This document shows, piece by piece, positions 1 to 64,000 of a stretch of 64,000 nt of DNA. A model generated the notes under the pieces. It had not been told where the DNA came from. It did not search any database and saw only the letters and a list, made by a program, of their open reading frames with translations. This DNA is from Dictyobacter formicarum. Its GTDB lineage: Bacteria > Chloroflexota > Ktedonobacteria > Ktedonobacterales > Ktedonobacteraceae. How positions within the stretch are numbered: position 1 is the first letter of the stretch; every line of letters begins with the position of its first letter. The translations under genes were made by a program, and so were the position numbers. The stretch covers positions 264,675 through 328,674 of the forward strand of contig NZ_BNJJ01000010.1 in assembly GCF_016587435.1 (NCBI RefSeq), in the 5' to 3' direction.

Positions 1-204
1 GCTGCAATGACTGCGCAGTTCCAGCAAGAGCCACGCACACACGTCCGGAGCACCAGCTAAGAATCCTGCTTGCACAGTTTTGTATTGACAGATCCGAGAC
101 TATTTGCTATCATCCCGCTTGTATATGAGGCGTAAAAAAGCTTTTTGCAGCAAAAAGAAAAACAACCATGACATATCCCCTTTGCAAGCAGGCCTGGCAT
201 AGCT

Positions 205-2043
205 ATGACGGACATCCATAAACACCTGCCTAAAATTGTGAAGCTGGTCCGGAGTGCGTTCATGGCCGTTCCACATGATGCAGATGCACTGGCGTGGGAG
301 GCTGCCAGGCAGGGCATGCGCGCCCAACTGCGCGAACTGCTGCCGAGCAGCTATGGTATTGGCAGTGGACCCATCAACAACTCCCAGGGACAAAGCTCGC
401 GTGTGCCAGACATCGTCATTTACGACCAAACGCGGGCCACGTCTGAACCATCAGCCGCAGGTAGCTACAGCCTCAAAAGTGTGCTGGCCATACTACAATT
501 CAGCATGGAGCTCAACCTCACCGGGCCGGATTCGGCCATGGAAGTTATCCGGAGCGTCAAACACTTACAACCTTATCGCGTCATTCCTATAGTCAAGAAA
601 GAAGTAGCAGACCTGAGTACGCGGACTGAGCGCATTCCGAAGCAGGCCTTTCCGGTTGGAATCGTGCTGGCGCGGGGCTCTCTACCAGAACTGGAGCACG
701 AGGAGCGTTGTCGTCATCTCGCGGAATTCATCTCGCAGTATGAGTTGGGGGAGCGACCCGATTATATATACCTGCTGGACTGGGGCGTATACTATCGCAA
801 TCCCGCCCTGGATGGACGTGGCCTGAAAGGCTATGAACTGAGCATATGCCGGGAGCCGGATCATCAGAACGCTGAAAGTTGTTATGTATGCAAGGAGCGC
901 TTCTTCCGCCAGCACTTCTACTATCCGCATATGTGTCCCCGCTGCGGCGATTTGAACTATGTGAAGCGGCGGCAAACGGCCGACCTGCGTGGTTATGTGG
1001 CACTGATTACTGGTGGGCGCCTGCGTATCGGACAGGCCGCGGTCCTCAAACTGTTGAGGGCCGGAGCCACTGTGATCGTCACGACGCGTTTCCCTCACGA
1101 CGCCGCCCGGCGCTATGCCAGCCAGCCCGACTTCGCCGACTGGTGTGAACGCCTGGAAATCTACGGCCTCGATCTGCGCCAGCTCTCGGGCATCCAACGC
1201 TGCACAGCCTATATTCAGCAGCAATATGGACGGCTTGATATCCTGATCAACAACGCCGCCCAGACCGTGCGGCGTCCACCAGCTTTTTACGCTCACCTGC
1301 TGGAATTTGAATTACTGGCACCCGACGAGCTCCCGGCAATCCTCCAACCATTGCTAAAGAGCGAACAGGTTTCCATGCTGCCGCCGGTCCGCGAACGTGA
1401 GCAGTGGTCAGCCGATCAACAACATATCTCCATACCATCATTGAGCGCAGAGCGATCCGCCGCCCTCTCGCAGATACCGCTGATCGCAGGCGATGAACTC
1501 AGCAATTCAGAGCATTTTCCGCCCGCCACCTATGACCAGGATGGACAGCAACTCGACCTGCGCACAGAGAACAGCTGGACCATGCGCTTACAGGACCTCT
1601 CTATTCCAGAAATTGTTGAAGTGCAACTGGTCAATTCCATCGCCCCCACAGTCCTGATTCAGCAACTGACGCCCCTGCTGCGCCGCACGCAGGACGTCAA
1701 ACAGCGCCCGACCCATATCATCAACGTATCAGCGATTGAAGGGCAATTCGCGGGCCACAAAACGGGCGCGCATCCACATACAAATATGGCGAAAGCCGCA
1801 TTAAATATGTTAACCTTAACCATGGCAACGGATTTAGCCGCCGAAGGGGTTGCCATCAACAGTGTCGACCCCGGCTGGATCTCACAACAGGTTCCCTACG
1901 GGCAACGCATCGCAGAGGACAAGTTGCCTCTAGATGAGGTTGACGCGGCCGCCCGTATCTGCGACCTGATCTTTGGAACCGCGCAGGGCGGCCAGATTAC
2001 AGCCGGGAAATTCTGGAAAGATTACCTGGTTGCGCCCTGGTAG
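205..2043 (+). CDS. DUF6602-like / zinc-ribbon / SDR fusion protein
   Basis: The 612-residue protein has three parts. Residues 1-215 resemble the DUF6602 family (LRELLPSSYGIGSG, then SSRVPDIVIYD). Residues 226-247 hold two CxxC pairs (C226/C229, C244/C247), a zinc ribbon. Residues 262-612 form a short-chain dehydrogenase Rossmann domain with TGGRLRIG (269-276), NNAA (349-352) and SAIEG with a candidate catalytic Ser509. About 120 residues are inserted between NNAA and the active-site strand. The usual YxxxK is T526-N-M-A-K530, so the catalytic tyrosine is replaced. Cofactor binding is plausible, but normal oxidoreductase chemistry is doubtful. The start lacks a strong ribosome site. The DsrE gene follows 144 bases later and may be co-transcribed. 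Domain names are from memory of the families; substrate unknown. Confidence 0.8.
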   Translation: MTDIHKHLPKIVKLVRSAFMAVPHDADALAWEAARQGMRAQLRELLPSSYGIGSGPINNSQGQSSRVPDIVIYDQTRATSEPSAAGSYSLKSVLAILQFSMELNLTGPDSAMEVIRSVKHLQPYRVIPIVKKEVADLSTRTERIPKQAFPVGIVLARGSLPELEHEERCRHLAEFISQYELGERPDYIYLLDWGVYYRNPALDGRGLKGYELSICREPDHQNAESCYVCKERFFRQHFYYPHMCPRCGDLNYVKRRQTADLRGYVALITGGRLRIGQAAVLKLLRAGATVIVTTRFPHDAARRYASQPDFADWCERLEIYGLDLRQLSGIQRCTAYIQQQYGRLDILINNAAQTVRRPPAFYAHLLEFELLAPDELPAILQPLLKSEQVSMLPPVREREQWSADQQHISIPSLSAERSAALSQIPLIAGDELSNSEHFPPATYDQDGQQLDLRTENSWTMRLQDLSIPEIVEVQLVNSIAPTVLIQQLTPLLRRTQDVKQRPTHIINVSAIEGQFAGHKTGAHPHTNMAKAALNMLTLTMATDLAAEGVAINSVDPGWISQQVPYGQRIAEDKLPLDEVDAAARICDLIFGTAQGGQITAGKFWKDYLVAPW

Positions 2044-2187
2044 ATATCTATAAAGGAAGGCTGCTGGCTGTTTCATTGTAGGGCTGCACTGTTGTATAGT
2101 TGCTAGATAGACCGGTATGGTGGACAACCATAAGGCGTTTGTCTCGACAAACTATAATCCCTGTTGCCTCAACAAGAAAGGACCACA

Positions 2188-2556
2188 ATGAAAGTTGCCT
2201 ATATCTTTAGCACATCCGGACACACTGTCAGCTATAAACTAGGAAAAATGATCCTGCCCCAACTCGAAGAGCGGCGCCATGGGGCTGAAGTAGTTGGCAT
2301 GTTCTTCTTCGACGATAACACATTTGCGCTACGCAAAGGCGATCCGCTTGGTGAGCGTCTGAGCGCCGTCGCCCGTGAGCGCGGTATCTTGCTCATGCTC
2401 TGCGACCAATGTGCCAGCGAGCGCAACCTGGCCGTCAAAAACGAGCAAGGCACCTATGATCCCGTCGGAACCGTTGAAGGTGTTCGCGTTGGCTGCTTCC
2501 CCGATCTCTATGCCGCCCTGGAAGGCAATCCGCCCGACCAGGTGATTACGCTCTAG
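2188..2556 (+). CDS. DsrE-family protein
   Basis: 122-residue cytoplasmic protein starting MKVAYIFSTSGHTVSYKLGKM. The alpha/beta pattern with a C-terminal 'GVRVGCFPDLYAAL' segment fits the DsrE/DsrF-like fold used in sulfur relay and related small proteins. Cysteines sit in LMLCDQCASE and VGCFPDL. I chose the ATG at 2188 because AAGAAAGGA lies just upstream at 2174-2181; an in-frame TTG at 2164 has no such site. It follows the SDR fusion gene in the same direction. The exact role is unknown; DsrE-fold assignment is moderately sure. Confidence 0.7.
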   Translation: MKVAYIFSTSGHTVSYKLGKMILPQLEERRHGAEVVGMFFFDDNTFALRKGDPLGERLSAVARERGILLMLCDQCASERNLAVKNEQGTYDPVGTVEGVRVGCFPDLYAALEGNPPDQVITL

Positions 2557-2596
2557 AGCGCTTATACAATAGATTCTGCCAGCCCAGGTATAGGTT

Positions 2597-2735
2597 TTTC
2601 AGGGGCTACGCCCCTGAGGCCCCTTGATGCCGCCCTGCGGGCGGCACGAGGAGAGGAGGAGTTGGGGGCACAGCCCCCAAACCCCCAGTCAAGGGGCTGA
2701 CCGCCCCTTGCATCCCCGCTTGCCTGGCGCGAATC
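2597..2735. repeat. GC-rich intergenic repeat, family B
   Basis: Non-coding GC-rich block with short inverted pairs (caggggctacgcccctg; ccgccctgcgggcgg) and the phrase caaggggctgaccgcccctt. A very similar phrase, aggggctggccgcccctcct, occurs at 17536-17572 in another intergenic space, so this is a dispersed repeat. No ORF with a ribosome site is seen. Confidence 0.6.
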
Positions 2736-2777
2736 CAAAAAACCTATACCTGTAGGGTGCGGACGCCCCCACTCTTC

Positions 2778-2849
2778 TATTTAATTGTGGAACATGAAAA
2801 ATGTGTATATACACATTTTTCATGTTCCACAATTAAATAATTTTTTTTT
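2778..2849. terminator. 62-bp perfect palindrome followed by a T run
   Basis: Positions 2778-2839 form a perfect inverted repeat with 31-bp arms and no unpaired loop (centre gtgtatatacac). It is followed by nine T at 2841-2849. It would act as an intrinsic terminator for the DsrE transcript. The length and perfection are far beyond what a terminator needs. Confidence 0.75.
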
Positions 2850-2913
2850 GAGCACCGAAGGTGCGAAGCGTCAGGGGCCGAAGGCGCAAACCGCATGATT
2901 TTCATGCACGCTC

Positions 2914-4509
2914 TTAAGAGAGGTTCTCGCTACAGAGCGGTAGTGTGAAGCAAAAGGTAGAGCCGACCCCTTCTTCAGACTCAAACCAGATATGCCCGCC
3001 ATGGCATTCGATTAATTCTCGGCTCAGATAGAGGCCCAGGCCGGTTCCGCCGATATGCATCGCTTTAACATTATCGGCGCGCTCAAAGCGTCCAAAAATA
3101 CGTGATTGCTGATTGGCAGGAATGCCCAATCCACCATCTTTGACCTGGAGCAAGGCCTCATTTGTCCTGGTTTCCTCTTTAATGGTTATGTCAATAGGAC
3201 CACCCTGTGGACTATACTTGATGGCGTTAGATAGTAGATTCGCCAGCACCTGTTCAATGCGGTCGGCATCGATGAAGACACATAATTTGTCTACAGAAGT
3301 ATGCAAGTTAATCTGATGAATTGGTGTGGTTAGTTGTAGCCGATCAATAACCTGCGTGACCAGCACAAGTAGATCAGTTGGCTTTTGCTTGACCTGGAGA
3401 TGACCCACCTGCAAGCGTGTTGCATCCACCATGTCTTCCGTGATTTTGCTCAATTGACGAGTTGCCTGCCGCATATCCTGCACAATTTTTTCCTGTCGCA
3501 CATCTAAAGGTTGTCCATGCCCGCGTGCTGAGCGCGCCAGCAGCATATCCGCGCCCATAGCCAGCACTGTTACCGGGGTACGCAGTTCGTGCGTTGCCAG
3601 ATTGATAAATTCCTCTTTGAGTGCTTCCGTCTTTTTAAGGATGGTTACATCCTGATGCACAACGAGCACTAATCGCTCATCTGGATCAATACCGGTGAAA
3701 AGATCATGAGAAAAACGGTAGGGGGCATCGTCTCTTTTAAGAGGTATCGCGCCTACCAGGATGGGAAGGACCGAACCATCAGGCCGCCGTACCACTTCCT
3801 GGAACTGGTAAATATTCGCTCCGGTCATAATAGCCTGGTAGGTGGCTAACTGCTGGAATGAGAGCTCCTGACCATTAGCGCCCAGCAGTTTAATATTATT
3901 GTCCTCCATAAATTCTTTCAAGGGCTGGCCGGGTTTCACTTCGGCGCCCCAGACACTGGTGGTAGCCCGATTAAATAGCACGAATCTAGCCTCCAGCCCC
4001 CGGACAAGATAAATACCCACGGGTAGCTCATCAATAATCAACTGCAAAAAATCTAGCTTCGCCTTCTGCTCAGCCTGGAGCTTTCGCTCAATGACCTCCA
4101 GGCGACGACGTTCTGTCACATCGCGGTTTATTTCCAGGATTGCCATCGGTTTGGAGCGTGCATCACGTTCAAGAATCTGTCGACTCTCAACAATAACCTG
4201 CTCTCCCTCACGGTTGGTATGGACAAGGTCACCTTCCCAATAGCCCTTTGTCTCCAATATATTTTGGACATCATCTTCCGAGACCGGAAAACGCGTCTGG
4301 AGTAAGGTATGGGTTATCTGCCCCATGGCCTCCCGCGCCGTCCACCCATAGAGATGCTCAGCTCCCTGGTTCCAGAGCACAATATTACTCTCAGGATCCC
4401 GTACAATGATGGCATCATGGGCCAATTCAAGCAAACGTCCTTGCAAGTCGAGTTGATTTTTGCGTGACAGCAGATATGACTTATGCTTTTTCAACGTACC
4501 GTAGTGCAT
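2914..4509 (-). CDS. PAS-PAS sensor histidine kinase, orphan, soluble
   Basis: About 531 residues from the ATG at 4509 (a GGGGGGAG stretch sits just upstream; an earlier in-frame GTG at 4545 has no ribosome site). Two PAS/PAC domains (about 25-130 and 150-290) precede a HisKA domain with phospho-acceptor His307 in NLATHELRTP. An HATPase domain follows, with NLLSNAIKYSP (N box), DGGLGIP (G1) and GGTGLGLYLSR (G2). There are no membrane segments, so it senses an intracellular signal through PAS. No response regulator is adjacent; the partner must be elsewhere. Classification is secure, signal unknown. Confidence 0.92.
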   Translation of the reverse strand: MHYGTLKKHKSYLLSRKNQLDLQGRLLELAHDAIIVRDPESNIVLWNQGAEHLYGWTAREAMGQITHTLLQTRFPVSEDDVQNILETKGYWEGDLVHTNREGEQVIVESRQILERDARSKPMAILEINRDVTERRRLEVIERKLQAEQKAKLDFLQLIIDELPVGIYLVRGLEARFVLFNRATTSVWGAEVKPGQPLKEFMEDNNIKLLGANGQELSFQQLATYQAIMTGANIYQFQEVVRRPDGSVLPILVGAIPLKRDDAPYRFSHDLFTGIDPDERLVLVVHQDVTILKKTEALKEEFINLATHELRTPVTVLAMGADMLLARSARGHGQPLDVRQEKIVQDMRQATRQLSKITEDMVDATRLQVGHLQVKQKPTDLLVLVTQVIDRLQLTTPIHQINLHTSVDKLCVFIDADRIEQVLANLLSNAIKYSPQGGPIDITIKEETRTNEALLQVKDGGLGIPANQQSRIFGRFERADNVKAMHIGGTGLGLYLSRELIECHGGHIWFESEEGVGSTFCFTLPLCSENLS

Positions 4510-4758
4510 GCTCCCCCCGTATTTGAAGAGCTTAGAGGCTCGCACTTGCTAGCTGGATAAAAAAAACAGGGACGTTCCTACCTATCATATGACAAGCGTA
4601 CAGTAATTTCCAGGTAGCTTGGAAAAGTTGTTGCCCTTAAAGTGTCTCCACAGAAGTTGAGCTTTCAACCCATCAGGCAGGCACCTCATCCACTTTACAA
4701 AAAGCGAGCGAGAAAGCCCCTGTTTTCAAACGGGAGATGAATCGCCGTTCCTTAAAGC

Positions 4759-5467
4759 TCACTGGAGAGAGTTTACAGATCGATAATGAAGTCGAACCAC
4801 GCCGGAACTCAAATTCTGCACGTCTACCAGTTGCAGCTTTATTCTCTCCTTCATGCCTTTAAATAAAGGTATTCCACTCCCTAACACCACAGGAGACAAG
4901 TAAAGCAGATAGTCATCAATCAAACCAGCCCTTGCCAGAACTGAGGCGATCTCGCTACTCCCAAATATGACCATATCTCTTCCTGGCTCTTGTTTCAATT
5001 TGGCGATCTCTTCCTCGAGATTTCCTTTCACCACTGTGACATTCTTCCACTCCCCCCACTCGGCCTTCTCCAGCGTCCTTGAAAACACCACTTTGGGCAA
5101 CGTATTCATCTTCTCAGCGATGAGCGGATCATCCGTAGCAGCAGCCTGGGTGGGCCAGTGCTTCGCCATCAGCTCATAGGTGAGGCGACCAAACACAAGC
5201 GTGTCTACGGAACGGAAAAAATTGAGCGTACGCTCATTAAAATCTTCATCCACGGCATGCTGTAAAAAGCATTTGGAAACGCCGCTCACTCGCGGCTAGC
5301 TCCGCCGCCAGAGTTCATCACTGGGAGCGAATCTTTTCTCAGAAACAGTGGTGGCTGTTCAGGCGGCTTCGCTCATCCAAATGAATGGCATGCCAGTCGA
5401 TCTCTCCATCAGGCCCTGCGAAAAAACCATCAAGGGTGATCATCTCTGACACGATGACTTTTCTCAT
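4759..5467 (-). pseudogene. dihydrofolate reductase-like (RibD C-terminal) gene, disrupted by insertion
   Basis: The first part reads from ATG 5467 (AAGGAG nearby) as MRKVIVSEMITLDGFFAGPD then GEIDWHA. The remainder, in another frame from about 5253 down to 4759, reads AVDEDFNERTLNFF onward through FGRLTYELMAKHWP and ends with LHYRSV. Removing 133 bp (5254-5386) joins the pieces exactly as DWHA-VDEDFNE in one frame, which matches the usual start of these small (about 185-residue) reductase-like proteins. The gene is therefore broken by a recent clean insertion. The downstream piece could still be translated, but would lack the N-terminal strand and cofactor loop. Confidence 0.85.
5254..5393. 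mobile_element. 126-bp insertion with 7-bp direct repeats
   Basis: GGCATGC occurs at 5254-5260 and 5387-5393, flanking 126 bp that are absent from the reconstructed reductase gene. Near its ends the insert carries the inverted pair CATTTGGA/TCCAAATG. It encodes nothing. This is the form of a small non-autonomous element (MITE-like) with a target duplication; the family is unknown. Confidence 0.65.
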
Positions 5468-5662
5468 GCTGTCTTTCTCCTTCTGGGGAACAACATCTGC
5501 TTGCCTGTTGCAAGCAAATATACTCTACCACCTTGCAAAGAAAAAAACTTCTTCGATCTTGCTTTCCTCCGGCATATAGTCAGCATTCCATTCCCAGAAA
5601 ACGTCGCGGATGACGTCGATTTTTTTACTCACTTTGCACTGACCATATACGTCAAGCATCAC

Positions 5663-7492
5663 GGCTCTCCCGCGAAGTTGATGATTCGGAATCATCCCCT
5701 CCTTGAGAGGCTTCACTAAGCGTGCTTGAGTACTCGCTTGCGCAGGATCTGGAAGCTAGCACGACCATAGGATTGTCGTTTAAGCAACTTGAGCCTCTGC
5801 ACGTGACCTTCTACTTGCCCATTGCTCCATTCGAGTGTGAGGCCAGCTTTGACAGCATCATAATCTTTCTGGAGACCTCGCGCGAAGTTTTTCAGCTCGG
5901 TTACTTCCTGCTCCTCGACTTGGGCAAGCCAAGCATCTAATCGTGCTCCTTGACGCTCCCGAAGCATAGCGGCAAAATCTTGCAGGAGAGTGAACGTCTG
6001 GGCAATGAGCGGATCGGCTTCACACAGGCGTGTCAGATAGGCATTTTGCCAATCCAGTCGTTGTTCTTCGGTAAAGGTCATCCATCTCGACACTTGGAGC
6101 GCTGTCGGTGGACGTCGCACCTGCGTATCTTTTTTCGTCGCAATAGTTTCTGGAGTTGGCTCAACGCGCTTGAACCCCCTCGGCTTCCCTTTCGTCGTGC
6201 GCAATTTCTTGATGAAACGGGTCACATTGGACATCGAAGCTGTGTATCCACGCTCCTGAAGTTCCCGAAAGAGCTCGGAGGCATTCCGGCATCCCTCGTT
6301 CCAGCGTTCGAGCAGGTAGGGCTTGAACGGTTCGAGCAGGTGGATACGGGTGCGACGCGGACATCTTCGCTCCGGTGGCTGATCCATATGGATGTAGCGC
6401 GAGACTGTCTGGCGGCTGGTTCCAACTTCATGCGCGATGATCCCCTGATCCACTTTCTTCGCATGCAGTTCATGAATTTTCCGATATCTTTCCACCTTTT
6501 CCTGATGACGTTGCAGGCTCACTTCTTCGAGCCGTTTGGTATTGCCCATAGGACTCTCCTGCAAGGGGGAAGACTTCCTCGTCGATGCTGTCAGTTCCAA
6601 CATGGTGTCTTTGAGCAGAGATTTCTTGCTGATAAAAAAACCTTCCAAGGCCTCCCCTACATTCTTTAAGATATGCCACCGATCTGCTACCTGTTGAGCA
6701 TCAGGTGCTCCCAAAGAGGCTCCTTCCGCATACGTACCGCCACGATCACGGCTGATGATCTCGACCCCCACATGTTCTTGCAACCATGTAGCGAGCGTAC
6801 TGGCTTCACGGTCAGGCAAGAGTTCAATCGGAATGTGCTTTTCCAGATCGATGAGGATCGTACCGAACTTGCGGCCCCGGCGGAAACTCCAGTCGTCGAC
6901 GCCAAGGACGCGAGGTGTTGCATGGGAGATCTCCGGCGCTGCCTGAATGAGCCGAAGCAGTGTATCTGGACTTGTGACAAGACCCATACCTGCTATGACG
7001 CGTTTCCCCGCTTCCCCACCGATGGCAAAACCGATGAGCGTGAAGACATCTGCCAGCCGCGTGGTTCGATGAGCATAGGGAGCAACCACGCTGGGAAGTC
7101 GCTCAGTGAAAATTTGGCGCGGGCAAGCAAGATTGAGGCAGAAGAAACGACGCGTATGGATTTCCAGCCGGACCTCCCAACCCATCCAGGGGAGATCGGC
7201 TACGGTGCGTACATAACGAGAATGCACATGACCCGAAAGGCTCTGGCAGACTGGACAGCGCGCTTGAGAGGCGGTGGTTGTCACCACCACCGTAATCATT
7301 TTGGGAGAAGTTTTCAAATGGGTGAGGTGTAAACATGTCGGGTCGGGCAATAGGGGAGAATGAACTTCGCTTCCCATCAGAAACTCCTCTCTTTTCCTAA
7401 CTATCCATCATCATCTATGAAGAATGTAATTGGAAGCTGGTTCTGCACGCAAGCAAGCGAGCTATATTATTCATCAACTTCGCGGGAGAGCC
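5663..7492. mobile_element. Complete ISL3-family insertion sequence
   Basis: Perfect 22-bp terminal inverted repeats begin GGCTCTCCCGCGAAGTTG (5663-5684 and complement at 7471-7492). An 8-bp target duplication, AGCATCAC, flanks the element (5655-5662 and 7493-7500). Inverted repeats starting GG-CTC and 8-bp duplications are characteristic of ISL3. The 1830-bp element carries one intact transposase. It landed about 25 bp upstream of the -35 box of the TetR gene. Intact ends and duplication suggest a recent insertion. Confidence 0.95.
5716..7377 (-). CDS. ISL3-family transposase
   Basis: 553 residues from ATG 7377 (AGAGGAG eight bases upstream). The N-terminal zinc-binding part has C41-P-V-C44 and C80/C85. 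The DDE nuclease region has VLGVDDWSFRRG (D161/D162) and SRDRGG (D211), with the final acidic residue in SNGQVEGHVQRLK near the C-terminus. An HTH segment (about 310-335, IIAHEVGTSRQTVSRYI) sits between the second and third catalytic parts. Length and order fit the longer ISL3 enzymes. It moves the element bounded at 5663 and 7492. Confidence 0.95.
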   Translation of the reverse strand: MGSEVHSPLLPDPTCLHLTHLKTSPKMITVVVTTTASQARCPVCQSLSGHVHSRYVRTVADLPWMGWEVRLEIHTRRFFCLNLACPRQIFTERLPSVVAPYAHRTTRLADVFTLIGFAIGGEAGKRVIAGMGLVTSPDTLLRLIQAAPEISHATPRVLGVDDWSFRRGRKFGTILIDLEKHIPIELLPDREASTLATWLQEHVGVEIISRDRGGTYAEGASLGAPDAQQVADRWHILKNVGEALEGFFISKKSLLKDTMLELTASTRKSSPLQESPMGNTKRLEEVSLQRHQEKVERYRKIHELHAKKVDQGIIAHEVGTSRQTVSRYIHMDQPPERRCPRRTRIHLLEPFKPYLLERWNEGCRNASELFRELQERGYTASMSNVTRFIKKLRTTKGKPRGFKRVEPTPETIATKKDTQVRRPPTALQVSRWMTFTEEQRLDWQNAYLTRLCEADPLIAQTFTLLQDFAAMLRERQGARLDAWLAQVEEQEVTELKNFARGLQKDYDAVKAGLTLEWSNGQVEGHVQRLKLLKRQSYGRASFQILRKRVLKHA

Positions 7493-7524
7493 AGCATCAC
7501 GTGGCGAGGTATCGTGTGCAGCAC

Positions 7525-7591
7525 TTGACGACATACAATAATGATGTTACATTTTATTTATGACTGACTAAGTCAGTCATAAATAAAATGT
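7525..7591 (+). promoter_or_regulatory. Promoter and operator of the TetR gene
   Basis: TTGACG (7525-7530), a 17-base spacer and TACATT (7548-7553) form a sigma70-like promoter. A perfect inverted repeat with 20-bp arms (7549-7568 and 7572-7591, loop TAA; core ATGACTGACTAAGTCAGTCA) overlaps the -10 box and start region. Such a palindrome just upstream of a TetR gene is the expected autorepression site. An ideal ribosome site AAGGAGGTGAT follows at 7595-7605. Confidence 0.8.
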
Positions 7592-7609
7592 GCAAAAGGA
7601 GGTGATGCG

Positions 7610-8203
7610 ATGCCGAGGACGAAAGAAGCCAGTCAGCGTATACGGGAGGAGCAGCGCACAAAGATTTTGCAGGCGGCCAGGAAAGTTTTTGCGCGCAAGG
7701 GACTGGCGGCGACAGTGGATGATGTGGCGGTTGAAGCCTCAGTCAGCCATGGGCTGGCCTATCGCTATTTTGCCAGCAAGGAGGAGCTTATTTACGCCCT
7801 CGTGAAGCAAGATATTCCTGAGCCTTCCGCGGGTCTGCAAAACGTGCAAGATATGCCGGGAACACCGGGAGAGCGCCTGAATTTTCTGTTGTCAGAGTTC
7901 GTGAAAAGCAGGCAGCATCCAGAGATCTACTTGCTCCTGGGGCAGGTACTCAGCTCTGATATGGCACCGCCAGGTTTACGCGAACTGATCCATCAACGTG
8001 GACTGGCGCTGCAAGGCGTGCTGAGGCAACTCATCATTGACGGTCAGGCCACTGGAGAAGTAGCAGCCGGGGATCCAGATCAACTGGTACGAGCCATCTT
8101 TGCCTGCCTGGATGGCTTGATTCGCTGGGCCGTCTATTATCCTGATCAATATAGCGATCATTTTCCGGATGCCAGCATTTTTTTGCGTATGCTTAAACCA
8201 TAG
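7610..8203 (+). CDS. TetR/AcrR-family transcriptional regulator
   Basis: 197 residues. The N-terminal HTH domain reads TKILQAARKVFARKGLAATV then SHGLAYRYFASKEELIYAL, typical of TetR. The ligand-binding C-terminal part is not informative on the inducer. ATG 7610 follows AAGGAGGTGATGCG. The gene is preceded by its likely operator (palindrome 7549-7591) and followed after 78 bases by an alpha/beta hydrolase that it probably controls. Confidence 0.92.
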   Translation: MPRTKEASQRIREEQRTKILQAARKVFARKGLAATVDDVAVEASVSHGLAYRYFASKEELIYALVKQDIPEPSAGLQNVQDMPGTPGERLNFLLSEFVKSRQHPEIYLLLGQVLSSDMAPPGLRELIHQRGLALQGVLRQLIIDGQATGEVAAGDPDQLVRAIFACLDGLIRWAVYYPDQYSDHFPDASIFLRMLKP

Positions 8204-8281
8204 TGCGTCTCAAGTTAAAGCGGGAATTGTCTCTGGAATGAGTTTGAGAATTATGTTCTCCAGACAGCAAGGAGCAAATGA

Positions 8282-9103
8282 ATGAATCTGCCAAAGAGCG
8301 ATACATTGCCTGTACCCGGAGCGACCCTCTACTATGAAGTACGTGGAGCGGGTCCCCTACTTTTGATGATTGCCGGTGGTGGTGGTGGTAGCAGCTTTAA
8401 CGGTATTGCTAGCATATTGGCTAGCCAGTATACCGTGGTGACCTACGACCGCCGCGGCGCGGGGCGCAGTACACTTGATGATGTGAGCGCAGATATACCT
8501 TTGGAAACGCAGGGTGACGATGCTCATCATCTATTGGCTGCCCTGACGAATGAACCAGCATACGTATTCGGCAGCAGTGCCGGCGCTCTAATTGGACTGG
8601 ACCTGGTTGCCCGCTATCCTGAGCAGGTGCGCACACTGATTTCGCATGAACCACCAGCGCACTATCTGTTACCTGACGATGAGCAACAATCTCCAGAGAA
8701 ACCGCTTGAACTGAGGAACCGCGAGGGGGCATCTGCGGCCCTGATGAAATATATGGCCCAGTCGGGCGTCCGATATGATGATCTGGAGCCGGGTGTTGAA
8801 CTGCCTCCTTTGAATAGAGAAGTGAGTGATGCGCATGCCGAAGCGTTTTTCGCCCACACATTCCTGGCTGTGCGCCGCTACCGGCTAAATGTTCCTGCTC
8901 TGCTGGCCGCGCCTACACGTATTGTACTGGCTGGCGCCGAGGCCGGCCACGAGTTTGTTGCATATCGCTGCGCGGTAGCGGTAGCAGAACAACTCGGTAC
9001 CACGGTCGTAGATTTTCCCAGTCACCATGCCGGCTACATCAGCCATCCCAAAGCTTTTGCTCAAAAGTTGAGTGAAGTTCTTCAGGATGAGCCCGCAGAT
9101 TGA
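8282..9103 (+). CDS. Alpha/beta-fold hydrolase
   Basis: 273 residues with the alpha/beta-hydrolase landmarks: an oxyanion-loop glycine cluster (IAGGGGGSS), TYDRRGAGRS, the nucleophile elbow GSSAG, and a C-terminal catalytic His in PSHHAGY. No signal peptide, so cytoplasmic. Substrate unknown. It lies 78 bases downstream of the TetR gene in the same direction, suggesting a repressor-detoxifying-enzyme operon. Confidence 0.88.
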   Translation: MNLPKSDTLPVPGATLYYEVRGAGPLLLMIAGGGGGSSFNGIASILASQYTVVTYDRRGAGRSTLDDVSADIPLETQGDDAHHLLAALTNEPAYVFGSSAGALIGLDLVARYPEQVRTLISHEPPAHYLLPDDEQQSPEKPLELRNREGASAALMKYMAQSGVRYDDLEPGVELPPLNREVSDAHAEAFFAHTFLAVRRYRLNVPALLAAPTRIVLAGAEAGHEFVAYRCAVAVAEQLGTTVVDFPSHHAGYISHPKAFAQKLSEVLQDEPAD

Positions 9104-9187
9104 ATACAACACCTGCCATGGGTATCATTCATTTTTTGCAAAGGGAAACGCGACACCTGGCTTGCTGCGAAGCGGCCCTGTGCCCGG

Positions 9188-9211
9188 GCGCGTGTGGTGC
9201 ACCACACGCGC
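9188..9211. repeat. 24-bp perfect palindrome
   Basis: GCGCGTGTGGTG followed by its exact reverse complement with no loop. It lies 85 bases after the hydrolase stop. There is no T run, so it is not a typical terminator; it may be an operator or part of the repeat-rich block that fills 9104-9573. Confidence 0.5.
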
Positions 9212-9293
9212 GATCGGCCACATGGGCCGAGGGGAGCTGGCAGGAGAAGCCGAACCGGCCGGGAACGGGGTCGCCACGCTGCGCGGGCTCCAA

Positions 9294-9317
9294 GCCGGGG
9301 CAAGCCCGGCACCTACG
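9294..9317 (+). repeat. GCAAG-loop hairpin, family A, variant stem
   Basis: Stem GCCGGG/CCCGGC around loop GCAAG, followed by ACCTACG. It keeps the loop and tail of the dispersed hairpin family while the stem, including the loop-closing pair (G-C instead of C-G), differs by paired changes. Confidence 0.75.
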
Positions 9318-9443
9318 ATGGCTCACGCATGTGTATGTTCCTTCGGAGGGGAAGTTCGCTTTTGGGCACCGCGTGGGCGGAGGTGTGATGCGACGAGGCG
9401 CCGAGCGGCGAGGACACAGGGCCCCACAAACGGTGGGGCTAAT

Positions 9444-9466
9444 CGACCGCAAGGGTCGAACCTACG
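9444..9466 (+). repeat. GCAAG-loop hairpin, family A
   Basis: Stem CGACC/GGTCG, loop GCAAG, tail AACCTACG. It sits in a 510-base gene-free stretch between the convergent hydrolase and the ABC-F remnant. The rest of that stretch is GC-rich with small hairpins and no gene with a ribosome site. Confidence 0.8.
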
Positions 9467-9573
9467 GGGATCGCTTTTATTGTTGCTTTTGCGTGATGGA
9501 ACGAGTACAACCGACAGAAGCTATCATCAAGATCTTTTTGGCATGCTCAATGCAAACAAGAAAGGCGATTTGT

Positions 9574-9601
9574 AAGTGCGCCCTTGCCTTCAGAGGGCGC
9601 A
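9574..9601 (-). terminator. Hairpin after the ABC-F remnant
   Basis: Inverted repeat gtgcgccct / agggcgcac with a 10-base loop, 13 bases beyond the ABC-F stop codon on the minus strand. The following T content is weak, so terminator function is likely but not certain. Confidence 0.5.
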
Positions 9602-9614
9602 CCTGCGCGTTAGC

Positions 9615-10151
9615 TTAGGCTCGCTGGAGGAGATCGTCGTATTTGGGATCGTAGAGTTGGACGCGACCCTCAGGCATCATCAGGATGGTGTCTGGCTTTA
9701 TGTATTGTACGAATTCAAGGTCGTGGGTGACGGCGATGATGGTGCCGTTGTAGTGGCCGAGGGCTTCGCCAATAATGGTGCGCGACATGGCGTCCAGGTG
9801 CGTGGTGGGCTCGTCCAGGACCAGTAGATTCGGCCCATCAAGCACCATTTTGGCGAGCGCCAGGCGTGTCTTTTCGCCGCCGCTCAAGGTGCCGATCTTC
9901 TGAAACACCTGATCACCTGTAAAGAGGAAGCGTCCCAGCACATTGCGCACCCGTTTGGCGTTTTCCGGAAGTATCTCCGTGGCCTCGTTGATGACGGTCT
10001 TCGTATAGTCTAAGTTTTCGTATTCCTGTGCGTAATAGCGGAGTGTCACACCAATTAAAGCCGCCTTTTCTCCTGGAGCGACCGTAAAAGGGGCATCGTC
10101 CAGGATCAGGCGTGCGCCGTATGAGAGCTGAATATGATTAACCTGTAGCAT
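9615..10151 (-). pseudogene. ABC-F ATPase remnant with in-frame internal deletion
   Basis: The 178-residue reading frame starts like an ABC-F protein (MLQVNHIQLSYGARLILDDA, then PGEKAALIG), but at residue 34 it jumps into the middle of a second ATPase domain (VTLRYYAQEYENLDYTKTVI). It then has LSGGEKTRLALAKM (signature), NLLVLDEPTTHLD (Walker B) and the switch His in AVTHD. The GxxxxGKS/T of Walker A and the inter-domain linker are gone. Full ABC-F proteins are about 500-550 residues, so roughly two thirds is missing. It cannot bind ATP normally. Upstream lie an intact leader peptide, attenuator and promoter typical of antibiotic-inducible ABC-F ribosome-protection genes. Confidence 0.85.
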
Positions 10152-10239
10152 CGTCTATGTATTCCTTTAATTATCTAAAATGCTTGTCACGTACAAAAAA
10201 CCGTGGTAGCGTATATGGCTCACCCAGCGGTCTGGTTGC

Positions 10240-10304
10240 GGTTGATAAATGAAAGGAAAAAGAAACGCCGTGGGTGAGACCTGTTTGCGTCACCCACGGC
10301 GTTT
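10240..10304 (-). terminator. Attenuator hairpin upstream of the ABC-F remnant
   Basis: On the minus strand, a 15-bp perfect stem (10263-10277 with 10290-10304, 12-base loop) is followed by a U-rich tail (TTTCTTTTTCCTTT). It lies between the leader ORF stop (10327) and the ABC-F start (10151), where ribosome stalling on the leader would decide readthrough. Confidence 0.85.
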
Positions 10305-10326
10305 TGATTAGACGTTTGACTGGCGT

Positions 10327-10461
10327 TCACTCTAGCTTCGCGCGCTCATCTATCCCAAAAAAGGGCACAATACGGCTATGGGCGACACGAACCGCGTGAA
10401 CAACGGTGCAACAAGTACGAAGGCCCCACACTCTGGTGAGCTTCGTTGTCGCAATAGCCAT
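10327..10461 (-). CDS. 44-residue leader peptide of the ABC-F gene
   Basis: ATG 10461 follows GAAAGGGATTTGGT. The peptide is MAIATTKLTRVWGLRTCCTV followed by VHAVRVAHSRIVPFFGIDER and AKLE, rich in Arg and Val. Its stop lies 23 bases before the attenuator hairpin, and a sigma70 promoter lies just upstream. The position and architecture match regulatory leader peptides that sense ribosome-targeting antibiotics. I see no recognised stall motif, and the peptide family is not one I know. Confidence 0.75.
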   Translation of the reverse strand: MAIATTKLTRVWGLRTCCTVVHAVRVAHSRIVPFFGIDERAKLE

Positions 10462-10528
10462 ACCAAATCCCTTTCTTTTCTTCTATAGTAAAATTTTCGA
10501 GTTGCTGCTCAGCGCAACAATTCTAGTA

Positions 10529-10557
10529 AAAATAACATATCCGCTTTTATGTGTCAA
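10529..10557 (-). promoter_or_regulatory. Sigma70-type promoter for leader/ABC-F
   Basis: On the minus strand TTGACA (10557-10552), 17 bases, then TATTTT (10534-10529), about 68 bases ahead of the leader ATG. The -35 box overlaps the last codons of the radical SAM gene. Confidence 0.7.
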
Positions 10558-11492
10558 TTAGAGTTTGTGCATTCGCCTTCATTGAGGCGAGGCAAGGTAA
10601 GAAGCGCCCCCAGGGGCGCACCTACGGCATGGGAGCGTGGGGCGATGCCGCAGAAGCCGGCCTGGCTCCAGCCGATGGTGATGTTTTTGGCTTCAGGGTG
10701 GTGGCGTAGATAATCATAGAGCTGGTGGGCGTGACGCGTCTCTGCCCAGTCTGGTACGGCTTCGGCAAAGGGGCTGTGTGATGTGCGGTTGCCTGCCGTA
10801 CCATCGCCATCGACCATCGTATCAACCACGATGCGCCGGGCTCCGCTCTCAAGTAGTTGCTGTCCAAACTGCTCTGTGTCGGTATAGGGGAGACATGGAC
10901 TGACGGTAATCTGGGTCGGGACGCCATGCTGGCTGGCTGCTCGTACCGCCTGCCAGCGCTTTTCCAGCGGTGGCCCACCTTTGAGATTCTTTAAATAGGA
11001 TTGATCGTCGGTCTCGATGGTCATGGATAACCAGGCGTAGGGAATCTGTTGTAGCAGCGGCAGGTCGCGTTCTACCAATGGGGAGCGCGTCTGGATAACC
11101 AGCAGGTCGAGATCGGGATAGCGCGCAAACACCTCCAGACATTGACGCGTGGCCTGATATTTGTGCTCGATCGGCTGGTAGGGATCGGTGGAGCTACTCA
11201 TAAAGATACGCAGCTTCTGGCGTGTGGCGGGCCGCATCTTTTCCAGCGTCTGATCGAGCAGTTGGGCAACATTCGTCTTGACGTGAACTGCGCTCCCCCA
11301 GGTGGCGTTTTCTCCGATGAAAGACCAGTTGGGGAGAAACTGCGCATAGCAATACATGCCACACGTGGTCTGTCCGAAGCCGCAGCCCACGTAGGCCGAC
11401 AACGTATGGGTAAATGGATAAGGGCCGGTCGCCAGAAAACCGCCGCGCTGGGGATTTAAGATTCTCTTTGCCTCTCTGATATGGATGTCCAT
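10554..11492 (-). CDS. Radical SAM protein, spore-photoproduct-lyase-like family
   Basis: 312 residues. The N-terminal cysteines C37, C44 and C48 (GCGFGQTTCGMYCYAQ) stand where radical SAM proteins bind the 4Fe-4S cluster. Here the spacing is C-x6-C-x3-C rather than C-x3-C-x2-C. The context (MSSSTDPYQPIE, LLVIQTRSPLVERD, WLSMTIETDD) is that of the SPL/Rv2578c-like branch. The reaction is unknown. The last 35 codons run through a family-A hairpin copy (10604-10626), so the C-terminus may have been rewritten by the repeat. It is a single gene oriented toward the ABC-F leader. Confidence 0.8.
   Translation of the reverse strand: MDIHIREAKRILNPQRGGFLATGPYPFTHTLSAYVGCGFGQTTCGMYCYAQFLPNWSFIGENATWGSAVHVKTNVAQLLDQTLEKMRPATRQKLRIFMSSSTDPYQPIEHKYQATRQCLEVFARYPDLDLLVIQTRSPLVERDLPLLQQIPYAWLSMTIETDDQSYLKNLKGGPPLEKRWQAVRAASQHGVPTQITVSPCLPYTDTEQFGQQLLESGARRIVVDTMVDGDGTAGNRTSHSPFAEAVPDWAETRHAHQLYDYLRHHPEAKNITIGWSQAGFCGIAPRSHAVGAPLGALLTLPRLNEGECTNSN
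10604..10626 (+). repeat. Family-A-like hairpin inside the 3' end of a gene
   Basis: Stem GCGCCC/GGGCGC with loop CCAG and tail ACCTACG. The loop departs from GCAAG but stem and tail fit the family. It is read as AVGAPLGALL in the radical SAM protein. Confidence 0.6.
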
Positions 11493-11571
11493 GCGAATCC
11501 TTTGCCTGCAAAGTCTGTGATTAAGTATGTTCGATCTATCGATAGCTAGTAGAGTATATCATAGCCGAAAT

Positions 11572-11749
11572 CGGACGCAAGGCCCTGACCTATGGGTGGA
11601 TTTTTCGTGCGTAGAGGGAAATCGGACGCGAGGCCCGAACCAATGGGAGCATTTTCGAGTGTCGAGCAAGAAATCGGGCGCGAGGCCCGAACCAATGGGA
11701 GCATTTTCGAGTGTCGAGCAAGAAATCGGGCGCAAGGCCCGAACCTATG
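11572..11749 (+). repeat. Tandem array of four family-A hairpins
   Basis: Copies start at 11572, 11623, 11675 and 11727, a 51-52 bp period. Two have loop GCAAG and two GCGAG. Tails read ACCTATG or ACCAATG. Intervening DNA is also repeated (gcattttcgagtgtcgagca), so this is a tandem repeat, not a CRISPR. It fills the space upstream of the DUF4337 gene; a spurious ORF reads through it. Confidence 0.85.
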
Positions 11750-11808
11750 TGTATATATATTTATATTTTAATAAAAAATTGGTATTCTATAACAAAAAGG
11801 AGATTTAT

Positions 11809-12357
11809 ATGCTGCGTAGGGAGGCGAGTGAAGTTAAAGAGAAGATCGAAGAAGTGATCGAACATGGGGGGCACTGGAATAAATACCTGGCGATTACGAC
11901 CGCTCTCATCGCCGTCTTCACTGCTATTATATCTTCAATGGCAGGGAATTATTCTAGCGAGGCATTCCTTCAAAAAAATAATGCTATCCTCTATCAGAAT
12001 AAAGCTTCCGACCAGTGGTCCTTCTACCAGGCTAAAAGCATCAAGCTCAACCTGGCGCTGGATTTTTATGAGCAGACCCATAATCCACAGCGCAAGAAGG
12101 ATGCCGATCGCTACCAGAAAGAACAGGACGGCATTTACCATGATGCCAAACACTTTGAAAGCCTGGCCCAGGCGGCCAACGACCAATCGGCTCAAGCGCT
12201 GGAGAAAGGCGAGAGGCTTGACACGGCGACATTATTCTGCCAGATCGCTATCGCGTTGTCCGCGATGAGTGCCCTGGTTAAGAAAGAATGGCTGTGGATT
12301 GGATCTCTTCTAGTCACGGGCGTGTCGGTCGTCATTTTTGTCAGCGGCATCATTTGA
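11809..12357 (+). CDS. DUF4337-family membrane protein
   Basis: 182 residues from ATG 11809 (AAAAAGGAG seven bases upstream); the longer frame upstream only translates the repeat array. WNKYLAITTALIAVFTAIIS forms a first membrane segment (about 23-45). GNYSSEAFLQKNNAILYQNK and ASDQWSFYQAKSIK are the family signature. A charged coiled middle follows, then two C-terminal membrane segments (about 140-158 and 161-180). Function of DUF4337 is unknown. Confidence 0.85.
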   Translation: MLRREASEVKEKIEEVIEHGGHWNKYLAITTALIAVFTAIISSMAGNYSSEAFLQKNNAILYQNKASDQWSFYQAKSIKLNLALDFYEQTHNPQRKKDADRYQKEQDGIYHDAKHFESLAQAANDQSAQALEKGERLDTATLFCQIAIALSAMSALVKKEWLWIGSLLVTGVSVVIFVSGII

Positions 12358-12381
12358 GAGGTTTATCATTCATGAAAACGC

Positions 12382-12413
12382 CAGGCGACTGCTTTGATCA
12401 AAGCAGTCGCCTG
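12382..12413. terminator. 32-bp perfect palindrome between convergent genes
   Basis: CAGGCGACTGCTTTGA followed by its exact complement, centred on GATC, between the stops of the DUF4337 gene (12357) and the Gfo/Idh gene (12450). It probably serves as a two-way terminator. Confidence 0.7.
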
Positions 12414-12449
12414 ACTGATGCGTTGTTCTTTTGAAGGGGATGGTCCGGG

Positions 12450-13601
12450 TTAGAGTTTCATGTCGACCCAGGTGGCACCCTTCTGGGAGCTCTCGACGGC
12501 TTTAGTGATGAAGAGCATGCCGCGCAGGCCGTCGTAGATGGTGGGATAGCCGCCCAGGGGCTTCTCACCGGATTCGACGCGACGAATGTCGGCGATGGCC
12601 ATTTTGTAGACGTTGGCGAAGGCCTCGAAGAAGCCTTCGGGATGTCCACCGGGCGTGCGTGCGGCCGCTCTGGCAGCGTCGCTGGTGTAGGGCGCATTGG
12701 TGCGATAGATCTGCGTGGGCTGTCCTGGCTGTTTGAAGAGGAGCGTGTTCGGCTCCATCTGGTGCCACTCGAGTCCGGCACGAGTGCCGTAGACGCGAAT
12801 GTTCAGGTTATTCTCTTCGCCAGCAGCGATCTGTGAGCAGGTCAGCAGGCCCTTGGCACCGTTCTCCAGGCGCAGCAGCATATTGGCATCGTCATCGAGC
12901 TGGCGGCCCGGCACAAACGTGCTCAGGTCAGCGCTCAATGAGGCAATCTTCTGACCGGTAATAAATTCCATCAAGTTCTCGGCATGGGTGCCGATGTCGC
13001 CCACGCTGCCAGCGATACCGGACTTCGTAGGATCGGTGCGCCAGGCTGCTTGCTTGTTGCCACCCTTCTCCTGCGGCTCCATCAGCCAGTCCTGGACATA
13101 TTCAACGAGCACCTTGCGCACCTCACCCAGGGCGCCGCTGCGCACCAGGTCGCGCGCCTGGCGCACCATCGGATAGCCAGTATAGTTGTGGGTCAGAGCA
13201 AAGATCAGGTTGCTACGCTCAACCAGCGCCACCTCTTCTCTGGCCTCATCCAGGCTGAAGGACATGGGCTTATCGGAAACCACGTGGATACCATGCTGCA
13301 AGAACGCTTTAGCCACAGGATAGTGCATATGGTTGGGAGTGGTTATCATCACAAAGTCAATACCATCCGGGCGGCTGGCCTCTTTCTCCGCCATCTCTTC
13401 ATAGCTGGCATAGGAGCGATCCAGGAACCAGGCCCGGGCCGACTCTTCTGCGCGCTGTGGATCGGTGGACATCGCGCCCGCGACCACTTGCGCCTGACCA
13501 TCCAATTCGACCGCGACGCGATGGACTGCGCCGATAAAAGAACCTTTGCCGCCGCCCACAATGCCGGCACGTAATCGTCGATTAGCTACGTCTCTGCCCA
13601 T
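12450..13601 (-). CDS. Gfo/Idh/MocA-family oxidoreductase
   Basis: 383 residues from ATG 13601 (AGGAGAACATTTCA upstream). The N-terminal Rossmann domain begins [31 protein letters not shown] carries the conserved KP lysine, and [12 protein letters not shown] carries the family GxHxxD/H-type motif. It oxidises or reduces a sugar or polyol with NAD(P); substrate not predictable. A second family member lies upstream in the same direction (13800-14906), 198 bases away, possibly in the same catabolic unit. Confidence 0.9.
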
Positions 13602-13799
13602 TGAAATGTTCTCCTATCTGTGTCAATATGGCGCATCAGTTATGCGCAGATATGTGCGGAAGAGCATGACTGATGTACCTGGCTCAATAGAGATATATAT
13701 GAAGGATACCACGATTACACAACGATGATAATAACCGCGCGCCGAGAAATGACTGGCATTCCCGGCGCCACGGTCAGGCCGCGCCTGGATTGAGCGAAA

Positions 13800-14906
13800 T
13801 TAGCGATCCTCGCTCCAATCATGTTTGCCAGGATTCAAGGGAGCAGGACGCTCACACATGCTGGTCAGCTCGATGTGTTTGTTTTGGTCGGAAGCATCAT
13901 GGATGGCTTCCATAATATCGAGCACGTGGTAGGCCAGATCGCCATTGGCTCGATGGGTGCGGCCAGAATTGATGGCATGCGCCATATCGGCCAGGCCAAT
14001 GCCACGGCTATTCTCAGCGTACGCGTGGGTCAGAGGCACCTCGCGCCACTCCTTCTCCTGGGACGTACGAACGTAAACCGGGCCACCAAAGGTATTTGGA
14101 TCAGGCACGACCAGCGTACCCTCGGTACCGTAGATCTCGATACGTGGCAACTGGTGGGACCAGACATCGAAGCTCATAATAATAGAGCCGACGGCGCCAC
14201 TGGCGAAATCCAGCACGCCAGCGATATGGGTCGGCGTATTGACCTGGATCTTCGTACCATATTTCGGCTGGCTAGTAATCATGCGCTCCGGAAACGTAAT
14301 ACGAGCAGAACCGGTCACGCGGCGTACGGGTCCCAGCATCGCAATCAGGGCGGTCAAATAATAAGGACCCATATCGAACATAGGACCGGCACCTGGCTGG
14401 TAGAAAAAGTCTGGATCAGCATGCCAGCTCTCAGGGCCGTGACCGAGCATGAAGGCGGTGGCACCTATCGGCTCACCGATCACGCCATCATTGATGAGCT
14501 TAATGCAGGTCTGGAGGCCACCACCCAGGAACGTATCGGGGGCACAGCCCACACGCAAATTTTTGGCCTTGCCCGCATCGAGAAGCGTACGACCCTGCTG
14601 GCGATTGATCGCCAGTGGCTTCTCGCTATAGGTAGCCTTACCGGCCTCAATGGCGGCCATGCCGATCTCGGCATGAACCTTAGGAATTGTCAGGTTGAGA
14701 ACCACTTCTATATCCGGATCGGCCAGTAGTTCTTCAACCGTACAGGCTTTAGGAACGTTGTAGCGCTGCGCCTGAGCACGAGCGCGCTCTAAATCGATAT
14801 CTGCGCATGCAGTAAAGTTCAAAATATCAAACTTGCTGGGGGCTTCAAGGTAGATAGAACTGATTTGTCCGCAGCCAATCACACCTACATTGGTTTTCTT
14901 TGTCAT
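13800..14906 (-). CDS. Gfo/Idh/MocA-family oxidoreductase
   Basis: 368 residues from ATG 14906 ([20 protein letters not shown]), preceded by AGAGGAG. A longer in-frame ORF to 15209 only translates the intergenic repeats and is rejected. The Rossmann glycine motif GVIGCGQIS, the conserved YSEKPLA lysine and [11 protein letters not shown] in the active-site region are visible. It likely acts on a sugar or inositol derivative together with the downstream paralogue. Confidence 0.9.
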
Positions 14907-15045
14907 AGCAGAAATAGACTCCTCTTTCTGTTTCGGCACGATGACGGTATCGCGTCTGCCAGAGTTTATTATAGACATAATATCATGCAAGAAAAGGTTT
15001 TCCAAGGTAATAGTGGGGAATTCTGTTTTTTTGTTTTTCTTGCGG

Positions 15046-15122
15046 GCGTCCGCATACGCGGCCGCACCTTTTTTGTTTGTTGGTGCAGAAAGCGCGCACA
15101 GCGCGCTTTCTGCACCAACAAA
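15046..15122 (+). repeat. Family-C repeat: conserved box plus long hairpin
   Basis: Box GCGTCCGCATACGCGGCCG (15046-15064) is followed by a perfect 22-bp stem with loop ACA (15076-15122). The stem contains TTGGTGCA outside and GCGC next to the loop. The same box and hairpin plan, with a different stem middle, recurs at 47150-47231. Confidence 0.75.
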
Positions 15123-15127
15123 TGGAT

Positions 15128-15203
15128 GATGATTTGAGCTCGGAAGGATGATTTGAGCTCGGAAGGATGATTTGAGCTTGGGAGGATGATTTGAGCTCCG
15201 GGG
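15128..15203 (+). repeat. Four tandem 19-bp units
   Basis: Units GATGATTTGAGCTCGGAAG start at 15128, 15147, 15166 and 15185; the last two have a few changes. Beyond them a 13-bp-arm inverted repeat lies at 15261-15288. These repeats fill 14907-15327; no gene is seen there. Confidence 0.85.
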
Positions 15204-15327
15204 GAGCAAAAGCGCCCTCTTGGGGGTGCGGTTGCATGTGCGCTTTTATCTTTTTTGTAGAGAGGTGCAGGACACGTCCTGCACCTCTTGAGGAATTTTG
15301 GCGAGCGACAAAGATGTAGAGGTGCTT

Positions 15328-16248
15328 TTATTCGGTTGCAATCAGTGTGGTGGTGATGGTTTGGAGCTTGCCAGCGCGAGCGATTTTGAGGGTGACCTGC
15401 TGGCCGGGTGCTTTGTTGGCCAGGTTCTGGCGGATGCTGTGTACGCCCTGGATAGGTTGGCCTTCGATCTCCAGCAGCAGGTCGCCGAGCAGGATCGCCT
15501 GTTGGGCGGCGGGACGTTCAACGACGCTCACGACTAGCAGGCCGTTGTCGCTATGATCCGCTAGTTGCTGTCTGATGGCGGTCGGCAGATCGATACGTTG
15601 GAGTCCAACGCCCAGGATGGCTTGTGATCTGGGCAGATCTTTCAGCCACGCGCTGACAACGTTGCTGGGGATGGAGACCGAGAGATCGCCGCCGAAGATC
15701 ATGGCATTGATGCCCACCACCTGCCCATCGGCGTTTAGCAGTGGTCCGCCAGAGTTGCCAGGAGCCAGGCGTACATCGGATTTAATGTAAGGAATCGTTA
15801 CTTCGGGCTCGACCTGGCGCGTACTCATTGTACTCACGATGCCCGCCGTAACCGTCCAGCGTTGTCCCCAGGGGTGTCCGATGGCGAAGACCCATTCGCC
15901 CACGCGCAGACTGTCCGAATCACCAGCAGGTAGTGTTGGGAGCTGTTCAGCCTGAACCTTGAGCAGGGCCAGATCAAACTGGGGCTGCCGATGCAGCACC
16001 CGGGCCGGTAGCGTGCGCCCATCGGTAAAATGAATCTGAATGCCCTCGCCATCCTGGGGCACCACATGATTGTTCGTGATAATCTGACCGTCCGCTTGCC
16101 AGACGATACCCGTACCGCCTCCATGGCGCTCATTGCGCACCTGGACGATGGCCGGTCGAACCTGGTTGAAGAGTCCGCTTAGCGTGGACGAAAATGCATC
16201 AGGTAGCGGAGATGAAGACTGTGTTGAAGGTGTAGTAGATTGTGTCAT
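15328..16248 (-). CDS. Trypsin-like serine protease with PDZ domain, cytoplasmic
   Basis: 306 residues from ATG 16248 (MTQSTTPSTQSSSPLP). Catalytic triad: His in TNNHVV, Asp in QFDLALLK, Ser in APGNSGGPL. A PDZ domain follows (GLLVVSVVERPAAQQAILLG). Unlike DegP/HtrA it has no signal peptide or membrane anchor, so it should act in the cytoplasm. It lies 129 bases downstream of a second protease in the same direction. Confidence 0.88.
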   Translation of the reverse strand: MTQSTTPSTQSSSPLPDAFSSTLSGLFNQVRPAIVQVRNERHGGGTGIVWQADGQIITNNHVVPQDGEGIQIHFTDGRTLPARVLHRQPQFDLALLKVQAEQLPTLPAGDSDSLRVGEWVFAIGHPWGQRWTVTAGIVSTMSTRQVEPEVTIPYIKSDVRLAPGNSGGPLLNADGQVVGINAMIFGGDLSVSIPSNVVSAWLKDLPRSQAILGVGLQRIDLPTAIRQQLADHSDNGLLVVSVVERPAAQQAILLGDLLLEIEGQPIQGVHSIRQNLANKAPGQQVTLKIARAGKLQTITTTLIATE

Positions 16249-16377
16249 ATTGGAAACCGATCCGTTCTCTATGTGATCCAAATACTTTTTGGAATATGTC
16301 AAAGGAAGAAGCGTGGAACCAGTTCTTCTTCCGCCTACCAAATGATTAATGGGTGGTGATGATGGTCAGACTCTGAC

Positions 16378-17289
16378 TTATCGCCGTTGTCCGGGCGTCA
16401 CCGAGAGCGTCTGCACGGCATCGCCACGGATCACTTCGACCGGCAGGGCTTTGCCGACGCGCTCGCCCGTCAGCAGCAACTGCAGATCCTCAGTATCAGT
16501 GACGGCATGGCCATCGAGGCTGACCAGGATATCACCGATGAGCAGGCCCGCCTGCTGAGCAGGACTCTTTTCCTCAACATTGACGATCAGCAAACCGTGG
16601 TCCTGAGCGCGACCCGCGCGTTGTGCTTCGGGCAGATGCACGAGCTGACTGCTCAGGCCCAGAAAGCCACGCTTGATATATCCCTGCTGCGCCAGGGCGT
16701 CGGCAATGGATTGCGCCTGCGCCATCGGAATCGCCAGCGGGACGCCGTTGGCCAGTCCTGTGGTCAGGATGCCCAGTACCTGTCCCTGGGTATCGAGCAG
16801 GGGACCGCCAGAGAAGCCCGGGTAGGGGGTGGCGTCGGTGCGGATATAGCGCTCGAGGACCGTTCCCTGGCTGGTGCGTAGGGGGCCACCCAGCGCGCTG
16901 ATGATACCCGAACTGGCCATTACACCGTCCTCAGATGGGCGACCAAGCGCCAGCACGAGCTGTCCTACGCGCGCAGGTTCGGCGGCGGCCACCGCCGCTG
17001 GCAGCTTGAGGCCAGGGACGCGCAGCAACGCCAGATCGGTTGTCTTGTCGCGACCAACCAGCGTGGCTGGAAATTGAGTCTGCTCGTGTGATTGGATTTT
17101 GATGTCATTTTCACGTTCAAGTATATGACTCGCTGTCATCACAAGTTCAGGCGCAATGACAGTGCCACTACCTGATTGTCGTGCTCGACCCATCACTGTC
17201 ACCAGCGATGGCGTAGCTCTTTCGACCGCATCAGCCATCTGATTGGAGAGAGCGCGTAACAATGCGGTGTCGTAAGTCGTGTTTTCCAT
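16378..17289 (-). CDS. Trypsin-like serine protease with PDZ domain, cytoplasmic
   Basis: 303 residues from ATG 17289 (AAAGGAT upstream). Triad: His in TASHIL, Asp in TTDLALLRV, Ser in YPGFSGGPLL, where the usual GNSGG asparagine is Phe. The PDZ part has GLLIVNVEEKSPAQQAGLLI. No secretion signal. It precedes the protease at 15328-16248 and probably shares its transcript. Substrates unknown. Confidence 0.87.
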   Translation of the reverse strand: MENTTYDTALLRALSNQMADAVERATPSLVTVMGRARQSGSGTVIAPELVMTASHILERENDIKIQSHEQTQFPATLVGRDKTTDLALLRVPGLKLPAAVAAAEPARVGQLVLALGRPSEDGVMASSGIISALGGPLRTSQGTVLERYIRTDATPYPGFSGGPLLDTQGQVLGILTTGLANGVPLAIPMAQAQSIADALAQQGYIKRGFLGLSSQLVHLPEAQRAGRAQDHGLLIVNVEEKSPAQQAGLLIGDILVSLDGHAVTDTEDLQLLLTGERVGKALPVEVIRGDAVQTLSVTPGQRR

Positions 17290-17494
17290 GTATGTATCCT
17301 TTGACAGAGAACTAATAACAACGGATAGCTTGTGCATACTATATATCATGCTTGATGAGGGCGCATCGTTAGTTTTTCCAGTTGTTTACCTGGAAAAAAT
17401 GACAGGTGGAGTTTTCTTTTACCTTTGTTTGACTCGCCGCCTGATGATCTTTTACTTTTTAAGAAGGTATAAATGATCTCTTGTATTCCCGCCT

Positions 17495-17690
17495 TCGGCG
17501 GGAGGGGGAGAGGATGTTGGTGGGGACACCCCACTCCCCGGCAGGAGGGGCTGGCCGCCCCTCCTGCACCTCCCCGCTTTATACCTGCTTTATTTGTTAA
17601 ACATCATGCGGCGGTGGTGAGGGAGGAAGGGAAGGGGCCAGGGGTGTCCCCTGGAACCCCGCGAGGGGGCTGGCGGCCCCTCGACCCCCA
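17495..17690. repeat. GC-rich intergenic repeats, family B (two units)
   Basis: Two units resembling the block at 2597-2735: one with caggaggggctggccgcccc (17531 onward), another with gggggctggcggcccctcga (17665 onward). They occupy the gap between the divergent protease and TerC genes. I see no manganese-type riboswitch ahead of TerC. Confidence 0.6.
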
Positions 17691-17751
17691 TGTATGTTGA
17701 GATATGTTATCAGGACATCTTAATAAGAGGATGAGAAGAGGGAGGATAACG

Positions 17752-18714
17752 TTGTTGACCGGTGTTTGGCCATGGATATGGTTTAACTTGTTTGTGTTGG
17801 TGCTGTTGGCGCTTGATCTGGGTATATTTCATCGCAAATCGCATGCGGTCTCGACGAAAGAAGCGTTGATCTGGAGCGCGGTATGGATTTCGCTGGCGCT
17901 AGTTTTTAACGCGGGAGTGTACCTGGTGAGCGGTGGTGAGGTGGCCCTGCAGTTTTTGACAGGCTACCTGGTAGAGAAGTCGTTGAGCGTCGATAACATC
18001 TTCGTCTTTGTGTTGCTGTTTAGCTACTTTAAGGTACCAAACGCCTATCAACATCGTGTTCTCTTCTGGGGTATTATTGGTGCTCTGCTCATGCGCGGTA
18101 TATTGATTGTCGCTGGCTCCGTGTTGATCGAGCAATTTCACTGGATCATCTACGTCTTCGGCGCCTTCCTGATCTTTACCGGCATCAAAATGGGTGTGCA
18201 GAAAGAAGCTGACGTGCACCCGGAGAATAATCCGCTGGTAAAATGTGCGCACCGTTTGGTGCCGGTGAGCAATGACTTTGTGAGGGATCGCTTCATAGTG
18301 AAACGCGCGGGCAAGATCATGATCACACCCCTCTTGTTGGTATTGTTGGTGATCGAGACGAGCGATCTGCTGTTCGCAGTAGATTCAATCCCGGCTATTT
18401 TCGCGGTGACGACCGATCCATTTATTGTTTACACCTCAAATGTGTTTGCTATTCTGGGCTTGCGCTCACTGTACTTTGTGTTTGCCAATATCATTCACAA
18501 GTTCTACTTCCTGCAAGCTGGATTGGCAGTGATTCTTTGTTTTGTGGGCTTGAAGATGGTTATCTCTAGTTTTTATCATGTGCCGACCGGGCTCTCGCTG
18601 CTGGTTATTGCTCTGGTACTGGCTGTAGCGATTATTGCTTCAATCATTCGAGCGCGCCGCCGGCGTGAGGAGCAGACGCCAGTCAAAGCTGAAGAAGAAG
18701 AGTCGGTCCACTAG
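17752..18714 (+). CDS. TerC/Alx-family integral membrane protein
   Basis: About 320 residues with seven to nine membrane segments. TerC signatures: EKSLSVDNIFVFVLLFSYFKVP, then LLVIETSDLLFAVDSIPAIFAVTTDPF with acidic residues in the membrane that probably bind a divalent cation. Family members export Mn2+ or are linked to tellurite resistance and metalation of secreted proteins. Start: TTG 17752 has GGGAGG six bases away; ATG 17731 and 17704 have no properly spaced site. The C-terminus is charged. HtrA follows in the same direction. Confidence 0.88.
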   Translation: MLTGVWPWIWFNLFVLVLLALDLGIFHRKSHAVSTKEALIWSAVWISLALVFNAGVYLVSGGEVALQFLTGYLVEKSLSVDNIFVFVLLFSYFKVPNAYQHRVLFWGIIGALLMRGILIVAGSVLIEQFHWIIYVFGAFLIFTGIKMGVQKEADVHPENNPLVKCAHRLVPVSNDFVRDRFIVKRAGKIMITPLLLVLLVIETSDLLFAVDSIPAIFAVTTDPFIVYTSNVFAILGLRSLYFVFANIIHKFYFLQAGLAVILCFVGLKMVISSFYHVPTGLSLLVIALVLAVAIIASIIRARRRREEQTPVKAEEEESVH

Positions 18715-18766
18715 CGCAAAAGGATTTGGGTAGAGGAGGGAGGAAACGCCCGCGGGGCGAAGAATT

Positions 18767-19975
18767 ATGATGAACGAACCATTTGAACCACTTGAGCAGC
18801 ATCTGATTGAAGAACAGAGCAGAACGGATGGTCAGCAGGAGTCCCGGACCCGGCGGCCTCGTTCCAGGAAATGGAGTACAGGGACGTTGATCATCAGTGC
18901 CCTCCTGCTGGCCATCATCTTTGGTGGTGGCATGGTGGCTGGCTGGCAATTCACGTTGCGCGGAGCGGTGGGCCAAAATCTACAACTCGGCTCAGATGCC
19001 GCCCCGACGATTAGCTCCTCCAATGGTGAGGATCGGGAAGCATTACGCGAGAAAGTGGTGGCGAACATACGGCCGACCGTTGTACAGATCAATGTCAAAA
19101 GCCTTACCGGTAACCACGTTGGCTCTGGTGTAGTGATTGATCGGCGTGGCTATATCATCACGAATAATCACGTGGTGAGGAATGGCGAGACCATCCAGAT
19201 TGTCTTCTTTAACGGACAGACGGTGGCCGCTAGCCTGACCGGGACATCAGCGGCGGACGACCTGGCGGTTGTGCATGTAGATCCGACCCATCTTCAACTC
19301 TCGGTGGCCACTCTTGGCGACTCCTCCAGATTGCGGGTAGGACAGGACGTGATCGCGATTGGCAATCCACTGGGTATCACCCAGACCGTCACCAGCGGCA
19401 TTGTGAGCGCTCTGGGACGCAACATTGCTACCGGTGAAGATGGGCAGATCTTGCCCGGCACCATCCAGACCGATGCTCCCATCAATCCAGGGAATAGTGG
19501 TGGAGCGCTCGTAGATATGCACGGCAACCTGATCGGCATTCCCACTCTGTCCGCGCTCAACCCCGAGTACAAGACTCCTGCTAGTGGCGTCGGTTTTGCG
19601 ATTCCATCTAATCGTGTGCAATTTATTGGGACACAACTGATTGTGTCTGGAAAAGTTACACGAACCGGGAGGGCCGCCCTCGAAGTGCAGGCCATGGACC
19701 TGGACCCCGTATTTGTCCGGAAAAACAATCTGCCAGTTACTCAGGGAGCGCTGGTAATCAATGTGACGCCGGGTGGAGCCGCCAGCAATGCTGGCATCAA
19801 GCCCAACGACATCATCGTCCAGGTTGAAGACAACCAGATCACCAATGTGCTCTCGCTCAGTGATGCCATCATCAACGACAATCCTGGCGACATCATCCGC
19901 GTCAGACTCTATCGGGGCAAGCAGCAACTCGCTGTGGACGTCAAACTCGGCGAGTTAGCGCCCTCGAAAACGTAG
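18767..19975 (+). CDS. HtrA/DegP-like membrane-anchored serine protease
   Basis: 402 residues: cytosolic basic N-terminus, one membrane helix (about 44-66, TLIISALLLAIIFGGGMVAG), then a protease domain. Triad: His in ITNNHVV, Asp in ADDLAVVHV, Ser in NPGNSGGALV. One PDZ domain follows (ALVINVTPGGAASNAGIKPN). It degrades damaged proteins outside the membrane. It lies 52 bases after TerC, so the two may be co-expressed. Confidence 0.93.
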   Translation: MMNEPFEPLEQHLIEEQSRTDGQQESRTRRPRSRKWSTGTLIISALLLAIIFGGGMVAGWQFTLRGAVGQNLQLGSDAAPTISSSNGEDREALREKVVANIRPTVVQINVKSLTGNHVGSGVVIDRRGYIITNNHVVRNGETIQIVFFNGQTVAASLTGTSAADDLAVVHVDPTHLQLSVATLGDSSRLRVGQDVIAIGNPLGITQTVTSGIVSALGRNIATGEDGQILPGTIQTDAPINPGNSGGALVDMHGNLIGIPTLSALNPEYKTPASGVGFAIPSNRVQFIGTQLIVSGKVTRTGRAALEVQAMDLDPVFVRKNNLPVTQGALVINVTPGGAASNAGIKPNDIIVQVEDNQITNVLSLSDAIINDNPGDIIRVRLYRGKQQLAVDVKLGELAPSKT

Positions 19976-19997
19976 TAGGTGCGCCCCTTGCGGGCGC
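19975..19997 (-). repeat. Family-A hairpin, reverse orientation, abutting a stop codon
   Basis: The minus strand reads GCGCCCGCAAGGGGCGC then ACCTAC. The tail runs into the HtrA stop codon region (TAG at 19973-19975). Confidence 0.8.
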
Positions 19998-20009
19998 TTG
20001 CTTGCATCT

Positions 20010-20099
20010 CGCTTGAAATCGCTCCCAATTGCTCCCGAAAAGCGATTGGGAGCGATTTCAAGCGTCGGGAGGAAAATCAGGCGCAAGGCCCGAACCTAT
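20010..20099 (+). repeat. 20-bp-stem hairpin followed by a decayed family-A copy
   Basis: Arms 20010-20029 and 20045-20064 (CGCTTGAAATCGCTCCCAAT and complement, 15-base loop) could end HtrA transcription, although no T run follows. At 20078-20092 is a family-A hairpin with one mismatch and tail AACCTATT. Confidence 0.6.
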
Positions 20100-20113
20100 T
20101 GGGATTATTGTTA

Positions 20114-20142
20114 TTGATACGTTTCGTTCTGTATGCTATATT
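20114..20142 (+). promoter_or_regulatory. Sigma70-type promoter for leader ORFs/MFS gene
   Basis: TTGATA (20114-20119), 17 bases, TATATT (20137-20142), 48 bases before the first leader ATG. Confidence 0.7.
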
Positions 20143-20189
20143 TCTTCTAGCTCTTGTAGCTACTACTCTCAAGAAAGGAGGTGGTGTAT

Positions 20190-20276
20190 ATGATGCAATC
20201 TCTCAGAATCATGTGGTCGCGCATCGCGAACACCAGGAGTGGAGGGCTTCGGCAGGGAAAGAAGTGCGGCCCATGA
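20190..20276 (+). CDS. 28-residue leader peptide
   Basis: ATG 20190 has an ideal AAGGAGGTGGT site. The peptide is MMQSLRIMWSRIANTRSGGL followed by RQGKKCGP, strongly basic. Its stop overlaps the start of a second small ORF (ATGA at 20273-20276). Located between a promoter and an MFS efflux gene, it is probably a regulatory leader that senses translation. No known stall motif is recognised. Confidence 0.6.
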   Translation: MMQSLRIMWSRIANTRSGGLRQGKKCGP

Positions 20277-20386
20277 AAATCTGTGAGCAGAAACGCTCCC
20301 GTTTTGTGGCCCCCTCTTGCTTCTCCTTCTTCCTCTCCGGTCTGTTCGTCGTGTTTCCCATGACCTTCCCACTCACTCTTCTCTGA
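20273..20386 (+). CDS. 37-residue hydrophobic small ORF, coupled to the leader
   Basis: ATG 20273 overlaps the previous stop by ATGA. The peptide begins MKICEQKRSRFVAPSCFSFF and continues hydrophobic (LSGLFVVFPMTF). It has no own ribosome site, so translation would depend on the first leader. A hairpin with 11-bp arms (20382-20392 and 20441-20451) begins at its stop and ends 64 bases before the MFS start. Confidence 0.45.
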   Translation: MKICEQKRSRFVAPSCFSFFLSGLFVVFPMTFPLTLL

Positions 20387-20514
20387 GTGCGCCCTTGAAC
20401 AGGGAATGCCGCGTCTTTTCTTCGGTAAGCACCCATGTGTGCGCACTCAGATCTCTGCTTGTTTCATATCAAACCGCACATGCAACAATCTCCGAGTAAG
20501 AGAGGAAAAGAGAA

Positions 20515-21801
20515 ATGGATATTCAGTTCAGGCGTGCCATCCGACAGTTCGCCCGCTCTCTGCGGGAGACCAGTGATCTGCTCCGCCAACGTTCCCCGGA
20601 GAGGCGTGATGTTGTGACAATATTCTTGCGCTGGACGTATTTGCGCGCGGTGTTCCACCGGGGCTACGTGCTTACCTCCGGCCTCTATTTCGTGGTCAAT
20701 GCGCATCTGTTCGCCTCCCAGATCGTCTTCCTCGGCACGGTCATGTCGGCCACCTTAGTGCTGACCGACATTCCTACCGGCGTGTGGGCCGACGCGCTCG
20801 GACGCAAATGGCCACTGGTGATCGGCCACCTGTTCCTGGCTGCTGGTATGGTAATGACCGGGGTGGTGACGGCGTTCCCTTTGATCCTGGTGACACAAGT
20901 GCTGTGGGCAGTGGGGTGGGCCTTCTTGACCGGTGCCGATGTCGCGTGGATTACCGACGAGCTCGATCAACCCCAGCGGATCGCCCGCGTGTTGACGGCG
21001 AGTGCTCGCTGGGATTTGGTAGGAGGAGCAACAGGAATGATCGCGTTCGGGGTACTTGGCTGGACCACGGGTCTGGCGACAGCGATCGTGGTGTCAGGTG
21101 TCGGAATGGCGCTGCTCGGACTCTTCGTCGCGGCACAGTTCACTGAGCGCATCTTCAGGCCCACGCGCGAGAAACGGTGGCACACCTCGCTCTCGATCGT
21201 CCGGCTCGGCGTCAGCCTTGTGCGCCGCGACCACGAGATTCTGCTGGTCTGCGTCGCGACGATGCTCATCAACGGTGCGTCGATGGCAGCATGGCTGTTT
21301 CCCAAGCAACTCGTGCACCTGGGCTTCCCTTCAGATCCCGTTCTGTGGTACACGGCAGTCGGGATCTGTTCCTCGGCGGCAGGCGTCGTCGCGCTGCACA
21401 TCGTCCAGGCGCGCATCGACGGCGTGGGCGTCGCCCGGCGCATGTATGCGCTCGCTTGCTTCATCGGGGTGCTCGGGCTGCTCGTGCTGGCCGAGGCCCC
21501 TGACGCCCTCATCGGCGGCGCTGGGGTGCTGCTGGCGAGCGGCATCGTGTTCAACGTGACGCGGACAGTCAGCGTGATTTGGGTGAACGAGCGCACCAGT
21601 AGCTCCGTGCGGGCAACCGTGCGCTCGTTCCTCGATCAGGCTGAGGCCATTGGGGAGATTTGCGGTGGGTTCACACTGGCAGTCATTGCAGGTGCCACAG
21701 GTATGTCGATCACGCTCCTCACCTCGGCTGCGCTCATGGCGTTCACTGGAACGATGGTGGCTCTGTCGCGCGCTAACCGAGCGAGTCCCGGCTCAAGATG
21801 A
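20515..21801 (+). CDS. MFS transporter, likely drug efflux
   Basis: 428 residues, about 12 membrane segments. The loop 2-3 motif is visible as TGVWADALGRKWPL (GxxxDxxGRK), placing it in the major facilitator superfamily; DVAWITDELDQPQR follows. Its codon use is visibly more GC-rich than neighbouring genes, suggesting acquisition from a high-GC donor. It stands behind a promoter and two leader ORFs, an arrangement common for antibiotic-inducible efflux genes. The drug is not predictable. Confidence 0.85.
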   Translation: MDIQFRRAIRQFARSLRETSDLLRQRSPERRDVVTIFLRWTYLRAVFHRGYVLTSGLYFVVNAHLFASQIVFLGTVMSATLVLTDIPTGVWADALGRKWPLVIGHLFLAAGMVMTGVVTAFPLILVTQVLWAVGWAFLTGADVAWITDELDQPQRIARVLTASARWDLVGGATGMIAFGVLGWTTGLATAIVVSGVGMALLGLFVAAQFTERIFRPTREKRWHTSLSIVRLGVSLVRRDHEILLVCVATMLINGASMAAWLFPKQLVHLGFPSDPVLWYTAVGICSSAAGVVALHIVQARIDGVGVARRMYALACFIGVLGLLVLAEAPDALIGGAGVLLASGIVFNVTRTVSVIWVNERTSSSVRATVRSFLDQAEAIGEICGGFTLAVIAGATGMSITLLTSAALMAFTGTMVALSRANRASPGSR

Positions 21802-21833
21802 GTTGGGGAATATGGCAAGGAAACTTTGTTTCT

Positions 21834-21884
21834 AAAGAGGTCCCGCACGCTATCCTTCCGATAGGAAGCGTGCGGGGCCTCTTT
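21834..21884. terminator. Bidirectional terminator
   Basis: 18-bp arms (21834-21851 and 21867-21884, one G-T pair) with a 15-base loop; A run before and T run after, between convergent MFS and epimerase genes. Confidence 0.85.
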
Positions 21885-21905
21885 GGGCGTGCTTATGTGG
21901 TTGGT

Positions 21906-22745
21906 CTATTCGTAGGACCAGTCCATGTTGCGCAGCAGGGTTTGCAGGGCCTGAGATGCGCGGCGGAAGAGATCGGGTCCGCTGAAGCCCTGGTACTGGC
22001 CGGCGGCAGCCAGGTGTGGTTCGAGGGCGATAAAGCCGTCGTAGCCGTCCTGGCGCAGCCGCTGCAGGATGGCGGCCCAGTCAGAGGCTCCCTCGCCCGC
22101 CACGGCCATCGAGCCATCGGGGCGAACGTCTTTGACGTGGACGTATTCAAGCCAGGGTTTGGTGGCTTCATAGGCATCTGGATAGGGCACCTGGTCGCAT
22201 TGCAGGTAGTTGGCCGGATCGAGCACAGAGCGGAAGTGCGAATCGTTGATGCTCTGCAGGAGATCAACGTTACGCGCTATGCTATCGCCATAGATGGCTT
22301 TCTCATTCTCGTGAATCAGCAGCACATCGGCCGCGCGCGCCCGGCGCGTCATCTCCTGCAGATGGCTGATGACCTCATCGCGATAGGCGGCTGGATTGGT
22401 GGAACCGGCCTCCTCTTTGACGGGCGCGTAGAACGAGAAGATACGAATGTAGCGTGTATCGAGGGCCTTGGCGACGGCGATCGAGCGATCGAAGCGCTCT
22501 AGATGCTCCTCAAAGGAGCTATCGATGGGCACCTTACCAATGGGAGAGCCGATCGCCGCAACGCCGATTCCTGCCGCGGCCAATGTCTGCTTGATTTCTT
22601 GAATCTGCTGGCTAGATAGATCAAGCACATTGACCTTCCAGACCGAGCGTAGATCTATGTAATGAATATTCTCGCTTTGCAGAACAGCGATCTGTTCATT
22701 GAGATCTGGCGAGATCTCATCTGCGAAGGCGGATAAACGAATCAT
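21906..22745 (-). CDS. Sugar phosphate isomerase/epimerase (xylose isomerase-like TIM barrel)
   Basis: 279 residues, beginning MIRLSAFADEISPDLNEQI. Metal-ligand strands typical of this barrel are seen in VLLIHENEK, FRSVLDPANY, YVHVKD and GFIALEPH. The start overlaps the stop of the upstream Gfo/Idh gene by four bases (ATGA), so they are translationally coupled. Together they suit a sugar or inositol catabolic step. Substrate unknown. Confidence 0.9.
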   Translation of the reverse strand: MIRLSAFADEISPDLNEQIAVLQSENIHYIDLRSVWKVNVLDLSSQQIQEIKQTLAAAGIGVAAIGSPIGKVPIDSSFEEHLERFDRSIAVAKALDTRYIRIFSFYAPVKEEAGSTNPAAYRDEVISHLQEMTRRARAADVLLIHENEKAIYGDSIARNVDLLQSINDSHFRSVLDPANYLQCDQVPYPDAYEATKPWLEYVHVKDVRPDGSMAVAGEGASDWAAILQRLRQDGYDGFIALEPHLAAAGQYQGFSGPDLFRRASQALQTLLRNMDWSYE

Positions 22746-23803
22746 GAAAGTGTAACCTCCTTACCAGTGCGGGCGGCTTCATAGATGCCGAGAATGATCT
22801 CGACGGGATGGCGGGCGGCATTTCCGTCCACCAGGGGTGTGCCATTTTCCTGGATAGCGCGGATCATATCGGCGATCTGGTGGGCATGGGTTGACGCCTG
22901 CAGGGCGGCAGGATCACTGGCCGTCGCCTTCGGTTTGGCGGTAACGGCTCCCTCAGACTTCTTGGTGCCGCCACCATAAGGACCTACCTCTTCCGTATCC
23001 TGGCTGGCCAGGTGCAGGTAGCCCATACGATCATCCTCAATGACGGCCGAGCCTTTATCGCCGAAGAGCTCGATGCGCGTGGTCACGCCAGGATAAGCAC
23101 CAGTGGTGGCCGCGATCGTCCCGAGCGCCCCATTCTCAAAGCGCAGCACCGCCACCGCCACATCCTCGGTTTCCATGTTGTGGACCAGGGTATCGGTATA
23201 GGCGCGGATGGTCTTCACGCGTCCCATCAACCATTGCAGTACGTCGATCGAGTGGATTGACTGGTTCATCAGGATGCCGCCGCCATCCAGCGCCCAGGTA
23301 CCGCGCCAGGCACCGCTATCATAATATTTCTGCGAGCGCCACCAGGGGATGGCTGCGTTTCCCATCACCAGGCGACCCAGGGCCTGCTCCTTAATCAGCT
23401 GGTGCACCTGCTGTGAAGCCTCATCAAAGCGATGCTGGCTGATGACTGCCACCTTCTTACCGGTTTCACGCTGGACCTTGAGAATCTCCTCAATACGATC
23501 CTTGCGAATCTCCATTGGCTTCTCGATAATGACATGGCGACCGGAGCGCATAACCTGGCAGGCAAGCTCACCGTGCATGCCGCTGGGCGTACAGACATCG
23601 ACCACATCTAACTGCTCGCGATCCAACATCTCCTGCAGACTAGTGTAGGCGGTGGCATGAAACTTATCGGCCAGCTTCTGTGCCTTCTCAGGCACAACAT
23701 CGGCGACCGCCACCAGTTCCGCCTGCGGCAAGCTCCGAATCGCCTCCGCATGGGTGGGGCCAATGACGCCGCAACCAACAATGCCAAAACGCAATTTTTC
23801 CAT
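22742..23803 (-). CDS. Gfo/Idh/MocA-family oxidoreductase
   Basis: 353 residues, starting MEKLRFGIVGCGVIGPTHAE (Rossmann GxGxxG). VIIEKPMEIRKD carries the catalytic-site lysine and GGGILMNQSIHSIDVLQWL the conserved histidine region. It is coupled to the downstream epimerase (4-base overlap). Acts on a sugar-like substrate with NAD(P). Confidence 0.92.
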   Translation of the reverse strand: MEKLRFGIVGCGVIGPTHAEAIRSLPQAELVAVADVVPEKAQKLADKFHATAYTSLQEMLDREQLDVVDVCTPSGMHGELACQVMRSGRHVIIEKPMEIRKDRIEEILKVQRETGKKVAVISQHRFDEASQQVHQLIKEQALGRLVMGNAAIPWWRSQKYYDSGAWRGTWALDGGGILMNQSIHSIDVLQWLMGRVKTIRAYTDTLVHNMETEDVAVAVLRFENGALGTIAATTGAYPGVTTRIELFGDKGSAVIEDDRMGYLHLASQDTEEVGPYGGGTKKSEGAVTAKPKATASDPAALQASTHAHQIADMIRAIQENGTPLVDGNAARHPVEIILGIYEAARTGKEVTLS

Positions 23804-23929
23804 GGGATATGCAACTCCTTATGCATTCAGGAGGAAACCTCTCGTCGAGGTGTCCTCCGCTTCGTTTGCGACTATGCGACTAAACTATAGAAAATATAAC
23901 TGCCCTCTTGCGGAGGACAGCCAGGTGCT

Positions 23930-24730
23930 TTAGACAGCCTGTTTGCTGCTCTCCGTCCATTGGGTACGTAATTCCGCCAGTGCGGGAGTCACCTCGGTAG
24001 CGAAGTTGCTCCAATTGCACTCGATGGAGATACGCTGATCGTAGCCAGCGCGATGGAGAGCCGAAAAGTAGGGGCGGAAATCCTCCCCGTGGTGGCCAGG
24101 GGCCGCGCGACCCTCTTTCTCCGCCACATGCACATGCGACAGGAGCGAGCTATAGGGCAGGATCGACTCTGGATTCTCACCATTGCAGGCCATATGGTAC
24201 ACATCGGCTAGCAGGCGAGCGCCCGAAGCAGCGATAGTCGAAACCAGCGCGCCACTTTCCGCCACCGTATTCAGGATGTTTGTCTCTTCGTAGCGTAGAG
24301 GCTCAAGCACGATCTGCACGCCATGCTCGCGCGCCCAGCCGTTCCATGTCGCCATATGTTCCGCCAGCTGTTGGGACGCAGCTGCCTTCTCAATATCGGC
24401 CGGATAGGTCCTGGCTGGTCCACTGCCAAAGACAAAAATACGGATACCAGCCTGTTCCGCCCTCCGTAACGCGGTACGCATATACGTTTCCAGGCGTGCC
24501 CGATCCACATGCTGAGAAGGAGACTCGATGAGCAAAAGATTTGCCGGCAACAACGAATTTGCCGCTTCAACGGGGAAAGGAAACTGCCGTACCGCGTGTA
24601 GCAGCTCCTCAAATTCCGCCTGAGGCCGCTCCGGTATCAGAAAGCGCTGTACACTCTCCTCAAGGTAATCAAAAGCGATCTCATTGAGTTGTGGGATAGT
24701 GCGAAAAGATGTGCAGATACCAAACTTCAT
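23930..24730 (-). CDS. Sugar phosphate isomerase/epimerase (TIM barrel)
   Basis: 266 residues from ATG 24730 (MKFGICTSFRTIPQLNEIAF; GAGGAAC upstream). Metal-site strands: IVLEPLRYEETN, LLADVYHM, HVHVAEKEG, ISIECNW. It lies 126 bases ahead of the Gfo/Idh-epimerase pair in the same direction and probably belongs to the same catabolic set. Confidence 0.9.
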   Translation of the reverse strand: MKFGICTSFRTIPQLNEIAFDYLEESVQRFLIPERPQAEFEELLHAVRQFPFPVEAANSLLPANLLLIESPSQHVDRARLETYMRTALRRAEQAGIRIFVFGSGPARTYPADIEKAAASQQLAEHMATWNGWAREHGVQIVLEPLRYEETNILNTVAESGALVSTIAASGARLLADVYHMACNGENPESILPYSSLLSHVHVAEKEGRAAPGHHGEDFRPYFSALHRAGYDQRISIECNWSNFATEVTPALAELRTQWTESSKQAV

Positions 24731-25281
24731 CGTGGTTCCTCTTCTTCTACTAACAACGAACGGCCATATCAAACAACCAGACGTCCGACCTGTCGTATAG
24801 AAGGCACCGCAAGTGCCCATTCACCTCGCGTTACAAAAAGCATCTGGCAACGCCGCCGGGGCGCATGCCACAAAAATAGCATATCACACCTGTCAGACCG
24901 GTCGGGTGTGGAGAGCCATCCAGAAGCATAGCTCTACCCTAATTTTTGTAATCGACACCTCGCCACTATTCGGGCATCATCCTCTTATGAATTATGGTGT
25001 CAGCAGGCGATCAATCGGCCTGTCATGCGGATGCAAACGGCATGAAAAGAAAAATTGTGATGGGCACAAGCGATGCGTATAATCTGGCAAAAATAGGTGT
25101 AATGTACATAAAAAATATAGATGAGGTAGATGAAATATACGTAATTATCAAAAAGTAATCGTTTACTACATTGAGCGTGAAACGACGCGTTTTCAACACG
25201 TCATCTGCCTGCCGAACGGCATTCCTCCTCTCCACGCATGTTGAATATTTTGAATCCGCTGAAAATATGTCGGATTAGCAC
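24731..25281. other. Gene-free stretch
   Basis: AT-rich non-coding DNA between the epimerase and the locus at 25389. I see no ORF with a ribosome site and no clear repeat. Confidence 0.6.
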
Positions 25282-25310
25282 TTGATTTATTTAAATTTAT
25301 CGGTTATTAT
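25282..25310 (+). promoter_or_regulatory. Sigma70-type promoter of the Ubl-Y RNA-Ro locus
   Basis: TTGATT (25282-25287), 17 bases, TATTAT (25305-25310), 79 bases before the 72-residue gene. A second TTGACA at 25330 has only a weak -10. Confidence 0.6.
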
Positions 25311-25388
25311 TCCTATGGACAATGAATACTTGACAAATAGCAGTGACTTATGGATATGTCAATCACTGATGGATGGAGGTAGATAGAG

Positions 25389-25607
25389 ATGACCCAGCTA
25401 GCTACGACTCCCGTGCATATTCGCGTTGAGGGGCGCAGTGAAGAAGTACAACTGGCGCAGCTCGGGGTGGCGAATATGGCGGACGACCTCCAGTTGAAAG
25501 AGGCCGTGGTGCGTTACCTGGACCTACCAGCGCATGCCCTGGCCAGCCACGTGATTGTGCGAACAACCGGGGCCATCATTATCCGCCCTGAGGCGCTGTA
25601 CGGCTAA
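25389..25607 (+). CDS. 72-residue possible ubiquitin-like protein
   Basis: ATG 25389 follows GGAGGTAGATAGAG. The sequence suggests beta (HIRVEGRSEEVQLAQLGV), helix (DDLQLKEAVVRYLDL), beta (HVIVRTTGAIIIRPEALYG) and ends in Tyr-Gly. Size, strand-helix-strand order and a terminal glycine fit a beta-grasp ubiquitin-like protein. A ThiF/E1-like gene lies at the end of the same locus. I do not recognise it by sequence, so the call rests on size, pattern and context. The first Y RNA-like element starts 26 bases after its stop. Confidence 0.5.
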   Translation: MTQLATTPVHIRVEGRSEEVQLAQLGVANMADDLQLKEAVVRYLDLPAHALASHVIVRTTGAIIIRPEALYG

Positions 25608-25633
25608 GCCAAGCAGAAAGAAATGAAGCGACA

Positions 25634-25719
25634 GGTCCGGGACGTACTCCGACTGGGAGGGCTTACAAACAATTGAGGGTTGTTTCTTAGGTGCCCTTTC
25701 GACATGTATGTCCCGGGCT
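25634..25719 (+). ncRNA. Y RNA-like element 1 (minimal)
   Basis: Closing stem CCGGGACGTAC (25637-25647) pairs with GTATGTCCCGG (25706-25716). Internal loop strands are TCCGACT and CGACAT. Second stem GAGGGC/GCCCTT (25657-25662, 25693-25698). Then the conserved TTACAAAC (25663-25670) starts a 6-bp stem AAACAA/TTGTTT with a 7-base loop. There is no tRNA part. The CCGA...GAC internal loop resembles the Ro-binding site of Y RNAs. Confidence 0.7.
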
Positions 25720-25785
25720 AGTTGCCAATACGTTCAAATTAAGAGCTTGCAGCGGAACGTGAGCGCCCAGGAACAGGGCCACCAA

Positions 25786-25809
25786 GCGACCGCAAGGGTC
25801 GCACCTACG
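25786..25809 (+). repeat. Family-A hairpin between Y RNA elements 1 and 2
   Basis: Stem GCGACC/GGTCGC, loop GCAAG, tail ACCTACG. It does not overlap the Y RNA closing stems. Confidence 0.8.
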
Positions 25810-25811
25810 AT

Positions 25812-25953
25812 TGCCCTGTACTCTGATACATTGGACCTACAAACTGGTAATTCCCGCCTTTGCGGGAAGTGTTGGTTCGACTCCAGCAACCTCCACCACC
25901 AATCGGGGGTTTTAAATCCTTCGGGATTGTGTTCAATAAACTTGTACAGGGCA
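25812..25953 (+). ncRNA. Y RNA-like element 2 with tRNA-like end
   Basis: Closing stem TGCCCTGTAC (25812-25821) pairs perfectly with GTACAGGGCA (25944-25953). Internal loop TCTGATA / AAACTT. Second stem ATTGGA/TTCAAT. Conserved CTACAAAC ends at 25844. Inside lie a long variable-type arm (TTCCCGC/GCGGGAA), a T arm (GTTGG TTCGACT CCAGC, 25871-25887), the acceptor 3' strand AACCTCC (25888-25894) followed by ACCA, and then GGGGGTT (25905-25911), which can pair as the acceptor 5' strand. A small UUCG hairpin (AATCC/GGATT) stands where a D arm would be. A T-rich run follows at 25971-25984. Confidence 0.75.
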
Positions 25954-25998
25954 GTCCAGATCTTTTCATAAGCTTTTCTTTTTTAGATGCGCTATCTC

Positions 25999-26149
25999 GG
26001 CTGAGGTGCGCCCCAACGGTGTGAGCTTACAAACTTTGGATTTTTAATCCGGTTGTTACAGGTTCGAATCCTGTCGGGCCCTTTTGTGGGCCCGTAGCTC
26101 AATGGTAGAGCGCCTGTTTTCACGCTCGTACGACTTGCGCACCTCGGCT
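25999..26149 (+). ncRNA. Y RNA-like element 3 with permuted tRNA-Lys-like domain
   Basis: Closing stem CTGAGGTGCGC (26001-26011) pairs with GCGCACCTCGG (26137-26147). Internal loop CCCAACG / CGACTT. Stem GAGC/GCTC (26023-26026, 26124-26127). TTACAAAC at 26027-26034. Within: arm TTGGA-TTTTTAA-TCCGG (anticodon-like UUU), T arm ACAGG TTCGAAT CCTGT, acceptor CGGGCCC (26075-26081), six-base linker TTTTGT, acceptor GGGCCCG (26088-26094) and D arm GCTC-AATGGTA-GAGC. The tRNA 3' part precedes the 5' part, as in the tRNA-like end of YrlA-type Y RNAs. Confidence 0.85.
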
Positions 26150-26174
26150 TTGATATAGATAAAGATGCGAATGA

Positions 26175-26332
26175 TCTGTCCTGTGCTCCAATCTCAAGAG
26201 CGTACATACGGTTACCTTTCTCTTTTACCTTCTGGATTGGATGCGGGTCGAGTCCTGAACTCTGAAGCTGGTTGTAGTCATCCACAGGGATGATGCCATC
26301 AGAGCCCGCTCTTTTTACTCGCACAGGACAGA
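26175..26332 (+). ncRNA. Y RNA-like element 4
   Basis: Closing stem TCTGTCCTGTGC (26175-26186) pairs perfectly over 12 bp with GCACAGGACAGA (26321-26332). Loop strand TCCAATC, stem GAGC/GCTC (26198-26201, 26308-26311), then GTACATAC in place of TTACAAAC. The 3' loop strand TTTTTACTC departs from the others. A tRNA-like interior is only faint (GGGTCGAGTCC recalls a T arm). A T-rich stretch follows (26333-26344). Confidence 0.65.
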
Positions 26333-26367
26333 CTTTTTGTTTTGTTACCACGCTGATACCGATCGGT

Positions 26368-26508
26368 ACCGGGCGCACCCCGACTAATATGAGCTTACAA
26401 ACATTTGAGTAATCTCCGTAGGTTCGAATCCTACCAGCCTTTAAAGCTGTGGCCGAGTGGTCAAAGGCGAATGTCTTTACTATAGCTCTGTTGACTTGTA
26501 CGCCCGGT
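26368..26508 (+). ncRNA. Y RNA-like element 5 with permuted class II tRNA-like domain
   Basis: Closing stem ACCGGGCGCAC (26368-26378) pairs with GTACGCCCGGT (26498-26508; one mismatch). Internal loop CCCGACT / TTGACTT, very close to the Ro-binding strands of Y RNAs. Stem GAGCT/AGCTC. Within: ACATT/AATGT (an anticodon-type stem continuous with AAAC), variable arm GAG-TAAT-CTC, T arm GTAGG TTCGAAT CCTAC (26418-26434), acceptor CAGCCTT, one-base linker, acceptor AAAGCTG (26443-26449; one mismatch), then a class II D arm (GCCGAGTGGTCAAAGGC). It ends 77 bases before the Ro-like gene. Confidence 0.85.
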
Positions 26509-26540
26509 CTTGATCGTGTGGATATATATTGTCTCGATAA

Positions 26541-28058
<1,518 letters not shown>

Positions 28059-28110
28059 AACAGGTGGGGGCGTGGGCACGTGCTCATCTTGAAGAGTTGG
28101 GATAGATGCT

Positions 28111-29127
28111 ATGCCTGATAAACGCAAGCAGCGAGCCACGACGGGCAAGGTAGATGCCCGCGCCCTGATCGCCCGCTTGAGCCAGCAGAGCCAGAGCCTG
28201 CTTGGGAGGGAGCTGATTGCTCCACTGCTGCCCGGCGGGCGCATCCGGACGCGTCTGAATGGCCTGGTGTATGAGTTTCGTGCTCGTGAACGCTTTCCAG
28301 GCTGGGGACGCTTTCGGCCTATCAGCGAGCGCGAGGCACAATTCATCGAGGAGGCCCTACCCTGGGAACGCGGGGCCTACCTTGAGCTTTTTCCCGCGTT
28401 GCGCATGCTGCTGCTCTGGCCCGATAGCGGTGGCCTTTTTCCCGGTACCTGGTGGGCATTGCCCTATAATGAAGGCGACGCCCGCCAGCGCTTTGGCTTG
28501 CCAATGGAACCAATGCCGGTCTTTTTGTGCGATCCCATGGCAGGTGCGGAGCGCTTCGAGCGCGTCATCGTGCGCGTAGATGGAGGCACGCGCTGGTTCG
28601 AAGGACCCGATCTGCGGGCCGACCCCCGGCATGCCGAGTGGCTGCGCGAAGCGGCCACCATGGAGTCCGAAGCGCTGCCAGAGAACCTGTTGCCGGGACT
28701 GGCGGCCTCGGAACGGTTGTCTTTACTACTCTGGCGCATCCATCAACTGGAGCTAGCGGGCAACACTCCAGCAAAAGGATTGCATCCGCCGCAGTATCGC
28801 CAGGAGCAGCGGAACTGGCTGGCCGGCCAGGCGCGTCAGCGGGTATTAGAGGAACAGCTACGCCACGCACTGAGCAAGGCTGACGCAACGCTCCATAGCT
28901 ATAGCGAGGTCAACGCCAGCGATGGCTCAGTGCGTCACCTGGTGGTCGAGTGGAGCGAGCATGGACAGCAGCGACGCTACCGCTCCCTGGTTGATTCACA
29001 GCTCACCGTCGTATCCAGCGGCATTTGTCTGAGCGGGCAGGACCATGACTTCGATCTCACCAGCCTGGTGAACGTGATGGCGGCATCCCCGTCCTGGGCA
29101 GCCTATGATGACGAGGAGGACATGTAA
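28111..29127 (+). CDS. Uncharacterised protein with E2-like GICL motif
   Basis: 338 residues, no membrane segment. The N-terminal two thirds (WWALPYNEGDARQRFGL, PVFLCDPMAG, WFEGPDLRADPRHAEWLREA) is not a family I recognise. Near the C-terminus, VVSSGICLSGQDHDFDLTSL resembles the active-site segment of ubiquitin-conjugating E2 enzymes (G-x-I-C-L), which would make Cys306 catalytic. Only about 30 residues follow it and the full E2 fold cannot be confirmed by eye. Position between a Ro-like gene and an E1-like gene (stop five bases before the next ATG) argues for one operon. Confidence 0.5.
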   Translation: MPDKRKQRATTGKVDARALIARLSQQSQSLLGRELIAPLLPGGRIRTRLNGLVYEFRARERFPGWGRFRPISEREAQFIEEALPWERGAYLELFPALRMLLLWPDSGGLFPGTWWALPYNEGDARQRFGLPMEPMPVFLCDPMAGAERFERVIVRVDGGTRWFEGPDLRADPRHAEWLREAATMESEALPENLLPGLAASERLSLLLWRIHQLELAGNTPAKGLHPPQYRQEQRNWLAGQARQRVLEEQLRHALSKADATLHSYSEVNASDGSVRHLVVEWSEHGQQRRYRSLVDSQLTVVSSGICLSGQDHDFDLTSLVNVMAASPSWAAYDDEEDM

Positions 29128-29131
29128 GAGC

Positions 29132-29782
29132 ATGACACAACAGCCCTTGAATCCTCAAAGCCCTTTTTTTCATGAGGAACGGCACGCGAACCTACAGCCG
29201 TTTGCTGGTCGATTGATTACCATCTGTGGCGCGGGTACGCTGGGTGCCAATGTAGGCGAGATGTTGGCGCGCATGGGTTTCACGCAGCTGCGTGTGATCG
29301 ATAAAGATCGTATCGAGATGCGCAACCTGTCGGGGCAACCTTATAGCCGGGCCGAGGTGGGAGCCCCCAAAGCGCGTGCGCTGGCCAACATGCTCTATCG
29401 AGCGGTCCAGACCAGGGTAGAGCCTCGGGTGGTCGAGCTGAACGCGACAAACGCGCCTGAGTTGCTCAAAGGGAGCGCGCTGGTGGTGGATGCCTTTGAT
29501 AACGCACAGGCCAGGGAGGCGGTCAGCCAGACCACGAGGGCCGCTTCTCTGCCCTGTCTGCATATTGGCTTCAGCGGTGATGGATTATATGGCAGCGGCA
29601 TCTGGGAGCCGCACTACCAGGTCCCGCAAGAGGTGCCCGGTGATCCCTGCGACTATCCCCTGACGCGTCCGCTGGCCCTGATGTTGAGCGCCCTGGCCGC
29701 GCGGGCCATCACCGACTTCTTTCGCCTCGACCGGCGGCATGATTTCGAATTGACATGGAACGATTTGAACATCCATTATTGA
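29132..29782 (+). CDS. ThiF/E1-like adenylyltransferase
   Basis: 216 residues from ATG 29132 (GAGGAGGA at 29113-29120). The Rossmann nucleotide site ICGAGTLGANVGEML, VIDKDRIEMRNLSGQPY with the Asp/Arg/Asn-Gln set, GAPKARAL, and VVDAFDNAQAREAV are the ThiF/MoeB/E1 adenylation signatures. A cysteine in GDPCDYPL could be the thioester site; the zinc-binding CxxC pairs of MoeB are absent. It would adenylate the C-terminal glycine of a ubiquitin-like protein, and the 72-residue protein ending YG upstream is the obvious candidate. It ends the operon. Confidence 0.85.
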   Translation: MTQQPLNPQSPFFHEERHANLQPFAGRLITICGAGTLGANVGEMLARMGFTQLRVIDKDRIEMRNLSGQPYSRAEVGAPKARALANMLYRAVQTRVEPRVVELNATNAPELLKGSALVVDAFDNAQAREAVSQTTRAASLPCLHIGFSGDGLYGSGIWEPHYQVPQEVPGDPCDYPLTRPLALMLSALAARAITDFFRLDRRHDFELTWNDLNIHY

Positions 29783-29813
29783 TGCCGATTTTTTCGTGCG
29801 TGGAGGGAGAAAT

Positions 29814-29995
29814 CGGACGCAAGGTCCGAACATATGGGGGATGGTGATCGTGTGGCGAGAGAAAAATCGGACGCAAGGTCCGAATGTATGGGGATGGTGA
29901 TCGTGTGGCGAGAGAAAAATCGGACGCAAGGTCCGAATGTATGGGGATGGTAATCGTGTGGCGAGAGAAAAATCGGACGCAAGGTCCGAACCTAT
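29814..29995 (+). repeat. Tandem array of four family-A hairpins
   Basis: Copies at 29814, 29868, 29921 and 29974 (period 53-54), all with stem CGGAC/GTCCG and loop GCAAG. Tails read AACATATG, AATGTATG twice and AACCTATG. The spacer (ggtgatcgtgtggcgagaga) is repeated too. It lies between the E1-like and MOSC genes; only the MOSC start region follows in the gap. Confidence 0.85.
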
Positions 29996-30083
29996 GGTTA
30001 CATGAAGGCCGGGTGTGGCGGTTGATTTGTTGTGTTTTTTGTCGTTAAATGTGAGGTGATCATGGGAAATAGGAGGTTTCGGT

Positions 30084-30635
30084 ATGGTTATTTCTGATGG
30101 TGTGGTGAAGACGGTGAGTTGTAGCGGCGAGCATTCTTTTAGTAAGCCGAATCAGGAGCGGATTCGGTTGTTGAAGGGATTGGGGGTTGAGGGGGATGCG
30201 CACATGGGGGAGACGGTGAAGCATCGGTCGCGGGTGGCGGTTGATCCGTCGCAGCCTAATTTGCGGCAGGTGCATTTGATCCATGCGGAGCTGCATGAGG
30301 AGTTGCAGGCGGCTGGCTTTGAGGTGTCGGCGGGGCAGATGGGTGAGAATGTGACCACGCAGGGCATCGATTTGCTGGGTCTGCCGACGGGGACGCGCTT
30401 ACATCTAGGCGATGCGGCGGTGGTTGAGGTGACGGGCCTGCGCAATCCTTGTGGGCAGTTGAACGGGTTGCAGCCCGGACTGATGGCTGCAGTCCTGGGA
30501 CGCGATGAGCAGGGGAACCTGATACGCAAGGCGGGCATCATGGGCATTGTGCTGGCTGCTGGCGAGGTGCGGCCCGGAGATCCTATTCGCGTTGAATTAC
30601 CTCCCGAGCCGCATCGGCCATTGGAGCGTGTTTAG
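30084..30635 (+). CDS. MOSC-domain protein
   Basis: 183 residues from ATG 30084 (AGGAGGTTTCGGT). MOSC features: GVEGDAHMG, VHLIHAELHEEL, AGQMGENVTTQGIDL, LHLGDAAVVEVTGLRNPCGQL with the conserved cysteine. MOSC proteins handle a molybdenum cofactor sulfur or act in metal-sulfur chemistry. A family-A hairpin begins six bases after the stop. Confidence 0.93.
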   Translation: MVISDGVVKTVSCSGEHSFSKPNQERIRLLKGLGVEGDAHMGETVKHRSRVAVDPSQPNLRQVHLIHAELHEELQAAGFEVSAGQMGENVTTQGIDLLGLPTGTRLHLGDAAVVEVTGLRNPCGQLNGLQPGLMAAVLGRDEQGNLIRKAGIMGIVLAAGEVRPGDPIRVELPPEPHRPLERV

Positions 30636-30640
30636 TGAAT

Positions 30641-30716
30641 CGGGCGCGAGGCCCGGGCCTATTAAATCGGAGGCGAGGAGGAGATCATGCCCCCAGCATG
30701 CTCGTCCGAACCTATG
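30641..30716 (+). repeat. Two family-A copies, one expanded
   Basis: 30641-30655 is CGGGCGCGAGGCCCG with tail GGCCTATT. From 30668 a second copy keeps CGGA...TCCG and tail AACCTATG, but its centre is enlarged to 37 bases. The tail overlaps the PhyH stop codon on the other strand. Confidence 0.65.
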
Positions 30717-31731
30717 AGGGGTGGGCGGTGAGGGTCATGAGGTTGTTATCCATATCGCCCATCATAGACATGGGGGCGCTTTGGCGTTTGGGTCGGGATG
30801 CGGGTGGTTGGTTAGCGGCGCAGGGTGTCCCGAATTTTGGCTGGGCATAGGGAAGGTGGGTCGTGCCACGTCCCAGGATATGCAGGTAGTTAGCCGATTC
30901 ACCTTCGTAGGGAGCGCCGGAGTTCCAGGGCACGAAGGAGCGCGCATTGCAGTAGTGACCGACAAAGGCTCGGCGCGAGCGATCCTGGCTGCGATTGGCA
31001 TGGGAGCGATGCAGGATATGGCCACCAAAGAAGACTACATCACCAGGGTTGACCTCGGCCTTGACCTCTTTACCTGTGTATTTGCGGGCCACGCGCGTCA
31101 AACCATTGACATTCTCATCGGTATGGCTAGCATTGTAGATCGGCTCAATATCGCTCAACTCGCGCTGCCCATTCTCCGACTGGCCATCTGAATCCGGGTA
31201 GACCGGCTCATGTTGTGAACCGACCGTTATCCACAAACAGCCATTCTCCTCATCGGCGCGATCCAGGGCCAGCCAGGCGCCGCACAGCGTATCGGGAAAG
31301 GTTGGGATATAGTAGGAATCCTGGTGATAGCCCTGTCCTGGTTGTCCAGGCTGCTTAAAAAAAAGCATCGACTGCAATGCCAGCACATCGGGTCCAATCA
31401 ACGCCTCCAGCACATCGAGGACGCGTGGATGGAGTAGGAAACGCTCGTGAATGGGGAGCACGCGATGCAGCATATGGACGCGCAGATAGTAAGAGATCTT
31501 CCTGTCAGGGTCCCAGTCGGAGGGCGGAGGCGTCACACCGGGAAAATGTTCCTCCCCGGCCAGAATGCGATCCATATGCGCATTCATTTCCTGCACATCT
31601 TCTGGTGGCACCAGATTGCACACAACCAGGAAACCCTGCTCGCGAAACTTCACATAATCTTGCACACTGATTGGATAATGTTCATAGTGCCTGACTGGTT
31701 GGGTTGAATTGGTCTGTGAAATGGTCGTCAT
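30712..31731 (-). CDS. Phytanoyl-CoA dioxygenase (PhyH) family protein
   Basis: 339 residues from ATG 31731 (AAAGGAGCTTTCCA). Fe(II)/2-oxoglutarate ligands: HxD in YHQDSYYIP and the distal His in GHILHRSHANRS, with the 2-oxoglutarate Arg nearby (SRRAFVGHY). It hydroxylates a small molecule. An AraC regulator is divergently placed 186 bases away and may control it. Confidence 0.92.
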   Translation of the reverse strand: MTTISQTNSTQPVRHYEHYPISVQDYVKFREQGFLVVCNLVPPEDVQEMNAHMDRILAGEEHFPGVTPPPSDWDPDRKISYYLRVHMLHRVLPIHERFLLHPRVLDVLEALIGPDVLALQSMLFFKQPGQPGQGYHQDSYYIPTFPDTLCGAWLALDRADEENGCLWITVGSQHEPVYPDSDGQSENGQRELSDIEPIYNASHTDENVNGLTRVARKYTGKEVKAEVNPGDVVFFGGHILHRSHANRSQDRSRRAFVGHYCNARSFVPWNSGAPYEGESANYLHILGRGTTHLPYAQPKFGTPCAANQPPASRPKRQSAPMSMMGDMDNNLMTLTAHPS

Positions 31732-31917
31732 TGGAAAGCTCCTTTGCTACAATATAGTCTCATGCACATTCTGATCCGGATAGGCAAATAGCTTGTGCAA
31801 GTGATATGTATAGAGCATAAAAGGAAAAAGCCAAAAGAGCGATAACTGAAATGCATCTAAATGTGTCTAAAATTAACTCGATATTTATGAGAGCATGTTA
31901 CGCGGAAGAGGCAGGCA

Positions 31918-32754
31918 ATGATGCAGCAACTAGAACAGGAAAAATCCTATTGGTCCGATGAAGTGATGGTGGGAGAGGTCGTCTATCCGCCTGGAAGCAC
32001 GTTGGGACCACGTATCCAGCCCACACTCCAGTTTGTTTATGTGCATGCCGGACACATCACGATCCGTATTGATGAGCAGACGCATACGATACCCGCCAAT
32101 AGTGCGTTCGTGTTATATCCGGGTCATCGCGAATATTTTGTCTTTGCTGAAGACTGCGAAACTATTCATAGCTGGATACATATCTCGCTGGCCCTGGTCG
32201 AGGACGACATGATCCGGCGTCTCCAGCAGCTGGCGTGGCCGCTGCCGCTCTCACCGGCCATGCAGCAACTGATGCACGACGCCCTGGCATTGCGCGCCAG
32301 CGCTTTTCCGACCGTGAAAGAGATGCTGCGGGCGCTGGCGATGCAGATGTGCTGGCGCTATATCGGCGAGGGCGAGCAACTGGGTCTGCGACACGACGCA
32401 GTCCTAGCGCACAGCGCCGTAGGGAAGGCCCAGCAATTCATCTACGACCACCTGAGCGAGCAACTGACCCTGACCACGATTGCTGAAGCCGTAGCGATCA
32501 GCCCCGCCCACCTGATTCGCTTATTTCAGCACCACCTGCACACCACACCCATGGCTTACGTATGGGAACAACGCATCACCATGGGGATCAAGCTGCTCGA
32601 ACAGACCGGCCTCTCGGTGGGCATGATCGCCGAGCAATGTGGGTTTCAATCGCGCTACCACTTCTCGCGCCGCATTCGCCAGGCCATCGGCTACACACCC
32701 CTGGAGGTGCGCCACCGCTCCTGGCAGTTTGATCCATCGGCCCAAACAGAATAG
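31918..32754 (+). CDS. AraC-family regulator with cupin sensor
   Basis: 278 residues. The N-terminal cupin-like sensor (VYVHAGHITIRIDEQTHTIP) is followed by two HTH motifs (TTIAEAVAISPAHLIRLF and VGMIAEQCGFQSRYHFSRRI). Divergent from the PhyH gene, whose promoter it probably controls. Its stop is two bases from the convergent membrane-protein gene. Confidence 0.92.
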   Translation: MMQQLEQEKSYWSDEVMVGEVVYPPGSTLGPRIQPTLQFVYVHAGHITIRIDEQTHTIPANSAFVLYPGHREYFVFAEDCETIHSWIHISLALVEDDMIRRLQQLAWPLPLSPAMQQLMHDALALRASAFPTVKEMLRALAMQMCWRYIGEGEQLGLRHDAVLAHSAVGKAQQFIYDHLSEQLTLTTIAEAVAISPAHLIRLFQHHLHTTPMAYVWEQRITMGIKLLEQTGLSVGMIAEQCGFQSRYHFSRRIRQAIGYTPLEVRHRSWQFDPSAQTE

Positions 32755-32756
32755 CT

Positions 32757-33407
32757 CTACCTGGTGAAATAAGGTGTTTGTCGGGGTGCAATATTTTTTC
32801 CGAGCAGGCCGCCGAGCGCCCCAATACCAGTTCCCAGACCGATGTGTAGCAGAATGAGTACAACAGCAAAGTTGATGCCGGCGCTGGTGAGATAGCTTGC
32901 TATTAAAGCACTTCGGCCTGCGAATATGGACATCGTATAGACCAGGCTGATGCCTGTAAGCAGGCAAGAGACCACGCTGTAGCAGAGGTTGGCCCAGAGA
33001 CAGGCAAAGACAGCGGGGCTTATTTTCCGTGTCTGCCGAGCAGCAAACAGACCTGCCAGGAAGTAGATAATCCAGTCAAGAAACGTGAAAAATGCGGTCA
33101 GCAGAAAGGAGTAGATGGCAATGGTGCTAACAGGTAGATGGTAGGTCGCTCTTATCTGTGGGATGGCTTGATTGAATAACAGAGTGAAGACATAGCCAAT
33201 GATGAGGCGGGCGACAAGGATGGCGCCAAAGATGAGCCCGTATTTTAAGGCAATCTTCCCGGTGGATGGCGACTGTGTCGGCAAAGGTGAGTAGCCTGGA
33301 TAGCCGTGTTGCTCTTGATAGAACGGCGCCGCAGGCTGTGGTTGTTGTGGCTGTGCTGGCAATGGCGTTGACCGTTCTGGTGGTGTTGGTGTTGAATTCT
33401 GCAGCAT
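32757..33407 (-). CDS. Proline-rich N-terminus, four-helix membrane protein
   Basis: 216 residues. Residues 1-48 are Pro/Gln/Ser rich and likely cytoplasmic. About four hydrophobic segments follow (around 52-75, 95-118, 130-155, 180-205). I do not recognise a family. It stands alone, convergent with the AraC gene. Confidence 0.65.
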   Translation of the reverse strand: MLQNSTPTPPERSTPLPAQPQQPQPAAPFYQEQHGYPGYSPLPTQSPSTGKIALKYGLIFGAILVARLIIGYVFTLLFNQAIPQIRATYHLPVSTIAIYSFLLTAFFTFLDWIIYFLAGLFAARQTRKISPAVFACLWANLCYSVVSCLLTGISLVYTMSIFAGRSALIASYLTSAGINFAVVLILLHIGLGTGIGALGGLLGKNIAPRQTPYFTR

Positions 33408-33592
33408 AAAATATATTATGTCTCCTTATGGATGTTTGAATATATTGATATTTTTTATTATATAATATCTTTTGGTAACTAATAGTGAGATATTTCACCT
33501 TTTGGAAACAAACAATGAAGTGTTTCACATTGCCTGTTGTATAAAATGGGGCATTGTGTATGCCGAGAGGGTGGTATGTACGAGGGTCGCAG

Positions 33593-34213
33593 TTATTTTG
33601 GTGGCGTTGACGTGGGAGGGGTGAGGAGGGCGCGAGTAGCGGTCAGGAATTGGTCGAGGGTAGTGTGGGGATTGCCGAGGAGGTTCTGAAGGGTGTAGCC
33701 TTGAATGAGGCTGAGGATGAGAGTGACCAGGGTTTCGGGGGTGACGCCGGGGAAGCGGGCTGGTTCGGCCTTGATCAGGTCGCGGGCAGCGGGTAGAAAC
33801 ATCTGGCGTGAGCGTTCGATGCCTGTCAGCATGCGCTGGCGTATTTCAGGCTCACGGGTGCTCAGGGTCCAGTAATCGAAGAGCAGTTCTAGTTTGGCGA
33901 GGGATTTCTGGTTGCGCTCGACATAAGCATCGCGCACATCCTGTTCGATCAGTCCAAGCAGGCGTTCGCGGGGAGAGTGGGTGGTCGGGGCCTCCCAGGT
34001 TTCGAACAGATCGTTCAGCAGCCAATCGAGGAGAGCGACCAGCAGAGCTTCTTTCGATTTAAAATGGAAGAAAACCAGGCCGGTGCTCAGATGTGCCTCG
34101 GCCGCTACCTGGCGGATAGTCAGGTGCTCAAGCCGCTCGCGCAGCGCAACTTTAAAGGCCGCCTGTAAAATTTGCTCGCGCCGCTGAACCTCAGTTTCTT
34201 TTTTGCCAGGCAT
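33593..34213 (-). CDS. TetR/AcrR-family regulator
   Basis: 206 residues. HTH: REQILQAAFKVALRERLEHL, then LSTGLVFFHFKSKEALLVAL. The C-terminal part ends in a Thr/Pro tail. No clear target beside it; the tag gene is divergent 147 bases away. Confidence 0.9.
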   Translation of the reverse strand: MPGKKETEVQRREQILQAAFKVALRERLEHLTIRQVAAEAHLSTGLVFFHFKSKEALLVALLDWLLNDLFETWEAPTTHSPRERLLGLIEQDVRDAYVERNQKSLAKLELLFDYWTLSTREPEIRQRMLTGIERSRQMFLPAARDLIKAEPARFPGVTPETLVTLILSLIQGYTLQNLLGNPHTTLDQFLTATRALLTPPTSTPPK

Positions 34214-34360
34214 GTTGTTTTCTTCCTTTCTTTCGCGCGCATGCTTGTGCTGATACTGTGAAATCGTTATACTTCAACCATACCAGAGCCAGGAATGGTC
34301 TATCTTCGATGGAGCAATGATCCGTGAACTCTAAAACCGGCTAAGCTAGAAGGAAATACG

Positions 34361-34945
34361 ATGACTACAGAGCACATACAATCCACGAATGAGGCGAGAA
34401 TAAGATGTCAATGGGCGATGTCGCATGAACTATTTTTTTCGTACCACGATGAGGAGTGGGGCGTCCCGGTCCATGATGATCGTCTGCTGTTTGAAATGCT
34501 CAATCTTGAAGGAGCACAGGCCGGTTTGAGCTGGCTCACCATTCTCAAGAAGCGCGAGAATTATCGCGCGGCGTTTGATAACTTCGATGCCCGGAAAATC
34601 GCGAAGTATGACGCGGCCAAAAAGGAGTCCCTGCTCCAGAACGAAGGCATTGTGCGCAATCGGCTGAAAGTCAATGCAGTGGTTGAAAACGCGAAGGCCG
34701 TGCTTGAGGTGCAGCGTGAGTTTGGCAGCTTTGATCGCTACATCTGGCAGTTTGTGGATGGTGAGCCTTTGCGTGCTAGCGATAGGCAGCACGCGGTGGC
34801 CGTCAGTGAGCGCATGAGCAAGGATTTGAAGAAGCGCGGCTTTCGCTTTGTGGGCGCCACGATCTGCTACGCCTTTATGCAGGCGGTAGGCATGGTGAAT
34901 GACCATACCGCTGACTGTTTTCGGGCCGCCATGCTGGCACAGTAA
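34361..34945 (+). CDS. tag: DNA-3-methyladenine glycosylase I
   Basis: 194 residues, the usual length for Tag. Family markers: RCQWAMSHELFFSYHDEEWG, LFEMLNLEGAQAGLSWLTIL, and the C-terminal zinc ligands in GMVNDHTADCF. It removes 3-methyladenine from alkylated DNA in base-excision repair. A strong terminator follows. Confidence 0.95.
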   Translation: MTTEHIQSTNEARIRCQWAMSHELFFSYHDEEWGVPVHDDRLLFEMLNLEGAQAGLSWLTILKKRENYRAAFDNFDARKIAKYDAAKKESLLQNEGIVRNRLKVNAVVENAKAVLEVQREFGSFDRYIWQFVDGEPLRASDRQHAVAVSERMSKDLKKRGFRFVGATICYAFMQAVGMVNDHTADCFRAAMLAQ

Positions 34946-34973
34946 AGTCGTGAAGCTCACTTCTGCGGGACAT

Positions 34974-35026
34974 AAGAAACCAGGCCCGCCAGACTCCATT
35001 GTAGAGTCTGGCGGGCCTGGTTTCTT
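34974..35026 (+). terminator. Intrinsic terminator after tag
   Basis: 23-bp perfect stem (34974-34996, 35004-35026), 7-base loop, ending in TTTCTTGATTCTT. Confidence 0.9.
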
Positions 35027-35099
35027 GATTCTTGGTAAGAACCATGCGCCAAAGGCGCACCACCCAGAATGAAAGTCATCTATTCTGATGACTTTCAGA

Positions 35100-35220
35100 A
35101 GAAATTAACTGAAGGGTAGACCGATTTTGCACCGAAGGGTGAGAATTTGCTCTGAATCATGGGAATTCACGCTTCGATGATCTGGCGATCCTGGTCATTC
35201 CAGTCATGTATCTCAGTCAT
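35100..35220 (-). pseudogene. Remnant of a deazaflavin-dependent nitroreductase-like gene
   Basis: ATG 35220 follows AGAGGAG and reads MTEIHDWNDQDRQIIEA before a stop at 35167. In another frame FRANSHPSV follows. The family typically begins M-x-DWNRQIIEEFRAN. The remainder is absent. A decayed N-terminal stub of an F420-dependent enzyme is the best reading; it is short. Confidence 0.5.
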
Positions 35221-35283
35221 GGAATTCTCCTCTTGTCGCTACCATTTCTTTTACAGGGGTAAGCAGAGAGGTTGAACGAGACA

Positions 35284-36195
35284 TCACTTCTTGTTGTCGA
35301 AGAAGTGCCCTTCTTCGAGATCCTGGATCAGCGTGGGGTGTACTGGCTGCCACCCCAGCAGCTCGCGGGTCAGCGCGTTCGACGTCGGGTTGTCTATTGA
35401 GGAGGCGGGTCCGATCCAGCTAAAGTGCTTGCCCGCGTCCTCAGGAGAGATGGAGACCACCGGGAGATCGAGATGCCGACCGATCACCTCGGCGATGGTG
35501 CGGGTCGGCACGCCCTCTTCCGCGACTCCGTGCAGCACCGATCCCGCCGGGGCCTTCTCCAGCGCCAGACGGAACAGGCGAGCGGCATCGAGCTGGTGCA
35601 CAGCGGGCCAGCGGTTAGAACCATCGCCGACGTAGCCGGAGACGCCCTTCTCACGGGCGATAGAGACCAGGACCTCCGTGAAGCCGCCTCTTCTTTTGTC
35701 GTGAACCGAGGGAGACAGTCGCACGATCGATGAGCGCACGCCGCGCCGGGAGAGAGCGAGCGCCGCGTTCTCCGATACGACCCGGGGCGCGACCAACCCG
35801 GCGTCGGCCACGTCCTTTTCCGTCCCGAGACGCCCCTGCGGGAGAAAGAATGTGAGCATCAATGTTCCCGAGGTGATCACGAACGGCTTGCCGGAGCCTT
35901 CGAGCGCTGCTCCGATTGCCTGGACGGCGTGCAGATCCGTGCGCGCAGCGCCCTCGTAGTCCGAGAAGTCGTGGATAAACGCGAGGTGGATGACGCCGTC
36001 AGATGCAGCCGCTGCGCTGCGCAGGCTGTCAAGATCATCAAGGGAACCACGATGCACCTGTGCGCCGGCGGCGGCAAGCGAGGCAGCGGCTGCATCTGAG
36101 CGCGCCAGGCCGAGGACCTGATGGCCCGCCTCGATCAGTTCGCGGACGACGGCGGAGCCGATAAAACCGGTCGCGCCGGTAACAAAAACTCTCAT
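35284..36195 (-). CDS. NAD-dependent epimerase/dehydratase (extended SDR)
   Basis: 303 residues from ATG 36195 (GGAGGATTTTCCT). Rossmann motif FVTGATGFIGSAVVRELIEAGH; HLAFIHDFSDYEG follows. The canonical YxxxK is not evident, as in atypical NmrA-like SDRs. Codon use is GC-rich. Divergent from an MmyB-type regulator, which may control it. Confidence 0.88.
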   Translation of the reverse strand: MRVFVTGATGFIGSAVVRELIEAGHQVLGLARSDAAAASLAAAGAQVHRGSLDDLDSLRSAAAASDGVIHLAFIHDFSDYEGAARTDLHAVQAIGAALEGSGKPFVITSGTLMLTFFLPQGRLGTEKDVADAGLVAPRVVSENAALALSRRGVRSSIVRLSPSVHDKRRGGFTEVLVSIAREKGVSGYVGDGSNRWPAVHQLDAARLFRLALEKAPAGSVLHGVAEEGVPTRTIAEVIGRHLDLPVVSISPEDAGKHFSWIGPASSIDNPTSNALTRELLGWQPVHPTLIQDLEEGHFFDNKK

Positions 36196-36516
36196 AGGAA
36201 AATCCTCCATTAAGAAACGTAAGGGTTAGGGTTTCGGTCGTGTAGCCACACACACATCAAGTCAGGTGATACAGCATGATTGATTGTGTCGTCACACATG
36301 CGTGTGCCGGTTCGGCAAGCAATGCAGCCAGCATCTCTCCCGACGACAAGCGTTCCTTGACCGAATATGTATCAATACCATGCCCTTGTCTTCGAGCGTT
36401 GTTTTCGACATGTCGAAAGTGTATACTGAAAGGGATACTAGAACAAGATGAGCATTTATCATAGGAGTGAGACTCCTACATTCCCGCTATCTACGAGATA
36501 AAGGAGAGAGGAAACG
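36196..36516. promoter_or_regulatory. Divergent intergenic region
   Basis: 321 bases between the epimerase and the MmyB-type regulator. It contains the short palindrome CGACATGTCG at 36407-36416, a possible operator. No gene is seen. Confidence 0.4.
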
Positions 36517-37380
36517 ATGGCGCGTGAGCAGGAGGACCAACGCTTGCAAGAACTGGGAGATTTTCTGCGCACCAGGAGGAACCGGATTGCGCCTGAAGAT
36601 GTAGGACTGCCGCGAGGAAGCAGGCGGCGAGCCCCAGGACTCAGACGCGCAGAAGTAGCCCAATTGGCAAGCGTCAGTGTGGACTGGTATACATGGTTGG
36701 AGCAGGGACGCCCGATTAGCGTTTCGACGCAGGTCTTAGAAAGCCTCGTGCAGGCCTTACACTTGAATGCCGATGAGCGAGCACATCTCTTCTTCTTAGC
36801 TCACCAACAACCCCCTCCAGCGAGGGCCATGGAGCCTGAAACCGTGAGTCCAGCGTTACAGCACTTCCTGGATCATCAGGGTCTCAGTCCAGCCTTTGTG
36901 ACAGGACGACGATGGGATGTGGTGGCCTGGAACGAAGCGGCCCGCATCGTCTTTGGCGATTATGAGCAGATGACCTCTCACGAACGTAATACCGTCTGGC
37001 GACTCTTCACCTCGCCAATGCATCGGCAACTGCTTGTCGATTGGGAAGGGCATGCGCGACGGCTCTTAGCACAATTCCGTGCCACTTGTGGTCGCTATCC
37101 TGCTGATCCCTGGTTGACAGAGTTGATCCATGATCTGATGATTGCCAGCCCTGAATTTCGGGCCTGGTGGCCCGATCATGAGGTGCTCATTGCGTCAGAA
37201 GGTCACAAAACGTTCAATCATCCACAAGTAGGCTATCTCGTGTTTGAGCTTGTCACGTTTCAGGTGTTTGACGCCCCAGATCTCACAGTGACTGTATACA
37301 TCCCGTTGGATGAAGCAGATACACCAGCCAAAATCTCCCAACTGCTTTCTGAGAGATCAAGCGTCTCAAGTGGGTTCTGA
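36517..37380 (+). CDS. XRE-type regulator with MmyB-like ligand domain
   Basis: 287 residues; AGGAGAGAGGAAACG lies upstream. An N-terminal HTH (LGDFLRTRRNRIAPEDVGLP, RAEVAQLASVSVDWYTWLEQ) is followed by an MmyB-like PAS-type domain (AFVTGRRWDVVAWNEAARIV). This class usually represses a divergent oxidoreductase, here the epimerase at 35284-36195. Confidence 0.92.
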   Translation: MAREQEDQRLQELGDFLRTRRNRIAPEDVGLPRGSRRRAPGLRRAEVAQLASVSVDWYTWLEQGRPISVSTQVLESLVQALHLNADERAHLFFLAHQQPPPARAMEPETVSPALQHFLDHQGLSPAFVTGRRWDVVAWNEAARIVFGDYEQMTSHERNTVWRLFTSPMHRQLLVDWEGHARRLLAQFRATCGRYPADPWLTELIHDLMIASPEFRAWWPDHEVLIASEGHKTFNHPQVGYLVFELVTFQVFDAPDLTVTVYIPLDEADTPAKISQLLSERSSVSSGF

Positions 37381-37418
37381 GCAACCTTCCATGGTCACGA
37401 TGTCATTTATGCCAGGTG

Positions 37419-37811
37419 TTACCGTGGCTTGGCAGCGATCTGTTTGGATTTCATCCAATCAAGGAAGAGAAGGATAACCAGGACGACTTCAACTACTTTA
37501 ATAGTACAATCAAATGGATCCCAGGGCCAGCCCTCACTGGGACTACCGAGGAAGAACCAGAGAACAATGGTCAGTAGTGTATATCCGATGAATACCCAAC
37601 GCACAAGGTTGTGAATCCGTGCAAATTGAGGTAGGAAAAACGCTACAAGTAAGCCGAGATAGCCAAGACCATTGAGCAAAAACCAGAAATGCAGGTCTTC
37701 ATCTGGTTGCATTGAAAGATATAAATGTGCTGCACCGGTAATGAGCGTTGTCAAGACGATACCAATGATTACGAAAAGGAATTGTTTGTTCGTTTGTAAC
37801 GCTTGTTGCAT
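37419..37811 (-). CDS. Small four-helix membrane protein
   Basis: 130 residues with four hydrophobic segments (FLFVIIGIVLTTLITGAAHL; FWFLLNGLGYLGLLVAFFL; WVFIGYTLLTIVLWFFLG; IKVVEVVLVILLFLDW). No family recognised. It is convergent with the MmyB-type gene. Confidence 0.65.
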   Translation of the reverse strand: MQQALQTNKQFLFVIIGIVLTTLITGAAHLYLSMQPDEDLHFWFLLNGLGYLGLLVAFFLPQFARIHNLVRWVFIGYTLLTIVLWFFLGSPSEGWPWDPFDCTIKVVEVVLVILLFLDWMKSKQIAAKPR

Positions 37812-38446
37812 TAGTACTCACTTTCACTACTAGAAGTTCGTTTTTCTATCTGGCAAATCGCTACCTGATGTATGAAAAATTATAAGTAAAATTTTCATAG
37901 TATTACAATAATATTGATGTCTTATAGTCATTATTGGCTATTGATTAGTCGATTGAAAATCGCTATATGCTTTATAGATATCTATCTATCTATTTCTGAT
38001 GCTTATCAATAAGCTCGGTTGGTTTTTAACAGTTATTTTTCGTGCTGATCATGTATCCTTAAATTAGTGATGCCATGAACACATACTATGCTAAATTCCC
38101 GGCGCGCAAAGTAGGTTCAGAGCAGATCAGCAACGCTTTTGTTGCCTCAATCCAACCCGGCTGGCAGACATAGTGAGCTGTTCCGTTAAAGTTTTTTTGT
38201 TGGGTGGTTTGTGTGAAATATGATTGTGCACAATTTAATTTCTTGCAATGCAAGCTATAAAAAAAGTTTTATATACACGGGATGGCGTGAAAGATGGAAA
38301 TAAGGTAAGCGCTCTTGTCCCAATTGTTTGTGAAACTCTGAGGAGGTTGTGGGGGGACCGGGCACTGATGGGAAATGGGGACGTTATGGGGCGGGATGTG
38401 AGATACTGTTTATATAAAAGTATTTTGATGTAAGTATAAAGGGAGT
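37812..38446. other. Gene-free AT-rich stretch
   Basis: 635 bases, AT-rich in 37840-38060. No ORF with a ribosome site, no repeat of the families seen elsewhere. It must carry the promoters of the flanking divergent genes. Confidence 0.6.
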
Positions 38447-39361
38447 ATGATGACACGTATTCAGTTTGGGCTGGCATTGCCCAGTGGTCCACGCAACGAG
38501 ATGTCTCGTGAAGCGTTTATGGAGCAGCTAAAGAAAAACCTGGATGTAGTAAACGGGACATTTGACTCAATCTGGTTTGTTGATCATGTGCAATTCAAAG
38601 ATAGTCCTCTGCTGGAAGGCTGGACTGCCCTGGCGTATATGGCGGCGCTGTATCCCTCATTTGACTTTGGGCATGTGGTGCTGTGCCAGTCGTTCCGCAA
38701 CCCAGCCTTGCTGGCCAAGATGGCGGCGACTGCCCAGTATATGAGTGGGGGACGGTTCGTGCTTGGTATTGGCGCTGGCTGGCACCAGGAAGAGTATGAT
38801 GCCTATGGCTACGACTTCCCCGGGGCGGGCACGCGCGTAGAAGAACTGGATGAAACCTTGAAGATCGTCAAGGCGCTCTGGAATGAGCCGCAGGCCACTT
38901 TTAAGGGCAAGCACTACCAGGTGGTGGAAGCCTACTGTGAGCCAAAGCCCGATCCGGCACCTCCTATCATGGTTGGTGGCTCAAAACCGCGCATGTTACG
39001 GCTCACCGCCCGCCACGCCGACTGGTGGAACGTCTCTCAGGTAGGGATTGAGCGCTATCGAGAGCAGGTCAAAGCGAGCGAAGAAGCCTGTGCCGTCGTT
39101 GGACGAGATCCTGCCACGTTGCGGCGCACCTGGTTTGGCGGCTGCTACTGCGTCTCTGAAGGGACCGATCCAGCCAGCATCGACACATCCCTGATCCGCT
39201 CGCCCAATCCTTTTGTGGGTACTCCGACGCAAATCATCGAACAGATGAAACCATTTATCGATCTCGGCGTAGACTACTTCATGCTGAAACCCGAGAGTTT
39301 TCCGGACACCACCTCATTACGCCTACTGGTTGAGGAAGTTTTTCCCCGGCTTAACGCGTAA
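38447..39361 (+). CDS. LLM-class F420-dependent oxidoreductase
   Basis: 304 residues; AAAGGGAGT precedes the ATG. Luciferase-like TIM barrel: RIQFGLALPSG, FDSIWFVDHVQF, RFVLGIGAGWHQEEYDAYG, PIMVGGSKPRML. The family uses F420 (or FMN) to move hydride to an unknown substrate. F420 use would suit a Chloroflexota or actinobacterial host. Confidence 0.92.
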   Translation: MMTRIQFGLALPSGPRNEMSREAFMEQLKKNLDVVNGTFDSIWFVDHVQFKDSPLLEGWTALAYMAALYPSFDFGHVVLCQSFRNPALLAKMAATAQYMSGGRFVLGIGAGWHQEEYDAYGYDFPGAGTRVEELDETLKIVKALWNEPQATFKGKHYQVVEAYCEPKPDPAPPIMVGGSKPRMLRLTARHADWWNVSQVGIERYREQVKASEEACAVVGRDPATLRRTWFGGCYCVSEGTDPASIDTSLIRSPNPFVGTPTQIIEQMKPFIDLGVDYFMLKPESFPDTTSLRLLVEEVFPRLNA

Positions 39362-39437
39362 GGCCGCGCAGCCTGCAAAATGGGGCCAGTATCTTCAACT
39401 GACAAGGAGATGCCGGCCCCAAATTCTTATAGCCTGG

Positions 39438-40262
39438 TTATGAGGTGGCCAGGTGAGCGACCAGGTCGCGTTCGGCGGGACCGAACCAGGGAGGATTGCC
39501 GGCGGCCGCATTCTCGATCACGCGTTGCGGCTTCGTGGTGGCTGGAATCGCCACGTGGCAGCGCTCATCGCTCAGGATCCACTTGAGCAAGGCCTGCCCC
39601 CAGGTTTTTACCCCAAAGGGGGCCAGCGGCTCCAGCGCCTGTGTTGACGGTGGCTGGCGCATCAGGCTTCCCTCGCCAAAGGGGCGCATCACGATGACTC
39701 CCAAACCCAGATCGGCAGCCAGCGGCAAAATGTCTTTTTCCACCTCGCGCTGCAAAGGGTTGTAAGGAATCTGGATGACCGAGATACGACCGGTTTTCAT
39801 AACTTTACGCAGCTCATGAAAGGCGGCGGGGTTATAGTGGGTGGCCCCGATGGCCCGCACGCATCCCTGCTCCTTCAGGCCCTCCAGCAGAGCCAGATGT
39901 TCCAGCCAGTTTTCCATGTTGTGGATCTGGTAGACGTCGACGAAGCCATCGAAAAGGTTCAATGCTTGTTTCACCTGGGCCTGGCCCTCGGCGCGCGTAC
40001 TTGCCCATACTTTGGTTGCTACTATGGCCTGCTCGCGCCGCCCGCGCAGTGTCTCACCAAGCGCCTGTTCAGCTGACCCATACATGGGAGACGAATCAAA
40101 AAACGAAACCTCCTGAGATAGAGCTGTATCGATCAGGGAACGAGCATTTTTAAGGGTTGGCTGCTCACCACGCGTATCGAAGGTACGCCAGGTCCCCATC
40201 CCAATCACTGGTACACGTAATTGATTGGATCCAGATCCAGATCCTAAAATACGATAGTCCAT
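39438..40262 (-). CDS. Aldo/keto reductase
   Basis: 274 residues from ATG 40262 (MDYRILGSGSGSNQLRVPVI); the longer ORF upstream lacks support. FDSSPMYGSAEQALGETL carries catalytic Asp/Tyr, VATKVWAS the lysine and YQIHNMENW the active-site histidine region. NADPH-dependent carbonyl reduction; substrate unknown. Confidence 0.92.
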   Translation of the reverse strand: MDYRILGSGSGSNQLRVPVIGMGTWRTFDTRGEQPTLKNARSLIDTALSQEVSFFDSSPMYGSAEQALGETLRGRREQAIVATKVWASTRAEGQAQVKQALNLFDGFVDVYQIHNMENWLEHLALLEGLKEQGCVRAIGATHYNPAAFHELRKVMKTGRISVIQIPYNPLQREVEKDILPLAADLGLGVIVMRPFGEGSLMRQPPSTQALEPLAPFGVKTWGQALLKWILSDERCHVAIPATTKPQRVIENAAAGNPPWFGPAERDLVAHLATS

Positions 40263-40660
40263 ACAACAACGCCTTTCCAGGGCAGTGTGACTGGCCATTG
40301 TGTGTCCAGCACAACTGCCACACAAATAGAACAAACTATATTGTGGAACATTCGGGCAGAGAAATGCGTAGAGAGTCTCGCCCAAAAGAAGTACATCCAG
40401 CGCAGCGGTTCCGCGTTACTTGCAGAAATCAAGCGTGATTAGAGGGTCATAGAATGGAATATAATGAGAGTGGTAGCAAGTAGAATGAGTAGTGATACAC
40501 ATACGTAATAACCTCCAACATAAAGACGCGCAGGTAGCACTAAAGTAGCAGGGAATACCTTTCACATTAGCTTTTTAACTCGACGTATGCTTGTATCTCG
40601 TATTGGAAGTAAGAATGGTTTCAAAAAAAAGCCGACAAAAATAGGGAGAAGTAGCGATAA
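40263..40660. other. Gene-free stretch
   Basis: 398 bases between the divergent aldo/keto reductase and MgtC genes. I find no ORF with a ribosome site and no named repeat. Confidence 0.55.
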
Positions 40661-41380
40661 ATGATTAGCTTGCCAGAAATGTTATTAAGGCTCACCATCT
40701 CAATGCTGTTGGGAAGCATCATCGGCTGGGAGCGGGAGTCCAGCGAGCACCATGCAGGCGTGCGCACCAGTGCCCTGGTGGCGCTTGGAACAACCCTGTT
40801 CACCATCCTCTCCGCTTACGGCTTTCACGATTTGCTGACCCTGCCGCATGTTCAGTTCGATCCAACGCGTATCGCGTCTTATATTGTGGCGGGTATCGGC
40901 TTCCTGGGTGGGGGAGCCATCTACTTTCGGCAGGACCTCCAAAAAGTCAGAGGGTTGACCTCCGCGGCCTCGGTCTGGGCCGTGGCCGCCATCGGTATGG
41001 CCTGCGGCATCGGCTTTTTGATTGAGGCCGCCATAACCACCTTCATGGTCTTATTTATCTTGATCGGTATGCGTTACGTGGAGGCCAGACTACTACCATA
41101 CAAAAGCCAGCACCTGCAGGAATTATTTATTCGCCTGGACGGTGAAGACGAAGGCACCCTGATCGGAAAAATCTATGATACCCTGAGCAAAATGCACATA
41201 AATATCGTGCGGGTTGACATTCGTTCTCAGAAGACCGAGCAGGGCAGCGAGCATATGCTAGAAATCGATTGCCAGGCCAGTGATGAACGCACAATGATAC
41301 AAGCCATTGACCAGCTACGTACCATTAAAGGAGTTCTGGGCATCAAATCATCGAGCAGAAAAGGCGTCAGATATGAATAG
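40661..41380 (+). CDS. MgtC/SapB-family membrane protein
   Basis: 239 residues. The N-terminal MgtC part has LRLTISMLLGSIIGWERESS, VALGTTLFTILSAYG, AGIGFLGGGAIY and GLTSAASVWAVAAIGMACG. A C-terminal ACT-like cytosolic domain (about 150-239) follows. MgtC proteins help survival at low Mg2+ and affect membrane ATP synthase. It stands alone. Confidence 0.93.
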   Translation: MISLPEMLLRLTISMLLGSIIGWERESSEHHAGVRTSALVALGTTLFTILSAYGFHDLLTLPHVQFDPTRIASYIVAGIGFLGGGAIYFRQDLQKVRGLTSAASVWAVAAIGMACGIGFLIEAAITTFMVLFILIGMRYVEARLLPYKSQHLQELFIRLDGEDEGTLIGKIYDTLSKMHINIVRVDIRSQKTEQGSEHMLEIDCQASDERTMIQAIDQLRTIKGVLGIKSSSRKGVRYE

Positions 41381-41396
41381 TAGTTTTTTGGGCTAA

Positions 41397-41888
41397 TTAA
41401 GGCAGGATTTTCTCCATGATGATAACGTCAACCCAGCGGTCATCGAGCATGCCCTGTTCGTGATAGACGCCAACGAATTGGAAGCCGTGGCGCTCATACA
41501 GGCGCATGCCTGGCGCGTTGGTTGGGAAGGCGGCCAGGACCAATTTATGATAGCCAAGGGCCCCGGCGCGTGTTTCCAGCGCACTCAGCAATGCATCTCC
41601 GATGCCTCGTCCGCGCTGCTCGCGGTCAACGTAGATGGAGAAATCCACCACATGGTCATAGGCTGGCCGAGGGTTAAATGAATTGAGCGAGCCCCAGCCC
41701 ACAACGCTCCCCGAATCGTTTACTGCGACAAGGACAGGATGGCGCGAGTCACGGGTCGTCAGCCAGTCGGCCCGCTCCTCGGGCGTCCGCAGCTGCGTCT
41801 CAAGCGTTGCCGACCGATCCTCAATCCCTTGATTATAGATGGACGCGATAGTTGCCGCATCCTTATGCATAGCATCGCGAATCTTCAT
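41397..41888 (-). CDS. GNAT-family N-acetyltransferase
   Basis: 163 residues. The acetyl-CoA loop is REQRGRGIGDALLSALE. Start MKIRDAMHKDAATIASIYNQ and end HEQGMLDDRWVDVIIMEK resemble phosphinothricin/methionine-sulfone acetyltransferases (Pat-like). The exact amine substrate is unsure. Confidence 0.9.
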   Translation of the reverse strand: MKIRDAMHKDAATIASIYNQGIEDRSATLETQLRTPEERADWLTTRDSRHPVLVAVNDSGSVVGWGSLNSFNPRPAYDHVVDFSIYVDREQRGRGIGDALLSALETRAGALGYHKLVLAAFPTNAPGMRLYERHGFQFVGVYHEQGMLDDRWVDVIIMEKILP

Positions 41889-42159
41889 ATAGCCTCCTTT
41901 AAGATGCTCCTCTAAGATATTCCCAGTTTGCGGATCATAAATGCAAACAACTGGTTTTTCTGATCAAGTAGATTATAGGTGCTGCGAGCTGTGCTGCCAA
42001 GCGTGGAGAAAACGGGAAGGAAAATTGGCCTGCCTCCGTATTTTTCAGCGAAAATTCAGCAAAATCGGACTGTCTCTTCAATCTGGTGGATTACAGTTGA
42101 GATGGGCGACAAATAGATTGATTGTTGTCTCTCATAAACAAACACGGAGGAACAGACAG

Positions 42160-42897
42160 ATGGAACAGTCTGAAGTTTATCGGCACAGGGAAGGGCAGTG
42201 GCGTCTGAAGCCACTGCACTGGTATGGGCTGGTGACGAGCCTGCTCATGGTCGCTGCCTTTATCGCGGGCGGAATCTTCTTGCATTCGGCCAGCGCTGCC
42301 AGTATCGACAAGATCAAGCAGCACGGCGCGAAATGTCCAGCGACAGCATGTGGGACGAGCGTATTGGGGTATATTACGGCTATCAATGGCACGACGCTGC
42401 AGCTGAAAAGCTGGAAAGATGGCTCGGTAATCACCATCAAAACGACGGCCCAGACCGAGTTCGTCAGTAAGATTGCTCAGCGCGCAATTACGCTGAGCGA
42501 CCTGAAAGTCAAGGACTTTATCCAGGCAACGGGACAGATGGATGGGGTGAACAATCTCGTCAGCAGGAGCATTGTTGTTGGCATTGAACCGTCAAGCAAA
42601 GCACCCGAAAAAAAGCCGACGGATGGCACCTCTTTCCTGGGTTATATTACAGCTATACACGGATCAACGCTCACGGTACAATCGGCTGGTGATAAAGCCA
42701 TGTCGTCGATCCATACCATTACGGTCAGCAATACGACCGAGCTCGGGAGTAAGCTGGCGGGTGGTAAAATCACCCTGGGCGAGCTCAAAACGGGAGATTT
42801 TATCATAGCTTTTGGCAAGTCTGCTAGCAATGGCAATCTGCGAGCTACCACGCTGGTAGTTGGCCTGACTCCGAGCAGCCAGTCAGTTGGCAAGTAG
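42160..42897 (+). CDS. Membrane-anchored protein with two DUF5666-like repeats
   Basis: 245 residues from ATG 42160 (ACGGAGGAACAG). An N-terminal membrane segment (about 20-43, LVTSLLMVAAFIAGGIFLHS) anchors an exported part. It holds two copies of a roughly 80-residue module: GYITAINGTTLQLKSWKDGS through SRSIVVGIEPSS, and GYITAIHGSTLTVQSAGDKA through ATTLVVGLTPSS. Upstream of a response regulator and kinase in the same direction, it may be a target or envelope partner of that system. Confidence 0.8.
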   Translation: MEQSEVYRHREGQWRLKPLHWYGLVTSLLMVAAFIAGGIFLHSASAASIDKIKQHGAKCPATACGTSVLGYITAINGTTLQLKSWKDGSVITIKTTAQTEFVSKIAQRAITLSDLKVKDFIQATGQMDGVNNLVSRSIVVGIEPSSKAPEKKPTDGTSFLGYITAIHGSTLTVQSAGDKAMSSIHTITVSNTTELGSKLAGGKITLGELKTGDFIIAFGKSASNGNLRATTLVVGLTPSSQSVGK

Positions 42898-43060
42898 TGC
42901 CGGTATCGTTCTAATGGCGTCTCAGGCTCCATGCTGATGGGGAGCCTGAGCGCTTGTTTTGGAATGGGTGCATGCCTTATTATATGCTGGTCCAGCATAT
43001 GGAAGAGGTTTTGACCCTACACATGGTGGAAATCATGCCATTAAGAAGAGGATAAAGGCG

Positions 43061-43756
43061 ATGGCGAACGAGGAGCGGGAACTGCCGCGCAAGTCAGTGG
43101 TATTGATTGTGGACGATGAGCCACAGATCGTCGAATTTCTGCGCATGGGCTTTAGCTATGAAGGCTTTGAGGTCGCAAGCGTGATGAACGGGTTTGATGC
43201 CCTGGCCGCTGTTAACGCCCACCGGCCAGATATCGTTATTCTGGATATCATGCTCCCTGGTCTGGATGGGATGGAGGTAGCGCAGCGCATCCGGCAAGCA
43301 CACGACACCGGTATCATCATGTTGACCGCCAGAGAAGACGTCGAAGACCGGGTTGAAGGGCTGGACCGAGGAGCCGACGACTACATCACCAAGCCCTTTA
43401 TCTTCAAAGAACTGATGGCTCGCGTCCGCGCCGTCTCGCGGCGGCGCGGGCTACAGATAGGAGAAGTCCTCTCTTTTCAAGACATCACGCTCAACCGAAG
43501 CACGAGGATTGTCACACGTGGCGGACGGCCCATTGAACTGACGCCACGCGAATTCGAGCTGCTCGACTTTTTTCTGCAGCATCCTCGCCAGGTCTTAACT
43601 CGCAACGCCATCCTATCCCGTGTCTGGGGGTATCACTATGGCGGTGACGACAATGTGATCGAAGTCTACATCAAGCATCTGCGCGAAAAACTACAGGATA
43701 CCAACCCGCCGCAGCTCCTGCAAACGATCCGGGGAGTTGGCTACACATTACGCTAG
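43061..43756 (+). CDS. OmpR-family response regulator
   Basis: 231 residues from ATG 43061. Receiver: VLIVDDEPQ acidic pair, phospho-Asp in IVILDIMLPGLDG, switch Lys in YITKPF. A winged-helix DNA-binding domain ends with LQTIRGVGYTLR. Followed after 15 bases by its kinase. Confidence 0.96.
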   Translation: MANEERELPRKSVVLIVDDEPQIVEFLRMGFSYEGFEVASVMNGFDALAAVNAHRPDIVILDIMLPGLDGMEVAQRIRQAHDTGIIMLTAREDVEDRVEGLDRGADDYITKPFIFKELMARVRAVSRRRGLQIGEVLSFQDITLNRSTRIVTRGGRPIELTPREFELLDFFLQHPRQVLTRNAILSRVWGYHYGGDDNVIEVYIKHLREKLQDTNPPQLLQTIRGVGYTLR

Positions 43757-43771
43757 AGGCAGGAAAGCTAC

Positions 43772-45289
43772 ATGATCAAAAAGAAGACACGCTGGTTCCA
43801 CCAGATCGTTGAGCACCTGCCCTTGCGCTGGCGACTCGCCATTGTCTCATTTGGACTGTTGACTATCATCCTGATAACATCCGGCATTATCCTGTCGCTG
43901 ACAGAAGAATATACCCTGATCTCAAATCAGGCTACCGTTCTCAGCACGCAAGCCAGCATAGTCGTTGGAGCAAACAGCCCTTTGCTGCCGAAGTCCAGTG
44001 GCCAGGCGCAACCTCTAAACAGTGCGCTAGCCAGTGATCTGGTCAAAAAAATACAGAACAGCCTGGGAAGAAGCGTACAGATTGCGATCCTATCTGATGA
44101 TGGAAAGCCTCTGGCATACAGTGATCCCCGGCATCCTTTTTTAGCTGGAAACAAGGAGTTCCTGAAACAGGATAAATCATCGACTTCATATAGTCTTGTG
44201 AGTAACGCGCAGGGTCAGCGCGAAATGGTTGTCTGGTACAGGGCGAATGTACTGCTTGACAAGCAAACGATGGACTATGCTCCAGTTTATCTCCAGTTGA
44301 GTACACCCACCAGTCAGATCGACAGTGTTATTGCGACGACGCGCCTGATCCAGGGCCTGATTACGCTGGTTGCGCTGGTCATTGCGGGATTGCTAACGCT
44401 CCCGCTGATCAGACAGGCATTGCGGCCGCTGGTAGAAATGGAGCAAGTGAGCGGGCGCATCGCTGACGGCGAACTGTCTCTGCGCCTGCGTGAGCCGGTC
44501 GCCAGCGATGAGGTCGGGAGGCTAGCGCAGGCTTTTAACCGGATGGTTGCTCGCTTAGAAAAGATGCTGGTGAGACAGAAACAATTTGTGGCCGATGTGT
44601 CACACGAACTGCGGACGCCGCTAACTGGTCTGAGTGGGAGCCTGGAGATGCTCCTATTGGAGGCCAATAACGGGGATACAGAAGCGGCCTTGCGCTTGAT
44701 GCGCGGGATGTACGCGGTCGTTGAACGCATGCAGTTACTGGTCGGTGATCTACTGATCCTCTCACGGCTGGATGAAGGGCAGATTGTTCTACGCAGACCA
44801 CGGCGTGTCGAGCCGGGCCCTCTTATCGCTGAGGTATGCGAACAGATCTGGCAACAATTTCCTGATCATGATCACCTTGAGATCCATAACCTGGATGCGG
44901 CGTGGGCTACCTCCGGCGATCCCGAACAGCTCAGGCGCGTCTTCCACAATCTGCTGGAGAACGCATGTAAGTTCACACCGCCGTCTGGAACGATCGCGAT
45001 TACTGTTGGAAACGAGCCAGTAAAGAGGCAGGGAAAGGCTATGCTCTGCGTGCAGGTTCGCGATAGCGGCATAGGGATTCCCGAGGAGGCGCTAGAGCAC
45101 GTCTTTGAGCGTTTCTACCGGGTTGATCAATCTAGAACACGTGGTAACGCACCGGGTGGAAGCGGGCTAGGGCTATCGATTGTGGATGGAATCGTGCGGG
45201 CCCACGGCGGGAGCGTCTGTATCGAGAGTGTTCTCAATCGAGGGACTACTGTGATTGTGTACCTGCCTGTGCTGGAAGGAGATAGATGA
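43772..45289 (+). CDS. Membrane sensor histidine kinase
   Basis: 505 residues. TM1 about 25-48, an extracytoplasmic sensor part to about 180, TM2 about 188-212, HAMP (QVSGRIADGELSLRLREPVA), HisKA with ADVSHELRTPLTGL, HATPase with NLLENACKFTPP, RDSGIGIP and GGSGLGLSIV. Paired with the response regulator directly upstream. The signal is unknown. Confidence 0.96.
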   Translation: MIKKKTRWFHQIVEHLPLRWRLAIVSFGLLTIILITSGIILSLTEEYTLISNQATVLSTQASIVVGANSPLLPKSSGQAQPLNSALASDLVKKIQNSLGRSVQIAILSDDGKPLAYSDPRHPFLAGNKEFLKQDKSSTSYSLVSNAQGQREMVVWYRANVLLDKQTMDYAPVYLQLSTPTSQIDSVIATTRLIQGLITLVALVIAGLLTLPLIRQALRPLVEMEQVSGRIADGELSLRLREPVASDEVGRLAQAFNRMVARLEKMLVRQKQFVADVSHELRTPLTGLSGSLEMLLLEANNGDTEAALRLMRGMYAVVERMQLLVGDLLILSRLDEGQIVLRRPRRVEPGPLIAEVCEQIWQQFPDHDHLEIHNLDAAWATSGDPEQLRRVFHNLLENACKFTPPSGTIAITVGNEPVKRQGKAMLCVQVRDSGIGIPEEALEHVFERFYRVDQSRTRGNAPGGSGLGLSIVDGIVRAHGGSVCIESVLNRGTTVIVYLPVLEGDR

Positions 45290-45295
45290 AAAACG

Positions 45296-45325
45296 AGCCC
45301 ATTCCATTTGTATTAGGAATGGGCT
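45296..45325 (-). terminator. Terminator between kinase and pgi
   Basis: AGCCCATTCC/GGAATGGGCT with a 10-base loop. The minus strand continues CGTTTTTCATC, so it ends pgi transcription; it may also serve the kinase. Confidence 0.8.
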
Positions 45326-45350
45326 TGCCTTTGATTGGATGCGCGGTTGA

Positions 45351-46982
45351 TTATTCAGATCTACGCAGTTTGCGGTAGCGGCCGATGAGGGTGTTGGTGG
45401 AGCTGTCGTGTTTGAGGGCAGGCTCCTGCGCGCTTTCCAGTTCTGGGATGATGCGGTTGGCCAGCACTTTACCAAGCTCAACGCCCCATTGGTCGAACGA
45501 GTTGATATTCCAGATGGTGCCCTGGACAAAGACTTTGTGCTCGTAGAGCGCGACGAGTTTGCCCAGCATGTTGGGGGTCAGGCGATCGGCCAGGATGGTG
45601 TTGGTGGGATGGTTGCCTTCAAAGGTGCGGTGTGGTACCTGGTAGTCGGGCACGCCGTCAGCGATTACTTCTTCCCGGGTCTTGCCGAAGGCCAGCGCCT
45701 CGGTCTGGGCAAAGAAGTTGGCCATCAGCAGATCGTGGTGGGGCTTTATTGGATTGAGCGTCTGGCAGAAGCCGATGAAGTCGCAGGGAATCAGTTTGGT
45801 GCCCTGGTGGATCAATTGGTAGAAGGCGTGCTGACCATTGGTGCCGGGCTGGCCCCAGATGATCGGGCCGGTCTGATAATCGACAACATTGCCCTCCAGG
45901 TCGACGTGCTTACCGTTACTCTCCATATCGAGCTGCTGTAAGTAGGCACTGAAGCGCTCAAGGTACTGATCGTATGGCAGGATCGCAACCGTTTCGGCGC
46001 CAAAGAAGTTGTTGTACCAGATGCCGATCAGGCCTAGCAGGACCGGCAGATTCTTCTCGAACGGGGTGGTGCGGAAATGTTCATCCATGGCATGGAAGCC
46101 GGCCAGCATATCGTAGAAATTCTCGGGTCCGATGGCGATCATCAGCGAGAGGCCGATGGCCGAATCATAGGAATAGCGGCCGCCGACCCAATCCCAGAAG
46201 CCGAACATGTTTTCGGTATCGATGCCGAACTTCTCCACCTCTTTGGCATTGGTCGAAACGGCCACAAAGTGTTTAGCCACCGCCTTCTCATCGTGCAACT
46301 TAGCCAGGGTCCAGTCGCGGGCGCTGCGGGCGTTGGTCAGAGTCTCAAGGGTCGTAAAGGTCTTCGAAGATACAATGAACAGCGTCTCCTCGGGGTCCAG
46401 GTCGTGTACCGCTTCGGCGAAGTCCGTGCCATCCACGTTGGAGACAAAGCGGCAGGTCAGATTGCGATCGCTATAGTAGCGCAAGGCATCGTAGGCCATG
46501 TGCGGGCCCAGGTCCGATCCACCGATGCCGATATTGACGATATTGCGAATGCGCTTGCCGGTAAAGCCCTTCCACTCGCCGCTGCGAACGCGGCTCGAGA
46601 AGTTTGACATCTTCTCCAGCACTTGATGGACCTCGGGGACCACATTCTGGCCATCGACGATGATCGACGAGCCCTTGGGGGCGCGCAAGGCCACGTGCAG
46701 GACGGCGCGCTGCTCAGTAATATTGATTTTCTCGCCCCTAAACATAGCATCGATGCGATTGCGCAGACCTACGGCTTCGGCCAGCTCAAGGAGTAATTTT
46801 ATCGTCTCATCGGTAACACGATTTTTTGAATAATCAAAATAAATGTTTTCCGCCTCAACCGAGAAGCGCTCGCCACGTTGAGGATCGTCTGCGAAAAGCG
46901 TACGCAGGTGAAGGTCGCGAACCTTTTGAAAATGTGCTTCTAGGGCCCTCCATGAGGGTAGTTGTGTCAATTTGGTTGACAT
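45351..46982 (-). CDS. pgi: Glucose-6-phosphate isomerase
   Basis: 543 residues, the long bacterial/eukaryotic form. Family blocks: [76 protein letters not shown]. It interconverts glucose-6-phosphate and fructose-6-phosphate in the cytoplasm. No other glycolytic gene adjoins. Confidence 0.98.
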
Positions 46983-47149
46983 CTGTTAGTCTCCTCTGTA
47001 ACAAAAGTTTCTGGTCGCATGCATTCATAAGTGACCCTTGTGAGTATACCATCTTTAACACGATGCCGCGCCCGCCTGCGCTACAATCTCTTGGGAGGCA
47101 GACGGGGTCTGATGCCTGGTGCGCCGGGGAGTTGAGCGCCCGCGCACTG

Positions 47150-47231
47150 GCGTCCGCATACGCGGCCGAGCCGTTGTTATATGATTGGTGCATGCCGGGC
47201 GCACAGCGCCCGGCATGCACCAATCATATAA
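47150..47231 (+). repeat. Family-C repeat: conserved box plus 26-bp hairpin
   Basis: Box GCGTCCGCATACGCGGCCG (47150-47168), then a perfect 26-bp stem with loop ACA (47177-47202, 47206-47231). TTGGTGCA and GCGC are shared with the copy at 15046-15122, while the stem middle is different (GCCGG instead of AAAGC). Confidence 0.75.
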
Positions 47232-47274
47232 GGATGTATGGCGTTGTTATTTTATGTGCAGCCTGAGTATGCAA

Positions 47275-47345
47275 GCTCCCGTGAGGGGCGCACGTACAAG
47301 AAAACGGGTTAACAAGCAAGCGGCCGCGAGGGCCGCTCGTATGGC
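47275..47345 (+). repeat. Two decayed family-A hairpins
   Basis: 47275-47297: GCTCCC...GGGGCGC with tail ACGTAC. 47320-47336: stem GCGGCC/GGCCGC, loop GCGAG, tail TCGTATGG. They fill the rest of the gap between pgi and the ABC gene. Confidence 0.6.
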
Positions 47346-47348
47346 GGG

Positions 47349-48440
47349 TCAGGCGGGGACGATCAGGCTTTGGGTGGGTGGAAATGCTAGCCAGACCGAT
47401 TGGGAGGGCTGGAGTGGCTGATCCGTGAAGGCCTGGATGGTATATTGTTGCTGGCGGCCGGCTTTGATGTGGGTGCGCCAGCGGCCGGCGACGAAAAAGG
47501 TCTGCACGACCTGGCCGGTCAGGATATTCTGGTGTGGTGCTGATGGTGGCTCCTGCGCGATGGCAATATGGGCCGGGCGACAGACGAAATAGTGAGAGCC
47601 GCTGTGTTTGCGAGCTTCAGCGCTGATCTGACCAGAAAGACAGACATCTTCATCGTGTAGCTGGATGCTGGCGGTCTCGCTGTCACTATCTGTTAGCGCG
47701 CCGGGCAGCATGTTGGCCTGGCCCATAAAGGAGGCCACAAAAGCATTCTGTGGCTGTAGATACAGTTCGGTCGGCGTGCCGATCTGCTGCACCTGGCCAT
47801 CACGCAGGATCGTAATGCGGTCCGACATAGTCATGGCCTCATTCTGATCGTGGGTAACGTTGATCGTCGTGATCTTTAAGCGCTTAAAGAGCTGTACCAG
47901 TTCGGCACTCATCGTCTCGCGCAGCGCCGCATCCAGGCTGGAGAGTGGCTCATCCAGCAGGAGCAAGCGTGGCTCGGTAGCCAGGGCGCGCGCGACCGCG
48001 ACGCGTTGCTGCTGACCGCCCGAGAGCTGATAAGGATAGCGTTGCTCATAACCGGGCAGATTGACCAGTTCCAGCAGAGTATGCAGGCGCTCTTTAATCT
48101 GTCGGGCAGGCATGCGGCGCAGGCGCAAACCAAAGCTAATATTCTGAGCCACCGTCATATGCGGCCAGAGCGCATAATCCTGAAACACCATGCCCAAGCC
48201 GCGCTCCTCTACCAGCAAGCCACGCTTGCCATCGAAGAAGACCCGGCCACCAACCTCGATATAGCCGCTATCGGGCGCCACCAGTCCGGCCAGCATACGC
48301 AAGATAGTTGTTTTGCCACAGCCTGAAGGACCCAGCAAGGAGAGCACCTCGCCCTCCTGCACCTCAAGTTCCAGATCAGAGACTACCTGCCGTGATCCGT
48401 ATGTTTTGTTCAGTTGTTTGATCCGTAGATACATAGACAT
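47349..48440 (-). CDS. ABC transporter ATPase, iron(III)/polyamine type
   Basis: 363 residues from ATG 48440 (GGAGGAGAAAAA), overlapping the permease stop by 65 bases. Walker A GPSGCGKTT, signature LSGGQQQR, Walker B LLLLDEPLSSLD, switch His in NVTHDQNEA; a C-terminal TOBE-like part starts near 235. It energises the permease encoded upstream. FbpC-like. Confidence 0.95.
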   Translation of the reverse strand: MSMYLRIKQLNKTYGSRQVVSDLELEVQEGEVLSLLGPSGCGKTTILRMLAGLVAPDSGYIEVGGRVFFDGKRGLLVEERGLGMVFQDYALWPHMTVAQNISFGLRLRRMPARQIKERLHTLLELVNLPGYEQRYPYQLSGGQQQRVAVARALATEPRLLLLDEPLSSLDAALRETMSAELVQLFKRLKITTINVTHDQNEAMTMSDRITILRDGQVQQIGTPTELYLQPQNAFVASFMGQANMLPGALTDSDSETASIQLHDEDVCLSGQISAEARKHSGSHYFVCRPAHIAIAQEPPSAPHQNILTGQVVQTFFVAGRWRTHIKAGRQQQYTIQAFTDQPLQPSQSVWLAFPPTQSLIVPA

Positions 48441-50217
48441 TTTTTCTCCTCCGCTGCCGTTGAAGCAAGCGGTTAATCAACCATGGCAGGCAACGAATGA
48501 CCAGCAAGGCAAGGGTAACCACACCAACATTCAACATCGCCAGCGCCATGCCGGGTCCCATTTGAAAATTGCTAAAGAGGGCCACAATCTGTACCGGCAT
48601 CGTAGGTTGTCCGGGTGGATAGAGCAATTCAGAGGTAGCTAACTCGAACATCGTGCCGGTAAAGACCAGCAACCAGGTCGAAACCAGGCTAGCCCGCAGC
48701 AACGGCGCCACGATCCTGGCTAACAAAGGAAAGAGGCCCGCCCCCTGGACGCGCGCAGCCTCCAGCATCGTCTGCCCCACCTGCTCCAGCGCGCCCATGC
48801 TCAGGCGCGTCGCATAGGGGAGGCTGCCGCCCATATACGCGGCCAGCAAAATCCAGACCGTGCCATAGAACTGAATGCCATCCACGCTTCCGATGCCCAC
48901 ATATTCAAGGTAAGGAGCGTTCCAGGCAAAAATATAGCCGCAGGCCAGCACCAGGCCCGGCACCGCAATCGTCACCAGGGTCACCATGCTCAGCAACTTG
49001 CGTCCCGGCAGGCGTGTATAGCGCATCACAAAGGCGAGTGGAAGGCCCACCACCGACGTAATAGTCGCATTGCCCAGGGCCAGCCAGGTCGTACGCGTCA
49101 GCGCATTCAGATCATCTGAACTGCGCATCAACACCATGTGATAGTTATCCAGGGTCCAGTTGCTCGGCACCAATCCCTGACCGGAGGCATGCAGTAGTGA
49201 GAGCAGCAGGCACATACCGAGCGGGATCACCAGGGCGACTATAAAAACGAGCAAGCAGAAGATGGTGGCAGGCCACTTCCAGCCGCCCAGTTCAAGGGCA
49301 CGCGCAGGCCGACTCTTTCCACTAATGACCTGGAATGAGCGCGTACGCAAGGCCGCCGACTGGATGGACATTGCCAGGGCGATAGCGATAAACAGCAGCA
49401 GCGAGAGCGCCGCCGCCAGCGAGAAATCGACCGGGGAAGTATTGATAGCGCTATAGATCTGGTAGGTAATCAAGGTCACATTCGCATTCTGCGCGATCGT
49501 CGCAGCCGTCCCAAAGTCCGAGATAGCTTCGGCAAAGGCGATCAAGCCAGCCGCACAAATGGCTGGCAGCAGCAGAGGAATATTGATGGACAGCCAGGCG
49601 TGCCAGGAGCGGGCACCCGAGATGCGCGCGGCATCTTCAAATTCCGAACCAAGCCAACGTAGAGCCGCAGTAACCGAAATATAGACGTAGGGAAAGGACT
49701 TCAGGCTCAGAATCGCCACCACTCCCACCGGAGAGAAGAAGGTATTGATGAGAGCATCCGGAAAATGTAGATATTGATCGGGGATGCCGCCGCGAATAAA
49801 GACCAGCGACCAGGCCTCACCGACCAGGAAAGAGGGCGTAAAGAAGACGATCCAGACCAGCGTATCCATGGCCCGGCGAATTGGCAGATCGGTACGCCGC
49901 GCCAGCAGAGCGAGCGTCGTACCCAGACCACAGGCCAGCAGGGCTGTGATCAATCCCAGCCAGAGCGAGTTCAGGAAGGCCAGATAATTGTGGGGTTGCC
50001 GTGTCAACGCCCGGAGCGCGTCCCAGCCCGGAACTAAATCAGGCGTGGGCGTATAGAGATTGGGAAAGATACTCTGCAGGATAATCGCCGCCAATGGATA
50101 GACGATCAGCAGCAAAAGCAGTAGCAGCGGCACCCCAATTAATAAGACCTGGCCGCCCAGGCGTAGCAGACTGATGGCACGAAAACGAGAAACAGGTATA
50201 GTCGCAGGCGCGACCAT
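48376..50217 (-). CDS. ABC transporter fused permease, FbpB type
   Basis: About 613 residues from ATG 50217; an alternative ATG at 50271 lies inside the preceding gene without a ribosome site. Two tandem permease domains of about six membrane segments each, with EAA-type loops around LGSEFEDAARISGARSWHAW and LEQVGQTMLEAARVQGAGLF. This fused form is typical of ferric iron importers. Confidence 0.93.
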   Translation of the reverse strand: MVAPATIPVSRFRAISLLRLGGQVLLIGVPLLLLLLLIVYPLAAIILQSIFPNLYTPTPDLVPGWDALRALTRQPHNYLAFLNSLWLGLITALLACGLGTTLALLARRTDLPIRRAMDTLVWIVFFTPSFLVGEAWSLVFIRGGIPDQYLHFPDALINTFFSPVGVVAILSLKSFPYVYISVTAALRWLGSEFEDAARISGARSWHAWLSINIPLLLPAICAAGLIAFAEAISDFGTAATIAQNANVTLITYQIYSAINTSPVDFSLAAALSLLLFIAIALAMSIQSAALRTRSFQVISGKSRPARALELGGWKWPATIFCLLVFIVALVIPLGMCLLLSLLHASGQGLVPSNWTLDNYHMVLMRSSDDLNALTRTTWLALGNATITSVVGLPLAFVMRYTRLPGRKLLSMVTLVTIAVPGLVLACGYIFAWNAPYLEYVGIGSVDGIQFYGTVWILLAAYMGGSLPYATRLSMGALEQVGQTMLEAARVQGAGLFPLLARIVAPLLRASLVSTWLLVFTGTMFELATSELLYPPGQPTMPVQIVALFSNFQMGPGMALAMLNVGVVTLALLVIRCLPWLINRLLQRQRRRKNVYVSTDQTTEQNIRITAGSL

Positions 50218-50243
50218 ACCCTGTTCCTGTTGAGCATCAGCCA

Positions 50244-51341
50244 CTATTGAACGATATTGTCGTGGAACCATTGCTTCAACTCTGTTTCAACTCCAGCCCA
50301 TTTGGGCACATCCAACGTCGTCAAATTGATACCATCTGTCTGGCGCGTCACCACCGGAGTTACACCCTTGATAATATCAATGAAGTATGTATCGCCGTCG
50401 GTAGGATCGTGGTGAGTCATCACACTCTGCCCCTGAGCGGATAACATCCAGTTTACAAACTGTTTGGCGCAGGCCTGATGGCGGCTCTGGGCAGAGACCG
50501 CAATCTCACTTGGCAGTGCCGCCACACCGGAGGTTGGATAAATAATACCCAGCGGCTGACCGGCCTTCACTGCGGCATAGTACGCCGAGTCCTGGATGAT
50601 CGCAAACTCACGAGCCCCGGTCTCAACGCTATTGAGCGTTGGATCATTGGTCTGGAAAATCTTATCGCCATTCGACTTCAGCTGTTGGAAATACTGCTTG
50701 GCTTGATCCTCACCCTTCATAACCTGGGCAATGCCAGAGATGAACGGATAGGCGGGGCCAGAATAAGCGGGATCATTCTCAGCCAGTAAATTCTTATAGG
50801 CAGGTTTGGTCAGATCGCTCCAATCTTTAGGCAAACCGGCTGCAGGAATATGCTTTTTGTTGTAGACAATCACGCCAGCGGCCGTCACGCCAGTAGGATA
50901 ATAAGCATGATCGGCAGGTACATTTTTGGCGCCTAGATCGGTATAGTTATTGATATTGGGTGAGGTCCACTTCAACAAATATTTCTGGTCATCCAGGGTC
51001 TGCATCGTCACATTGCCATCGAACCAGACGACATCCCAGCGTGGATTATTGCGTTCCGCCGAGATCTTGGCCAGCAGATTACCGGTGCTATCATCAACCA
51101 GCTTAACCGCAATACCAGTCTGTTTCTGGAATGCCTTGGCGGCATCCGAATCATAGCCCTGGGCCGAATACAGTGTGATACCAGTACTTTTATCACAGCT
51201 CGCCGCGCTGCTATTGCTGGAAGACGATGACTGAGAGGGAGTACTGCACGCGGCTAACAAAGAAAGAATACAGCCCAGCAGGAAGAAAAGTCGCACCTGA
51301 GGGCGAAGCAGGCCACGGGCCTGCTGGAAAGAAAATTGCAT
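50244..51341 (-). CDS. ABC transporter substrate-binding lipoprotein, likely iron(III)
   Basis: 365 residues. Lipobox LLAAC after a hydrophobic signal (about 15-33), then a Ser-rich linker. The body is FbpA-like (ITLYSAQGYDSDAAKAFQKQ, WDVVWFDGNVTMQTLDD, AYYPTGVTAAGVIVYNKKHI). First gene of a three-gene importer (binding protein, permease, ATPase). Ferric iron is the family's usual ligand; thiamine or polyamines remain possible. Confidence 0.92.
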   Translation of the reverse strand: MQFSFQQARGLLRPQVRLFFLLGCILSLLAACSTPSQSSSSSNSSAASCDKSTGITLYSAQGYDSDAAKAFQKQTGIAVKLVDDSTGNLLAKISAERNNPRWDVVWFDGNVTMQTLDDQKYLLKWTSPNINNYTDLGAKNVPADHAYYPTGVTAAGVIVYNKKHIPAAGLPKDWSDLTKPAYKNLLAENDPAYSGPAYPFISGIAQVMKGEDQAKQYFQQLKSNGDKIFQTNDPTLNSVETGAREFAIIQDSAYYAAVKAGQPLGIIYPTSGVAALPSEIAVSAQSRHQACAKQFVNWMLSAQGQSVMTHHDPTDGDTYFIDIIKGVTPVVTRQTDGINLTTLDVPKWAGVETELKQWFHDNIVQ

Positions 51342-51603
51342 CAGAGTATAGCTCCTCTGTTCAGATAATCAAAAATACATATTTATTGTTCGATATACCA
51401 GTAAGTCTATCTGCGGTTAAGCATATAAGGATTGTTTTAATGGCTGGTAAAGGTCGAGTTAAAAGAATGTAAATTGTTGTTACATATGAAAACTTGCTAT
51501 TTTTAGCATCTGTTACAAATAAAATGTGTTACAATAGTGAGAGCGAGAAAAAATAATGATGTATGTCTCGTGATCTGTAGTGAATACAAGGAGTTGTGAA
51601 AGC

Positions 51604-52382
51604 ATGGAGTGGGCGATTACCGTGGCCGCCTTCCTGGCATCGGCGGTAGAATTTGTTGAAGCATTTACGATTGTGCTGGTGGTTGGTGTGACGATCAACT
51701 GGCGCAGTGCGCTGATCGGGACTCTGGCGGCGGCCGCCAGTCTGGCCGTGATTGTGGCGATTTTTGGGACCGCACTGGTGAGATATGTACCGATTGACGT
51801 GTTGCGCCTGGTGGTCGGAATTATCCTGGTATTATTTGGTTTGAAGTGGTTGAAGAAGGCTATCTTACGCTACAGTGGCCTGAAGGCCCTGCACGACGAA
51901 GAAGCTATTTTTGAAGAGAATATGGCCGAGCTGCGCGCACGTGGCGAAGTTACGACCAGCCTGCAGCCCTACGCGGCCCTGCTGGCCTTCAAATCGGTCC
52001 TGCTAGAGGGATTGGAAGTAGCTTTTATTGTCATCACCTTTGGTAGTAACGCCGCCTCGCAGGCCTGTGTAACCCAGTGTGGACTGGGGGTATCGGCTCG
52101 GCCGCCATTGGAGCAGCTGTAGCGGGCCTGCTAGTCATCATCGTGGGAGCACTGGTACGAGCGCCACTCAAGCAGGTCCCTGAGAACACCCTCAAGTTCA
52201 TCGTTGGCATTATGCTAACTACCTTTGGCACCTTCTGGGCCGTTGAAGGATTTCACTTTGACTGGCCTCTGTCGGACGGTTTCATCCTGATCTTGGCTGC
52301 CATTTACCTGCTGACCTCCTTTGCTCTGATCAGCTGGCTCAAAGGTCAGAAGCGAGCGATCAGCGCCGGGGTTGGAGCGTAG
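51604..52382 (+). pseudogene. COG4280-like membrane protein, frameshifted
   Basis: ATG 51604 follows AAGGAGTTGTGAAAGC. The first frame gives five membrane segments with VEFVEAFTIVLVVG and LLEGLEVAFIVITFG, both glutamate motifs recalling FTR1-type permeases. After FGSNAASQ the coding pattern moves to another frame (GGIGSAAIGAAVAGLLVIIV to 52382). Adding one G to the run at 52085-52089 joins both into about 259 residues. Either a real one-base deletion or a sequencing slip. It lies divergent from the iron-type importer. Confidence 0.75.
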
Positions 52383-52428
52383 ACCACTTTGAAAATGCAG
52401 CTATGCATAGAAGGAGAGAGATAGAGAG

Positions 52429-52635
52429 ATGAGCATCATCAAAGCCATATACAACTTCCTAGTAGGTGACATCGTTATTCTCGTCGGCATCATTATCACC
52501 TTACTGATTCTGGTTCTGCTCAACGCTGTCAGCGGCCTGAGCATGTTGCGTGGTGCCAGCGGAATCATCATGATTCTCGGAACGCTGATTGTGTTAACGC
52601 TCACCCTCACACGAGAATTGCGCGGGCACCGCTAA
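52429..52635 (+). CDS. Small two-helix membrane protein
   Basis: 68 residues; AAGGAGAGAGATAGAG upstream. Two hydrophobic segments (IVILVGIIITLLILVLLNAV; ASGIIMILGTLIVLTLTL). It follows the COG4280-like gene by 46 bases and is probably in its operon. Function unknown. Confidence 0.65.
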   Translation: MSIIKAIYNFLVGDIVILVGIIITLLILVLLNAVSGLSMLRGASGIIMILGTLIVLTLTLTRELRGHR

Positions 52636-52647
52636 GCGCCTGGTTCG

Positions 52648-53289
52648 CTAGAACGACCTGTTATGTCCACCACGTCGTTCTGGGCGACGAGGATGGAGGC
52701 GCTTACGGGCCTCCTCTGAGGATGGATCCTGTGATTCATCCTCCTCCTGCAGGAGGAAAACCTTCTCCTCAAATTCCTCCAGCAGCTTCTCGCAACGCTC
52801 AATACTACGTAACGCATCATCGCGGCGGGCCGCCCCGAAGAGATCGCGCTCAACTACACGCTCGTACCAGCGGCGAATCTTATCCAGATCCTGTCGGATC
52901 TCCTCGGCCTCCGCATATGTAAAGTTCTGGCGATAGGTCTCAAACTCGATCTCTTTACTGAAATTGACCTCGCAATCCTCAATAATCTCATCATATTGCA
53001 GATTACTCTGCGTAATGAAGCCATCGACAATCTTATTATTTTCCTCTTCCGGCAACGTATGAAGGGGAAGCAGATGGTAGGTGCCGCTTAGCTCGGTAAT
53101 GCGTTCAGTGATTTTCTGCAAGGCTGCCACCAGAGCATCGGTGGCTGGAAGAATACAGACACTCTGCTGGAGATAGAGAGCCCCGATCTTCTTAAGTTCG
53201 CGCCAGATACCCACCCGGGCAGCCGAAGGCTGACTCGGGACCTGGTAAATCAATAACATATATTGATGCTGATTCATATCATCACTCAT
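52648..53289 (-). CDS. ChrB-domain protein (chromate resistance type)
   Basis: 213 residues from ATG 53289 (alternative ATG 53277). LLIYQVPSQPSAARVGIWRE, LKKIGALYLQQSVCILPATD and ALVAALQKITERITELSG match the ChrB N-terminal domain. Charged helical C-terminal part (EEIRQDLDKIRRWYERVVER) and a basic tail. ChrB proteins regulate or assist chromate resistance; no ChrA is present, so the role here is open. Confidence 0.75.
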   Translation of the reverse strand: MSDDMNQHQYMLLIYQVPSQPSAARVGIWRELKKIGALYLQQSVCILPATDALVAALQKITERITELSGTYHLLPLHTLPEEENNKIVDGFITQSNLQYDEIIEDCEVNFSKEIEFETYRQNFTYAEAEEIRQDLDKIRRWYERVVERDLFGAARRDDALRSIERCEKLLEEFEEKVFLLQEEDESQDPSSEEARKRLHPRRPERRGGHNRSF

Positions 53290-53708
53290 TCTTCTGCTTG
53301 TTGTGCTCGCACCGCTGTGGCCTATCACCACACAACCTCCACTATTGCGCCCTCTCCCATTGTATCATAGCCCGATGAGGAGCAGTATCGTTGTGTCTCA
53401 GCAAGGCACCGTGCCTGTCGTCATTCCGGTAATTATTTGAGATACATGAAAAATGTTATCTTCTCATTTCTGAATGGTGACAGGCAATGGCTTACTGAGT
53501 GAGAAAGGATGTGATGTAAGGAATGCTCCAGCAAAGAACATGTGAAAACGTGACGACTATCTTTTTTCATCTTCTGCATCAGATTGTAGCCGATATGGAG
53601 ATGGGAATGCCAATCGGCTGCCCTGCTTAGATCCTATGCTGCTACGGCCGCGTATGGGAGCGTCAGGTGTTTGGGAACGTTTTTCTTTAATCGGGTGTGG
53701 TGAATTTA

Positions 53709-53738
53709 TTGACCGTGTTGCAATTTTGATGGTATACT
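53709..53738 (+). promoter_or_regulatory. Sigma70-type promoter of the GH43 gene
   Basis: TTGACC (53709-53714), 18 bases, TATACT (53733-53738). The expected start site is at the edge of the first TACAACGTTGTA palindrome. Upstream of it, 53290-53700 holds no gene that I can support. Confidence 0.7.
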
Positions 53739-53745
53739 CGTGAGG

Positions 53746-53877
53746 TACAACGTTGTAAAAATCGGGGGCGCAAGGCCCGAACCTACGGGGTACAACGTTG
53801 TAAAGAAATCGGGCGCAAGGCCCGAACCTACGGGGTACAACGTTGTAAAGAAATCGGGCGCAAGGCCCGAACCTATG
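53746..53877 (+). repeat. Three operator-like palindromes alternating with family-A hairpins
   Basis: The 12-bp palindrome TACAACGTTGTA occurs at 53746, 53791 and 53836 (45-bp period), each followed by a family-A hairpin (53763, 53810, 53855; loop GCAAG, tail AACCTACG or AACCTATG). The palindrome has the central CG of LacI-family operators. The array directly follows the promoter and precedes the GH43 ribosome site. Confidence 0.75.
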
Positions 53878-53937
53878 ATGACATGATGTCAACGTAACAA
53901 CAATATGGCTGTGTGTTGTATCAAGGAGGACAGGTCA

Positions 53938-56043
53938 ATGAAAAGACCCGCGCGTGCCATTACGTATTCGCTCCTTATTGTGTTGCTGCTCGTCGTCACG
54001 TTCGTTTTTCCTAAACAGGCGCCAGAGGCGCATGCTCAGGGCGTGACCCTGACCAATCCTTTGTTGACGGGCCCGGTTGATCCGTATGTGATCTATGTCA
54101 ATGGCTACTATTATTATACCGGGACCACGGCTACCAACATTCAGATCTGGCGCTCCGCGACGATCGAAGGGTTGGCCTCTGCCACGCCAGTGACGGTCTG
54201 GACGCCTACGGCGGGCACGCCTAATTGTTGTGATGTGTGGGCACCCGAGATTCACTACATCAACAACACCTGGTATATCTATTATGCGGCCGACGGCGGC
54301 TCAGATAGCAGCCACCGCATATTTGTCTTACAGGCCAATAGTAGTGATCCGCTGGGGAGTTATAGCGAGGCCAACACTGGCAATCCGCATGGCCAGTTGT
54401 CTGAGTCGAGCAACCTGTGGGCGATTGATCCTAATGTGTTCCAGGATAGCAGCGGTAAGCTCTTCGCGGTCTGGTCTGGCTGGCCCACGGCGAGCGGGGG
54501 AGTGCAGAACATCTATATTGCATCCATGAGCGATCCACTGCATATCAGCAGCAACCGTGTCCAGATCTCCGCTCCGACCCGGTCGTGGGAGACCCACGGT
54601 TTTGGTGTCAATGAGGGCCCGGTTGGCTTTACCCACAACGGCAAAACCTTTATTACCTACTCCGCTAGTTTCTGTGGCACCCCCAACTACGCGGTTGGTT
54701 TGTTGACCAATAACAGCACCGACGGCACCACCTATTTGAACGCGAGCAACTGGACCAAGACCGGTCCCATTCTGGAGCAGCACGATAGCGTCAAGGGGCC
54801 AGCCTCGTTTGTGCCCGTCCAGTCAGAGGACGGTACGGAAACCTGGTTTCTGTATCACACAACGCCAGGAGCGTGCGACGGCACCCGCACGGTCCAGGCT
54901 CAGAAACTGTACTGGGATTCTGATGGCTCCCCGCTCCTGGGCTATCCTGTTGATGCCAATGTCCCGCTCACATCTCCCTCGGGCGAGAATGGCGCATTCG
55001 GCTGGAGTCCTTCCGCTGCCGGCGACCCAGTCGTGGGCTCATGGTCGAATAACAGCACAACGAGCGCGGATAGTACTTCCCTTGGATCTGGCTGGCATCA
55101 GATCTTTCGCGGCGACCCGACGCTGATCGATTATACGGTGCAGGTTGACGCGCAAGGAGTGGCCACAGGTACCACCTCCGCGTATCCGAAATATGGGATG
55201 TACGCCGCGTACCAGGATAGCAACAACTATGTACAGGGCTGGATCGATACTAAATACAACGTATTCGCGACCTATGCCGTCGTTGGTGGTGTCGCCCAGA
55301 ACTGGCAGAACGCGAACCTGCCCACTGGCTTTGATCCGACGCAGTTCCACACCATCAAGGTCACAAAAGCCGATAATGTCTTCACCTTCTACCTCGATGG
55401 CACGCAGATGCAGCAGCGCTCATTCAACGTTCGCCATGGGCAGATCGGGTTAGTAACCGAGGACCGGACCGCCAACTATAACAATGTCTCCGTGACCGAC
55501 AATAGCCAGGGCTGGCGCGACGCCTTCGGGGATAGTGCGGAAGGAGACACGACCGACGGTTTGAAGACAGGCAACTGGTCGATTCAGGGTCCAGGCGCGG
55601 CCAACGGTAGTAGCCTCGGCGCGGGCTGGCAACAGATCTTCCGAGGCAATCCCAACTACGAGAATTACACGGTGCAGGCTGATGCGCAGTGGGTACAGAC
55701 CGGTACAACCTCAGCGTATCCCAAGTATGGCATCTACGCGGCCTACATCGATCGCAATAACTTTGCCGTAGCCTTCCTTGATCGCCAATACGGGGTTTAC
55801 GCCACCTACGCCGTAGTGGGTGGGACCGCTCAGGGCTGGCAGAACGCCAACCTGCCCGCTGGCTTCAATCCGGCCCTGTACCATACCATCAAAGTCGTCA
55901 AGGCAGGCAGCACCTTCACCTTCTACCTTGACGGCACGCAGATGCAGCAGCGCTCATTCAACCTGCTAGACGGCCAGCCGGGTCTTGTCACCGAGGATAC
56001 CGCCGCCAACTATAGCAACTTCTCGGTCTCCAACGTCAATTGA
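53938..56043 (+). CDS. Secreted GH43-type glycoside hydrolase with two C-terminal repeats
   Basis: 701 residues from ATG 53938 (AAGGAGGACAGGTCA). A signal peptide (about 1-33) ends at PEAHA. The catalytic five-blade propeller part (about 35-340) has GPVDPYVIYVNGYYYY (base Asp), LWAIDPNVFQD and NEGPVGFTHNGK (acid Glu region). Two tandem modules of about 175 residues follow, both with GSGW/GAGWxQIFRG, TSAYPKYG, AAY, TYAVVGG, FTFYLDGTQMQQRSFN and a TEDxxANY end; these look like concanavalin-type carbohydrate modules. It probably cuts arabinose/xylose-containing polymers outside the cell. Confidence 0.85.
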   Translation: MKRPARAITYSLLIVLLLVVTFVFPKQAPEAHAQGVTLTNPLLTGPVDPYVIYVNGYYYYTGTTATNIQIWRSATIEGLASATPVTVWTPTAGTPNCCDVWAPEIHYINNTWYIYYAADGGSDSSHRIFVLQANSSDPLGSYSEANTGNPHGQLSESSNLWAIDPNVFQDSSGKLFAVWSGWPTASGGVQNIYIASMSDPLHISSNRVQISAPTRSWETHGFGVNEGPVGFTHNGKTFITYSASFCGTPNYAVGLLTNNSTDGTTYLNASNWTKTGPILEQHDSVKGPASFVPVQSEDGTETWFLYHTTPGACDGTRTVQAQKLYWDSDGSPLLGYPVDANVPLTSPSGENGAFGWSPSAAGDPVVGSWSNNSTTSADSTSLGSGWHQIFRGDPTLIDYTVQVDAQGVATGTTSAYPKYGMYAAYQDSNNYVQGWIDTKYNVFATYAVVGGVAQNWQNANLPTGFDPTQFHTIKVTKADNVFTFYLDGTQMQQRSFNVRHGQIGLVTEDRTANYNNVSVTDNSQGWRDAFGDSAEGDTTDGLKTGNWSIQGPGAANGSSLGAGWQQIFRGNPNYENYTVQADAQWVQTGTTSAYPKYGIYAAYIDRNNFAVAFLDRQYGVYATYAVVGGTAQGWQNANLPAGFNPALYHTIKVVKAGSTFTFYLDGTQMQQRSFNLLDGQPGLVTEDTAANYSNFSVSNVN

Positions 56044-56097
56044 TAGCATGACTTTGAGAGGAGTTAGACGCACGCTGGCGATTTAGAGGTTGAGCGG

Positions 56098-56135
56098 CGC
56101 CCCCGTAGGCAGTTCTGTCTACGGGGGCGTTTTTT
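56098..56135 (+). terminator. Intrinsic terminator after GH43
   Basis: CGCCCCCGTAG/CTACGGGGGCG with a 10-base loop and six T (56130-56135). Confidence 0.92.
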
Positions 56136-56273
56136 GGGCGTCTTTACAGTCAAAGAAGTTGGTGGCAGCTATCAAGCACAATTGCCATAGAGGAAATCGG
56201 GCAGGAAGCGTGTTTTTAGATGTCCGCAATCCTCGCGTGTTGGAGGGAACGTTGACGTGGGGCGAGACGGGAA

Positions 56274-56297
56274 GCGCCCGCAAGGGGCGCACCTACG
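56274..56297 (+). repeat. Family-A hairpin
   Basis: GCGCCC-GCAAG-GGGCGC with tail ACCTACG, in the gap between the GH43 terminator and the RpiR gene. Nothing else is seen in that gap. Confidence 0.85.
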
Positions 56298-56348
56298 GTT
56301 TTCGTTTGTCTCAGCCAGAGCATGTTTGGATGCCGGGTCAATTTGCGC

Positions 56349-57221
56349 TCATAGGGCGTGTTCAGCGATTGCTGCGGTGAAGCGCTCAATAGCCATCAGA
56401 GAGGCTTCAGGGCGGCGCAAGGCGACTGCGACATAGAGCGCGTCTATCACGCTGAGGTGGGCGATACGGCTGGTCAGCGCCGCAGTACGAAAGGCGGTTT
56501 CCCGAGATGCAGTGATCAGTGCAATATCGGCATAATCGCTTAATGGTGTATGCATATGACTGCTCAGGAGGATGCATCGTGCCCCGGCGCCACGAGCATT
56601 GCGTAGTGCATTGAGTGTTTCACGAGTGGTACCCGAATGTGAGATTGCAAATGCCACGGAATTGGGTGGCAAGTTCGCTGCAGAAACAGCCTGCATAGCC
56701 GCGTCCGTTGTCACGGCGACGGGCATGCCAATACGCAGGAAGCGATAATAGGCATCGAGCGCAATCGGCATAGACGGACCAATCCCATAGAATTCAATCC
56801 GTGTGGCATGCAGTAGCGCCTCAACTGCCTGCTCCAAAAGTTGTTCATCAAGCACTGCCAGCGTATCAGCAATAGCCTGGATGTCGGACTGGAGTACCTT
56901 ACGCGCAACGGTTCCCACATTATCGTCCGGTAAGATGTCTTCATGAATCTGGTGGAGAGGCGCCATGCTTTCGGCCGCCAGGGCAAGTTTGAGATCACGT
57001 ACCCCTTGATATCCAAGTGAACGGCAGCAACGGACAATAGTGGCCTCGCTCACCTGGATGAGCTGTGCAAGGGCCTGGACGGATTGGTGAACCATTTCCT
57101 CGGGATGCTGCTCAATAAATTGGGCCACACGTTGCTCCGCTCCTGTCAGCGTCTGAGAAGTAGCGTGCAAACGAGCCTGTACGCCCTCTGATATAAGGGG
57201 ACGCTCTACTGGATGTTGCAT
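56349..57221 (-). CDS. MurR/RpiR-family regulator with SIS domain
   Basis: About 290 residues from ATG 57221 (MQHPVERPLISEGVQARL; GAGAAAGG upstream); ATG 57242 is an alternative. The N-terminal HTH_6 has LTGAEQRVAQFIEQHPEEMV, ALAQLIQVSEATIVRCCRSL. The C-terminal SIS sugar-phosphate domain has IEFYGIGPSMPIALDAYYRF and AISHSGTTRETLNALRNARG. Downstream of the phosphoesterase gene. It likely controls the divergent promoters at 58127-58439. Confidence 0.92.
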   Translation of the reverse strand: MQHPVERPLISEGVQARLHATSQTLTGAEQRVAQFIEQHPEEMVHQSVQALAQLIQVSEATIVRCCRSLGYQGVRDLKLALAAESMAPLHQIHEDILPDDNVGTVARKVLQSDIQAIADTLAVLDEQLLEQAVEALLHATRIEFYGIGPSMPIALDAYYRFLRIGMPVAVTTDAAMQAVSAANLPPNSVAFAISHSGTTRETLNALRNARGAGARCILLSSHMHTPLSDYADIALITASRETAFRTAALTSRIAHLSVIDALYVAVALRRPEASLMAIERFTAAIAEHAL

Positions 57222-57300
57222 TGATCTAGCCTTTCTCTCCATCACATCTTCTATGACTAATAAAAATATAGCTTGCTTTTTAAGTGCAGACAAATGCTGG

Positions 57301-58107
57301 CTACAGTGGAACCTCAAAAATTCTAGTTGTGAGAAACGTGTCCTGGACTGTCACCAGGCGATAGTGAGGTGGTTGAAGGCAGAACAGCGGTTCATCCTGC
57401 ATGACTGGTTGGGGTGCGGTGGAGCGCAGGCCAAATACAGGAATGCCGTTGACCACTCTTTCGTAGGTGACATGGGCATGTCCACTGAAGATGCCCAGGA
57501 TCTGTGATCGGTGCGCGGTGAGGATATTCCAGAATGCCTCATTGTCTTCTGTTTCTGGAAGAAAGGCATCGATCCAGCGGCTGCCGACCGGGACCAGATG
57601 ATGATGGGTCAAAATAATGGCTGGTTGCCCTATCTGCAGGCAACGCGTGAGAAAAGCCAGCATTTCGGGTTGAGCAATAGCTTTGCCCTGTGGTCCCCAA
57701 TCCAGGCAAATAAACTGAATCCCTTTATGTTGGAAACTAACATTCATCCAGGGCATGGGTGATGTTTCAGCAAAGAGCTGACGAAAGAAATAGTTGCGAT
57801 CATCATGGTTGCCAGGCAGAAAGTATAGAGGGAAGTTTTGCAGCCCTTCCAGGGTTACCAATGCTGGTCCTGGTGCCGGAGAAGCCGCCTGCAATTGGAG
57901 CATCTGGCTGGCATTGCCATAAGATATTTCAGAAGCATTGTCTACGATATCGCCAGTTGTCACAAGGAAATCTATATGACTCGCCACATGTTCCGCAATA
58001 TGCCGCATGACTGTTCGGAAGGCGTAGGCGGGCGAGTAGCCTTGCATCAAAAGGGCCTCTGTATCGCACAAATGATGGTCGGTAATCTGGACAAAAGAGA
58101 AAGACAT
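57301..58107 (-). CDS. Calcineurin-like metallophosphoesterase
   Basis: 268 residues. All metal motifs present: D-x-H (ITDHHL), GDIVDN, GNHDDR, LTHHHLVP, GHAHVT. No signal peptide. The length suits cyclic-nucleotide or glycerophosphodiester phosphodiesterases of the CpdA/GpdQ type. Co-directional with the RpiR gene (stop about 80 bases before its start) and divergent from an EamA transporter. Confidence 0.93.
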   Translation of the reverse strand: MSFSFVQITDHHLCDTEALLMQGYSPAYAFRTVMRHIAEHVASHIDFLVTTGDIVDNASEISYGNASQMLQLQAASPAPGPALVTLEGLQNFPLYFLPGNHDDRNYFFRQLFAETSPMPWMNVSFQHKGIQFICLDWGPQGKAIAQPEMLAFLTRCLQIGQPAIILTHHHLVPVGSRWIDAFLPETEDNEAFWNILTAHRSQILGIFSGHAHVTYERVVNGIPVFGLRSTAPQPVMQDEPLFCLQPPHYRLVTVQDTFLTTRIFEVPL

Positions 58108-58126
58108 TATTGATTTCTCCCTTTAA

Positions 58127-58439
58127 AAATAAAATTTCTTTTTGCTTACGTTAAAATAAAATTTCTTTTCTGTCAAGGGTGTGTCGGGGGAATCGGGCGC
58201 AAGGCGCGAACCCACGAGGGAAGGTGTCCGTACGTGGAGAGGAAATCGGGCACAAGGCCCGAACCTACGAGGGAACATTTACGTACGTTGAGGGGAAATC
58301 GGACGCAAGGTCCGAACCTATGTCATCGTGTTTCGGGTTGCTTTGAGAAATTGGGGCAAGGTCCGAATCCAGGCATGTTGTTGTGAATCTTGACAGAAAT
58401 AAAGTTTTATTTTATGGTTGAATATAGAAATTTTATTTT
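58127..58439. promoter_or_regulatory. Divergent promoters with repeated AAATAAAATTTC operator
   Basis: AAATAAAATTTCTTTT occurs at 58127-58142 and 58154-58169; the reverse form GAAATTTTATTTT is at 58427-58439. Leftward promoter: TTGACA (58176-58171), 17 bases, TAACGT. Rightward promoter: TTGACA (58390-58395), 17 bases, TATGGT (58413-58418). Both spacers begin GAAA and are filled by the AT-rich operator-like sequence. RpiR-type regulators bind TGAAA/TTTCA-like sites, so shared control is likely. Confidence 0.6.
58194..58321 (+). repeat. Tandem array of three family-A hairpins
   Basis: Copies at 58194, 58247 and 58300 (53-bp period): stems CGGGC/GCGCG (one mismatch), CGGGC/GCCCG and CGGAC/GTCCG; tails AACCCACG, AACCTACG, AACCTATG. 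A fourth, decayed copy is near 58351. Confidence 0.8.
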
Positions 58440-58500
58440 GTAGGGAAGATGAAACCCGATTATCGGGTGATTTCTGTTTCTGGAATAGAGGATGGGGATT

Positions 58501-59370
58501 ATGGGCCATGTATGGCTTCTTCTGGTGCTTGTCGCGGCGTGTCTGCATGCGAGCTGGAACTTTCTGGCAAAGCAAGCTGGCAGTAGTTTTGGATTTACCT
58601 GGCTGTTTAACGCTCTGGCGGCGATTATTTATGTTCCGAGCCTCTTTTATCTATTCGTTGTAGAGCGAACGCAGCTTACCTGGCTTCAGGGCATCTTTTT
58701 TTTGGGAAGCGCTGGTCTGCATCTGGCCTATTTTCTGTTTCTGCAAAAGGGATACGGAGCAGGAGACCTCTCGCTCTCGTATCCTCTCGCACGCGGTACT
58801 GGTCCGCTTATTTCTGCGCTTTGTGCTATTGCATGGCTGGGTGAGCGACCATCAGCAAGTGCGCTGATCGGGATCGCCCTGCTCATTGGAGGCGTGATAT
58901 GCCTGATTGGCAATCCCTGGCGGCTATTTGTGAGTGGTGAACGGAAACAGAATGTGATTGGCTATGCGCTCCTTACAGGCGTATTTATTGCCGCCTATAC
59001 TATCTGGGATAAAGAAGCAGTCAGTACATTTCTGATCTCTCCGCTTCTGTTGAGTGAAGCAGGATGCATACTTATGGCTACAATGTTGCTTCCTTCAGTG
59101 AGAAAGAATTGGAGCATGGTCAAGGAAACCTGGAGGGCGCATCGGATGAAGGTGCTGGGTGTGGCTATCTTTTCGCCCTTAGCATATTTGCTGGTATTAT
59201 TTGTTCTGATTTCCCATCCGGTCAGCCAGATTGCGCCATTACGCGAGAGCAGCGTCTTGATTGGAACTCTGCTGGGAACACGGTTGCTGGCAGAGAAGCG
59301 CGGCTGGAGCAGGCTGGGATCGGCGGCGCTTATTCTGGCGGGAATCACCTTGCTTGCGCTGGACTCATAA
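58501..59370 (+). CDS. EamA/DMT-family transporter
   Basis: 289 residues from ATG 58501 (GAGGATGGGGATT). About ten hydrophobic segments in two EamA halves; ACLHASWNFLAKQAG, LSLSYPLARGTGPLISALCA and PLRESSVLIGTLLG are typical. It exports or imports a small metabolite, perhaps the substrate or product of the divergent phosphoesterase under RpiR control. Confidence 0.9.
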   Translation: MGHVWLLLVLVAACLHASWNFLAKQAGSSFGFTWLFNALAAIIYVPSLFYLFVVERTQLTWLQGIFFLGSAGLHLAYFLFLQKGYGAGDLSLSYPLARGTGPLISALCAIAWLGERPSASALIGIALLIGGVICLIGNPWRLFVSGERKQNVIGYALLTGVFIAAYTIWDKEAVSTFLISPLLLSEAGCILMATMLLPSVRKNWSMVKETWRAHRMKVLGVAIFSPLAYLLVLFVLISHPVSQIAPLRESSVLIGTLLGTRLLAEKRGWSRLGSAALILAGITLLALDS

Positions 59371-59521
59371 AGGAAGGTAAGTCTGAGGGTCTGATTCGTT
59401 CATTTAACGTTTCTTACGGGACATTGACAAGGCTGGGTGCAGGCAATAGAATGCGTAGGCATAGGGGTGTAATTGATGTAAGGCGTGAGCGAGAAGTGCT
59501 AGAAAAGGGTGATGGGATAGT

Positions 59522-62500
59522 ATGCAGGTAATTTTTGCTGGAGGGGCAGCCGGGGTCGGGGCGAGTTGCGTGGCGATAGAGATTGCAGAGCAGTGGATTG
59601 TGGTTGATGCCGGTGTGCGCGTGGATAGGTCGGCGGACCCGTTGCCCGATCTGGCGTTGCTGGAGGGCAAGGATGTGCGGGCGATCTTTGTGACGCATGC
59701 CCATGCGGACCATATTGGTGCTCTACCACTGTTGCACCGAGCTTTTCCGAGCGCTCCCATTTTTACCTCGCGGGCCACGCATTTGCTGATGGAGATTATG
59801 CTGGCCGATGCATTGAAGATTATGAACAAGCGGGCAGTGGAAGAGATGGAGATTCCTCTCTATCCAGCGGCCCTGGTTGGCAGTATGCTGAGTCGGGTGA
59901 GGCCGATACCGGTGGGTGAGAACTGTACGGTGGCGCAACTGCCGGGAATTACTATCCACACCAGCCGGGCCGGGCATATCGCAGGGGCGATGAGCCTGGG
60001 TTTCAGCAGTAAGCAAGAGAGCATCGTTGTCTCAGGGGATGTGAGCCTGACGCCGCAACGGACCGTGCTGGGGGCCGTACCACCAGAGATTGAGCGGCCC
60101 GACCTGCTGATCCTGGAATCTACGTATGGGGCCAGGCTCCATCCCAATCGACAGGCTGAAGAGCAGCGCATGGCGGAGGCGGTGGCTGAAGGGCTAAAGA
60201 GTGGGCACGTCCTGTTGCCCTGCTTTGGGTTAGGGCGTGGACAGGAGATCCTGCTTTTGCTGCAGGCGATGCAGGAGCAAGGGGTGGTGCCGGTCTTTCC
60301 CATTTACGTCGATGGGTTGGTGCGGCGCGTCTGCACAGCCTATCAGTTGATGCCGGAGGCTCTGACGCCACGGCTGGGAAGGCAGATACGGAAAGGCTTC
60401 CTGCCCTTTCAGAGCGATAACGTCAGCTTTGTGCGCGACGCCAGGGAGCGGCAAGCGATCCTGGATGGGCCGCCCGCTTGTATCATTGCCAGCTCGGGCA
60501 TGCTGACCGGGGGACCCAGTGCCTGGTATGCCGCCAGGCTCGCCAGCAATCCCAACGCCTCGATCTTGATCACCGGCTACCAGGACGAAGAATCGCCGGG
60601 CAAACGGCTGCTGGACCTGGCCGAGCATAAGCAGGAGACGCTGGAACTCGAAGACAAGCAGATCACGGTCCAGTGTACAGTGGCCAAGTACAGTCTGTCG
60701 GCGCATGCTGATGGAGGGGAACTGGCCTCGTATGCGGCGCACCTCAAACCACGGCGCGTGGCGCTGGTGCATGGAGATGACGAAGCGAGGCGCGCTCTGC
60801 AGACATTGCTGGAAGAGACAGAGGTACTGCTGCCACGCAATGGTGAGACCCTGGATCTGAGCATACGCCAGAAGAAGAAAAAAGCGACCGAGCCTCAGCC
60901 AGCAGTAGAGACGGCCGTAGAGCCCGAAAGCCTGCCTTACGGCATTGGCGAGGACGGCATCTTCAATGCCTCCCACCTGGAACAATTGTGGAGGGCACTG
61001 GAGCATGTCCCCTCGTACCAGGTCGTGACCGTGCGTGACCTGGTCAACGTCTGGTATGGCGATCGAGCAATCCCCGAACACGCCATGTGGCTTTATGACG
61101 TACTGGAAGAAGAACAGCCCTACGACGAACCCTATTTTACGCCGGCAGGCGAGATCTCTGAAGCCTACTATGTACGACGCACACAGGAAGATACGCAGGA
61201 AGACCGCCTGCGCAAACTGGTCGGGCGCATCATCTTGCTACGCACCAATCCAGCCGCCTCCAAGCCGGTCCTATGCCGGGCCATTGACGCACGCGAGACC
61301 CTGCGCGTCCTCTTTCCCCGAGGTGAATCATATGATCGCACGCGTTTCCCTTTAAGGTCCCTGATAGAGGTGATAGGTCCCCTGCCCTATGAAGAAGGGT
61401 TGAGCGAAAAGGAGACATTGACCAGCTGCGTGCGCAACGCGCGCAGGATACGCAAAGGGATATCGGCCCATGCGCTGGCACGCAGCTGCCAGCCAGGCGA
61501 GAGTTATACCCTGACCGAGCTATGCCAACTGGCCGGCGTCTCACAGCACAGGGTAGAAGAGCGGCTAGCGGTAGCCAAGATCATCCAGCAGCATCCACGC
61601 CTGTTCGAGCAATACGACGACCTGCTCGAAGGGCAAGGGGTGGTCCACTACGGACTGGCTACGACATGGCACGAGGCCCTGGCTGAACCGGAGCAGCGCG
61701 AACGACCGGATCAAAACTGGATACTGACAACGATCGAACGCTACATAGGAACGCCACCCGAGCTAATCCGGCGCAGTGTAGATGGCGAGACCGGCGATGT
61801 CTCTTTAACGTTCATCTATCCAGAAGGTGCCTGGGAGCGCTACCACGAACGGCTCGAAGCCGCCGCCGAAGAGACCGGCGTAAATATCATCATCTCGCCC
61901 CACACGCCTCTGGGTGAAATGAGTAACCTGGCGCAGAAACAGCTCCCGGCCACCCTCACCGTCCAGGGCAATCCCTCAATCTTTGTAGAGCAGCGCATGA
62001 TCCGCTTCACCTGCTCGGGACATGCGAGCGACGAAGAACTGCAGGCAGCGCAGCAGCGCGTGCTAGAAGAGACCGGTTGGCGGCTAGAGGTGGCTGGACT
62101 AGCGGGCACCAGTCAGCCAGCAAAGGTCAGCAGCAGCGTCCCCACCACCATCCCGGCCACGCAGACCAGGGTCAGCAACGCCGTACAGGAGCAGCAGGCG
62201 ATCACCACCGCGCGCGCCCTGCTAAGTGGGCTGGCAGGCTTCCTGAAGGTAGGAATGGAGAAAGCCAACTATGTGTTGAGGGTGCGCTTCGAGTTCCCCG
62301 AAGTAGCGCAGCAGCGCTATGGAGCGATCTTCCAGCAGATCGAAGACAGCACAGGCTGGCACGTCCAGATGTATCCGCTGACGCCAAGCCAGGAAGCGTT
62401 GGCCGCTATGGCGCATAGCATGCTGCCAGATGGGCTGGAAGCGATCGGGCGCCCCTCCATCTACTGGGACCGCAACACCGTAGGCATACTCTGCAAAGGG

Positions 62501-63142
62501 AGCGCAGAGGTCGAAGCGGCCTACGAAGCGCAGCGACAATTCACAGCCGAGACAGCATGGACGCTCGAGTTGCAGGGCATGACTCTGCAGGCCGCGCCCA
62601 CCACCAAAGATGGTCTCCCACTAGAGCAAGAACCATCTGCCAACGAGCTAGCAGAAGAGCAGCAAACTGCCACAGAGGAAGCAACACCGATGCTGGTCGA
62701 GGCCGATCCGTCGGTTCGCGTCTCCCAGGTGCAGGCAATGGCTAAGGCCAGCGAGTTGCTCAGCGACGCCGAAGACCTGTATCAGATCGGCGTCGACGCC
62801 AAACGAGGTTGCCTGTGGTTGCACTTCTACTTTCCCAAAGGCGCCCGCGTACGGTATGCGCAGCGCTTCCTGGAGATCAAAGAGCAGACCGGTTGGGACG
62901 TCGAGCTACACGAGCGCGTACACCAGAAAGCCCTCATCAACACCGCCCGCCGGCTGATCCCAATTGAAGCCAGAATCATCGGAAAACCCCATATCGACCA
63001 TGGGCAACAACGCATCACCTTTACAGGTATAGGCGCGATGAGCCAGGAGGCCAAAGACGAGGCCCGGCGTACATTCGAAGCGGCCACCGGCTGGGAATTA
63101 GAGCTAAGGCTGGGAACGACAGAAGAAGATACGATTTCGTGA
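59522..63142 (+). CDS. Beta-CASP metallo-beta-lactamase nuclease with triplicated C-terminal module
   Basis: 1206 residues. Residues 1-465 are a beta-CASP RNase core: HAHADHIGAL (motif 2), HIAGAMSLGF, VVSGDVS, LILESTYG, LPCFGLGRGQEILLLL, IIASSGMLTGGPSAWYAARL, SAHADGGELASYA, VALVHGDDEAR. Usual proteins of this class are about 450-550 residues. The next part (about 480-730) has helical, HTH-like stretches. Three copies of a roughly 125-residue module follow (about 733-861, 894-1020, 1072-1198), each with F-x-FPxxAxxRY, a TGW motif, a GxPSI/GKPHI turn and a closing TGWxLE. Cytoplasmic. Probably an RNA-processing nuclease; the modules may bind RNA, but I do not recognise them. Confidence 0.85.
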   Translation: MQVIFAGGAAGVGASCVAIEIAEQWIVVDAGVRVDRSADPLPDLALLEGKDVRAIFVTHAHADHIGALPLLHRAFPSAPIFTSRATHLLMEIMLADALKIMNKRAVEEMEIPLYPAALVGSMLSRVRPIPVGENCTVAQLPGITIHTSRAGHIAGAMSLGFSSKQESIVVSGDVSLTPQRTVLGAVPPEIERPDLLILESTYGARLHPNRQAEEQRMAEAVAEGLKSGHVLLPCFGLGRGQEILLLLQAMQEQGVVPVFPIYVDGLVRRVCTAYQLMPEALTPRLGRQIRKGFLPFQSDNVSFVRDARERQAILDGPPACIIASSGMLTGGPSAWYAARLASNPNASILITGYQDEESPGKRLLDLAEHKQETLELEDKQITVQCTVAKYSLSAHADGGELASYAAHLKPRRVALVHGDDEARRALQTLLEETEVLLPRNGETLDLSIRQKKKKATEPQPAVETAVEPESLPYGIGEDGIFNASHLEQLWRALEHVPSYQVVTVRDLVNVWYGDRAIPEHAMWLYDVLEEEQPYDEPYFTPAGEISEAYYVRRTQEDTQEDRLRKLVGRIILLRTNPAASKPVLCRAIDARETLRVLFPRGESYDRTRFPLRSLIEVIGPLPYEEGLSEKETLTSCVRNARRIRKGISAHALARSCQPGESYTLTELCQLAGVSQHRVEERLAVAKIIQQHPRLFEQYDDLLEGQGVVHYGLATTWHEALAEPEQRERPDQNWILTTIERYIGTPPELIRRSVDGETGDVSLTFIYPEGAWERYHERLEAAAEETGVNIIISPHTPLGEMSNLAQKQLPATLTVQGNPSIFVEQRMIRFTCSGHASDEELQAAQQRVLEETGWRLEVAGLAGTSQPAKVSSSVPTTIPATQTRVSNAVQEQQAITTARALLSGLAGFLKVGMEKANYVLRVRFEFPEVAQQRYGAIFQQIEDSTGWHVQMYPLTPSQEALAAMAHSMLPDGLEAIGRPSIYWDRNTVGILCKGSAEVEAAYEAQRQFTAETAWTLELQGMTLQAAPTTKDGLPLEQEPSANELAEEQQTATEEATPMLVEADPSVRVSQVQAMAKASELLSDAEDLYQIGVDAKRGCLWLHFYFPKGARVRYAQRFLEIKEQTGWDVELHERVHQKALINTARRLIPIEARIIGKPHIDHGQQRITFTGIGAMSQEAKDEARRTFEAATGWELELRLGTTEEDTIS

Positions 63143-63145
63143 TAT

Positions 63146-63169
63146 GCGCCCGGCGAGGGGCGCACGTAC
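63146..63169 (+). repeat. Family-A-like hairpin after a stop codon
   Basis: GCGCCC/GGGCGC around GGCGAG with tail ACGTACG, four bases after the beta-CASP stop. Confidence 0.65.
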
Positions 63170-63171
63170 GG

Positions 63172-63903
63172 TTAAAGGGAAAGGACGCGGATCTGGCCGA
63201 TATTCAGGATGGCTTTACCGCAGACAAGGCGAATGGGGCCCTGGGATAGATTGTTGGTTTTGGCGCTATAGGCGCGACTGGTACGCATACCATCGACGTA
63301 GAAGAGGGCTCTTGCTCCCTGTATATCGACACGATAGGTATGCCATTTTGAGCCTGGCACGAAATCTAAGACTTGAGGACTCGCATCGTCCATCTCATGC
63401 TCAAATGGTTCAATGACTATTTCCGAGAGCGGATGAGTCGCATAGCCATGCGGGGCTGCCGTGAGAAGGTTGAGGATATGGGCCTGATAGCCATCTTTTC
63501 CTGTAGCCGGGTCGGCATTCAACATAAAATAGCCCCCATCCTTTGGTACATTGACGATCTGGACGCGGTACTCAACCGAGTAGTCGGGGGTGGTTGGCGT
63601 ATAGGGAATCTGAAGCGTACGATTTTCACCCAGATCGGTTTGGAGCGTGTTGCCGTTAACCTTCCAGCCAGCGGACGCGTGCCAGTCTTTTAAGCCCTGT
63701 GGCCAGTTGGATTGATAGAGAACCACGCCCGCTGATTGTTTGGTAGGCGTAGGTTTCGCAGACGCGGCGGTCGGAGTAGCAGTTTTGGCGGTCGGGCCCG
63801 AAGCGCACGCGGTTAGTATGCTGAGTAGTATGCAGAGCAATGAATAGCTGCTGAGGCGCAGCGGGGTCAGGCGTAGACGATTAGAATGAGCGGCAGAGAT
63901 CAT
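63172..63903 (-). CDS. Lipoprotein with concanavalin-type sugar-binding fold
   Basis: 243 residues from ATG 63903 (a GGAGG lies 20 bases upstream and AAGGATTTTCT is closer). Signal and lipobox (LLCILLSILTACAS, Cys33), Thr/Pro/Ala linker, then a beta-rich domain (VLYQSNWPQGLKDWHASAGW, YSVEYRVQIVN, WHTYRVDIQGARALFYVDG) resembling the 3-keto-disaccharide hydrolase/LamG fold and the C-terminal repeats of the GH43 protein. Surface exposed. Function unknown. Confidence 0.8.
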   Translation of the reverse strand: MISAAHSNRLRLTPLRLSSYSLLCILLSILTACASGPTAKTATPTAASAKPTPTKQSAGVVLYQSNWPQGLKDWHASAGWKVNGNTLQTDLGENRTLQIPYTPTTPDYSVEYRVQIVNVPKDGGYFMLNADPATGKDGYQAHILNLLTAAPHGYATHPLSEIVIEPFEHEMDDASPQVLDFVPGSKWHTYRVDIQGARALFYVDGMRTSRAYSAKTNNLSQGPIRLVCGKAILNIGQIRVLSL

Positions 63904-64000
63904 AGAAAATCCTTTTCCACCTCCTGTAAATAAAGAGGAGCATTTGTTGATAATGACTGTGCTTTTCGTCCATTTATATATGCTTATATACGCTTTTGTG

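Follow-up and report, generated by a model that had tools for sequence, protein, structure and literature searches.

What do five Y RNA-like elements display when they stand in a row before a predicted Ro60 gene, and to which partners? Organisms as distant as bacteria and humans possess particles of Ro60 and Y RNAs, and Ro60 is among the major autoantigens in lupus, yet to our knowledge little has been established about the partners that Y RNA modules recruit. The question is raised by a stretch of 64,000 nucleotides of the Dictyobacter formicarum genome (contig NZ_BNJJ01000010.1, positions 264,675 to 328,674; hereafter the window), in which an initial annotation, made from the letters alone, had described five tandem Y RNA-like elements directly upstream of a gene for a TROVE/vWA protein (Table 1).

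Table 1. Features of the array and its neighbouring genes in the window.
Feature	Position	Strand	Basis
Y1, minimal Y RNA element: closing stem, second stem and hairpin	25634..25719	+	R1, 58.5 bits
Y2, Y RNA element with T-arm and acceptor-like hairpin	25809..25956	+	R1, 77.5 bits
Y3, Y RNA element whose tRNA-like module is complete and circularly permuted	25999..26149	+	R1, 106 bits
Y4, Y RNA element whose insert differs and is highly conserved	26175..26332	+	R1, 51.5 bits
Y5, Y RNA element that has a T-arm, a short acceptor-like hairpin and a D-arm	~26360..26516	+	R1, 91.9 bits
tRNA-like module of Y3	26036..26111	+	sequence reading, arm script, anticodon-arm shuffle test
Y3 anticodon arm, 7-nt loop TTTTTAA, then 5-nt variable loop	26036-26052	+	
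Y3 T-arm	26058-26074	+	
Y3 acceptor strands, 6-nt closing loop	26075-26081 and 26088-26094	+	
Y3 D-arm	26097-26111	+	
72-aa protein, predicted ubiquitin-like (Ubl)	25389..25607	+	size, genome context, C-terminal glycine
Predicted Ro60-fold protein, 490 aa, helical-repeat part and vWA domain with DxSxS	26586..28058	+	AlphaFold2
338-aa protein, invariant C306 in SGICLSG..FDLTSLV	28111..29127	+	
ThiF/E1-like adenylating enzyme	29132..29782	+	PF00899, 85.3 bits

All five blocks were recovered where the initial annotation had placed them, with E values of 4e-9 or better, by R1, a covariance model built on 33 units out of 11 loci; its training set includes Y2, Y3 and Y5 of the window, and Y1 and Y4 lie outside it. 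Elsewhere in the window R1 had no further match below E 0.78. A motif-plus-stem finder requiring both conserved strands and the stem recovered three of the five elements. Neither strand of the 64 kb showed it a further match, and 200 shuffled versions of the array region gave none; Y1 and Y4, which escape it, both carry variant 3' strands. The closing stems comprise 12–14 unbroken base pairs in Y1–Y4 (14 in Y1) and, in Y5, 16 positions of which one is mismatched; as had been claimed, they differ in sequence between the copies yet remain paired. Read from the sequence, the second stem is GAGC/GCTC in Y3, Y4 and Y5, the three copies for which it had been described, GGGC/GCCC in Y1 and GGAC/GTTC in Y2. 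The conserved TTACAAAC-like strand is likewise present in the array elements, and the element that had been called minimal is Y1, in which no tRNA-like module was found.

The common frame opens with an outer stem ending in GYRC, followed by TCTNACCGAN, NGAGC, NTACAWAC and the insert; behind the insert it continues with GCTCN, a loop ending in RACTY, and GYGC with the other strand of the outer stem. That covariation across the copies indicates structured RNA holds well beyond the window, the pairing being kept across 33 units of 11 loci. In these aligned units, which are 33 of the 42 collected, standard pairs fill 96.1% of cells compared with 79.2% in shuffles, the outer-stem part of this figure being biased upwards because the 42 source units were chosen partly by outer-stem pairing. 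Both-sided changes occur in 12 of 15 pairs (shuffled mean 8.0), a number reached by 0 of 500 shuffles, a control that is weakened by the relatedness of the units and by the partial selection on outer-stem score. Sliding the partners by 1–3 columns, a control that preserves relatedness, leaves pairing at only 23–59%, and the inner stem, free of the selection, varies on both sides in three of its five pairs. Altogether R1 has 51 matches in 13 array loci, 33 of them training sequences and 18 not; two weaker rows (E 0.23 and E 0.78) are left out of this count.

D. aurantiacus (L001) and D. kobayashii (L002) possess five units each, in the same order as the window and with orthologues of Y1. Their units are identical to those of the window at 88.5% (598/676, nine gapped columns) and 84.0% (569/677, 11 gapped columns) of positions, compared with 65.9% (172/261, 154 gapped columns) and 70.8% (148/209, 76 gapped columns) for the spacers, where the unit bounds of Y2–Y4 are off by at most one base and Y5 stands for its core only. 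The insert of Y4 is highly conserved (95 and 93% identical, respectively). It is hardly credible that such units are functionless debris of tRNA genes captured by recombination: many of them do bear tRNA-like arms, but their frame covaries, they are conserved above the spacers, and ARAGORN called no tRNA in the window.

The assignment as Y RNA-like is supported by the general plan and by Rfam. The end-formed stem and the conserved internal loop that mark bacterial Y RNAs are present according to both the covariation and the consensus columns, and the internal loops presumably resemble the Ro-binding site of Y RNAs. YrlA (RF02553) was the best Rfam match within the array, with 45.4 bits (E 3.6e-8) in Y3 and 19.9 bits (E 0.81) in Y5; a covariance search had been recommended, and it placed YrlA on top inside the array but below the gathering score of 69. 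No family reached its gathering cut-off in the window, and YrlA did so in none of ten further loci. The YrlA plan combines the frame with a tRNA-like module, which PMC8394870 (excerpted text) likens to the D, T and acceptor arms. As in YrlA and other bacterial Y RNAs (Salmonella, Deinococcus), a closing stem is formed from the 5' and 3' ends, a conserved internal loop follows, the module runs in the order T-arm, acceptor-like hairpin, D-arm, and the gene lies beside that of a Ro60-type protein. The array units differ in scoring below the Rfam cut-off and in numbering one to eight per locus. Moreover, several carry other inserts, and some have a module extended by an anticodon arm with its 5-nt variable loop, a feature not listed for YrlA in the excerpted text of PMC8394870.

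Three elements had been credited with tRNA-like ends. T-arms are indeed found in three of the five (Y2, Y3 and Y5), but the full tRNA-like set exists only in Y3. Here the arms stand in permuted order, as in a permuted tRNA gene, and include an anticodon arm on which the initial annotation was silent. The D, T and acceptor arms occur together in Y3 and, with a short acceptor hairpin, in Y5, whose D-arm we take to be of class II (Leu/Ser) type. The arm-finding script detected no anticodon arm in Y5 and no D-arm in Y2, and the full module with anticodon arm is absent from the other four units of the window. Of the 51 units of the 13 array loci, the script credited 32 with a T-arm, 20 with a D-arm and nine with an anticodon-like arm. 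A strict test for the latter demanded a stem with four or five of five pairs, a 7-nt loop, U33, a purine at position 37 and placement 4 or 5 nt before the T-arm; 8 of the 32 units with T-arm passed, compared with a shuffle mean of 0.59 and a maximum of 4 in 2000 rounds. Seven of these eight arms are clean (the one at L037:6570 is doubtful), three of the seven coming from close Dictyobacter relatives, namely window Y3, L001 and L002, which share the loop TTTTTAA. The other clean loops are TTGCTAA (L025), TTGATAA (L032), CTTCTAA (L033) and CTGTCAA (L037). Among 19 additional units, 1 of 14 with T-arm, in L038, also has an anticodon arm (loop CTGATAA). In all eight modules (the seven clean ones and that of L038) a 5-nt variable loop separates the anticodon arm from the T-arm, behind which come the acceptor hairpin and then the D-arm, the Ro frame sitting between D-arm and anticodon arm; the acceptor hairpin is imperfect in L001. 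One L038 unit reaches the Rfam tRNA cut-off (36.6 bits). After in-silico reversal of the permutation, ARAGORN called 13 of 20 modules tRNA; since 17 units were still called with the middle segment shuffled, these calls lend the anticodon arm no support.

The gene behind the array had been annotated as encoding a TROVE/vWA protein. Its AlphaFold2 model contains a helical-repeat ring fused to a vWA domain, and by this predicted fold the product is a Ro60, but the Pfam TROVE family (PF05731) does not match it, nor does TROVE appear among the best 25 of 35 Pfam families for 47 homologues. It differs from the known TROVE-vWA ring proteins Ro60 and Rsr in sharing only 14–17% identity with solved Ro60 chains. 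A single-sequence search of the PDB returned two TROVE chains (E 7e-4), and a profile of the family returned no PDB chain at E 0.01. Residues D303, S305, S307, T370 and D394, which we take to be those of the MIDAS, are invariant in 47 of 47 homologues. The protein is 88% identical to its counterpart in D. aurantiacus, 78% to that in D. kobayashii and 70% to that in a Ktedonobacteraceae MAG (L003). Ro60-like matches were obtained in 15 of 400 genomes of the phylum; 12 are strong. Of the rest, that of G151 is a 58-residue fragment, and those of G073 and G037 are distant, at 22–24% identity. In the MAG, four Y units are followed by two Ro60-like paralogues, which flank a separate protein of vWA type (L003:1723-6467), and in L001 a vWA gene (6544-7347) lies after the Ro60-like gene.

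The array is tied to one type of locus. The window and ten loci (L001, with the vWA gene after Ro60; L002, with genes in pieces; and L025–L032) share one arrangement: the small gene comes first, then the Y array, and after it the genes for the Ro60-like protein, the 338-aa protein and the ThiF-like enzyme. L033 is arranged differently: its small gene sits directly beside the Ro60-like gene, and its two Y units come after ThiF, on the opposite strand. L037 has a second Ro60-like copy, behind which the contig stops. Of 47 genomes of the class, 15 possess R1 units, among them 12 of 12 with a strong Ro60-like match. The remaining three (G247, G288 and G079) have no Ro60-like match. The arrays of G247 and G288 lie beside the small gene on contigs of 3.7 and 3.8 kb, so short (3.0 of the 3.7 kb and all 3.8 kb were read) that the Ro60-like gene may lie off the contig. 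G079 is the exception to the link with Ro60: one unit stands beside the small gene, ThiF and two divergent copies of the 338-aa-type Cys-protein (L040:134-4446), with no Ro60-like match in the 5.8 kb read. Five units in a row had been thought unusual; within this lineage they are not, as 16 loci hold one to eight units and 13 of the 16 hold four or more. There is one in G079, two in L025 and L033, four in L026–L032 and L037, five in the window, L001 and L002, six in L038 and eight in L039. The last, in G288, is the largest array found (L039:789-2112), and its units run away from the small gene. In L002 (4983-9146) the Ro60-like, 338-aa, ThiF and MOSC genes match in pieces suggesting frame changes, whether by assembly error or by decay. 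The window (30084-30635), L001 and L002 each have a MOSC-domain gene behind the ThiF-like gene.

These arrangements also bear on the idea that the blocks are not free RNAs and instead control the Ro60-like gene in cis, as a T-box- or riboswitch-like leader. The blocks do lie between two genes of the same strand, and there is no excess of promoter-like sites for separate transcripts. However, the placement of the units in L033 and their direction in L039 do not suit a leader, isolated frames exist elsewhere, and every unit is a closed module, so that we consider this explanation very improbable.

Seven R1 matches lie in stretches without a match to the proteins of the locus. The stray inserts of L047:3669-3856 and L045:3719-3930 match the 23S rRNA of G335 at one shared place, TAACGGTCCTAAGGTAGCG, presumably helix 69-71, and that of L046:2179-2297 matches it at the sarcin-ricin loop. 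L047, L045 and L046 were the top three of 73 units compared with 23S rRNA, with scores of 36 (0% of 4380 dinucleotide shuffles score as high), 28 (0.14%) and 27 (0.23%); the scores of 28 and 27 are individually weak because 73 units were compared and the best of 73 shuffles averages 25.3. The 23S position shared by L047 and L045 is a stronger point than the individual scores. Rfam scans around the three rRNA-like stray frames gave no credible family, and five matches to a sarcin-ricin pattern, presumed non-ribosomal, were without Y frame. A further stray frame (L044:1761-1896) has, judged by eye, a tRNA-like insert in normal, non-permuted order. Isolated Y units were seen at L041:3765-3902, L042:3481-3562 and L043:4278-4427 (78.5, 56.6 and 51.8 bits).

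The initial annotation did not mention the neighbouring genes for the small protein, the Cys-protein and the ThiF-like enzyme. The small gene adjoins Y units in 14 of the 15 Y-positive genomes of the class and belongs to the same locus in the 15th. The C-terminus of the 72-aa family reads RPEA[LIV][YF]G in nearly all members, its glycine being invariant in 12/12 and 36/36 aligned members. Neither Pfam nor NCBIfam contains a Ubl family that matches the protein (Prok_Ub included), and its weak Pfam match to VMAP-M18 (E 0.0043) is below cut-off. A beta-grasp fold received no support from hhalign in a test that was powerless, the control of ThiS against Prok_Ub having failed too; pairwise comparison gave z scores of 5.5 and 6.0 for one distant family member with one PRTRC-C protein, and about -1 for the window member. 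The ThiF/E1-like assignment is solid; the frame is open from 29105, the start in Table 1 being inferred, and the best PADLOC models are E1-E2 proteins (up to 55.4 bits). In the 338-aa protein, C306 is invariant in 39 of 39 sequences, and the motif cysteine recurs in nine of nine divergent C-termini, including the two copies of G079. The 338-aa protein has no Pfam family, and its model (pLDDT 73, pTM 0.56) places the cysteine after a helix and four strands; a fold search gave only weak OB-type matches in the N-terminal half. By eye we read its SGICL motif as an E2 active site, a resemblance that makes an E2-like partner possible. A pairwise resemblance to PRTRC-B (Prok-E2_D; z up to 4.2) was gone when 22 PRTRC-B sequences were used. 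The Ubl and E2 labels drew no support from Pfam, NCBIfam, PDB-sequence and hhalign profile tests, some of them powerless, and PADLOC matched neither the small protein nor the Cys-protein nor the Ro60-like protein.

Like PRTRC and other bacterial Ubl-E1-E2 cassettes, the locus unites a small glycine-ended protein, a ThiF-like enzyme and a Cys-protein. It differs from PRTRC in that its ThiF scores 32.2 bits against a PRTRC_ThiF (TIGR03736) cut-off of 144.75 bits, and from the four Prok_Ub loci of the phylum that were read in that these are without Y frame and Ro60-like match. The rsr-yrlBA-rtcBA RNA repair operon also combines Ro60 with Y RNAs; here the ThiF-like gene set is present instead, and RtcA and RtcB are absent among the nine window proteins scanned. 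The literature searched, with the primary Y RNA papers outside its scope, contained neither a link between Ro60 and Ubl proteins nor a Y RNA that has an anticodon arm.

In tRNA thiolation, E1-like enzymes work with small carriers that end in glycine. The small protein and ThiF-like enzyme could likewise form a Urm1/ThiS-like sulfur relay for the thiolation of RNA, in which the tRNA-like Y RNAs would be substrates or competitors. The tRNA-like modules do adjoin the two genes, but no similarity to ThiS was detected (the hhalign test having little power), and separate ThiS-family genes exist in 10 of 10 genomes tested. We regard this explanation as improbable.

The common frame, its covariation and conservation, the tie to one locus type and the permuted tRNA-like modules are established at the level of sequence. 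We favour, with a probability of roughly 0.6, the reading that tandem covarying Y-RNA-type elements dock on a predicted Ro60 ring and display five different inserts. The five elements are likely transcribed. The shared stem and internal loop would dock each of them on the Ro60-fold ring encoded just downstream, leaving the five differing inserts, one a complete permuted tRNA look-alike, to bring tRNA-recognising proteins to the ring. By analogy with YrlA, PNPase and tRNA enzymes (or RNA-cleaving toxins) may engage the inserts. The glycine-tailed protein, the ThiF/E1-like enzyme and the Cys-protein could add a ubiquitin-like conjugation or sulfur-relay step, acting on the particle or on captured material. 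The YrlA-Rsr-PNPase model counts in favour of this reading (PMC8394870, excerpted text). Against it stand G079, which keeps the unit, the small gene, ThiF and the Cys-proteins without a Ro60-like match, and the seven stray frames without locus proteins. So do the sub-threshold YrlA score, the missing TROVE and PDB-profile matches, the lack of a promoter excess and the failure of profile tests to back the Ubl and E2 labels.

Possible, if less probable, is a plain RYPER-like particle, in which Y RNAs gate Ro60 and tether PNPase for the decay of structured RNA, the genes for the small protein, the ThiF-like enzyme and the Cys-protein being mere neighbours or acting elsewhere. This needs no new biochemistry and agrees with the role described for Rsr and Y RNA in print (PMC8394870, PMC7790460). 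However, every one of the 15 Y-positive loci includes the small gene, and 12 of them also include the genes for the Cys-protein and ThiF (the contigs of the other three end or are short); G079 retains the gene set and a unit where a Ro60-like match is lacking.

The preferred reading of a displaying Ro60 ring can be extended to a sensor of RNA damage, in which the ring would bait toxins or anticodon nucleases with RNA look-alikes (whole tRNAs of different anticodons and, in the stray copies, pieces of 23S rRNA) and report or answer their capture via a dedicated ubiquitin-like tagging system. The bait is suggested by PMC7790460, whose excerpted text names competitive inhibition of an anticodon nuclease by the YrlA tRNA-like domain as a possibility. 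We consider the sensor unlikely; if true, a single bacterial locus would combine two traits that are hallmarks of eukaryotic cell biology. The locus offers a natural series of one frame with different inserts, including a full tRNA mimic, and frame and effector should therefore be separable experimentally. Counts of such systems may be too low, since the TROVE model misses this Ro60-type family. An action of the ThiF-like gene set on the particle, if real, would link Ro60 particles with ubiquitin-like modification.
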